Below are positions 1 to 29,325 of a stretch of 29,325 nt of DNA, piece by piece. Positions within the stretch are counted from its first letter, which is position 1, and every line of letters begins with the position of its first letter. This DNA comes from a virus, in IMG/VR virus record IMGVR_UViG_3300032265_001549, positions 1 through 29,325 of that record, one strand, 5' to 3'. The translations under genes were made by a program, and so were the position numbers. A model generated the notes under the pieces. That model was given only the letters and a program-made list of their open reading frames with translations, searched no databases and had not been told where the DNA came from.

Positions 1-156
1 GTCGATGCTGTTCAAGCACTGACCAAAAAGATCACTGAGTTCCGCAAAATCACTTTCGAGTTTGACTGTGTGGACTTTGATGAAATCAGCGAAATGCTGG
101 GCAATATGTTGGGCGAGATTGATTCCCAATTACTTGAGGAGAATTTTGATGAGTAA
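1..156 (+). CDS. 3' end of an unknown early protein (partial)
   Basis: An open frame runs from the first base of the window to a TAA at 154-156 and gives 51 residues, ending in an acidic, Leu/Glu-rich tail (EIDSQLLEENFDE). The true start lies outside the window. The residues visible (KKITEFRKITFEFDCVDFDEIS) look like an ordinary soluble protein and match no family I recognise. The next gene starts inside it at 149 (8-bp overlap), so the two are probably translated from one mRNA. Coding status rests on the open frame, the overlap and codon use like its neighbours. Confidence 0.6.
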   Translation, partial: VDAVQALTKKITEFRKITFEFDCVDFDEISEMLGNMLGEIDSQLLEENFDE

Positions 157-331
157 AATGGCAGAACTAGCATACGATATTGAGCAACTGTACATCGAGG
201 GATTCAGTCCCAAGACCATTGCGGCTCAATTGAATTGTCCACTTGAAACAGTATACGATTGGTTAGAGTCAACGGGTGTGGCAGAAACGCAACAAGACGA
301 ACTCAGCCCGTACAGCACAATGAACAGTTGA
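149..331 (+). CDS. Small helix-turn-helix protein
   Basis: 60 residues starting MSKMAELAYDIEQLYIEG. The ATG at 149 is chosen because GAGGAG (135-140) lies 8 nt upstream; the frame is open further upstream but has no ribosome-binding site there. Residues 8-45 (YDIEQLYIEGFSPKTIAAQL, then NCPLETVYDWLE) have the pattern of a resolvase/sigma-type helix-turn-helix: a helix, a GFSPKTIA turn, then a recognition-like helix ending in VYDWLE. Such short HTH proteins are common in phage early regions. DNA binding is inferred from the motif; no target is known. It overlaps the upstream frame by 8 bp and ends 1 bp before the -35 box of the next promoter. Confidence 0.75.
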   Translation: MSKMAELAYDIEQLYIEGFSPKTIAAQLNCPLETVYDWLESTGVAETQQDELSPYSTMNS

Positions 332-332
332 G

Positions 333-361
333 TTGACACATCGCCCTTTTGGCTGTATAAT
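333..361 (+). promoter_or_regulatory. Early sigma-70 promoter 1
   Basis: TTGACA (333-338), 17-bp spacer, TATAAT (356-361): a perfect match to the consensus. The leader runs to an AAGGAG at 375-380 in front of the GTG at 387. Confidence 0.9.
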
Positions 362-386
362 TAGTTCATACAGTAAGGAGAGCGAT

Positions 387-527
387 GTGAAGATTACCAT
401 TAAGATACCAAAGAAGCATAGGGAACACTTTGTTCTCTTTGCCCAAAATACACCCTTCAAGCAGAAGGTTGTAGAGAGCAAGATTAAGTATAAACGCAAC
501 CCCAAGCACAAAGGACGCGAGCAATGA
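387..527 (+). CDS. Small basic early protein, GTG start
   Basis: 46 residues, starting VKITIKIPKKHREHFVLFAQ and ending in a very basic stretch (KIKYKRNPKHKGREQ). The start is GTG at 387: the ribosome-binding site AAGGAG (375-380) lies just upstream, and the frame's TTG at 333 is inside the -35 box, so it cannot be in the mRNA. An ATG at 385 is followed at once by a stop and is not used. The high Lys/Arg content suggests nucleic-acid contact, which is inference only. Its TGA overlaps the next ATG (ATGA at 524-527), so the two genes are translationally coupled. Confidence 0.7.
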   Translation: MKITIKIPKKHREHFVLFAQNTPFKQKVVESKIKYKRNPKHKGREQ

Positions 528-775
528 GCAATGACGTAGAATTCACCCTAGAGGGATTGAACCCCAAGCAGAAGGCCTTGTGCGACATCATGTGGTCATT
601 CGAAGAGTTCACTGAAGTAGAAGCCTTTATGGCTACCCTGCCCAAGCGTGAGCGTATCGAGTGCGAAGGACTGATCCAAATGATGCGTATGGCCGTGGTA
701 GAACAGTGCTATGATGGCATCCAGAATACCCAGGAAGCTGACCAGGTTATTGCCAAACTGCGGTTGACGAAGTAG
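524..775 (+). CDS. Small acidic early protein, unknown
   Basis: 83 residues, MSNDVEFTLEGLNPKQKALC... with predicted helices (FEEFTEVEAFMATLPKRERIECEGLIQMMRMAVVEQC). No recognised domain. It overlaps the upstream gene by 4 bp (ATGA). Its final codons (Arg-Leu-Thr-Lys-stop) contain the -35 box of the next promoter at 764-769, an economy seen repeatedly in this block. It is probably a small soluble helical host-interaction protein, but there is no direct evidence for a role. Confidence 0.75.
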   Translation: MSNDVEFTLEGLNPKQKALCDIMWSFEEFTEVEAFMATLPKRERIECEGLIQMMRMAVVEQCYDGIQNTQEADQVIAKLRLTK

Positions 776-792
776 GCTTTTGAGAGTATAAT
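764..792 (+). promoter_or_regulatory. Early sigma-70 promoter 2
   Basis: TTGACG (764-769), 17-bp spacer, TATAAT (787-792). The -35 lies inside the end of the preceding gene. The leader ends in AGGAGCGAAC before the ATG at 821. Confidence 0.9.
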
Positions 793-820
793 TACTACTT
801 AAACACACACAGGAGCGAAC

Positions 821-1087
821 ATGAACATAGCAACACTAGAGCAGTATGTAGAGCAGAAGAACAAATGGCGAGCAATCTTTAATCAGAAGCCTTTGAGCTT
901 GTTGAATGGTAAGGATCGCCAGAGCATTGCTAATAGCATTGATAGCGAACTGAGCCCAGAGAACCTTACCTGCGATGGCGAACTGCCTCGCTCAGTGGTT
1001 CAACTCAAAATGCAGATCCTTACTCGCTGTGCAGAAGAGTTGCTCAGCATTGATCCTTCAGTAACCTTTTACGAAATGGGAGTATAA
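821..1087 (+). CDS. Small early protein, unknown
   Basis: 88 residues, MNIATLEQYVEQKNKWRAIFNQK... It is preceded by the canonical cassette leader with GGAGCGAA 5 bp before the ATG, which fixes the start. It is helical and charged and has a Cys in the middle and one near the end (LTCDGEL, LTRCAEELL). I recognise no family. It is the first gene of a four-gene transcript (821-2098) that includes the Api92-like gene one base downstream. Confidence 0.75.
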   Translation: MNIATLEQYVEQKNKWRAIFNQKPLSLLNGKDRQSIANSIDSELSPENLTCDGELPRSVVQLKMQILTRCAEELLSIDPSVTFYEMGV

Positions 1088-1088
1088 T

Positions 1089-1724
1089 ATGCCTAATTGG
1101 TGCAACAACTATCTTGTCTTAGAACACGAAGATCCAGAGATGATCAATCGGGCCAAGAAGGCCTATGCTGATGGTCGCCTGCTTGATGAGTTCTGCCCAG
1201 TGCCTAAGGATCTGCATGTGGTTGCAGGCCGGGTCGGTAATGATGAGGATCCAGAGCAGATTAAGCTCGAAGAAGATACCAAACGCAACCTAGAGGTGCA
1301 TGGCTATGCCAATTGGTATGACTACTGTGTGAACGAGTGGGGCACCAAGTGGGATGTGGGTGGTGATGACATGCTCACAGAAGACGGACCCAATGCCCTG
1401 CGTATGAGTTTTGATAGTGCCTGGGCGCCACCTGTGGCCGCAATGGACAAGTTCATGGACTTGGGCTTTAAGGTCAAGTTGGTCTACTGGGAGTCGGGCA
1501 TGTGCTTCGCTGGCATCTACGACGAGAACGGTGATGACTACTTTGACTACACGGATATGTCGGCTGATGAAGTAGCAGAGTCTATCAATCCTGAGTTGGA
1601 CGAGTGCATGAACATTGTAGAATGCCTGCGTGAGTGGGAAGCAGACAACGAAGAAAACATCGACATCGATCTTGATGGCGGGTTGAGTGCAGTAAACGAA
1701 CAGGGATCAAATGAAAACAAATAA
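1089..1724 (+). CDS. Api92-like ferredoxin-fold phage protein (DUF1281 type)
   Basis: 211 residues. The start MPNWCNNYLVLEHED, followed by NWYDYCVNEWGTKWDVG near residues 75-93 and a W-rich DSAWAPPVAAMDKFMDLGF stretch, is the signature of the Api92-like family found in phages and mobile elements. These proteins have a ferredoxin-like alpha/beta fold with conserved Trp and Asn. The biochemical role of the family is unknown. The tail from about residue 150 is strongly acidic. GGGAG lies at 1078-1082, ahead of the ATG. A TATAAT at 1083-1088 has no -35 partner and is probably coincidental. The gene overlaps the next small frame by 14 bp. Confidence 0.85.
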   Translation: MPNWCNNYLVLEHEDPEMINRAKKAYADGRLLDEFCPVPKDLHVVAGRVGNDEDPEQIKLEEDTKRNLEVHGYANWYDYCVNEWGTKWDVGGDDMLTEDGPNALRMSFDSAWAPPVAAMDKFMDLGFKVKLVYWESGMCFAGIYDENGDDYFDYTDMSADEVAESINPELDECMNIVECLREWEADNEENIDIDLDGGLSAVNEQGSNENK

Positions 1725-1848
1725 ACAGAAGAATCTAGAGCACGATACTAAAATGAAGGAGCGGGTGCGTCCTGCTCCTAAAGAGTATCAATGGGAAGAA
1801 CTAGACAGGATCATGAGACAGTGGGTGACCAAGAATGAGCAGACTTGA
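1711..1848 (+). CDS. Small basic protein, 45 aa
   Basis: A short frame, MKTNKQKNLEHDTKMKERVR... ending WVTKNEQT, not long enough for most gene finders. It overlaps the preceding gene by 14 bp and the following gene by 14 bp, filling what would otherwise be a 110-bp gap in a very compact operon. CAGGGA (1701-1706) lies 4 nt ahead of the ATG and can act as a ribosome-binding site. A second in-frame ATG (1753) and a GTG (1765) next to an internal GGAGCG could be alternative starts. It contains PAPKEYQWEELDRIM, a plausible amphipathic helix. No known family; coding status is inferred from overlap geometry. Confidence 0.5.
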   Translation: MKTNKQKNLEHDTKMKERVRPAPKEYQWEELDRIMRQWVTKNEQT

Positions 1849-2098
1849 ACTGTTTGGTAGGCCCTATGTGGTGTTCGATCCTGAGAATAAGAATCACAGG
1901 GCCTACTACAATGACTTCGTGAACACTGCCAGCTGGGGTGGTTGCCCAGTTCGGTTTGTCTGTCCTGAAGATCATGGCGATTTGGTTACTATGATTCAGC
2001 GTAGTTTGATCAAATTCTATGTTCAGAAAGAGTTCAAAAACAAGCAGAAACCAGCTCCTTTGGTTCGCCAAAAGAGGAAGAAAACGGTTGACAACTAA
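1835..2098 (+). CDS. Small early protein, unknown, basic tail
   Basis: 87 residues, MSRLELFGRPYVVFDPENKNHRAYYNDF... The N-terminal part looks like a compact fold with an aromatic core (RAYYNDFVNTASWGGCPVRFVCPEDHGD). The last 20 residues are basic (KEFKNKQK, RQKRKKT). It overlaps the 45-aa frame upstream. Its last codons (Thr-Val-Asp-Asn-stop) carry the -35 box of the next promoter. No family recognised. Confidence 0.7.
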   Translation: MSRLELFGRPYVVFDPENKNHRAYYNDFVNTASWGGCPVRFVCPEDHGDLVTMIQRSLIKFYVQKEFKNKQKPAPLVRQKRKKTVDN

Positions 2099-2116
2099 CC
2101 AAAATAGTTGTATAAT
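2088..2116 (+). promoter_or_regulatory. Early sigma-70 promoter 3
   Basis: TTGACA (2088-2093), 17-bp spacer, TATAAT (2111-2116). A 7-bp inverted repeat, ACAACTA / TAGTTGT, spans most of the spacer. This promoter departs from the others downstream: the leader is about 60 nt and the gene uses AAGAGG rather than GGAGCGAA. Confidence 0.9.
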
Positions 2117-2176
2117 TGAAACATGCAGAGGAAATAGGTTCCAACGCTAACAACACACACAGAAGAGGTATTTAAA

Positions 2177-2533
2177 ATGGCTACAGATAAATTGTTTACG
2201 GTTGCTGGTATTAGTAAATTGGATGGCGAGTACAAGGTTCGATTCGCAAATGATATGATGCGTATCAAGGTTTTGGCTAAGAGTGGTCACGAAGACATTC
2301 GATTGGCTGATCTTGAGAAGTCTGTTTCTAAGCTAGAGGCTGCAAAGATCCTCTTGGGCTTGGACGAGTTCAGTGATGCAATTGCTCAGGCAACCATCTC
2401 CGAGTACTTGGAAGACAAGACTCCTAAAGCCAAGACAGCACCTGCTCCTAAGGCAGCTCCAGTGAAAGCCAAGGCACCTGCAAAGGCCAAGACTACAACC
2501 AAGGTAACTGAGGACGAAGACGCTCCTTTCTAA
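2177..2533 (+). CDS. Lys/Ala/Pro-tailed early protein ending in an SSB-like acidic tip
   Basis: 118 residues. Residues 1-78 form a compact domain (MATDKLFTVAGISKLDGEYK, then VRFANDMMRIKVLAKSGHED). Residues 80-110 are a flexible Ala/Pro/Lys linker (KAKTAPAPKAAPVKAKAPAK). The protein ends TEDEDAPF. An Ala/Pro linker plus acidic-aromatic tip is the design of bacterial SSB proteins, whose DDDIPF-type tip recruits partners. The gp32 protein at 25520-26521 also has an Ala/Pro-rich region with DDDAPF. The likeness is seen in the sequence; that it binds SSB partners or DNA is inference. A ribosome-binding AGAAGAGG lies 8 nt before the ATG, a different leader from the GGAGCGA genes. Confidence 0.75.
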   Translation: MATDKLFTVAGISKLDGEYKVRFANDMMRIKVLAKSGHEDIRLADLEKSVSKLEAAKILLGLDEFSDAIAQATISEYLEDKTPKAKTAPAPKAAPVKAKAPAKAKTTTKVTEDEDAPF

Positions 2534-2536
2534 ACT

Positions 2537-2719
2537 ATGTTTCGACAGTACGAAGTCTGGGGTGTACTCGATGATCATGAAGAGCTCATCGAGTGCGTAG
2601 GAACCCTTAAAGAAGCGGAGCTCATAGCTGAACAGCAACTAGAGTCTCATGATGAAGTTTATATCCTAGAGGATACAGATGACGAACTGAAAGAAGTACG
2701 ACGATATCAGGGCCTATAG
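2537..2719 (+). CDS. Small acidic protein overlapping the tRNA gene
   Basis: 60 residues, MFRQYEVWGVLDDHEELIEC..., strongly acidic (YILEDTDDELKEV). It follows the preceding stop by 3 bp, so it is co-transcribed with it. The last three codons and the TAG stop (2717-2719) lie inside the first bases of the tRNA (2710 on), so ribosomes finish translation within the tRNA 5' end. No family recognised. Confidence 0.65.
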   Translation: MFRQYEVWGVLDDHEELIECVGTLKEAELIAEQQLESHDEVYILEDTDDELKEVRRYQGL

Positions 2720-2786
2720 CTCAGTTGGTTAGAGCAGAGGACTCATAATCCTTTGGTCCCTGGTTCGAGTCCAGGTGGGCCCACCA
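2710..2786 (+). tRNA. tRNA-Ile2 (CAU anticodon, lysidine type)
   Basis: A complete cloverleaf can be drawn. Acceptor GGGCCTA (2710-2716) pairs with TGGGCCC (2776-2782) with one G-U. D stem GCTC/GAGC is 2719-2722/2732-2735. The anticodon stem is 2737-2741/2749-2753, with CAT at 2744-2746. T stem CCTGG/CCAGG is 2759-2763/2771-2775 with loop TTCGAGT. CCA is encoded at 2784-2786. CAT could be Met or Ile2. The C4-G69 and C5-G68 pairs are the known TilS (lysidine synthetase) determinants of tRNA-Ile2, and the T-T-G-G-T-C variable region resembles bacterial Ile2, so Ile2 reading AUA is the better call. It has no promoter of its own and is probably cut from the 2177-2719 transcript. Confidence 0.95.
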
Positions 2787-2791
2787 CTAAG

Positions 2792-2828
2792 GAAAGGCAG
2801 TTGATTTCGGTTGACTGCCTTTCGTTTT
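2792..2828 (+). terminator. Intrinsic terminator after the tRNA, overlapping the next promoter
   Basis: GAAAGGCAGT (2792-2801) pairs perfectly with ACTGCCTTTC (2814-2823). Two G-U pairs and an A-T extend the stem inward, and CGTTTT follows. The 3' arm contains the -35 box (2811-2816) of the next promoter. Confidence 0.75.
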
Positions 2829-2839
2829 GACTGTATAAT
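2811..2839 (+). promoter_or_regulatory. Early sigma-70 promoter 4
   Basis: TTGACT (2811-2816), 17-bp spacer, TATAAT (2834-2839), leader with AAGGAGCGAAG before the ATG at 2868. The -35 is embedded in the 3' arm of the tRNA terminator. Confidence 0.9.
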
Positions 2840-2867
2840 TAACACATAAACACAGCAAGGAGCGAAG

Positions 2868-3065
2868 ATGGGTTACAAGGTTCTTAACACCGTAGACAAC
2901 ATGCGTGATGCATATGGCCCGCGTGATGGTTTAGAAGGCCCATTCAACTTCAACGGGCGTGTGTTGTACTACGATCCTAAGGAAGGCAAGTACTACGATC
3001 CCCGCACAGATTTCTATGTGAGCCACTCGGAGTACTTTGAGATGGTGGGCTTGATTGTAAAATAA
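2868..3065 (+). CDS. Small Tyr/Asp-rich early protein, unknown
   Basis: 65 residues, MGYKVLNTVDNMRDAYGPRD... with a tyrosine-rich, repeated YYDP pattern (VLYYDPKEGKYYDPRTDFYV). The start is fixed by GGAGCGAA 3 bp upstream. The YYDP repeats suggest a small beta-rich fold. No family recognised. It is a single-gene transcription unit between two cassettes. Confidence 0.75.
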   Translation: MGYKVLNTVDNMRDAYGPRDGLEGPFNFNGRVLYYDPKEGKYYDPRTDFYVSHSEYFEMVGLIVK

Positions 3066-3068
3066 CGG

Positions 3069-3097
3069 TTGACTGAACTTCCCAAACAGTGTATAAT
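3069..3097 (+). promoter_or_regulatory. Early sigma-70 promoter 5
   Basis: TTGACT (3069-3074), 17-bp spacer, TATAAT (3092-3097), leader with AAGGAGCGAAAC before the ATG at 3127. Confidence 0.9.
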
Positions 3098-3126
3098 TAA
3101 CACTTAAACACAGCAAGGAGCGAAAC

Positions 3127-3366
3127 ATGTTAGATCAAGTAACCAAATACGAAATCAATGGCAAGACCTACGAACAAGAGCACGGCAATGCATTTGATCG
3201 TGGGAGTGCAGACAGCTGGTACCATCGTTCACGCCGCCCACACAAAGGTGGCAGTGGCGGCCGCTTTGGACACAAACCCGACTTCAATCTCACAGCAGAC
3301 GAGATGGAAGCCTACCACGCAGGCTATGACTACAATGAGCAGTTTGGCGGCAAGAAAGAATGGTAA
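3127..3366 (+). CDS. Small Gly/His-rich early protein, unknown
   Basis: 79 residues, MLDQVTKYEINGKTYEQEHG... The middle is rich in Gly, Arg and His (WYHRSRRPHKGGSGGRFGHK), followed by TADEMEAYHAGYDYNEQFGG. The start is fixed by the cassette ribosome-binding site. The segment AFDRGSADSWYHRSRRPHK resembles short phage proteins in which AxDRGxADxxYxRxxxPH is conserved, but their role is unknown. An open frame shifted by one over 3158-3376 is a shadow of this gene. Confidence 0.75.
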   Translation: MLDQVTKYEINGKTYEQEHGNAFDRGSADSWYHRSRRPHKGGSGGRFGHKPDFNLTADEMEAYHAGYDYNEQFGGKKEW

Positions 3367-3372
3367 AAACGG

Positions 3373-3401
3373 TTGACTGACCTTGCTCAAAATGCTATAA
3401 T
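3373..3401 (+). promoter_or_regulatory. Early sigma-70 promoter 6
   Basis: TTGACT (3373-3378), 17-bp spacer, TATAAT (3396-3401). The downstream ribosome-binding site is AGGAGCACAAG, a diverged version of GGAGCGA. Confidence 0.9.
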
Positions 3402-3434
3402 ACACACATGGACACAAACACACAGGAGCACAAG

Positions 3435-3890
3435 ATGGATTACGAAAACACAGTAGACACCCAACGGGGCATGGCACAGATGCTGGGCAAGACCTTCGTT
3501 AAGGTCACTGGTTCAGTAGGCTCAGGAGAGATGTTGTTTGAAACAGCTCAAGGTGAGCGATTCCTATTTGCTCATATGCAAGACTGTTGCGAATCAGTGG
3601 ACATCAACGACATCGTTGGTGACCTGCAGGACTTGGTAGGCGAGCCTTTGTTGATGGCCGAGGAAGTGAGCGGATACATTGGCCCAGAGCCAGAGTACCA
3701 CGACAGCTACACCTACACCTTCTACAAGTTCGCAACCCGTAAGGGCTATGTGGATGTTCGTTGGTTAGGTGAGTCCAACGGCTACTACAGCGAGTCTGTA
3801 AGCCTGTTCGTAGAAGGTGTGTCTGGGTTGGAAGAGCCTAACGGTACTACTAACCTAGGCGCTCTGCTTCGTGAGAAATTGAACGGTTGA
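3435..3890 (+). CDS. DUF7448-like phage protein
   Basis: 151 residues starting MDYENTVDTQRGMAQMLGKT. The frame has an earlier ATG at 3408, but the AGGAG at 3423-3427 lies between them and every other cassette puts its AGGAG just before the start, so 3435 is preferred. GEMLFETAQGERFLFAHMQD, CCESVDINDIVGDLQDLVGEPLL and FATRKGYVDVRWLGESNGYY are hallmark stretches of a family of phage and bacterial proteins labelled DUF7448, of unknown function. The conserved DCCE and GESNGYYSE motifs are both present. Its stop codon TGA (3888-3890) is part of the next -35 box. Confidence 0.8.
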   Translation: MDYENTVDTQRGMAQMLGKTFVKVTGSVGSGEMLFETAQGERFLFAHMQDCCESVDINDIVGDLQDLVGEPLLMAEEVSGYIGPEPEYHDSYTYTFYKFATRKGYVDVRWLGESNGYYSESVSLFVEGVSGLEEPNGTTNLGALLREKLNG

Positions 3891-3915
3891 CACTCTGCCC
3901 AAAAGGCAGTATAAT
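3887..3915 (+). promoter_or_regulatory. Early sigma-70 promoter 7
   Basis: TTGACA (3887-3892), 17-bp spacer, TATAAT (3910-3915). The spacer carries CTGCC-CAAAA-GGCAG. The -35 contains the stop codon of the upstream gene. The leader has GGAGCGAAT before the ATG at 3949. Confidence 0.9.
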
Positions 3916-3948
3916 ACACACATACAAACAAACATTGGAGCGAATACA

Positions 3949-4389
3949 ATGAATGAATTCAAAAGCTGGGAAGAGATGACTACCCTGGAGCAGTATGCTT
4001 GCACCTACTGGGACATGTACAAGGATGCCTACGGCGTTCGTCCCCGCGGCATTGATACCACACTCTGGACAGAGTCGGACTTTGAACGTGAGTTCGTTCA
4101 GTTAGGTCGCACCATTGACGCCAACTATGCAGAGCAAGTGATTGCTGAAGAGCAGGCTATGATTGCATTTGAAATGCGGGTGCAGAGCTTGATGACATCC
4201 GGTGCTAAGGACTATGAAATGGCCTTGCGTTGGGTACACGAAGCTGAAGGTAGCAATGGTGACGAAGAGTACCTCTGCTTCCTGGTCGGCCTCCCATATG
4301 GCTACTTCCGTCAGCAGACTCCTGTTGATGCTCGAGAGTATGCAGAACTGGCGGCTGATTTGGATGCTATCTCCTACGGAGTTGCATAA
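3949..4389 (+). CDS. Conserved phage hypothetical, 146 aa
   Basis: MNEFKSWEEMTTLEQYACTY, then WDMYKDAYGVRPRGID near residues 21-36. This WDMYKDAYGxRPRG block recurs in many phage hypothetical proteins, but no function is known. The rest is helical and acidic (ANYAEQVIAEEQAMIAFEMR). The start is fixed by GGAGCGAAT, 8 bp upstream. The stop TAA overlaps the ATG of a tiny membrane protein (TAATG at 4387-4391), so translation of the two is coupled. Confidence 0.8.
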   Translation: MNEFKSWEEMTTLEQYACTYWDMYKDAYGVRPRGIDTTLWTESDFEREFVQLGRTIDANYAEQVIAEEQAMIAFEMRVQSLMTSGAKDYEMALRWVHEAEGSNGDEEYLCFLVGLPYGYFRQQTPVDAREYAELAADLDAISYGVA

Positions 4390-4490
4390 TGGACGAGATC
4401 TTATACGCCTTTTACATGACAATGGAACTGTGGATTTTCTGCGGTGTGCTGTTGACAGCTTTGGTGATTGAAGCTATAATTAAGACTTAA
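4389..4490 (+). CDS. Tiny membrane protein A (33 aa)
   Basis: MDEILYAFYMTMELWIFCGV followed by LLTALVIEAIIKT: a short N-terminus and one hydrophobic helix (about residues 5-30). It shares the pattern FYxTMELWIF with a second tiny protein at 4843-4983. Both follow a larger soluble gene with a start/stop overlap, and both have the next gene's promoter near or within their 3' half. Here the whole promoter at 4452-4480 lies in the coding sequence, and Ala-Ile-Ile-Lys spans the TATAAT. Paralogy at a syntenic position strongly supports real coding. The location is probably the inner membrane; the role is unknown. Confidence 0.7.
   Translation: MDEILYAFYMTMELWIFCGVLLTALVIEAIIKT
4452..4480 (+). promoter_or_regulatory. 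Early sigma-70 promoter 8, inside a gene
   Basis: TTGACA (4452-4457), 17-bp spacer, TATAAT (4475-4480), entirely within the 33-aa membrane protein gene. AGCTT/AAGCT forms an inverted repeat across the spacer. The leader ends AAGGAGCGAAAC before the ATG at 4514. Confidence 0.9.
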
Positions 4491-4513
4491 ACAGCAAATA
4501 AGGAGCGAAACTT

Positions 4514-4846
4514 ATGCAACTGCTAATCACTACACAAACACAAGAGAACTACGGTGCCCATGATTGGGACGGCGAAGGTGAGTGCCCACAGTACTGGAAG
4601 TTCAAAGGCGGCCAGGATTACAAGTATAGCCTGGGCAAGTTTGGTCGCAGTGAAGAAGCCGTCACTGAGTTGGTAATGGCCCTGCGCGGTCAGATTGAAG
4701 AAGACAATGACTACTACCGCAACCACATCATTGGTTGGGAAGTAGTGGCAGACGACTACCTAACTGAGTTCGAGCAGAGCCAGTTGGAGTACGATGGGCG
4801 CATCACATACCCCGCAACTGTTCTTACCTTAAAGGAAACAGCATGA
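4514..4846 (+). CDS. Conserved phage hypothetical, 110 aa
   Basis: MQLLITTQTQENYGAHDWDG, then ECPQYWKFKGGQDYKYSLGK. Short phage proteins starting M-x-LLITTQxxENYGxH with a following YWKxKGG motif are frequent in large phages, with unknown function. The C-terminal part (NHIIGWEVVADDYLTEFEQS) is acidic. The start is fixed by GGAGCGAAA, 6 bp upstream. The stop overlaps the ATG of membrane protein B (ATGA at 4843-4846). It forms a soluble/membrane gene pair, like 3949-4490. Confidence 0.8.
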   Translation: MQLLITTQTQENYGAHDWDGEGECPQYWKFKGGQDYKYSLGKFGRSEEAVTELVMALRGQIEEDNDYYRNHIIGWEVVADDYLTEFEQSQLEYDGRITYPATVLTLKETA

Positions 4847-4983
4847 ACGATATCATCTTGGCATTCTATTACACTATGGAACTGTGGATCTTCTTAGCCG
4901 TCCTAGGCATTGCCCTGTTGGTTGAAGAAGGCATTGTGGCCTACAACAGGAAGAAGTTGGTTGACAATCCCACGCTTTGGTAG
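4843..4983 (+). CDS. Tiny membrane protein B (46 aa), paralogue of A
   Basis: MNDIILAFYYTMELWIFLAV, LGIALLVEEGIVAYNRKKLV, then DNPTLW. One hydrophobic helix (residues 4-27) is followed by a positively charged NRKK, so the C-terminus is probably cytoplasmic. Aligned with protein A, it shares FYxTMELWIF and the following AL-V-E pattern. It starts inside the stop of the upstream gene (ATGA). Its final codons Val-Asp-Asn carry the next -35 box, and its TAG stop is immediately followed by the TATAAT. Too short for standard ORF thresholds, but the paralogy makes it credible. Confidence 0.75.
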   Translation: MNDIILAFYYTMELWIFLAVLGIALLVEEGIVAYNRKKLVDNPTLW

Positions 4984-4989
4984 TATAAT
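4961..4989 (+). promoter_or_regulatory. Early sigma-70 promoter 9
   Basis: TTGACA (4961-4966), 17-bp spacer, TATAAT (4984-4989). The -35 and spacer lie within membrane protein B. The leader has CAGGAGCGAACC before the ATG at 5021. Confidence 0.9.
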
Positions 4990-5020
4990 TAAGACTTAAA
5001 CAGCACACAGGAGCGAACCT

Positions 5021-5224
5021 ATGCGTACACAAACTACCCGACTGCTTGAGATGATGGACGAAGGTCTTATCAGCGCCCAAGCCATTGCAGAGATGGCACT
5101 GGCTTACATGTCAGAAGATGACGTGGCAGACATGATGAGAGCCAACGACATCCTGGAAGATGACGAGGATGATGGACAACCTGACGAAGCCCAGGAGTGG
5201 GAATCGTTTGACGCTGACTGCTAA
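5021..5224 (+). CDS. Small very acidic early protein
   Basis: 67 residues, MRTQTTRLLEMMDEGLISAQ, AIAEMALAYMSEDDVADMMR, then an Asp/Glu-rich tail (DILEDDEDDGQPDEAQEWES). The first 45 residues are two or three helices. The MALAYMSEDDVxDM block is seen in other phage hypotheticals, with no known function. Net charge is very negative, as in DNA-mimic or anti-host proteins, but that role is only a possibility. The start is fixed by GGAGCGAA. Confidence 0.75.
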   Translation: MRTQTTRLLEMMDEGLISAQAIAEMALAYMSEDDVADMMRANDILEDDEDDGQPDEAQEWESFDADC

Positions 5225-5230
5225 TAGCAG

Positions 5231-5259
5231 TTGACAGGCCAGCCAAAAGGCTTTATAAT
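5231..5259 (+). promoter_or_regulatory. Early sigma-70 promoter 10
   Basis: TTGACA (5231-5236), 17-bp spacer containing AGCC-AAAA-GGCT, TATAAT (5254-5259). The leader has AGGGAGCGACCC before the ATG at 5292. Confidence 0.9.
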
Positions 5260-5291
5260 AGACACATAGCAACAAATAGGGAGCGACCCAA

Positions 5292-5675
5292 ATGGCTAAA
5301 TTAAATTATGACAAGTTCGCCAGCTTCGACCTTAACGAAGCCTGTGACCACTTTGACTGTACAGATCAAAAGGCCTGGAAGAAGATCCGCCCTTTCATCG
5401 TAGCAGACGGCACTGAGTACGAAGCAGTGATGACAGACAGCTTTGACTTCTACGACATTGAAGAACCAGAGTACGAGGCCTTTGCCGCAGGTGTTAAGTA
5501 TGCTATGAGCAAGATGAATACAGCATTTGAAAAGGCAGGCGTAGAGCTTCAGATATGTGAAGTGGATTTGGTAGATGCTTCGGGCTTTATGATGGTTCGT
5601 TGCGATGACGAGCCAGAAGACTTTGTCAAACGAGTGCTGAAGAAGCCTGTCTTAATGGTTGACAGCTGGGTCTAA
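5292..5675 (+). CDS. Early protein, unknown, 127 aa
   Basis: MAKLNYDKFASFDLNEACDH, then FDCTDQKAWKKIRPFIVADG. Acidic and aromatic, with mixed alpha/beta character and no recognised motif. It has three cysteines in the first two-thirds (ACDHFDC, ICEVDLVD) and one near the C-terminus. The start is fixed by GGGAGCGA. The last residues (Met-Val-Asp-Ser-Trp-Val) encode the -35 of the following promoter. Confidence 0.75.
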   Translation: MAKLNYDKFASFDLNEACDHFDCTDQKAWKKIRPFIVADGTEYEAVMTDSFDFYDIEEPEYEAFAAGVKYAMSKMNTAFEKAGVELQICEVDLVDASGFMMVRCDDEPEDFVKRVLKKPVLMVDSWV

Positions 5676-5687
5676 AGCTGTTATAAT
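5659..5687 (+). promoter_or_regulatory. Early sigma-70 promoter 11
   Basis: TTGACA (5659-5664), 17-bp spacer, TATAAT (5682-5687). ACAGCT/AGCTGT is a 6-bp inverted repeat across the spacer. The leader has TGGAGCGAAAC before the ATG at 5721. Confidence 0.9.
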
Positions 5688-5720
5688 ACATACTTACACA
5701 ACACAATGGAGCGAAACATT

Positions 5721-6041
5721 ATGGTAACAGCAGAACAGATCCGTAGCGGCAAGGCACTTGCAGAACAAGCTGGCTTGAGCATGTACCAACAGATTGGCGA
5801 GCGCGATGCTTGCGGCTTTGGTTGGGTAGAGGTGTACGTGGATCGTACCAACTCCAAGCAGGCCAAGGAGCTGATTGCCGCAGGCTTCCGCAAGGACTAC
5901 AAACCCAAATGCCTCAGCATGTGGGATCCAGCTGGCGTGCCTACACAAAGCATCTCAGTCAAAGAAGCGGGTGCAGATGCCTACGCTAAGTATCTGCAGA
6001 CTTTGGGCTTGCGGGCCTATGGTTGCAGTCGTTTAGATTAA
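5721..6041 (+). CDS. Early protein, unknown, 106 aa
   Basis: Starts MVTAEQIRSGKALAEQAGLS. The in-frame ATG at 5706 overlaps the ribosome-binding sequence GGAGCGAA, so the ATG at 5721 is the better start. The protein looks like a compact alpha/beta domain (GERDACGFGWVEVYVDRTNS, then KQAKELIAAGFRKDYKPKCL). No family recognised. It is followed by the last promoter cassette, the only one with a degenerate -35. Confidence 0.75.
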   Translation: MVTAEQIRSGKALAEQAGLSMYQQIGERDACGFGWVEVYVDRTNSKQAKELIAAGFRKDYKPKCLSMWDPAGVPTQSISVKEAGADAYAKYLQTLGLRAYGCSRLD

Positions 6042-6050
6042 CCAAATCAC

Positions 6051-6079
6051 ATGACAGGCCCGGGAGGGTCTGTTATAAT
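6051..6079 (+). promoter_or_regulatory. Early sigma-70 promoter 12
   Basis: ATGACA (6051-6056), 17-bp spacer, TATAAT (6074-6079). ACAGGCCC-GGGA-GGGTCTGT makes an 8-bp stem (one G-T) across the spacer. The leader has AAGGAGCGATAG before the ATG at 6111. Confidence 0.85.
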
Positions 6080-6110
6080 GTAAATATTAATTAACACAAA
6101 GGAGCGATAG

Positions 6111-6995
6111 ATGGCGAAAGTTGTTACATCAAAGATGTTGATGGCCTTGCAGAGTGAAGTCTCAAGCAAGACCTTGGAAGTGGAAACAGTTAAGAAGGAT
6201 CTGCGCAACGAGACTGACGAGGACATTTTGAATCGTCTACGTGAACGTTTTGAGATCCTTGATGACATGACTCGTGCAGTTAAGTCGGGCAAGGTACGTG
6301 CTATGATTGTCACAGGCCCTCCAGGTGTGGGCAAGAGCCACGGTGTTGAGACAGTACTTGCCAAGCATGATGTGTTCGCTAACGTGGCACAGGACGAGAA
6401 GCTAAAGAAGTACGAAGTTGTGAAAGGCGCCATGAGTGCCTTGGGACTCTACTCCAAGCTGTACCACTACAAGGATGCCAAGAACATTCTAGTGTTTGAC
6501 GACTGTGACTCAGTGTTGTTGGATGACTTGAGCTTGAACATTCTCAAAGCCGCCCTGGACACATCCAGCAAGCGAATGATCCATTGGAACACTGACAGTC
6601 ACTTGTTGCGCAGAGAAGGCGTGCCAGACAGCTTTGAGTTCAAGGGCGGTGCTATCTTCATCACCAATATCAAGTTCGATCACGTGAAGAGCAAGAAGCT
6701 TAGGGATCACTTGGAAGCATTAGAGAGCCGTTGCCACTACTTGGACCTTACCATTGACACTGAGCGTGAGAAGATCCTGCGCATTGAACAGGTGGTGAAC
6801 GAGTGTGGCATGCTGGACAAGTATGAGTTCGAAGACTACCAGAAGATGGAAGTTGTGGACTTTGTCAAGGCCAACGTGGCACGCCTGCGTGAGCTCAGCT
6901 TGCGTACAGTCCTTAAGGTAGCGGACCTCAAGCATGGCTTCCCGGACAAGTGGCGAGCTGTAGCAGAGGTAACGTGTATGCGCAACAGCCGTTAA
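6111..6995 (+). CDS. AAA+ ATPase
   Basis: 294 residues. Walker A GPPGVGKS is at 69-76, Walker B ILVFDD at 126-131, a sensor-1-like FITN (Asn186) follows, and an arginine-finger candidate is Arg207 in LEALESRCH. The order and spacing are those of an AAA+ module (about residues 60-215) with a C-terminal helical lid (IDTEREKILRIEQVVNE...). The N-terminal 50 residues look like a coiled coil. It is the largest early-region gene and the last before the small RNA. Phage AAA+ proteins of this size act as remodelling or loading ATPases; the partner is unknown here. It lacks DnaA- or DnaC-specific motifs that I can identify. The start is fixed by GGAGCGA. Confidence 0.85.
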   Translation: MAKVVTSKMLMALQSEVSSKTLEVETVKKDLRNETDEDILNRLRERFEILDDMTRAVKSGKVRAMIVTGPPGVGKSHGVETVLAKHDVFANVAQDEKLKKYEVVKGAMSALGLYSKLYHYKDAKNILVFDDCDSVLLDDLSLNILKAALDTSSKRMIHWNTDSHLLRREGVPDSFEFKGGAIFITNIKFDHVKSKKLRDHLEALESRCHYLDLTIDTEREKILRIEQVVNECGMLDKYEFEDYQKMEVVDFVKANVARLRELSLRTVLKVADLKHGFPDKWRAVAEVTCMRNSR

Positions 6996-7021
6996 GAGCT
7001 GTAGCCTACAGGACTGCCCAA

Positions 7022-7080
7022 CGATTCGCTCCCGGCAAGCAGTCCACAAAAGATGTCATAAGCCCGATTCGCTCCCGGCA
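7022..7080 (+). repeat. Direct repeat of the 16-nt anti-RBS loop
   Basis: CGATTCGCTCCCGGCA occurs at 7022-7037 and 7065-7080 with no mismatch, each copy enclosed by its own unrelated stem. Confidence 0.95.
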
Positions 7081-7090
7081 GCATCTTTTC

Positions 7091-7126
7091 AATCCCCAAG
7101 TCTAACACGGCAAGGGGATTTTTTTT
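7091..7126 (+). terminator. Intrinsic terminator of the early block / small RNA
   Basis: AATCCCC (7091-7097) pairs with GGGGATT (7114-7120), and the T-run reaches 7126 (eight T in all). Orientation is plus only, since the other strand has no U-tract. Confidence 0.9.
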
Positions 7127-7318
7127 GAGAAACTTTTCAGAGACCGACCGGGACAATAAAAGAATTTTTCCACCACCGACCGGCATATACATACGCAATG
7201 TTAGTAACTACTAACTAGCGCATGGGTACCGAAGTATTTTCACCCCTCTAAATCTATAAGTACTTCTTTATAATTTTTTGCGCGGGTGTTTTTTTGATCC
7301 TGCAGGACCCATTTCTGG
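7127..7318 (+). other. Non-coding junction between early and late blocks
   Basis: No convincing gene. It contains two copies of ACCGACCGG (7143-7151 and 7175-7183), a small hairpin GTTAGT-AACT-ACTAAC (7200-7215), one copy of the dispersed AAGTACT...TTTTTTGCGC element (7258-7283) and the palindrome TCCTGCAGGA (7298-7307) just before the late promoter. AT-rich with T-runs; it could hold replication or regulatory sites, but none is recognised. Confidence 0.5.
7258..7283 (+). repeat. Dispersed intergenic element, copy 1
   Basis: AAGTACTTC, then an AT-rich centre, then TTTTTTGCGC. Related copies are at 8729-8755 and 9539-9564. Confidence 0.55.
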
Positions 7319-7326
7319 TATAAATA
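7319..7326 (+). promoter_or_regulatory. T4-type late promoter
   Basis: TATAAATA, the exact T4 late consensus, 21 bp before the ATG at 7348. AGGA between them serves as ribosome-binding site. Confidence 0.85.
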
Positions 7327-7347
7327 CTCTTATAATAGGACACTCAT

Positions 7348-7722
7348 ATGACAACCCCACAAGATTACCGTACCCTAGTTAACCGACTAGAATCTATACA
7401 AGAAGCAGGCATAGTATCGCCCGGCATGGTGCAATCGGCCACTGACGCTGTAACCTCACCAGATGCTTCAGGCGCCGTACTTAGAGCCTTGCTTACTACT
7501 GGCATGAGTGTAGTACCTGAAATTGTTGCGTTTTTAATGAAAAACAAAAGCCAATTGAGTCCCAAATGCCAAGGAGTGCTTCAACAGTTTGATACTGGTG
7601 ATAAGTTAAAAGCTCCAACACCGGGCGCTCGTGTTCCAGACACCACTGGTTCAGCGCCAAGTCCACAGCCTACGTGGAATGGGCCAGCTACTGGCGGACC
7701 GGCAAAGCCACAAAGACGCTGA
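7348..7722 (+). CDS. Late protein with Pro/Gly-rich tail, probably virion-associated
   Basis: 124 residues. The first half is helical (MTTPQDYRTLVNRLESIQEA, then SDASGAVLRALL-type segments). The last 45 residues are Pro/Gly/Thr-rich and basic at the end (GPAKPQRR). T4-like phage virion proteins often start with a short DYRTLVNRLE-type amphipathic helix. The perfect TATAAATA promoter supports late expression. Exact role unknown. Confidence 0.7.
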   Translation: MTTPQDYRTLVNRLESIQEAGIVSPGMVQSATDAVTSPDASGAVLRALLTTGMSVVPEIVAFLMKNKSQLSPKCQGVLQQFDTGDKLKAPTPGARVPDTTGSAPSPQPTWNGPATGGPAKPQRR

Positions 7723-7811
7723 TGTATACGGCAGACCCCACCGACAATGCAGCCAATGCCAGGTAAATCAGTGTAGCTTGTACTATATGGTGCAGATCTT
7801 TTCAAATAATC

Positions 7812-8459
7812 ATGCGATACAAAGAATTCTCGGAATCTCTAGCTCTTTCCCTTGCTAAAGGTCTTGGACGCTTGGTCGCTCCTGTGCGCACAGTAGGCGG
7901 CAACAATCTCTATCACGCCACTGATGCCGCTGGGCTTCGAGGCATACTAAGTTCAGGACATATACGTGCCACTCAAGGTCCGCAAACTGCCACACAGTTC
8001 CAAACTGCCCGGCCCACAGTAAGCGTTACTAGAGATTGGAACTATGCCATGGGCAAAGGTGCTCAAACCAACATAGGGCATGATGCCATCATAGTAATGG
8101 ATCGCAGTCAACTGGAGCAGTCATATCGTACCTTGGGCACTAGCCAAAGTCAAGATGTGCGTGGCTTGGCCGCTCCTGAAATAGAACCTTACAAAGTAAA
8201 AATACAGCGTAACAAAGTGGCTTTCAATCGAAACAGTCCAGATGCTGATGTACGCAATAAGTACACAGCTCCACATGCGGGCGGAGAAAGTGAAGAAGCT
8301 GTGGTAGTTCCTAAGGGTACATTGCCCACGGATCACATGGTAGGATTTTACGTCAATCCCAAGAGTGAGTTGCGTCAAGATCCTGCCATAATGGCAGATC
8401 CACGCAGACTGGAACTGGCACCTGGTGGCACTGGCAGATTTGTTCCGGCCAATCCCTAA
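7812..8459 (+). CDS. Late protein with ADP-ribosyltransferase-like domain
   Basis: 215 residues, start MRYKEFSESLALSLAKGLGR. Residues 33-53 (LYHATDAAGLRGILSSGHIR) match the opening of many ART-fold domains: an aromatic-His pair, then a helix with a GILxxG(x)I motif. A serine strand follows (TVSVTRDWNYAMG, 69-81), and late in the domain comes a Glu-rich strand (GESEEAVVVP, 158-167). The His/Ser/Glu order is that of the ART superfamily; which Glu would be catalytic cannot be said. Alternatives are a KptA-like RNA phosphotransferase or an inactive ART fold. The upstream TTCAAATA is 3 nt before the ATG, with no clear ribosome-binding site. Expression is probably late, so the protein may be virion-delivered. 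Confidence 0.6.
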   Translation: MRYKEFSESLALSLAKGLGRLVAPVRTVGGNNLYHATDAAGLRGILSSGHIRATQGPQTATQFQTARPTVSVTRDWNYAMGKGAQTNIGHDAIIVMDRSQLEQSYRTLGTSQSQDVRGLAAPEIEPYKVKIQRNKVAFNRNSPDADVRNKYTAPHAGGESEEAVVVPKGTLPTDHMVGFYVNPKSELRQDPAIMADPRRLELAPGGTGRFVPANP

Positions 8460-8484
8460 CAAGCGGTTTATAATTTTACTCAAT

Positions 8485-8520
8485 AAAAAAGCCCTACGAA
8501 TAGAGCTTAAAGTTTCGGGC
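8485..8520 (-). terminator. Possible minus-strand terminator
   Basis: On the minus strand GCCC+GAA pairs with TTC+GGGC (a 3-nt bulge on one side), followed by six U. It would stop antisense transcription from the right before it enters the late gene 7812-8459. Confidence 0.4.
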
Positions 8521-8728
8521 ATGTCCCGTATAGAGTGACGGTTTCAAATCCTCAATTTGGCGGATTCTCACTGTGCAACAACTTGGTTTGAGGCTTGTGA
8601 TCTAAATATTCTGATCTCTTACGCATAATACCTCCATATCCACAGTTCTTGTTCTGTGTACAAGTATTTACAGATTACAGCTAGATTACGTACCGATATG
8701 GGCCAATTCTAGTCTCAGTGAAAACGCT

Positions 8729-8755
8729 AAGTACTTCCCCAAATTTTTTTTGTGC
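8729..8755 (+). repeat. Dispersed intergenic element, copy 2
   Basis: AAGTACTTCCCC followed by AAATTTTTTTT and GTGC; compare copies 1 and 3. The upstream flank GAAAACGCT resembles GAAACGTC before copy 3. Confidence 0.55.
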
Positions 8756-8757
8756 AG

Positions 8758-8781
8758 AAAAAAACAGGGCCCTAAGGACCC
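8758..8781 (-). terminator. Intrinsic terminator of the 9211-8792 gene
   Basis: On the minus strand GGGTCC-TTA-GGGCCC (one T-G pair), then TG and a run of seven T. It lies about 10 bp past the stop codon. Confidence 0.8.
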
Positions 8782-8791
8782 ATTCGGACAG

Positions 8792-9211
8792 TTACTTTGC
8801 GGTCAACTTCCAAGCAGGATCTGGTGCTTCATCAGGTATGGTCCAAGCACCAGCTGTCCTATCTCCCGTGGGCTTGTAGTTCTTGTGTGCTAGATCCCGC
8901 TCTTGATCCTGTTTCTGTACCAAAGCCACTTGCGCTTGCACTGAATCAGGCAAGCTGACTATGGGCAACTGACGGTTCACAGTCTTTATGATTAGACCAA
9001 TATCGGGCGTTTCCGTCTGTACCAATGGCCGCACTGCTTGTGCTATTCTATCGTATATGCCTTTGTAATTCTTATAAGCACTCGAAGGGTTATAAGGACT
9101 GTTCACTTGTATCAGGTCAACTGTGCTTTTGCCCATGTAGTGTTCAATCACTGCTAGCATACGAGCATCGCTCAGTATGGGATCTGGTTGTGTTATTTCG
9201 TACAAGCGCAT
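8792..9211 (-). CDS. Late protein of unknown function, 139 aa
   Basis: Starts MRLYEITQPDPILSDARMLA. The frame is open to 9295, but the ATG at 9211 is preferred because an exact TATAAATA box lies at 9216-9223, only 4 nt upstream; the longer form would have that promoter inside the coding sequence. Residues 20-70 are helical (AVIEHYMGKSTVDLIQVNSP) and the last 40 are polar and proline-rich (DEAPDPAWKLTAK). No family recognised. The close box means the mRNA would start at or next to the ATG. An intrinsic terminator follows. Confidence 0.65.
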   Translation of the reverse strand: MRLYEITQPDPILSDARMLAVIEHYMGKSTVDLIQVNSPYNPSSAYKNYKGIYDRIAQAVRPLVQTETPDIGLIIKTVNRQLPIVSLPDSVQAQVALVQKQDQERDLAHKNYKPTGDRTAGAWTIPDEAPDPAWKLTAK

Positions 9212-9215
9212 ATGA

Positions 9216-9223
9216 TATTTATA
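9216..9223 (-). promoter_or_regulatory. T4-type late promoter, nearly on top of the start codon
   Basis: TATAAATA on the minus strand, 4 nt before the ATG at 9211. With the usual start 6 nt after the box, the transcript would begin within the ATG. Confidence 0.7.
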
Positions 9224-9515
9224 TAGGGATTCCCCAACGGCTGCTTGAATTCTCTCCCACTGCCAACACACATGCTGTGTCTGCATTGTACTCAACCATG
9301 GTCCAAGCTCCAGTCTTCAAGTTAACTGTCAGCATGATCTGCGTCATCTGCACAGGATTCACTCCCTGCCATTGTGGAGTTTCTTCGAACTCTTCTGTTA
9401 TAGTGGTCAACATTTTCACAGTGGTGTCACACACAATCTGCTTTCTCAATACCCGTGGTTCTGACATCACTGTGGTGGCCACAAGCAGTAATAAGCCAGC
9501 TGAGAATGTTCGCAT
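9219..9515 (-). CDS. Small exported protein with signal peptide
   Basis: 98 residues from the ATG at 9515: MRTFSAGLLLLVATTVMSEP is a typical signal peptide (Arg2, hydrophobic core, predicted cleavage after VMS). The mature part has two cysteines (IVCDTT, TACVLAVG) that could form a disulphide, with an intervening strand-rich LTVNLKTGAWTMVEY. Small secreted phage proteins of this shape (TGxWTxV...ACxLAxG) are common, but their periplasmic role is unknown; superinfection or lysis functions are conceivable. TTG-started extension to 9530 is rejected because the TAAATA box at 9521-9528 lies there. It ends only 8 bp before the next gene's start, overlapping that promoter. Confidence 0.65.
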   Translation of the reverse strand: MRTFSAGLLLLVATTVMSEPRVLRKQIVCDTTVKMLTTITEEFEETPQWQGVNPVQMTQIMLTVNLKTGAWTMVEYNADTACVLAVGENSSSRWGIPI

Positions 9516-9520
9516 AAATC

Positions 9521-9528
9521 TATTTACC
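9521..9528 (-). promoter_or_regulatory. Late-promoter-like box close to a start codon
   Basis: GGTAAATA on the minus strand, 5 nt before the ATG at 9515. Two mismatches to TATAAATA; same geometry as the box at 9216-9223. Confidence 0.4.
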
Positions 9529-9538
9529 AAGAAACGTC

Positions 9539-9564
9539 AAGTACTGGCCCAAATTTTTTTGCGC
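9539..9564 (+). repeat. Dispersed intergenic element, copy 3
   Basis: AAGTACTGGCCC followed by AAATTTTTTT and GCGC; compare copies 1 and 2. Confidence 0.55.
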
Positions 9565-9609
9565 TAGAAAATTCTTCCCTGCTAGAACCTTTTTCTACTA
9601 TATACTAGT

Positions 9610-9840
9610 ATGAACACACACATATACCTTGCTCAACTGTTAACTGCGCTAGTCAGCATCTTTCAAGCGTCAACTCTGCGTGATCGCTATTATTCTGCTC
9701 TTGAGCGTATTACTATACTAGAAACAGCCATTGATGATATCGAGCGTATAAGTGCGTCAAGGGTGGAACAATCTGAGCGACATAGACTTATCAAGGGTAT
9801 ATGCCAACGGGTGCAGGATTCCAATGATTCTCTGCCATAA
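9610..9840 (+). CDS. Small helical protein, possibly membrane-anchored
   Basis: 76 residues: MNTHIYLAQLLTALVSIFQA is moderately hydrophobic (possible N-terminal membrane helix), followed by a charged heptad-like region (YYSALERITILETAIDDIER, then ISASRVEQSERHRLIKGICQ) likely to be a coiled coil. A small membrane-tethered coiled-coil protein is a possibility. TATATAC lies 4 nt before the ATG, like the boxes of its neighbours but weaker, and there is no clear ribosome-binding site. No family recognised. Confidence 0.55.
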   Translation: MNTHIYLAQLLTALVSIFQASTLRDRYYSALERITILETAIDDIERISASRVEQSERHRLIKGICQRVQDSNDSLP

Positions 9841-9848
9841 GAGGCGCC

Positions 9849-9933
9849 GTAGCAGTAACGCTGGTTCGCGTTTTACCGCTTGCTACTTCGTAGCATAAGT
9901 ATATGCTAAAAATTTTTCGCGGCCGCTTCGCGA
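9849..9933. terminator. Hairpin cluster between convergent genes (bidirectional terminator)
   Basis: Stems: GTAGCA/TGCTAC (9849-9854/9881-9886) enclosing AACGC/GCGTT (9857-9861/9868-9872); TAGCATA-AGTA-TATGCTA (9891-9908), flanked by AAAAATTTTT; and TCGCG/CGCGA (9917-9921/9929-9933). The site lies between a plus gene ending at 9840 and a minus gene ending at 9947, where termination from both sides is expected. Confidence 0.55.
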
Positions 9934-9946
9934 TAGGATCAAGTGG

Positions 9947-10204
9947 CTACCCGTAGTTCAAGAGAAACAACATTCTATGCTTGTCGTATTTGAATGCCAC
10001 ACTAATATGATATGACTCAGTGCCCATGTTCCATGCCCAACGTTTGTATTTGGGTCCGGTGTATTGTGTTAGCCAAAACTCTACATGTGTAACGCCAATG
10101 ATCCAATCCAGCTGTTCTCCGCACTGTCCTGGCCAAGGGATTTCAGCGGTATAGGCAAAATCGTGTACTACTGGGACGTAATCCCAAGAGGTATATGTGG
10201 GCAT
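9947..10204 (-). CDS. Small aromatic-rich protein, unknown
   Basis: 85 residues, MPTYTSWDYVPVVHDFAYTA, very rich in Trp and Tyr (VEFWLTQYTGPKYKRWAWNM). Probably a compact beta-sheet protein, perhaps late or virion-associated. The start is at 10204; AATAAATA (10209-10216, minus) lies 4 nt upstream, sharing its bases with the box of the divergent gene at 10226. No ribosome-binding site is visible. No family recognised. Confidence 0.55.
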   Translation of the reverse strand: MPTYTSWDYVPVVHDFAYTAEIPWPGQCGEQLDWIIGVTHVEFWLTQYTGPKYKRWAWNMGTESYHISVAFKYDKHRMLFLLNYG

Positions 10205-10208
10205 TGAA

Positions 10209-10221
10209 TATTTATTAAATA
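10209..10221. promoter_or_regulatory. Overlapping divergent late-type boxes
   Basis: Minus strand AATAAATA (10209-10216) is 4 nt from the ATG at 10204; plus strand ATTAAATA (10214-10221) is 4 nt from the ATG at 10226. Each differs from TATAAATA by one or two bases. Confidence 0.5.
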
Positions 10222-10225
10222 CACT

Positions 10226-10441
10226 ATGCGAATTATCAACTTAACTTTTAGTCTAGCTCCAGCACCCTTGTTTGTGGCGGGTGCGGTGTATTCATGGTTC
10301 ACACCCTCAATGTGTGGCGCTACATATGAAATGTTCACCATGTGGGTCATCATGGCCCTGGCACATGTGGGTCCGTGGATAGCCTACTTTGAACAACAGC
10401 GTTATCGTAGAATCCAGCACTTGCCCCACAAGCAACAGTGA
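10226..10441 (+). CDS. Small two-helix membrane protein
   Basis: 71 residues with two hydrophobic segments: residues 4-25 (INLTFSLAPAPLFVAGAVYS) and 36-54 (MFTMWVIMALAHVGPWIAY). The C-terminus is basic (QQRYRRIQHLPHKQQ) and probably cytoplasmic. The length and hairpin topology resemble small phage holins or antiholins, but no lysis partner is visible nearby and the role is unproven. It is convergent with the minus gene 10402-10623, overlapping it by 40 bp. Confidence 0.55.
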   Translation: MRIINLTFSLAPAPLFVAGAVYSWFTPSMCGATYEMFTMWVIMALAHVGPWIAYFEQQRYRRIQHLPHKQQ

Positions 10442-10623
10442 TAGTGTCCTGACAGCACTGCTTGCGCATCCCAGTACAGTTGGTCTATGAGATCAAATCT
10501 GCCAGTGATCCACACAATTTCATCCACCTGCACAGTGCCTTTCACACCGGAGATAAACACACGCCACCCTTGAGTGTCGGGTTCTTGTCGCCACTGATAC
10601 GGTTCAACTGTTTGCCATTCCAT
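10402..10623 (-). CDS. Small protein downstream of the tail fibre
   Basis: 73 residues, MEWQTVEPYQWRQEPDTQGW, strand-rich, ending with Cys/His/Trp (HYHCCLWGKCWILR). The ATG at 10623 follows the stop of the preceding gene by 2 bp, so it is the third gene of the tail-fibre operon. The HCC..C cluster could bind a metal, but spacing alone is weak evidence. Overlaps the end of the convergent plus gene. No family recognised. Confidence 0.55.
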   Translation of the reverse strand: MEWQTVEPYQWRQEPDTQGWRVFISGVKGTVQVDEIVWITGRFDLIDQLYWDAQAVLSGHYHCCLWGKCWILR

Positions 10624-10625
10624 TG

Positions 10626-10913
10626 TTAGGGTTTGGGATATAAAGCCTTCACTGCTTGACAGGCCGCTATGTACTGGGCAATCTGTGCTTGATCACCTTT
10701 GACAACACCATCCAAGTAGTCCGTAATGGGTGGATAAGCGGCTGCACGAAGCCGCTGATATGTTAGTCCCAGCTGTCTATCAACTTCTGCCTGTATCTCC
10801 TCATCAGTGGGGCAGGTGGATTCGTCTTGCCAATCCAGCACTCCTTCTCTAATCCAGTAGTTTTTGCCGGGTGCCAGCACCCACATGGCTTCTCTCAGTT
10901 GTTCATGAGTCAT
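10626..10913 (-). CDS. Tail-fibre accessory protein (putative assembly factor)
   Basis: 95 residues from the ATG at 10913, which overlaps the tail-fibre stop (TAATG); AAGGA lies 9 nt upstream in the fibre's last codons. The frame is open further upstream, but that part is inside the fibre gene. Residues 50-95 (TYQRLRAAAYPPITDYLDGV, then VKGDQAQIAQYIAACQAVKA) match a segment seen in many small proteins encoded just after phage tail fibres (YPxxxDxLDxxxKGD...VKxxYP). Those are thought to be fibre chaperones or minor tail parts. Function here is inferred from family resemblance and position. Confidence 0.65.
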   Translation of the reverse strand: MTHEQLREAMWVLAPGKNYWIREGVLDWQDESTCPTDEEIQAEVDRQLGLTYQRLRAAAYPPITDYLDGVVKGDQAQIAQYIAACQAVKALYPKP

Positions 10914-13900
10914 TAGGTTATCCTTATAAATCCACATTCATTATAGCCGTTGCTGTCGCTTTGTATGCCGCAACCTGAACCTGCTGTGGCAAATCCCTGT
11001 AGATACAGTGTGGTGGCCACTGTGGCCACATAGCGCCAATTGGCAGTACACATGGCATTCAAACTCAGGCTGTTTTGATTTTCCAACAGCATGGTGTCGC
11101 TGTCAGTTACCACAGTGCCCGCGGTTTGATTATACAGTCGTATCTTGGCAAAACCGCTGGTGCCCCACGTTCTAGCTCTAAAAGTTCCCCACACTAGATA
11201 AGTGCCCGCGGCTGGAATGTCCCACTTGTAGTAAGTGCTGTTAACTGTTCCCCAGCTGGTGCCAAAGTCCACATTGGTTGGAGTGTTACTGCGTATACTG
11301 AAGATACTTTGATCAGCTCCTTTAACTCTAATGGTTCCTGTCATGTTAAAGTGTATGCTACAGATATAACGATAGTCGCCGGGAGCGATATCTGGTGGTA
11401 ATACCCAGTACAGCATGCCTGTGCTCTTGCCCTGCGCATTTGTACCAGTGTTGACTGTGCCAGCTGTTGGTATATTGCCCACATGGTACAGGCCGAGGTC
11501 ATAGTTACTCCAGGTGCCACTGACATTTACCTGTATCAAGAAAGGATGATTGCCTGATATTCCATTTAGATTAAATGCCAGTGTTTCACCGGCTGTGGCA
11601 TACACAATTGGATTATTACTTGATGAATAATCTGGATAGTTGATGCGGTAGCCCGCATTGGCCACGTTGGTAACTATGAGTTCTGTTTTGGCATATTTTA
11701 GGCCAGATATCATGTTGGCAGTTACGCCACTAACTGTGCCAGTAAATGTAGGACTGGTAAACATTGTGTCTTTTGATTCATTGGTCACATTGCCCAGACC
11801 CACAAAAGAAGCCGATGCACTACCTGAAGTTATGGTTCCTAAAGTAGTTATATTTGTGCTGCCAGCCCATGTGCTTAATGCTGTATTTTCCACAAGACCA
11901 AGGCCCACGTGTGTGGCTGTGACACCTGTTACTGTGCCAGTAAATGTGGGACTGCTAAACATCGTGGCTTTTGATTCATTGGTCACGTTGCCCAGACCAA
12001 CATGTGTGGCTGTGACACCTGTTACTGTGCCGGTAAATGTGGGACTTGCAAACATTGTGGTTTTTGATTCATTGGTCACATTGCCCAGGCCTACATGCGT
12101 AGCAGTTACACCGGTAACAGTGCCAGTAAATGTGGGACTGCTAAACATTGTGGCTTTTGATTCATTGGTCACGTTGCTCAAGCCTACATCAGTAGCAGTA
12201 TATGTGGGTTTTGTAGCGGCTTTTGCCCATGCATACACGTCACTGGCTGGAGCACTACCCACAGTTACAGTACCTAGTGTGGTTATGTTTGTGCTACCCG
12301 CCCATGTGCTTAATGCTGTATTTTCAACACTGCCAAGTCCCACATGTGCTTTGGTCACTCCCGATACTGTTCCAGTAAAGGTAGGGCTAGCAAACATTGT
12401 AGCCTTGCTTTCGTTAGTTACATTACCTAGACCCACATGCGTAGCAGTTACACCTGCCACTGTTCCAGTAAATGTAGGGCTAGCAAACATTGTAGCCTTG
12501 CTTTCGTTAGTTACGTTACCCAATCCCACATGCGTGGCAGTTACACCTGTCACGGTTCCGGTAAATGTGGGACTTGCAAACATTGTGGCTTTTGATTCAT
12601 TGGTCACATTGCCCAAACCAACTTTGCTGGCAGCTAGACTGGTGATCCAACTAGGGTCGGCATAAGAGCTTGATGTATAAACTCCGTTGGTAACGGTTCC
12701 AGCATTGCCCGAAATGCTACCGGTAATAGTGTTAGTAACTTGCAAGTTAGTCAATGTACCAACACTGGTCAAACTACTTGTAACCACTGTGGCATTTAAT
12801 GTTGTACCAGTTAATGTACCAGCGGCAGCAATTGTACTTGAAGGAATTTGTTGCCAAATTGTGCCGTTATAAATTACATAATCACCTGCGGTAAATGTAA
12901 TGTTACCTGAACCTAGATTACGTGTACCGCCTACACTGACCGCATATTCCCAACCGTTTGTGCCTGAGCCGTCTGCTAGTGTTGGAGTATTAGTACTTGC
13001 GTTCCATGTGCCTTTAAATACAATAGCTCCTGACAAACTGCTTGGAATTTGGCTAGACACTAGTTTACCATCACTGCCTAACTGTGCTATACCATTGCTT
13101 GCTCCAATGGTTGCAACTGCTGGAACTGATATAACACCACTGCCGTTTATGGTAATACTACTTGCATCAACTTTAACGCCGCCTAGTACTGTATTACTTG
13201 ATGTTGGCAACGTATATCCAGCACCGGTTGCAACACTGATAACTCCTGCACCATCAATGGTTACATTTGATCCTTGTTTGACTCCACCAAGCACACTTGC
13301 TGAAGCAACAGGTAATGAGTACGGTGCGGCAACACTGATAACTCCTGCACCATCAATGGTTACATTTGATCCTTGTTTGACTCCACCAAGCACACTTGCT
13401 GAAGCAACAGGTAATGAGTACGTTGCAGTAATAGTACCATTACTGATGGTGATAGTTGAACCGTCAACTTTGACTCCACCTAGTACTGAATTAGTAGCTG
13501 TTGGCAATGAGTAGGTATTTGCTCCACTAATAACACCACTGCCATTGATGGTGATTGTTGAACCGTCAACTTTGACTCCACCTAATACCGTTGTTGAAGC
13601 TGTTGGTAATGTGTAAGTATTTGCTCCACTAATAACACCACCACTGATAGTAATAGTTGAACCATCAACTTTGACCCCACCGAGTACACTGGTTGAGGCT
13701 GTTGGTAATGAATAAACTGTAGGAGTTACCCAACTGAGTGCTGTGCCGTTGGTAGTTAATATTTTGCCACTGTTACCAGTCTGTGTTGGTAAACCAGATG
13801 GATTACTCTGCACCCATGCTCTAGTGGCCATAAGTTGGCCAAGACCTGTTCGTGCGTCAAAGAAACGCAATGTTCCACTAGTTTGATCGAAAAATATTTC

Positions 13901-13978
13901 GCCGCGTTCACTGGACAACGTGTTTAAACGTGTTGCGTCAAATGCGATAAGTCGTAAGCTTCTTACACTGGTTGTCAT
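10913..13978 (-). CDS. Large repetitive tail fibre with cupredoxin-like and C1q-like domains
   Basis: 1021 residues. N-terminal 1-85: virion-attachment-like region. About 88-290: repeated YSLPxASxSVLGGVKxDGSTITI units. About 320-385: a domain opening AIVFKGTWNASTNTPTLADG, common in phage fibres. About 450-720: nine VGLGNV-type units, seven with VTNESKATMFxSPTFTGTVT. About 740-870: a cupredoxin-like domain with GNHPF and YICSIHFNMTGTI, keeping possible His, Cys, His and Met copper ligands. About 880-1021: a jelly-roll, C1q-like head (ending NECGFIRIT), the probable receptor-binding tip. GATAAATA late box and CAGGGA precede the ATG. Antisense frames over the repeats are shadows. Confidence 0.9.
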   Translation of the reverse strand: MTTSVRSLRLIAFDATRLNTLSSERGEIFFDQTSGTLRFFDARTGLGQLMATRAWVQSNPSGLPTQTGNSGKILTTNGTALSWVTPTVYSLPTASTSVLGGVKVDGSTITISGGVISGANTYTLPTASTTVLGGVKVDGSTITINGSGVISGANTYSLPTATNSVLGGVKVDGSTITISNGTITATYSLPVASASVLGGVKQGSNVTIDGAGVISVAAPYSLPVASASVLGGVKQGSNVTIDGAGVISVATGAGYTLPTSSNTVLGGVKVDASSITINGSGVISVPAVATIGASNGIAQLGSDGKLVSSQIPSSLSGAIVFKGTWNASTNTPTLADGSGTNGWEYAVSVGGTRNLGSGNITFTAGDYVIYNGTIWQQIPSSTIAAAGTLTGTTLNATVVTSSLTSVGTLTNLQVTNTITGSISGNAGTVTNGVYTSSSYADPSWITSLAASKVGLGNVTNESKATMFASPTFTGTVTGVTATHVGLGNVTNESKATMFASPTFTGTVAGVTATHVGLGNVTNESKATMFASPTFTGTVSGVTKAHVGLGSVENTALSTWAGSTNITTLGTVTVGSAPASDVYAWAKAATKPTYTATDVGLSNVTNESKATMFSSPTFTGTVTGVTATHVGLGNVTNESKTTMFASPTFTGTVTGVTATHVGLGNVTNESKATMFSSPTFTGTVTGVTATHVGLGLVENTALSTWAGSTNITTLGTITSGSASASFVGLGNVTNESKDTMFTSPTFTGTVSGVTANMISGLKYAKTELIVTNVANAGYRINYPDYSSSNNPIVYATAGETLAFNLNGISGNHPFLIQVNVSGTWSNYDLGLYHVGNIPTAGTVNTGTNAQGKSTGMLYWVLPPDIAPGDYRYICSIHFNMTGTIRVKGADQSIFSIRSNTPTNVDFGTSWGTVNSTYYKWDIPAAGTYLVWGTFRARTWGTSGFAKIRLYNQTAGTVVTDSDTMLLENQNSLSLNAMCTANWRYVATVATTLYLQGFATAGSGCGIQSDSNGYNECGFIRIT
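11690..12640 (-). repeat. Tandem fibre repeats (about 90 bp unit)
   Basis: DNA encoding the nine VGLGNV-type units. Seven are close copies and two are altered (VENTALSTWAGSTNITTLGT). Such repeats recombine easily and change fibre length. Confidence 0.8.
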
Positions 13979-14000
13979 ACTGGATCCCTGTTTGATCTAG

Positions 14001-14008
14001 TATTTATC
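14001..14008 (-). promoter_or_regulatory. Late promoter of the tail fibre
   Basis: GATAAATA on the minus strand (one mismatch to TATAAATA), 22 nt before the ATG at 13978, with CAGGGA between them. Confidence 0.7.
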
Positions 14009-14013
14009 AGTGC

Positions 14014-14457
14014 TTATTCTTTGAAGTAATACTCGTAGTTTACGCTGGTTTCGTTTTGTCTGCGAATTTTGGCGCCGTTTTTCAAATGAAAACGTTCCGC
14101 CATATTAGTCGGTGGGCTTAGAGTAACAATTCCTTGCATGTCCTTAAATTCTTCTTTAAGCCATTTAGCTGCCTGTTGTAGTAAGGTGGCGCCTGCTCCA
14201 GGACTATAACTCCAAATGGTATAGAACACGGCAATGTTGCGATCCTTGGCCATGTCAATAAGATCTTGCTCATCTTCGGGTACATCAGTTAGCCATTGCA
14301 TACAAGTGGCCGCTAGAATCTCTTCTCCAGCTTTGAGTAGGAGTATTTCTGCGGCTTCATTGATACGCTGTTCAAGTGGAATATGTGGACGAACTGGGTC
14401 GTCTTTGATGACTCTAGTTAAAGGGTCGTTAATATCTTTAATGTGGTGTAGTTCCAT
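14014..14457 (-). CDS. GNAT-type acetyltransferase-like protein
   Basis: 147 residues, MELHHIKDINDPLTRVIKDD. In the middle, GEEILAATCMQWLTDVPEDE and then NIAVFYTIWSYSPGAGATLL, with LQQAAKWLKEEFKDMQGIVT, follow the GNAT layout: a beta bulge, the PGAGATLL turn that would contact CoA pyrophosphate (residues 86-93), and a following helix. The C-terminal AERFHLKNGAKIRRQNETSV matches the final GNAT strand (F..L.NGF). Small GNAT proteins of unknown substrate are frequent in T4-like phages. TATATAAAATA upstream could serve as promoter. It sits between the helicase and the tail fibre. Confidence 0.65.
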   Translation of the reverse strand: MELHHIKDINDPLTRVIKDDPVRPHIPLEQRINEAAEILLLKAGEEILAATCMQWLTDVPEDEQDLIDMAKDRNIAVFYTIWSYSPGAGATLLQQAAKWLKEEFKDMQGIVTLSPPTNMAERFHLKNGAKIRRQNETSVNYEYYFKE

Positions 14458-14518
14458 GATTCGCTTTATTTTATATACGTACTTATCTTAATATTAATAA
14501 AAACGCATTACAATGATA

Positions 14519-15997
14519 TTACACATCGTCTCCTGGTAAGTTGTTAAGTAATTCTCTAAGTTTACTGCTAGCCACTTGAGCTTGTACTTTAGGTTTAGCC
14601 AAATCAAATCCGTCTTTAGGTGTGCCACGTTCCCAAGGAGTACTAGTTCCTCCGGTATCTTCGCTGGTCACAGTTTGTCGTTGTTTGATGCTGTGTAGCA
14701 AACTTGATCCAGCACTGGCCTGGCCGTGTCCGTAACTATCTTCTTGTTCAAGGTCAGTGATACGTAGTGTATCAATATTAAACTCTAAATCAATCTTCAT
14801 ACCAACACCACTGCTACTACGTGTTTTCATTAACTGAATTTGGTAACGCCCACGTTCCCGCATAGCACGACTTGTAAAGATACCAAACACGTTATCCGCA
14901 GTCTGAATCTTACTCAAGCCGCCAGAGATATGACTGTGGTCAAACTCTACTTCTTCTACAGCGCCACGATTCAACTGTGCCGCAGTGACAAACACACAGT
15001 TCTTTTCTACTGCTAGATTACGCAATTCTTCTGACACATACTTGTCTTTGACAAACAAGTTCTCAGCACTGATACGTTTGCTCAAAGGCATCAACAAGTC
15101 CATGTAGTCAACTAGCAATACGTCAACCTTACGTCCCATTTTAATTTCATACTCTTTCAAATACGCACGAATGTCATTGGCTGTCTTACCTGACGGCATA
15201 TACTTGACTTGGAACTGTCCAGATTTTTTACCAATCATCTTAACTTTCATTTCCACATCATCGATGTTCTTGAAAATCTCTCTTGTGGGTATGCCAGTCA
15301 CCATGGCATCCACACGCATACTCACAAGTTCCTCACTAAGTTCAAGTGTCAAGTAAACTACATTTAGTCCAGCAAGAGCGTAATTGACACCAAGATTAGC
15401 CAAGAATAAGGATTTGCCAGCGCCGCTGCCGCCAGCCCAAATGTTGAGCTCGCCGCGGTTAAAGCCTCCAAATAACTTGTCATCAACTGCTTTCCAACCT
15501 GTTGAAATTTGTCCATTTTTATCCTTAATAGCCATTAGTCGAGCACGAGGATCTTTAAAATAATCTGTGCCCATGTCTCGTTGAAGTCCAACTTGCACTG
15601 CCTGCTTGATCTTTTCTTCTACAGGACCATATTCTCCTTTTTCCAGCAGGTCTGCACTTTCAAGGATAGCACGTTCAAGACCTTTGTGTCGAGTAAATGT
15701 TTCAAAGTCATTCATCAACCATTCAAAATGTTCTTCACGGAGATCTGTGGCCGCTTTTAAATTACTGCCCGTGGCCGCATTTAAAATATCCACTGTGGGC
15801 AGTACATTGTTATCGCTCACGTATCTTGTGAGAAACTCCGCTGGCTCTTGTAACTTGCGATCAAACAACCTGCTGTCAAATATACTTTGGCAACGTACAA
15901 ATGTACCAGCATCTGCCAACATCATTTCTAAATACACACGCTGAATATCGTATCCGTAATCAACGTTTTGTCTTGCTTTGTCTTTATTTTCACTCAT
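14519..15997 (-). CDS. 41: Replicative DNA helicase, gp41/DnaB family
   Basis: 492 residues, close to T4 gp41 (475). An N-terminal helical domain (1-150) binds primase in T4. The RecA-like domain begins near 165 (STGWKAVDDKLFGGFNRGEL), with Walker A GGSGAGKS (189-196), Walker B VDVLLVDYMDL (Asp297), VTAAQLNR (Gln341) and KTRSSSGVG (391-399), where the arginine finger and beta-hairpin lie. The hexamer unwinds DNA 5'-3' ahead of the fork. The C-terminal 70 residues are polar and variable. The ATG is only 5 nt after a TATAAT, so its main transcript may be leaderless. The primase lies just upstream in the same direction. Confidence 0.95.
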   Translation of the reverse strand: MSENKDKARQNVDYGYDIQRVYLEMMLADAGTFVRCQSIFDSRLFDRKLQEPAEFLTRYVSDNNVLPTVDILNAATGSNLKAATDLREEHFEWLMNDFETFTRHKGLERAILESADLLEKGEYGPVEEKIKQAVQVGLQRDMGTDYFKDPRARLMAIKDKNGQISTGWKAVDDKLFGGFNRGELNIWAGGSGAGKSLFLANLGVNYALAGLNVVYLTLELSEELVSMRVDAMVTGIPTREIFKNIDDVEMKVKMIGKKSGQFQVKYMPSGKTANDIRAYLKEYEIKMGRKVDVLLVDYMDLLMPLSKRISAENLFVKDKYVSEELRNLAVEKNCVFVTAAQLNRGAVEEVEFDHSHISGGLSKIQTADNVFGIFTSRAMRERGRYQIQLMKTRSSSGVGMKIDLEFNIDTLRITDLEQEDSYGHGQASAGSSLLHSIKQRQTVTSEDTGGTSTPWERGTPKDGFDLAKPKVQAQVASSKLRELLNNLPGDDV

Positions 15998-16002
15998 ACT
16001 AT

Positions 16003-16030
16003 ATTATACTTTATTCTTTTAATTTGTCAA
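16003..16030 (-). promoter_or_regulatory. Sigma-70 promoter for the helicase gene
   Basis: On the minus strand TTGACA (16025-16030), 16-bp spacer, TATAAT (16003-16008), then 5 nt and the ATG at 15997. It lies at the end of the 71-aa gene. No ribosome-binding site fits between the box and the ATG. Confidence 0.75.
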
Positions 16031-16226
16031 CTAATAACGGCAGATATATCTCGTTCCACTGCCGCTGAGTACTTGCAGACAAGCAAAGTTCAACAGCTTG
16101 ATTTATCTGCTCTTCTGTAAATACTCCATTTTTTATCATCAGTATTAATTCTTCGATAACTTCAGCAGGCAATCCTTGACCGTCAGGTCCTCCGTGTTTT
16201 GGTAACTTTACTGTTCCTTGAACCAT
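16011..16226 (-). CDS. Small protein between primase and helicase
   Basis: 71 residues, MVQGTVKLPKHGGPDGQGLP, then AEVIEELILMIKNGVFTEEQ and INQAVELCLSASTQRQWNEI. Mostly helical. The start overlaps the end of the primase gene by 19 bp (AAAGG upstream), so it is coupled to primase translation. Its position suggests a replisome accessory, but no homology is recognised. The helicase promoter overlaps its last codons. Confidence 0.65.
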   Translation of the reverse strand: MVQGTVKLPKHGGPDGQGLPAEVIEELILMIKNGVFTEEQINQAVELCLSASTQRQWNEIYLPLLVDKLKE

Positions 16227-17206
16227 TGTTTTGCCTTTAATCTAATTTTTAATCCGTTTGATTCTTTTGCTTGGACAATTAACCACAGGGTAGCTAACTT
16301 TCCTAATTTAACAACTGCATCATTTATATCTTTTACATCATCAGGCCAGTCAGGCATACTGACACTCCAACCGTATTCTATTGCCTGTTCTACAGTGCGT
16401 AGGCCTTCGTGATCTTTATCTGGCACTAGTACTAGTTCTTTCCCTAACTGTTTTAATAACCAATTTTGACTGTCTTTTATCTCAGCACCAAGCAAAGCAC
16501 ATCCATCAATACTTAGTGCGTCAAACGGGCCTTCACAAACAATTACGAATTCTCTGTTGTCATGCTGTGCATCTAGATTGAACACATATCCGGGTTGTTG
16601 TTCACTCAAATATTTAGGTTTAGCATCATTGATAGCACGGGCAGTCCAGCCAACTACGTCACCTTTGTACAAGAACGGAATAATAATTCTATTATTAAAT
16701 CCCACTTTGTTAGTGTGATAAAACGGATAGGCAAACGGATCTATTTTTCGTTTATCTACATAATTTACAGCATCAGTTAATGCTTTTGGCACTACATAAT
16801 CGTCTTCAGTTAACGACAGAAACGTTTTCCAAGAGTCAAAGCTACGGGCATCCATTGGCAATGCCCTAACATCAAATTTGGGAATTATGCTACGAATCTC
16901 AGTAGTATTGTTGTCGTCGTCTAAACGCAATGCTTCTAATCGTAGTTGGCTAATAATGTCATCTGGAATATTCAAATCCCGCATGAACTTATTCATTTTT
17001 TGACTTATATGTCTGCCAGGTTGCCAACTGCATTTGAAGCCGCAATTGAAACAGTGATAGCTGACAGCATCGCCCCCGTTGACAATAAAGCCGCCACGGC
17101 CTCTATCATCGCTACAGCAGACAGCATTGAAACTAATCCAACCGCTTGGGGTTGTTTTACGTTTTCCTGGAATATATTGTAATAGTGTATCGGCTATGAG
17201 GCTCAT
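16208..17206 (-). CDS. 61: DNA primase, gp61/DnaG type
   Basis: 332 residues (T4 gp61 is 342). An N-terminal zinc ribbon has Cys30, Cys31 and, after a 20-residue loop, His51, Cys52, Cys55 and Cys59 (YHCFNCGFKCSW). An RNA-polymerase-like middle region follows (NNRIIIPFLYKGDVVGWTAR). The TOPRIM centre has EGPFDA (225-230) and PDKDHEG (262-268), giving the metal-binding Glu and Asp residues. It makes RNA primers for the lagging strand with the gp41 helicase. Like the helicase, its ATG lies 5 nt after a TATAAT. The last 19 bp overlap the next gene. Confidence 0.9.
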   Translation of the reverse strand: MSLIADTLLQYIPGKRKTTPSGWISFNAVCCSDDRGRGGFIVNGGDAVSYHCFNCGFKCSWQPGRHISQKMNKFMRDLNIPDDIISQLRLEALRLDDDNNTTEIRSIIPKFDVRALPMDARSFDSWKTFLSLTEDDYVVPKALTDAVNYVDKRKIDPFAYPFYHTNKVGFNNRIIIPFLYKGDVVGWTARAINDAKPKYLSEQQPGYVFNLDAQHDNREFVIVCEGPFDALSIDGCALLGAEIKDSQNWLLKQLGKELVLVPDKDHEGLRTVEQAIEYGWSVSMPDWPDDVKDINDAVVKLGKLATLWLIVQAKESNGLKIRLKAKQWFKEQ

Positions 17207-17211
17207 AGCAC

Positions 17212-17241
17212 ATTATACTTAACTTACAGTGACTTTGTCAA
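17212..17241 (-). promoter_or_regulatory. Sigma-70 promoter for the primase gene
   Basis: On the minus strand TTGACA (17236-17241), 18-bp spacer, TATAAT (17212-17217), then GTGCT and the ATG at 17206. The -35 is inside the last codons of the upstream virion-type gene (Ile-Asp-Lys). Confidence 0.75.
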
Positions 17242-18052
17242 TGGTTCCGGTTGGATATGTGTTGTTGACTCCAATCAACACTGGATCAATATACGTCCAA
17301 ACTACTCGAAAATAATTAAAATCATTAACTGGAATGTCATCAAATGAGTAGATTCTTGTAGTTGCAACACTGGTAGTCCATGATTGCAAATGAACTGCAT
17401 TTTTAAAAGATTCAACACTGATAGTGCTATCTCTTGTACCTTCTATATGGATTGTTCCGATATAATTAGTCATTGCCACATCAAATGTCACGAATTCAGT
17501 TGGAACGGCTTCGTAAAACTTGCAAGGAATTGCGCTGGTATGATTAATAACATTACCTGCAAAATCAATCTCTCCGCTAAATCTATCATAAACAATTTCA
17601 TCTCTGAATGTGGGCAGTGCATCTCCTACCAGTTCAATTTTTCCTTTTGCTCCAAATTTGCTATCTGCATATAGCATAACATCTGCACCATTTTTTACAC
17701 CGGTAACACTATACGTTAAATATTGATGATTTAACTCTGCTAAATCTTCTTCGGGAATAATTACGCTGGCCAAACCCTTACTAGCAGTTTGATTCAATGG
17801 AGTAATAGTGTAGGGGCTGTTAGGCAATGCGTTGCCTGACATGTCCATGACATTAAGTTCTATCATGCTAAATGCAGATAAATCAATTCTTTTCTGATCG
17901 GCATTTTTAATGTCGAACTCTAAGGTATTATCAATACCATTATAAATTTTTACAGTTCTTTGATACACGTTTGTATACTCCGTAGTAAATCCTGCCAGAT
18001 CAGCCAATAGTTCAATTCTATTTGGATATAAATAACTTGAAATTTTTTGCAT
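17219..18052 (-). CDS. Putative structural protein (late), 277 aa
   Basis: Starts MQKISSYLYPNRIELLADLA from the ATG at 18052, chosen because AAAGGA lies 7-12 nt upstream and the late box CATAAATA (18073-18080) just beyond; the longer open frame to 18130 would cross that promoter. The sequence is strand-rich, with Ig-like or beta-sandwich segments (FAGNVINHTSAIPCKFYEAV, TNYIGTIHIEGTRDSTISVE) and no catalytic motif. It is probably a tail or baseplate/fibre component of T4-like relatives; the assignment to the virion rests on the promoter and composition. Its 3' end holds the primase promoter. Confidence 0.65.
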   Translation of the reverse strand: MQKISSYLYPNRIELLADLAGFTTEYTNVYQRTVKIYNGIDNTLEFDIKNADQKRIDLSAFSMIELNVMDMSGNALPNSPYTITPLNQTASKGLASVIIPEEDLAELNHQYLTYSVTGVKNGADVMLYADSKFGAKGKIELVGDALPTFRDEIVYDRFSGEIDFAGNVINHTSAIPCKFYEAVPTEFVTFDVAMTNYIGTIHIEGTRDSTISVESFKNAVHLQSWTTSVATTRIYSFDDIPVNDFNYFRVVWTYIDPVLIGVNNTYPTGTIDKVTVS

Positions 18053-18072
18053 TGGCAAGGATCCTTTAATAG

Positions 18073-18080
18073 TATTTATG
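18073..18080 (-). promoter_or_regulatory. Late promoter
   Basis: CATAAATA on the minus strand (one mismatch), 20 nt before the ATG at 18052. It overlaps the ATG of the divergent gene (18078). Confidence 0.65.
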
Positions 18081-18452
18081 GCAAAATTAAGAGACAATAT
18101 AGAACAAAATTTACCCTTTATCAGTGTCATTAACTACGGTGACGATGAATACGTGGGAATCATAATAAATCAAGACCAATTTGTTACAAGTTTTTACGAC
18201 CTTAATGCAATTAAAACTTCAGACGAGCGTACTGTGTTTTTAGAAATAGGTGAAACTTGGTGGTGGGAAAGTAACCGACAGTATCCTATTAACATTTTTT
18301 GTAGAGAACAGATAGTTCCGTTTTCCTATGCCATCAAAACATTCAACAGTAAAGATACACGTATAATTTTAGGTCCAGTAGTTAATTTAATGAATCTTAC
18401 ACTCAAACGTGTTAAACGTAAAAGCGTACAACTAGTCCGCAAGACTCGTTAA
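18078..18452 (+). CDS. Conserved T4-like hypothetical, 124 aa
   Basis: MAKLRDNIEQNLPFISVINY, then GDDEYVGIIINQDQFVTSFY and ETWWWESNRQYPINIF. A protein with the same opening (MAKLRDNIEQNLPFISVxNY...YVGIIxNQD) and the WWWESNR block recurs in marine T4-like phages, with no known function. It has a compact SH3- or Sm-like beta pattern and a basic tail (LKRVKRKSVQLVRKTR). It is the only plus-strand gene in the minus-strand replication region. It overlaps the mini-DnaE gene tail-to-tail by 21 bp. No good ribosome-binding site is visible. Confidence 0.75.
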   Translation: MAKLRDNIEQNLPFISVINYGDDEYVGIIINQDQFVTSFYDLNAIKTSDERTVFLEIGETWWWESNRQYPINIFCREQIVPFSYAIKTFNSKDTRIILGPVVNLMNLTLKRVKRKSVQLVRKTR

Positions 18453-19001
18453 TTCTTCGCAAATTAAATTCATCTGCACCACGATCACATGTGCATAGGC
18501 AATGGCATGTGCCTTCTTAAAGTAGTAGTCATCATTCTCTGGTTTCGTCCATATCTCTGTCATCACTGTAGTCCAGTCTTTCCCAATCAGATAACGTTTG
18601 GCAGGTCGAATCATTGCTAGTACTGCGGCCAACTGCTCTATAGATTTTGGCTTGCTTTGTCTCAGAATAGACCCATGCCCATTCACATGGAATAGTTTCT
18701 GGATAAACTCGTCTTCCAATAGTAAATCCCATATAGGTTCTGTCTCCAATAATTTAGTTAAATGCTCTTTACTTTTAACCTGCTCATAGACACTTACATT
18801 CAAAAAATCTATTTTAAAATAACCTCTATCCTCTGCTGACTTGTAATCAATTGTACTTATTCCTGTAAGAGGGTTGTACGGAATACTAGTGCAATATATG
18901 CCAGTATTGTGCTTTTTATCAGTATCAAGTCGTGCATCTATATGCTTTAACACAGTTAAAGCCTTGGTTCTATCTGCAAAGTCAATGTCGATATCTGGCA
19001 T
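18432..19001 (-). CDS. Miniature DnaE-like (C-family polymerase-derived) protein
   Basis: 189 residues carrying the order of DnaE palm/fingers motifs in very short form. MPDIDIDFADR (1-11) matches the PDxDxDF catalytic motif. RGYFKIDFLNVSVYEQV (59-75) matches the GLxKFDFLGLxTL motif with the third Asp (Asp65). VNGHGSILRQSKPKSIEQLA and AVLAMIRPAKRYL (106-138) match ExxxMrelLrxlkPxxxxDLiAlxALyRPGP. KKAHAIAYAHVIVVQ (162-176) matches FnKSHAxAYAxxxYQ. PHP, most of the fingers, clamp-binding and OB parts are missing. Polymerase activity is doubtful; it may be a relic with a new role. The ATG overlaps the upstream stop (TAATG). Confidence 0.7.
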   Translation of the reverse strand: MPDIDIDFADRTKALTVLKHIDARLDTDKKHNTGIYCTSIPYNPLTGISTIDYKSAEDRGYFKIDFLNVSVYEQVKSKEHLTKLLETEPIWDLLLEDEFIQKLFHVNGHGSILRQSKPKSIEQLAAVLAMIRPAKRYLIGKDWTTVMTEIWTKPENDDYYFKKAHAIAYAHVIVVQMNLICEELTSLAD

Positions 19002-19696
19002 TATATATTTGATTCTCTAACTACTTGTTTAACTAATTCTACATCAGCTGGCAATTTTTTAAATTTGTTAACCCAAAACGGAGGATCGATAATATTTTGT
19101 ATGTGTACTAATTGTTCATCATTAAACTTTTGTAGCATTGTTTTGCCGCTAGTACTATTTAATATTAACCAAGGACTAACTTTACCATCTTTAATATCAT
19201 AACAGGCACGACTTAAACTTACGTAATGGAAATAATGATTCCACTGTGCGTTATTATCATTTGCCCACAAAAGCATATGGCTAATGCTACGTTCTAATGC
19301 TACTTCGACTGGTTCTCTTTTGATGAGGTCAAAGACATATTGTTCATAAAGTTCGTCTCTGCACCAGTGATCCAATTTGACACCTGAGGAAACCACATAG
19401 TCAATAAATCGTTCCGGGTAGAGAGGATTAACGTTGCTAACAAAACTGCCAAACTTAATGAAAGCGTTATAATAAGGACTTTTACAAAATTCTTCATATG
19501 TTTTATTTTGTTTAATATTGGTTTGAACCGTCTTGTAAAAACGTTGAAATGTGTCGTAGCCAAGTACTACGTGTTTTTCTCCTTTGGCCATTGCTCTGCG
19601 TTTTTGTTCACATACATGAACAAATAACGTCTTTTCTTGCATAAAGCCTTTACCGCAATGCCCACAACTATAAGGTTGATCAATCAGTGCCATCAT
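19001..19696 (-). CDS. Zinc-finger protein, 231 aa
   Basis: An N-terminal single finger, YSCGHCGKGFMQEKTLFVHV followed by CEQKRR: Cys-x2-Cys, 12 residues, His-x3-Cys, a C2HC variant of the classical finger. The remaining 200 residues are helical with no recognised domain (HVVLGYDTFQRFYKTVQTNI; ISHMLLWANDNNAQWNHYFH). Proteins with this finger followed by QKRRxMAKxEKHVxxGYxxFxxFY are found in T4-like cyanophages and relatives, function unknown. Start and stop both overlap neighbours (ATGA with 19693-20172, TAATG with 18432-19001), so it is probably made in fixed ratio with the clamp-loader-like and mini-DnaE proteins. Confidence 0.75.
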   Translation of the reverse strand: MMALIDQPYSCGHCGKGFMQEKTLFVHVCEQKRRAMAKGEKHVVLGYDTFQRFYKTVQTNIKQNKTYEEFCKSPYYNAFIKFGSFVSNVNPLYPERFIDYVVSSGVKLDHWCRDELYEQYVFDLIKREPVEVALERSISHMLLWANDNNAQWNHYFHYVSLSRACYDIKDGKVSPWLILNSTSGKTMLQKFNDEQLVHIQNIIDPPFWVNKFKKLPADVELVKQVVRESNI

Positions 19697-20172
19697 TTTA
19701 ATTTCTTGGCAATTGTTGCTTCGTCAAAACCATGACTTCTTGCCAAGTCTTTAACTTCTTTATCTGTAGATATTTTACTCAACAATTCAAGTTCATCACG
19801 TTTTTTATTCGGATATAATTCTTCTAAAAACTTAATCTTTTTGCTGTTAGTTCCGGACTTTTTCTTATGGCCAATCCACTCGTGCCAGAATACCTTTTCA
19901 CCGTTATAGCTACACATACACAGCAACAACCACATTAATTTAGGATGCTTCTGTAGTAAATTCCAATTCTTATTAAAATATTCATTCACAGTTAATACAA
20001 AATGTTCTTGAATATCTCGCTTCTGTCCTGCCGCACTACTTACATATCTATTTAAAATAAAAAATTCCGACTTAAGAGATTTTTGTTGTTCAGGATCCAT
20101 GGCATCCCACAGCTCGCGAATGTTTTGATCCACTGCTGACAACTTTTCTTTTAATTCAATTTTTTCACTCAC
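19693..20172 (-). CDS. Candidate clamp-loader small subunit (gp62-like)
   Basis: 159 residues. FFILNRYVS (about 37-45) resembles the conserved FxVNRxLS of phage gp62 proteins. It is followed by a VNEYFNKNWNLLQKHPKLMW helix and KKKSGTNSKKIKFLEELYPN / KKRDELELLSKIS, like the KKRFxKW...LxxxYxxSxxKAxExLxxLT tail of gp62. The total length is close to phage clamp-loader A subunits (about 130-190). In T4, gp62 joins four gp44 ATPases to load the gp45 clamp. No gp44 or gp45 lies in this window, so context does not confirm it. Resemblance is by eye. It overlaps the upstream gene by 8 bp. Confidence 0.5.
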   Translation of the reverse strand: MSEKIELKEKLSAVDQNIRELWDAMDPEQQKSLKSEFFILNRYVSSAAGQKRDIQEHFVLTVNEYFNKNWNLLQKHPKLMWLLLCMCSYNGEKVFWHEWIGHKKKSGTNSKKIKFLEELYPNKKRDELELLSKISTDKEVKDLARSHGFDEATIAKKLK

Positions 20173-20440
20173 TGAGTTTGTCCTTACTTAATTTGTATAT
20201 CATTATAGCACGATCTAGGGCCTTTTGTAAAGTGGGATTGGTTTTTGCTTCTCGTCGAATTTCACCCCACATTTTACTATCCATTACGTGATCGTGTAAT
20301 GGTCTGCCGTCACTAGTTCGCGGATCATAATCCCATCCAATTTCTTTTCGTGTACTAGGATCAGCACCTATTTCTCTAGCATATATTGTGCCATTATTTC
20401 GTTCGTACACGTAGGTTGCTCCCGGTTTAAGACTGCCCAT
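20165..20440 (-). CDS. Conserved T4-like hypothetical, 91 aa
   Basis: MGSLKPGATYVYERNNGTIY, AREIGADPSTRKEIGWDYDP, then RPLHDHVMDSKMWGEIRREA. This opening and the WDYDPRTxDGRPLHDH block are typical of a conserved family of T4-like phage proteins near DNA metabolism genes; its function is not known to me. It starts 1 bp after the stop of the preceding gene and overlaps the following gene by 8 bp. Probably small and soluble, with an N-terminal beta part and a C-terminal helix. Confidence 0.75.
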   Translation of the reverse strand: MGSLKPGATYVYERNNGTIYAREIGADPSTRKEIGWDYDPRTSDGRPLHDHVMDSKMWGEIRREAKTNPTLQKALDRAIMIYKLSKDKLSE

Positions 20441-20441
20441 A

Positions 20442-20948
20442 TTACAATATTTTATCTAATTGAATAATTTCACTTTGACGGCTTATTTCTTTGACAAAAT
20501 AAGCACAATCCGGTTTGTCACCAAATCGAGTTGGCGTTGCTAATAGTTGCCCGTTTTTCATTTTAGGAAAGTACCATTTAACATCACTATAAAAATTTAC
20601 AATTTCAATCTTTTTAAATTCTACCCTAAAACTACTTAACGGGTTAAAAATTAGTGCTTCAAAACCTCTGTCATTTAGGCTAGTTAAGGGTAAAATCTCT
20701 ATATCACACGCACTTGAACTATCACCAACTGCGATACTCCAATCTAACGGCATTGCTACTTCATCATTGCCAATTCTTAGGACCATTGCTGGTGCATTAA
20801 AACTTTCTAGAAAGATTAATGGCATAAAAAAGAAATCAGGATTGTTGGCATCACTATTATCAAGTACTGCAAATCTAGTATTTTCGTCCACTTCCTCTGG
20901 TAAATTGTTCAATGAGAACGTTTGGTTATCTAATGTTAATATCTGCAT
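20442..20948 (-). CDS. Conserved hypothetical downstream of uvsW
   Basis: 168 residues, MQILTLDNQTFSLNNLPEEV; a beta-rich middle part (FIDxSS-like AVGDSSSACDIEILPLTSLN) and FYSDVKWYFPKMKNGQLLAT near the C-terminus. No motif tied to a known activity. It starts 6 bp after the uvsW stop, with AAGGA in front. The fixed place after uvsW suggests a role in the same transcript but says nothing about mechanism. Confidence 0.7.
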   Translation of the reverse strand: MQILTLDNQTFSLNNLPEEVDENTRFAVLDNSDANNPDFFFMPLIFLESFNAPAMVLRIGNDEVAMPLDWSIAVGDSSSACDIEILPLTSLNDRGFEALIFNPLSSFRVEFKKIEIVNFYSDVKWYFPKMKNGQLLATPTRFGDKPDCAYFVKEISRQSEIIQLDKIL

Positions 20949-20954
20949 GAGTCC

Positions 20955-22424
20955 TTATTTTTGCCAATCCGTCTTCGTAATAGTGAAGGGATATTTGGCA
21001 TCCTTGTAAAATTTCTTCCTCGTAGTGAGGTGACGCTTGGCAAATTTACACGTTGAAGTGAGGTCCCAAATTTGTACAAAGTCTTTGTCTTCTGCTTTTC
21101 TAATGCCTCGGCCAATACTTTGGATAACGCGGACAAAGCTCTTTCCGGGTTCAAGAAGAACCAGATTAAAAATCCTTGGAATATTAATACCCACAGCGGC
21201 CACACCAAAAGTCGCCACAGTAACCTTGTTATCATTTGTTGCATGTTCTTTGTACTCTTCTGCTCGCTTTGTGCCTTTTACTTCCCCTGAAATAAAAACA
21301 GCGTCGTCGATTAATTCTATTAATTGTTTGCCTGAATCAATTCTATTAACTAGAACTAATGTGTTGCCTGTTTCCGATAAGCCTTTTACTAATTGTGCAA
21401 TATACTGTAACCTGTCAGGATTAGTGACAAGATACTTTAATTCTTCTGCATACGATTTAAACTCGGGTAAATCTATCATCTGTACAATGTTAACATGTAG
21501 GTTACTGAGAACGCCCATCTCTTGTAACTCGTGTGCTTTAATGCCGCCAACCACTGGACCAATACTGGCAAAGATAGGTTGTGCTTCGTAATCATCCTTA
21601 GGAATAGTTCCTGTAAGGCCCCATCGTATAGGAGCATTGGCTAAGTTTTGTGTTAGTAAATTCTTCAATACTTCTGCCTTTGCCATGTGTACTTCGTCAA
21701 CAATAACAGTGCGTACACCGTCAAGGAAATCTGCTAATGTCAATGCATTGTCCAAGTCCCAATTTTTACTTTTCTTATCCAGTACATTAAGACTTTGCCA
21801 TGTGCAGATAGTATGTGTCTTACCTAGATCTTTGCGATCTCCAAAATAAACACCTACATCTAACCCAACATTAATATAATCTTCTTCAGTTTGTACAACC
21901 AAGTCTTTATTAGGAACAATAACAATAGTGCGTCCATATTTTTCTGCGCAATGACTCAATGTTGCTGTCATAATAGTTTTGCCAGCACCAGTCGCTACTT
22001 CTTGTAGTGCTTGAGTATTGGTAAAAAATCTGTTAACTACTTCAACTTGATCGTCACGTAGCACAATAGGTTCACCTGCAAATCTATGACCCGCAGGCCA
22101 GACTTTTCCTTGATCTGCCCAGTAGTGAGTAGTTACTTCTGTAAATTCTATCTTTTTAGTTGTGCGTAAATCTTCTAATTCAGCAACATCAATATCCATG
22201 TCTGCAAGTATGCCAAGGCACTTTTCTAGCTGGCTCAAATACCCATTACCGCCGAGGCCAAACATACTGACTTTGCCGTCCCATCGACCTAATTTATAAG
22301 CTGGCTGATAACGTGCTGTGGGATTTTCATATTTAAAAGTGTTGGTTAATTTTTTTCGTGCATCGAGATTTAAGCCTTCAAACTTAATATTAACCTCATC
22401 TTTTATAACTAGCTTTACCGCCAT
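20955..22424 (-). CDS. uvsW: UvsW-type DNA/RNA helicase
   Basis: 489 residues (T4 UvsW: 503). The N-terminal 100 residues form the UvsW DNA-binding domain (PAYKLGRWDGKVSMFGLGGN). SF2 motifs follow in order: Q-like IVLRDDQVEVV, Walker A ATGAGKT (144-150), DEVH (243-246), TGT, and QSIGRGIRK motif VI near the C-terminus. In T4, UvsW unwinds branched DNA and R-loops, moves Holliday junctions and helps the change from origin- to recombination-dependent replication. It overlaps the upstream 399-aa gene by 10 bp with AGGA in front of its ATG. A terminal LTTRKKFYKDAKYPFTITKT is also usual for the family. Confidence 0.95.
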   Translation of the reverse strand: MAVKLVIKDEVNIKFEGLNLDARKKLTNTFKYENPTARYQPAYKLGRWDGKVSMFGLGGNGYLSQLEKCLGILADMDIDVAELEDLRTTKKIEFTEVTTHYWADQGKVWPAGHRFAGEPIVLRDDQVEVVNRFFTNTQALQEVATGAGKTIMTATLSHCAEKYGRTIVIVPNKDLVVQTEEDYINVGLDVGVYFGDRKDLGKTHTICTWQSLNVLDKKSKNWDLDNALTLADFLDGVRTVIVDEVHMAKAEVLKNLLTQNLANAPIRWGLTGTIPKDDYEAQPIFASIGPVVGGIKAHELQEMGVLSNLHVNIVQMIDLPEFKSYAEELKYLVTNPDRLQYIAQLVKGLSETGNTLVLVNRIDSGKQLIELIDDAVFISGEVKGTKRAEEYKEHATNDNKVTVATFGVAAVGINIPRIFNLVLLEPGKSFVRVIQSIGRGIRKAEDKDFVQIWDLTSTCKFAKRHLTTRKKFYKDAKYPFTITKTDWQK

Positions 22425-23614
22425 ATATTTTTCCTATCTTCTAAGATGCTGGCTTTGTCCGAATGTTCAATAATTAAATCACAGCAGTTAGTATACACTG
22501 AAGTCTTACCGTGACGCAACCCCATACGGGTATCTATAGCAATCACACTCATAGGCCGCCAAGAACTAGTAAGGAAAAATTTTGGTATTTTTCCACCTTG
22601 TACACCGGCAATTTTAGTAGTAGTATCAAGTTTAGAATTGTATGAATTAGAAGCGATTAACTGATTAAATTTTCGACCAACGTCTGTATTTTGCAGTCGA
22701 AAATAAATTCCAACGTCTTCATAAATTCCAACGTCTTTTAATGCGTTTGACAATAATTCGAGATTTTCTAGTGATTTTCCTTCGCTAGTATTATCGAATA
22801 CAATCAGCACTGGAGTTCTTTTTAAGTAGATTAGAGATTCAAGTATAGTAGTTAGTGAGTGTTGAGCCTTGTCTACCCACAGTTTGGTACTTGGTCTGTT
22901 GGCAAAGTATTCGATCAGGGTTTCACCTGGATTTTTTGCATTTTCTGTAAGATACTGATATCGTACACTTCTGTCGTTAATTATGTTTTGATCCAACGGA
23001 GTTTCAATGCCAAGGTCAGCAGTAATTGCTTTATGAAAATTCTGATTGGTTATTAAGGTTAATGAAAACTGGCTCTCAACGTCGATTTTTGACCAAGATT
23101 TTATGGTCTGATAGTGGGTTTTTATGGTGTCAGCAATGTCAAACTCTAAAGGTGTTAATGCCTCTACAAGACAGACGATATTTTGTTCAGTTAGGTCAGC
23201 AGTGAATATTTTGCCAGGACTGGCCTGGTTCAAGTTTTCCACTTTTTTTGACAAATTTTGTAAAATTTTGCGAATTTCTGAGTTATAAGTAAATTCGATT
23301 TGAATGCCTGGTTCGTTATCTTCATTTTTAGAAATATACAGTTTTCTAATTTGTTCTACTTGTCGAAAATTTCGACTCCATACGGGAGATTTTAAAACTT
23401 CAGAAATTTCGTCGGAAAAAAACGTCATTTTTTTCTGATTTTCCCGAAGAATTTTCAATAACAAGTTTCCTTGATTTTCTGTAATGAAAACATGACTTGA
23501 TATAGAACTTGCTAAACTTCTCAATACCTGTGAGTCTTTAGATTGAATTTGTTCCTCGATGGTAGGTGAGGTAAAATTCACAATTTGTAGTAATAAATTA
23601 TCAACTGTTATCAT
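22415..23614 (-). CDS. Unknown 399-aa protein upstream of uvsW
   Basis: MITVDNLLLQIVNFTSPTIE... No Walker motif or nuclease signature is visible. The C-terminal part (IPKFFLTSSWRPMSVIAIDT, then RMGLRHGKTSVYTNCCDLII) looks like the best-conserved region, with a Trp-Arg-Pro and a double Cys. The gene is AT-rich and Lys/Asn-rich compared with its neighbours. It contains an 18-bp in-frame duplication giving DVGIYE-DVGIYF (22703-22737). The ATG is exactly where transcription should start from the promoter at 23621-23649. Co-transcribed with uvsW, so a DNA-metabolism role is likely but unproven. Confidence 0.7.
   Translation of the reverse strand: MITVDNLLLQIVNFTSPTIEEQIQSKDSQVLRSLASSISSHVFITENQGNLLLKILRENQKKMTFFSDEISEVLKSPVWSRNFRQVEQIRKLYISKNEDNEPGIQIEFTYNSEIRKILQNLSKKVENLNQASPGKIFTADLTEQNIVCLVEALTPLEFDIADTIKTHYQTIKSWSKIDVESQFSLTLITNQNFHKAITADLGIETPLDQNIINDRSVRYQYLTENAKNPGETLIEYFANRPSTKLWVDKAQHSLTTILESLIYLKRTPVLIVFDNTSEGKSLENLELLSNALKDVGIYEDVGIYFRLQNTDVGRKFNQLIASNSYNSKLDTTTKIAGVQGGKIPKFFLTSSWRPMSVIAIDTRMGLRHGKTSVYTNCCDLIIEHSDKASILEDRKNIWR
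22703..22737 (-). repeat. In-frame 18-bp tandem duplication
   Basis: ATAAATTCCAACGTCTT occurs at 22703-22719 and 22721-22737 with no mismatch, period 18 bp, adding six residues. Confidence 0.9.
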
Positions 23615-23620
23615 ATAGTA

Positions 23621-23649
23621 ATTATACGCTGTCTTTTTTCAGAAATCAA
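23621..23649 (-). promoter_or_regulatory. Sigma-70 promoter of the uvsW operon
   Basis: On the minus strand TTGATT (23644-23649), 17-bp spacer, TATAAT (23621-23626). The expected start, 7 nt on, is the A of the ATG at 23614. Confidence 0.75.
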
Positions 23650-23657
23650 CCGTTTAG

Positions 23658-23690
23658 AAAAAAATAGGCCTCAATATTATTTAAGGCCTA
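23658..23690 (-). terminator. Terminator of the gp32-uvsX-uvsY-like unit
   Basis: On the minus strand TAGGCCT (23684-23690) and AGGCCTA (23665-23671) form a perfect 7-bp stem followed by seven T. It separates the recombination genes from the uvsW operon, whose promoter begins right after it. Confidence 0.85.
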
Positions 23691-23714
23691 CGGTACTACT
23701 TTTGAGCAGATGAA

Positions 23715-24170
23715 TTATAGCGTGGCGTCTTCCATGCCTGCAACACGTAATTTTACAATATTAGTAATCATCCATTGTTTTTGGTCAAGTGCCTTGGTAA
23801 TGCTTAACCACTTGTTACGAAGTAAGGCAAATTCGTTGATAATTTTTTCAAAATCAACAACATCTGCCTCACCTTCTACATAACGATCACAGTCTCTACT
23901 ACTAAGGGCACGTTGATAGTTTTCAAGATACTTACGAAAATGCTGACTTTTAAGTCTTCGTAATTCTATGTTTAAATATTCTAAAATTGCTTCAATTTCT
24001 TGTAATTGACCAAATCGTTGTTCAACTACTCCTGGCATTGCGGCCGCGGCACGTTCTATGTTACCAGATACACGACATTCTTTTTTAGCCTCAAGTAATT
24101 CAGCTTCAAAGTAATCTGCCGCATCTGGTATATTAGAAATATCTTTGGCAACGTTAGAATACCAACCCAT
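23715..24170 (-). CDS. UvsY-like recombination mediator (candidate)
   Basis: 151 residues, long helices throughout. C-terminal half: LENYQRALSSRDCDRYVEGE, ADVVDFEKIINEFALLRNKW, then LSITKALDQKQWMITNIVKL. T4 UvsY is 137 residues, all helical, and ends with a similar pattern (a YW..L...L..I..RxF.I.nI..LR) after a kinase-like repeat of charged helices. UvsY loads UvsX recombinase on gp32-covered ssDNA. Its place after gp32 and uvsX in one transcription unit fits. The match is by pattern only; it could be another helical partner of UvsX. Confidence 0.55.
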   Translation of the reverse strand: MGWYSNVAKDISNIPDAADYFEAELLEAKKECRVSGNIERAAAAMPGVVEQRFGQLQEIEAILEYLNIELRRLKSQHFRKYLENYQRALSSRDCDRYVEGEADVVDFEKIINEFALLRNKWLSITKALDQKQWMITNIVKLRVAGMEDATL

Positions 24171-24409
24171 TAGAACTCCAATTCTCCGTAGTCTTCATCG
24201 TCTTCTTCTACTTCATCGTCATTTAGATAATAACTAATTGCTTGGTCTAAAATATCATCTACACCTGTTGCACTTTGTAATACACGATCAGGCACACCGA
24301 AGTCTGCTAGCAAATCAATATAACGCTCTGCGCAAGTTTCTAATTGTTTTTTATCTATATACTCGACGAAATTTAACCAAATATCACCGACTTGAGTTTC
24401 ATTCAACAT
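24170..24409 (-). CDS. Small acidic protein after uvsX
   Basis: 79 residues, MLNETQVGDIWLNFVEYIDK, KQLETCAERYIDLLADFGVP, and a very acidic tail (NDDEVEEDDEDYGELEF). T4-like cyanophages carry a similar small protein beside uvsX (MLNETQVGDIWxxFxxYxDKKQxExxAExYVDLLADxG); function unknown. The acidic tail might contact basic surfaces of the recombination machinery (inference). It overlaps the uvsX end by 11 bp and its stop overlaps the next start (base 24170). Confidence 0.75.
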   Translation of the reverse strand: MLNETQVGDIWLNFVEYIDKKQLETCAERYIDLLADFGVPDRVLQSATGVDDILDQAISYYLNDDEVEEDDEDYGELEF

Positions 24410-25457
24410 TCTCGTCTATCTCCTCTGGAATGGTAGTTGTTGTTAAAGATTTGATATGAAATTTATTCATTATCATATCTAATTTATCATCTTTCCATTC
24501 TTTTCGGTAGAATTTGAACTCTTCACCTGTCTCTGGATCAACCCACTTGAGTCTGTTACCTTCTTGCTTTAACAAGCCGGCTTTTTCGCACATATCAACC
24601 ATTCCTGAATAAGGATTCATACCTGTTTCATATGGAATCTTAATTTGTACAGTTTCAAATGGCTTACTATAACGAGTTTTCATAATCTTACAACTAGCAC
24701 GAATACCCATTACGTCTGATACTTTATTGCCGTCCTCATCCTCTTTGAGTTTGAGTTTTTTCATAGCAACAACGATTGAACTTGCGTAAACAAATCCTTG
24801 TCCACCACTAATCTTGTCATCTGGGTCAAACATATCTTGACTTGCGTATGTATGGTTAGTACATACCATTCCAACATTGTAAGATCCAAACATATTAACA
24901 CAGTTACGAACTAAACTAGTAAGTGCTTTAGGTTTACGACCCATGTCTCCCTTCATGTCTCCAGCTTGGAACTGGTTAATGTCAGTAGGGGTAAGCAACA
25001 TACCCAATGAGTCTATGACAAATAAGACTTTAGGACGTTCTGCCATTTCTTTGTACTCTTTCATGAATTCATGAATGGTTTTTGCCACATCATCAATCAT
25101 TGCCATGTTGAGTTTAAGAAGTTTGTCTTCACTAGTGTCTACACCCAGTGCGTGTAACCATTTTTCGTCTAGCGCATTTTCTGTATCAATTAAGATAACA
25201 TAAATGCCCTGTGCCTGTGCGTTACGCACCAAATTACCTGAACAGATAAAACTCTTACCTGCGCCGCTTTCACCAGCAAACACAGTAACCTTACCCAAAG
25301 GAATACCTTTGTTAAAATCACCGCTGATCAGATAGTTAAGCGTATAATTACCAGTACTAATCCAATCTGTAGGATCATTAAATCCTACGCCAAGACCGTC
25401 AATTGACTTAGTCAAAGTTTTTCTAAATTTCGATAAATCGAAGGCTTTTGTAGCCAT
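24399..25457 (-). CDS. uvsX: UvsX, RecA-like recombinase
   Basis: 352 residues (T4 UvsX: 391). Walker A GESGAGKS is at 62-69, the catalytic-type Glu in LIDTENALDE near 93, Walker B VLFVIDSLGML (Asp149), and the L1/L2 and GGQGFVYASS regions follow (SGGQGFVYAS around 228-237). It forms filaments on ssDNA and pairs homologous strands for recombination-dependent replication and repair. An AGGAG 10 nt upstream gives the start. It lies directly behind gp32 and ahead of the UvsY-like gene. The AGGAG sits in a short AT hairpin loop (ATTT-AGGAG-AAAT). Confidence 0.95.
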   Translation of the reverse strand: MATKAFDLSKFRKTLTKSIDGLGVGFNDPTDWISTGNYTLNYLISGDFNKGIPLGKVTVFAGESGAGKSFICSGNLVRNAQAQGIYVILIDTENALDEKWLHALGVDTSEDKLLKLNMAMIDDVAKTIHEFMKEYKEMAERPKVLFVIDSLGMLLTPTDINQFQAGDMKGDMGRKPKALTSLVRNCVNMFGSYNVGMVCTNHTYASQDMFDPDDKISGGQGFVYASSIVVAMKKLKLKEDEDGNKVSDVMGIRASCKIMKTRYSKPFETVQIKIPYETGMNPYSGMVDMCEKAGLLKQEGNRLKWVDPETGEEFKFYRKEWKDDKLDMIMNKFHIKSLTTTTIPEEIDENVE

Positions 25458-25485
25458 AAGTTATTTCTCCTAAATAAGATAACCC

Positions 25486-25512
25486 GGGCGTACAACTAGG
25501 TTGCAGAGGCCC
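25486..25512 (-). other. Hairpin between gp32 and uvsX
   Basis: GGGC/GCCC (25486-25489 with 25509-25512) encloses CAAC-TAG-GTTG (25493-25503). There is no U-tract, so it is a processing, stability or attenuation element rather than a simple terminator. Confidence 0.4.
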
Positions 25513-25519
25513 AAGCCGT

Positions 25520-26521
25520 TTACGCTTTTTGACGATTACGAATCATTGCCAAGATGTCTTGGGCACGACTGTCTCCACCAGCACTGGCTTCAGCTTTTGG
25601 GGCTGGTGCAGGAGTGGATTTGACCGCTGGTGCAGGATCTGCATCAAACGGTGCATCGTCGTCATGAGCCGCAGGCGCTGGCGCTGGTGACGCCTTAGGA
25701 GTAGACTTGTTAGGATCGCCAGTATTTTGACTCATACCGGCTGGTTTGAAATATTGTCCCCAACGTTCCATATCATACGGTTCGCCATCGACACTTGCTT
25801 CAAACATTTCTTTCATAACTTTCAATTCAACTTCGCCTGGCTTCTTAGGCAAGAAATCAGTTAAGTTAAACAAGCCATGTTGCTTAATTGCCGCTTGTTC
25901 AGCATCGTTAAGTGGACGCTCACGACGTGCCCAACTCGATGTTGAATAGTCAGCATATCCGCCTTTTGAACCTTTCTTCATACGATAGTCTAGACCATGT
26001 ACAAAGTCTGTTGGCAAATCTTCCAACTCTGGATCGACCAAAGCCGCACGGATACTTGTAAAGATTTGTGGTCCGATGATAAATCTACGGATTGGATTTT
26101 CTGGAGTTTCTTCGCTTTTTTCGTTTAGTCCGTCTTCTGCAACGAAACCTTGGAAAATGTAACTACGTTTCTTCCAGTATTTACGACCCATGTCTTCAAG
26201 AGCAGGATCTTTAAACCAGCCACGTACTTCTGCCAAGATTGGGCATGTATCGCCATACATTTCTACGCATGGGACTTGTACTGTGATTTGTTTGCTTTCG
26301 CTTTCACCTTTGACGCCTGAGAATGGCAATTTGATCATTGCACGTTCTACCCAGAAAAAAGTGTTATCGGTGTTACCATCTGGTAAGAATCGCAGAACGG
26401 ATTCGCCACCTTCTTTTAGATTCCAGAACGGATAAATCGATTTATCTCCGCCTGTTTTTTCTCCTGAACCACGTTGTTCAGATTGTTTTAGTTTTGCACG
26501 AATTTCAGCCAAAGTTGCCAT
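25520..26521 (-). CDS. 32: Single-stranded DNA-binding protein, gp32
   Basis: 333 residues (T4 gp32: 301). The N-terminal MATLAEIRAKLKQSEQ corresponds to the cooperativity B-domain. The core has IYPFWNLKEGGESVLRFLPD and the DNA-binding domain with CVEMYGDTCPILAEVRGWFK. Two Cys (85 and 93) keep part of the zinc site of T4 gp32, although the full His/Cys set is not evident. The C-terminus is an Ala/Pro-rich arm with an acidic AHDDDAPFDADPAP and then a basic end (RAQDILAMIRNRQKA), which is longer than in T4. It coats ssDNA in replication and recombination and partners UvsX and the UvsY-like protein. AGGAG is 8 bp before the ATG. Confidence 0.93.
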   Translation of the reverse strand: MATLAEIRAKLKQSEQRGSGEKTGGDKSIYPFWNLKEGGESVLRFLPDGNTDNTFFWVERAMIKLPFSGVKGESESKQITVQVPCVEMYGDTCPILAEVRGWFKDPALEDMGRKYWKKRSYIFQGFVAEDGLNEKSEETPENPIRRFIIGPQIFTSIRAALVDPELEDLPTDFVHGLDYRMKKGSKGGYADYSTSSWARRERPLNDAEQAAIKQHGLFNLTDFLPKKPGEVELKVMKEMFEASVDGEPYDMERWGQYFKPAGMSQNTGDPNKSTPKASPAPAPAAHDDDAPFDADPAPAVKSTPAPAPKAEASAGGDSRAQDILAMIRNRQKA

Positions 26522-26673
26522 AATATATCTCCTATTGTTAGCCTTTAGTTACTACTTTATTTGCCTATAATTGTTTAGAACCTACTAAACAAAAAGCGCA
26601 TACATGTTATTGTATACGCTTTTATTTAGTAAAGCAAGAGAAATCTTGCTGGAAATGTGAGTATTTTACTCGA
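26522..26673 (-). promoter_or_regulatory. Leader region of gp32 with alternative hairpins
   Basis: GTTTAG/CTAAAC (26573-26578/26585-26590) can form a small hairpin, while CTAAA also pairs with TTTAGT (26625-26630) by extending the terminator stem. A further perfect hairpin AGCAAGA-GAAA-TCTTGCT is at 26633-26650. A promoter is not obvious. Confidence 0.4.
26591..26623 (-). terminator. Terminator upstream of gp32
   Basis: AAAAGCGCATAC (26592-26603) pairs with GTATACGCTTTT (26612-26623), twelve base pairs with one mismatch of the G-T type. On the minus strand it ends in a T-run, fitting the end of the structural genes to the right. Confidence 0.8.
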
Positions 26674-27732
26674 TTATCTGTGACGCACCAAACTAACAAT
26701 TCTAGTTAATTCGTCATTTTGAAAGCTAACCGATTCAGTGGTTGGAGGAGGAGTTCCTGCTGTAGCAGTTGGCGCTGGTGCAGGTGCAGCCGCTGGCTTG
26801 CCGCCATTTGGAGCACGACGTAAAATTAAATCATCTGTAATGTCAGGTACACCACCACCTTTAGTTAACCACGCTTGATCTTGTGGAGTCAAGGCAGCAA
26901 ACTTAGCTGCCTGTGCTGGATCCTTATATGGATTAGGTGTAGCTGGTTTAGTAGATTGAGTTGCTGTAGGTGTAACTCGGCCACCGTTAGGCAACGGTTT
27001 GCCGTCTGGGCCCAAAACACTGGTTACACCTGATGCTGTGGTTACTAGAGTATTGCCGTCATCGTCGGTTTGTGTTGATGCCGCCGGAGCTGCCGCCGGA
27101 GCTGCCGCCGGAGCTGCCGCCGGAGCTGCCGGAGTAACTTTGCCGCCGTTTGGTAATGGCTGTCCATCTGCTCCAACAACTACAGTTTTTCCGTCAGGCG
27201 TAGTAATCATGTGATTGCCTTCGTCGTCTGTTTGCACTTGTGTACTGGTCGGTGCCGCAGGTGCCGCAGGCGCTGTTGGTGTCGTAGGCTTTGTTGACTG
27301 AGCAGGTTTTGCCGGTGCTTTGTCAGTTGCTATACCAAATCCTACTGGAGGTTTAAGACCTTGCTGTGTTAATGCAGTGTATGTCTTTCTTCCAATTAAT
27401 CCGTCATCTGCTAGGCCATTGGCTTTCTGGAACGCCTTAATAGCATTAACATCTGCGGGCCATGCACCTACAGGAGCTGGTTTAGCACTTTGTGTTGTAG
27501 ATCCAGCATCGTTAAACGGAACAAATGTTCCTTTAATTTGGCCACGACTGCCTTGCATATATCCCATCTTACCTGAGCCTGCAGGATCTTGTACAGCAGG
27601 TTGACCTTCCGGTCCTTTTTGTCCCATACCTTTGAGGTTGCCTGGGGCTACATAACCTGCTTCCAATACAGTAAGATATTCGCGCAGTCTACTTACTTTA
27701 TTTTTTAATTCGCTTTCTGTAATTTTTTTCAT
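26674..27732 (-). CDS. Putative virion protein with peptidoglycan-binding domain and Ala/Pro repeats
   Basis: 352 residues. MKKITESELKNKVSRLREYL is an amphipathic opening typical of T4-like head-associated proteins. Residues 93-126 (DVNAIKAFQKANGLADDGLI, then GRKTYTALTQQG) match the PG_binding_1 fold (FQ..nGL..DG..G..T). Two copies of a DDxGNxxxTTxxGxTxVxGxDGxPLPNGGxVTP unit follow, separated by Ala/Pro linkers, and the C-terminus DELTRIVSLVRHR is a helix. It may bind cell-wall material. RBS-like GGAAA precedes the ATG, and the gene starts 2 bp after the next gene's stop. Function is inferred from domains. Confidence 0.7.
   Translation of the reverse strand: MKKITESELKNKVSRLREYLTVLEAGYVAPGNLKGMGQKGPEGQPAVQDPAGSGKMGYMQGSRGQIKGTFVPFNDAGSTTQSAKPAPVGAWPADVNAIKAFQKANGLADDGLIGRKTYTALTQQGLKPPVGFGIATDKAPAKPAQSTKPTTPTAPAAPAAPTSTQVQTDDEGNHMITTPDGKTVVVGADGQPLPNGGKVTPAAPAAAPAAAPAAAPAASTQTDDDGNTLVTTASGVTSVLGPDGKPLPNGGRVTPTATQSTKPATPNPYKDPAQAAKFAALTPQDQAWLTKGGGVPDITDDLILRRAPNGGKPAAAPAPAPTATAGTPPPTTESVSFQNDELTRIVSLVRHR
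27080..27127. repeat. 12-bp tandem repeat
   Basis: GCCGCCGGAGCT four times (27080-27127), coding for Ala/Pro linker units in the 26674-27732 gene. Length polymorphism is likely. Confidence 0.9.
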
Positions 27733-27734
27733 AA

Positions 27735-29325
27735 TTAATTTCCAAAGTTAATTTTTCCCATGATCTGTTTCATCATGTCTTGAGGATTCATTTGAGCACC
27801 TGATGATTGGGCTGGCATGTTTTGCATCATGCCGCCAACTTTGCCTTGAAGGCCTTTCATCATGCCGCCAATTGGGTCAGCGCCGCTGGCGTCAAAACCC
27901 ATATTACCAGCCATGCCTTTAAATTTATTCATAGCATCGTCATAGCTAGCTGGTTTACCATCAATAGTGCCTGTGCTAGTATTGTTACGTGTTATTTTTG
28001 CATCCGGGTTTGCCTGTTGCCATTTATCTAATAGTTGATCTATGTTTACATCGCCGTGATCTTGTTGAAACTTAGACATTAATTGTGAAAATTCATCATC
28101 TGCCGGTGCTTCGTCGATTGCGTGTTCGTGTCCTGGAATTCCAGATAGTCGCATAATTTGATTATGCTCGTTACCACTTGGATCCATTTTGTCAATTAAT
28201 TTTAATACCATGGCTAGATCTTCTTCGCTAGCATTTTCAAATTCACCGTTCTTAAAATCTTTAACAACTTTAGTCTTGGCACGTGTGCCGCCAATGGTAA
28301 AGTTTTTCTTTTCATGATTCCAAAACCCTGCAACACTTTTTAACATTTGTTCAACACCACTATCTTGCTGACCCATGTCAAAACCAAAATCTGCTGGACT
28401 CATGCCACATTCTTCGATACAATCATGCAATGTCATTTCTTTGTGGCCAAAGTCTAATGTAGTGTCTAACTTTGCACCGTGATCTTTAGCGGTATGAATT
28501 GCTTTGATTAGACCTTGACGTGCTAAATGACGTGCTTGGCTGTGACCAGTATGTTTAGCACCGCTCTTGTCAGTTACTGTACCTTTATTCTTTGTGTAAG
28601 GTCCGTCAAACGGAGGATCTTCTTTGTCTTCTGCCATTGGAGGAGCTGCCGGTGGTACAGGTGCCGCAGGCGCCTCTGGTGCGGCAGGTGCCGCAGGCGC
28701 CTCTGGTGGTGGTGCTTCTGCGGCACCTTGCGGCTCTTGTAAATCCTGTCCGCCAATCTCGCCTTCGCCGTCAAAATGTAATTGATTGGCAAGAGATGCA
28801 TCTTGATCTAAAATAAACTGTTGAATTAGTGGGCGTACATCTAAATCTGAATTAATATCTTTTAAGGAATTAATAAATTCAGGATCGTCAATAATTCCTT
28901 TCAAACTTTGTATTGCATTAGTAGCATCAGGACCACCTTTTAATTCTGCACTTAAAATTTTGTTTAATTTTTGTATTGCTTGTTGTTGTACTGATTTGTT
29001 AGGACTGAATAGTGTGTCTTCAACTTCTCCGTCTTCGCCTAAAATGCCATCCATGAAACTTTCAAATTGATCTTCTGGATCTGGTACAGGATATTTTTTA
29101 TATTTGCTCTTTGGTTCGTCATCTAATACGCGACCCTTTTGACCATTGCCATCATCGTAATCAGTTTTTTCGTGCTTAACACCGTGTTTGGTTTTTGTAA
29201 CTTTGCCGCCCTTGTGGGTAGTTCCTGTTTCTTTGTCGGCATCGAACACTTCGTCTAGACTGTTTTGTATTTTGAATTTGTGAATAGTACCAGTACCATG
29301 TTGGCGCATGTGAACTTGTTTACCA
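27735..29325 (-). CDS. Large structural-type protein, 5' end outside the window
   Basis: The frame continues to the right edge (GKQVHMRQHGTGTIHKFKIQ...), with no ribosome-binding site at the internal ATG (29309), so the gene is partial. 524 residues from that ATG are visible. There is an Ala/Pro/Glu linker (about 195-230), then KSGAKHTGHSQARHLARQGL, a folded central part (DFGHKEMTLHDCIEECGMSP), and a Met/Gly/Gln-rich C-terminus (GGMMKGLQGKVGGMMQNMPA). The composition suggests a head-decoration or scaffolding-like virion protein; no specific family recognised. It is followed at once by the 26674-27732 gene. Confidence 0.65.
   Translation of the reverse strand, partial: GKQVHMRQHGTGTIHKFKIQNSLDEVFDADKETGTTHKGGKVTKTKHGVKHEKTDYDDGNGQKGRVLDDEPKSKYKKYPVPDPEDQFESFMDGILGEDGEVEDTLFSPNKSVQQQAIQKLNKILSAELKGGPDATNAIQSLKGIIDDPEFINSLKDINSDLDVRPLIQQFILDQDASLANQLHFDGEGEIGGQDLQEPQGAAEAPPPEAPAAPAAPEAPAAPVPPAAPPMAEDKEDPPFDGPYTKNKGTVTDKSGAKHTGHSQARHLARQGLIKAIHTAKDHGAKLDTTLDFGHKEMTLHDCIEECGMSPADFGFDMGQQDSGVEQMLKSVAGFWNHEKKNFTIGGTRAKTKVVKDFKNGEFENASEEDLAMVLKLIDKMDPSGNEHNQIMRLSGIPGHEHAIDEAPADDEFSQLMSKFQQDHGDVNIDQLLDKWQQANPDAKITRNNTSTGTIDGKPASYDDAMNKFKGMAGNMGFDASGADPIGGMMKGLQGKVGGMMQNMPAQSSGAQMNPQDMMKQIMGKINFGN

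Follow-up and report, generated by a model that had tools for sequence, protein, structure and literature searches.

The window, by which is meant the whole stretch of DNA analysed (29,325 nucleotides), is a 29-kb virus record in its entirety. Its plus strand carries a presumably early block (1-7130) of small genes, mostly of unknown function, of which the last encodes an AAA-ATPase that has T4 nrdC.10 among its relatives. The minus strand encodes a DnaB-like helicase, a primase, a UvsX-like recombinase, a single-strand binding protein and tail proteins. A tRNA gene (2710-2783) lies within the early block, as does a gene (2177-2533) for a small protein with a lysine/alanine-rich tail whose own ribosome-binding site is not GGAGCGA. 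A 215-residue protein without a PHROG or Pfam match is encoded at 7812-8459, and its YHATDAAGLRGILSSGHI resembles, by eye, a putative ADP-ribosyltransferase-type fold. In several cultured phage records the relatives of the ATPase are annotated as thioredoxin, an annotation apparently carried over from the gene name nrdC.10.

The features that bear on the element behind the ATPase gene are listed below; promoters are from a promoter scan, candidate target sites with GGAGCGAA from octamer counts and duplex energies, and those with GGAGCGA from sequence and duplex energies.

333-6079, plus strand: twelve sigma-70-like promoters, most of them directly before a candidate target leader
812-819, plus strand: candidate target site GGAGCGAA, gene 821
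2859-2866, plus strand: candidate target site GGAGCGAA, gene 2868
3117-3124, plus strand: candidate target site GGAGCGAA, gene 3127
3937-3944, plus strand: candidate target site GGAGCGAA(T), 9/9 loop bases matched, gene 3949
4502-4509, plus strand: candidate target site GGAGCGAA, gene 4514
5010-5017, plus strand: candidate target site GGAGCGAA, gene 5021
5280-5286, plus strand: candidate target site GGAGCGA, gene 5292
5708-5715, plus strand: candidate target site GGAGCGAA, gene 5721
6051-6079, plus strand: sigma-70-like promoter of the ATPase mRNA, the transcript with the element at its 3′ end
6101-6107, plus strand: candidate target site GGAGCGA, gene 6111 (ATPase)
6111-6995, plus strand: AAA-ATPase gene (phrog_1250, by PHROG match), with the candidate target site GGAGCGAT before its ATG and the element in its 3′-UTR
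7011-7045, plus strand: hairpin 1, with loop AUUCGCUCC at 7024-7032 (fold, and covariation in 16 relatives)
7048-7089, plus strand: hairpin 2, with a loop identical to that of hairpin 1 at 7067-7075 (fold and covariation)
7091-7126, plus strand: intrinsic terminator hairpin and T tract (sequence and fold)

An earlier note on this DNA had described two hairpins with unrelated stems, a common loop and a terminator, and this arrangement was recovered at 7011-7045, 7048-7089 and 7091-7126. The outer stem of hairpin 1 pairs 7011-7017 with 7039-7045 (GGACTGC/GCAGTCC), and a top stem of C7022-G7034 and G7023-C7033 presents the loop ATTCGCTCC (7024-7032). In hairpin 2 the outer stem pairs 7048-7055 with 7082-7089 (AAAAGATG/CATCTTTT), and CCG at 7064-7066 pairs with CGG at 7076-7078 below the same loop, ATTCGCTCC (7067-7075). 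The loop is identical in both hairpins, as had been claimed, yet its supposed size of 16 nt proved to be a 9-nt loop atop a short stem. The terminator stem (7091-7097/7114-7120) is followed by T up to position 7126. Folding of the whole element is modestly more stable than that of shuffled sequences (z -1.56); this score is weak by itself, and support for the structure is comparative.

Relatives of the locus are viral contigs, and the removal of duplicates left 112 ATPase loci, two of which are distant cultured-phage relatives. With these two left out, TCGCTCCC occurs within 450 nt downstream of the ATPase stop in 109 of 110 distinct loci; in the exception (L089) the loop is found some 590 nt farther downstream, after a different gene. 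The eight core bases of the loop were fixed by the search itself, whereas its presence in 109/110 loci was not, and chance is rejected as the source of the loop at ATPase-linked loci. Loci and open reading frames were picked mechanically, and related loci are non-independent events. The loop is found twice in 99 of the 109 loci, once in 8 and three times in 2, and a few loci have lost one copy; in most loci the second loop is within the terminator hairpin itself. Across the 212 copies GATTCGCTCCC is near-invariant and the flanks are variable, with G at -3 and A at -2 in 210 copies each and T at -1 in 203, all three positions being outside the search core. The 9-nt loop is closed by G(-3) and C(+7), below which the pairs -4/8 and -5/9 are C-G, T-A or G-C, with some unpaired A-G. 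In one locus, L164, the stems are 9 bp long and the loop is shortened to UCGCUCC. In another (L147) a third hairpin 3′ of the ATPase has, by eye, the identical 9-nt loop closed by A-T instead of G-C, which fits compensation at the closing pair. Hairpins that lack the loop complementary to ribosome-binding sites often have another, of the form AAGCCAACAAGGCAA (in the window AAGTCTAACACGGCAA, 7094-7117), and this second type is also seen in middle hairpins 3′ of the ATPase in relatives such as L099, L103 and L107.

Covariation was assessed over 19 stem pairs in 16 elements built like that of the window. Here 98.7% of cells are paired, and 11 pairs are changed on both sides, with all six outer pairs of hairpin 1 and five of the eight outer pairs of hairpin 2 changed in this way. 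The covariation score is 0.552 compared with 0.159 for shuffled data, none of 500 shuffles reached either the observed paired cells or the observed score, and pairing falls to 37-49% when the partners are slid. The stems of related phages therefore do show the compensatory changes that the earlier note had looked to as a check.

Within the window the loop segment UUCGCUCC is the exact complement of GGAGCGAA, the site of the early genes, so that the reverse complementarity first noticed from the sequence alone holds. Sites with GGAGCGAA precede the ATG of exactly the seven early genes that had been named, and GGAGCGA precedes genes 5292 and 6111. The window contains 9 copies of the octamer TTCGCTCC where 0.51 would be expected and shuffled sequences gave at most 3, and these copies are the seven GGAGCGAA sites and the two hairpin loops; chance is rejected as the source of this excess. 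No GGAGCGA site was found on the minus strand of the window. Among 41 leaders tested against the loop, the nine target leaders have predicted duplex energies from -12.1 to -14.1 kcal/mol and the best of the others has -9.0 kcal/mol; for shuffled leaders the 1% quantile lies at -10.1 kcal/mol. Most non-target leaders of the window have energies within the range of shuffled values. An equally good match to other leaders had been set beforehand as grounds for giving up the idea, and the early leaders match far better.

The same site recurs among the relatives, where GGAGCGA accounts for 457 of 1075 distinct early sites (43%) compared with 2.2% of GGAG elsewhere on the strand; no preference for GGAGCGA was found at minus-strand sites of the same loci. 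In a set of 749 promoter-linked sites, picked regardless of CGA, position +4, directly after GGAG, is occupied by C in 698 (93%), by A in 36, by T in 15 and never by G. The information content is 1.58 bits for C at +4 and 0.82 for G at +5, with 0.1-0.6 at most leader positions, and, GGAG apart, +4 is more informative than the remainder of the leader. A G at +4 is what 16S rRNA pairing would favour, so the conserved C needs a different cause, which the loop supplies; the argument that conservation of CGA calls for a cause beyond ribosome binding is borne out to this extent. The sites are also tied to promoters, with a sigma-70-like promoter just upstream of 94% of GGAGCGA sites; the figures are 75% for the remaining GGAGC sites, 18% for sites lacking C at +4 and 5% for random windows. 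The twelve promoters of the window match 11 or 12 of 12 consensus bases and have a 17-nt spacer.

The position of the element relative to these sites is equally regular. Of the GGAGCGA sites within 7 kb of an element, 117 of 119 are upstream of it, and the element can therefore be said to close the early block across loci, as had been noticed in the window; in large contigs most GGAGCGA starts are grouped in a single block next to the element. In loci that have 8 or more sites the share of GGAGCGA varies from 6% (L164) to 75% (the window), and that of GGAGC from 57% to 92%. In L164, which has the clearest departure from the loop sequence, the lowest GGAGCGA share coincides with common use of GGAGCA, which leaves a mismatch with the loop. 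Relatives in which the loop had changed and the early sites had not, which could have spoken against a link between the two, were not found among the loci examined. The further expectation that loop and ribosome-binding site would co-vary did not hold, although the stems do compensate: the core and the sites never vary together, and at the one variable loop base that was followed (-1) the +7 base of the site does not follow. The predicted pairing of loop and site is thus backed by joint invariance and not by covariation.

Placement of the loop is not confined to the ATPase gene, as it is also found on unrelated stems behind two further gene families. The first encodes a small protein that is, judged by eye, homologous to the product of window gene 2177-2533, and here the final codons of the gene contribute to the stem; these homologs in other phages thus have the loop element in their own 3′-UTR. 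The second encodes a small winged-helix protein. Carriers in both families have no GGAGCGA of their own (e.g. AGAGGTAATTATC), and GGAGCGA clusters are nearby on the same strand; in G013, for example, such sites at 189-206 kb surround the elements found at 193.7 and 203.6 kb. Matches to the 16-mer in bacterial genomes are about as many as chance would give (roughly 120 for 16 bases in 257 Gb) and were left unused; some viral matches away from the ATPase look like chance too.

The earlier proposal of a small RNA is supported as far as the element is concerned, although a separately transcribed unit is less likely. A sigma-70-like promoter just before the element was not found in 108 of 109 loci, the remaining one having a promoter-like match, and the element is therefore most likely the 3′-UTR of the ATPase mRNA, or a product processed from that transcript. 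Our preferred reading, which we consider probable from the sequence comparisons and from precedents for the mechanism in NfeR1 (PMC10746234) and c4 RNA (review PMC12197685), is that this 3′-UTR, whole or processed, represses the early regulon, including the ATPase, by pairing with ribosome-binding sites. Each early mRNA would start at a strong host-type promoter and have an A-rich leader that offers GGAGCGA(A). The element, at the end of the ATPase mRNA, may be kept whole or be processed to a stable RNA of 100-130 nt. In the infected cell the two exposed UUCGCUCC loops would pair in trans with the extended ribosome-binding site GGAGCGA(A) that the early mRNAs share, and would bar access of the ribosome, so that early proteins, the ATPase among them, would be turned down as the RNA accumulates. 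The outcome would be negative feedback together with a common, timed shut-off of the early genes, to which the two loops would add redundancy; the replication genes, encoded on the other strand and without the site, would escape.

Were the loops to pair solely with the site of their own ATPase mRNA, with the other early genes sharing GGAGCGA for a different reason, the missing promoter would be accommodated as well, and so would the ATPase's own site, which is GGAGC in 95 and GGAGCGA in 74 of 102 relatives. The icaR 3′-UTR provides a precedent for such action in cis (PMC3868564, available in part). It is nevertheless unlikely to be the whole explanation, as GGAGCGA is enriched over hundreds of other early genes and the element elsewhere follows genes whose sites are not GGAGCGA while GGAGCGA genes are nearby. 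A little less likely again is that the loop is bound by a protein that acts on mRNA stability, termination or translation and that its resemblance to the complement of the early sites plays no part in pairing; a near-invariant loop on variable stems fits this too, but such a reading predicts neither that the loop is exactly complementary to these sites nor that G is avoided after GGAG at the 749 sites. Leaders are A-rich and similar from one early gene to another, and part of the sharing of sites could stem from copied promoter-leader modules. That copying is the only reason, and the loop match a by-product without function, is improbable, however, in view of the information at +4, which exceeds that of most leader positions, and of a loop that outlasts the turnover of its stems and recurs in unrelated 3′-UTRs, as a by-product would not. 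Least credible is a double-stranded DNA signal, TTCGCTCC/GGAGCGAA, read by a phage protein with the hairpins incidental, since such a reader would indeed meet one octamer in loop and site alike, but a DNA reading gives no reason for the fixed strand of GGAGCGA before early-strand starts or for its complement in loops with compensated stems followed by terminators.

Repression of the early regulon by the 3′-UTR is accordingly retained as the preferred reading, and it can be set against known systems. No Rfam family matched above its gathering score, and loose thresholds gave just weak, unrelated matches; no description of the element was found in the literature searched, a statement that covers the searched library and the named collections. 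Among cultured phages no DNA match to the window was found, two structural or unknown window proteins had no match, the ATPase relatives L169 (46% identity) and L170 (38%) had neither element nor GGAGCGA sites, and a search for intermediate phages from the PA5oct ATPase found none. We lean, with some reserve, towards an uncultured large-phage lineage that has a private extended ribosome-binding site and a matching 3′-UTR RNA closing its early mRNAs together, a one-to-many timing switch whose loop would be mobile between unrelated 3′-UTRs and stems.

The nearest architecture found in the literature searched appears to be that of alpha-r14/NfeR1 of Sinorhizobium meliloti, one of the ‘cuckoo’ RNAs, in which three hairpins with unlike stems share an identical, ultraconserved anti-Shine-Dalgarno motif and silencing is by covering translation initiation regions (PMC10746234). 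The element likewise has an identical unpaired motif of this kind in redundant loops on several stems of unrelated sequence, and its proposed repression would also act by covering initiation regions. However, alpha-r14/NfeR1 is an independently transcribed sRNA that directs CCUCCUCCC at general Shine-Dalgarno sites and host genes, whereas the element is most likely a phage 3′-UTR, and its loop reads past the Shine-Dalgarno core into the phage-specific CGA(A). The element would work like alpha-r14 and is not filed as a member because the defining motif CCUCCUCCC is absent from its loops, which read AUUCGCUCC. The LhrC sRNAs of Listeria monocytogenes (e.g. PMC4132741, available in part) are multi-site and bind the Shine-Dalgarno regions of several mRNAs through CU-rich stretches, but are host-encoded, Gram-positive and built on a CU-rich motif rather than UUCGCUCC. 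The nearest 3′-UTR case is the icaR mRNA of Staphylococcus aureus, in which a 3′-UTR motif pairs with the Shine-Dalgarno site and lowers translation (PMC3868564, as far as that source was available); similarly, the element is directly 3′ of the ATPase stop and is able to pair with the Shine-Dalgarno site of the ATPase mRNA itself, yet icaR acts on its own mRNA and the match of the element spans a whole gene set. The nearest phage case is the c4 antisense RNA of phages P1 and P7, which uses complementary sequences presented in loops to pair around a ribosome-binding site of the phage, so blocking its translation (review PMC12197685), and the element too has an exposed loop exactly complementary to phage ribosome-binding sites. 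While c4 has one target (ant) and serves immunity control, as known phage RNAs of such kind usually address one target, the element matches many early genes, nine in the window and many per relative, which would make it a small RNA regulator of a whole temporal class. This would explain the avoidance of GGAGG and the retention of GGAGC in these phages, and an antagonist RNA, rather than the ribosome, would then determine part of the ribosome-binding site.
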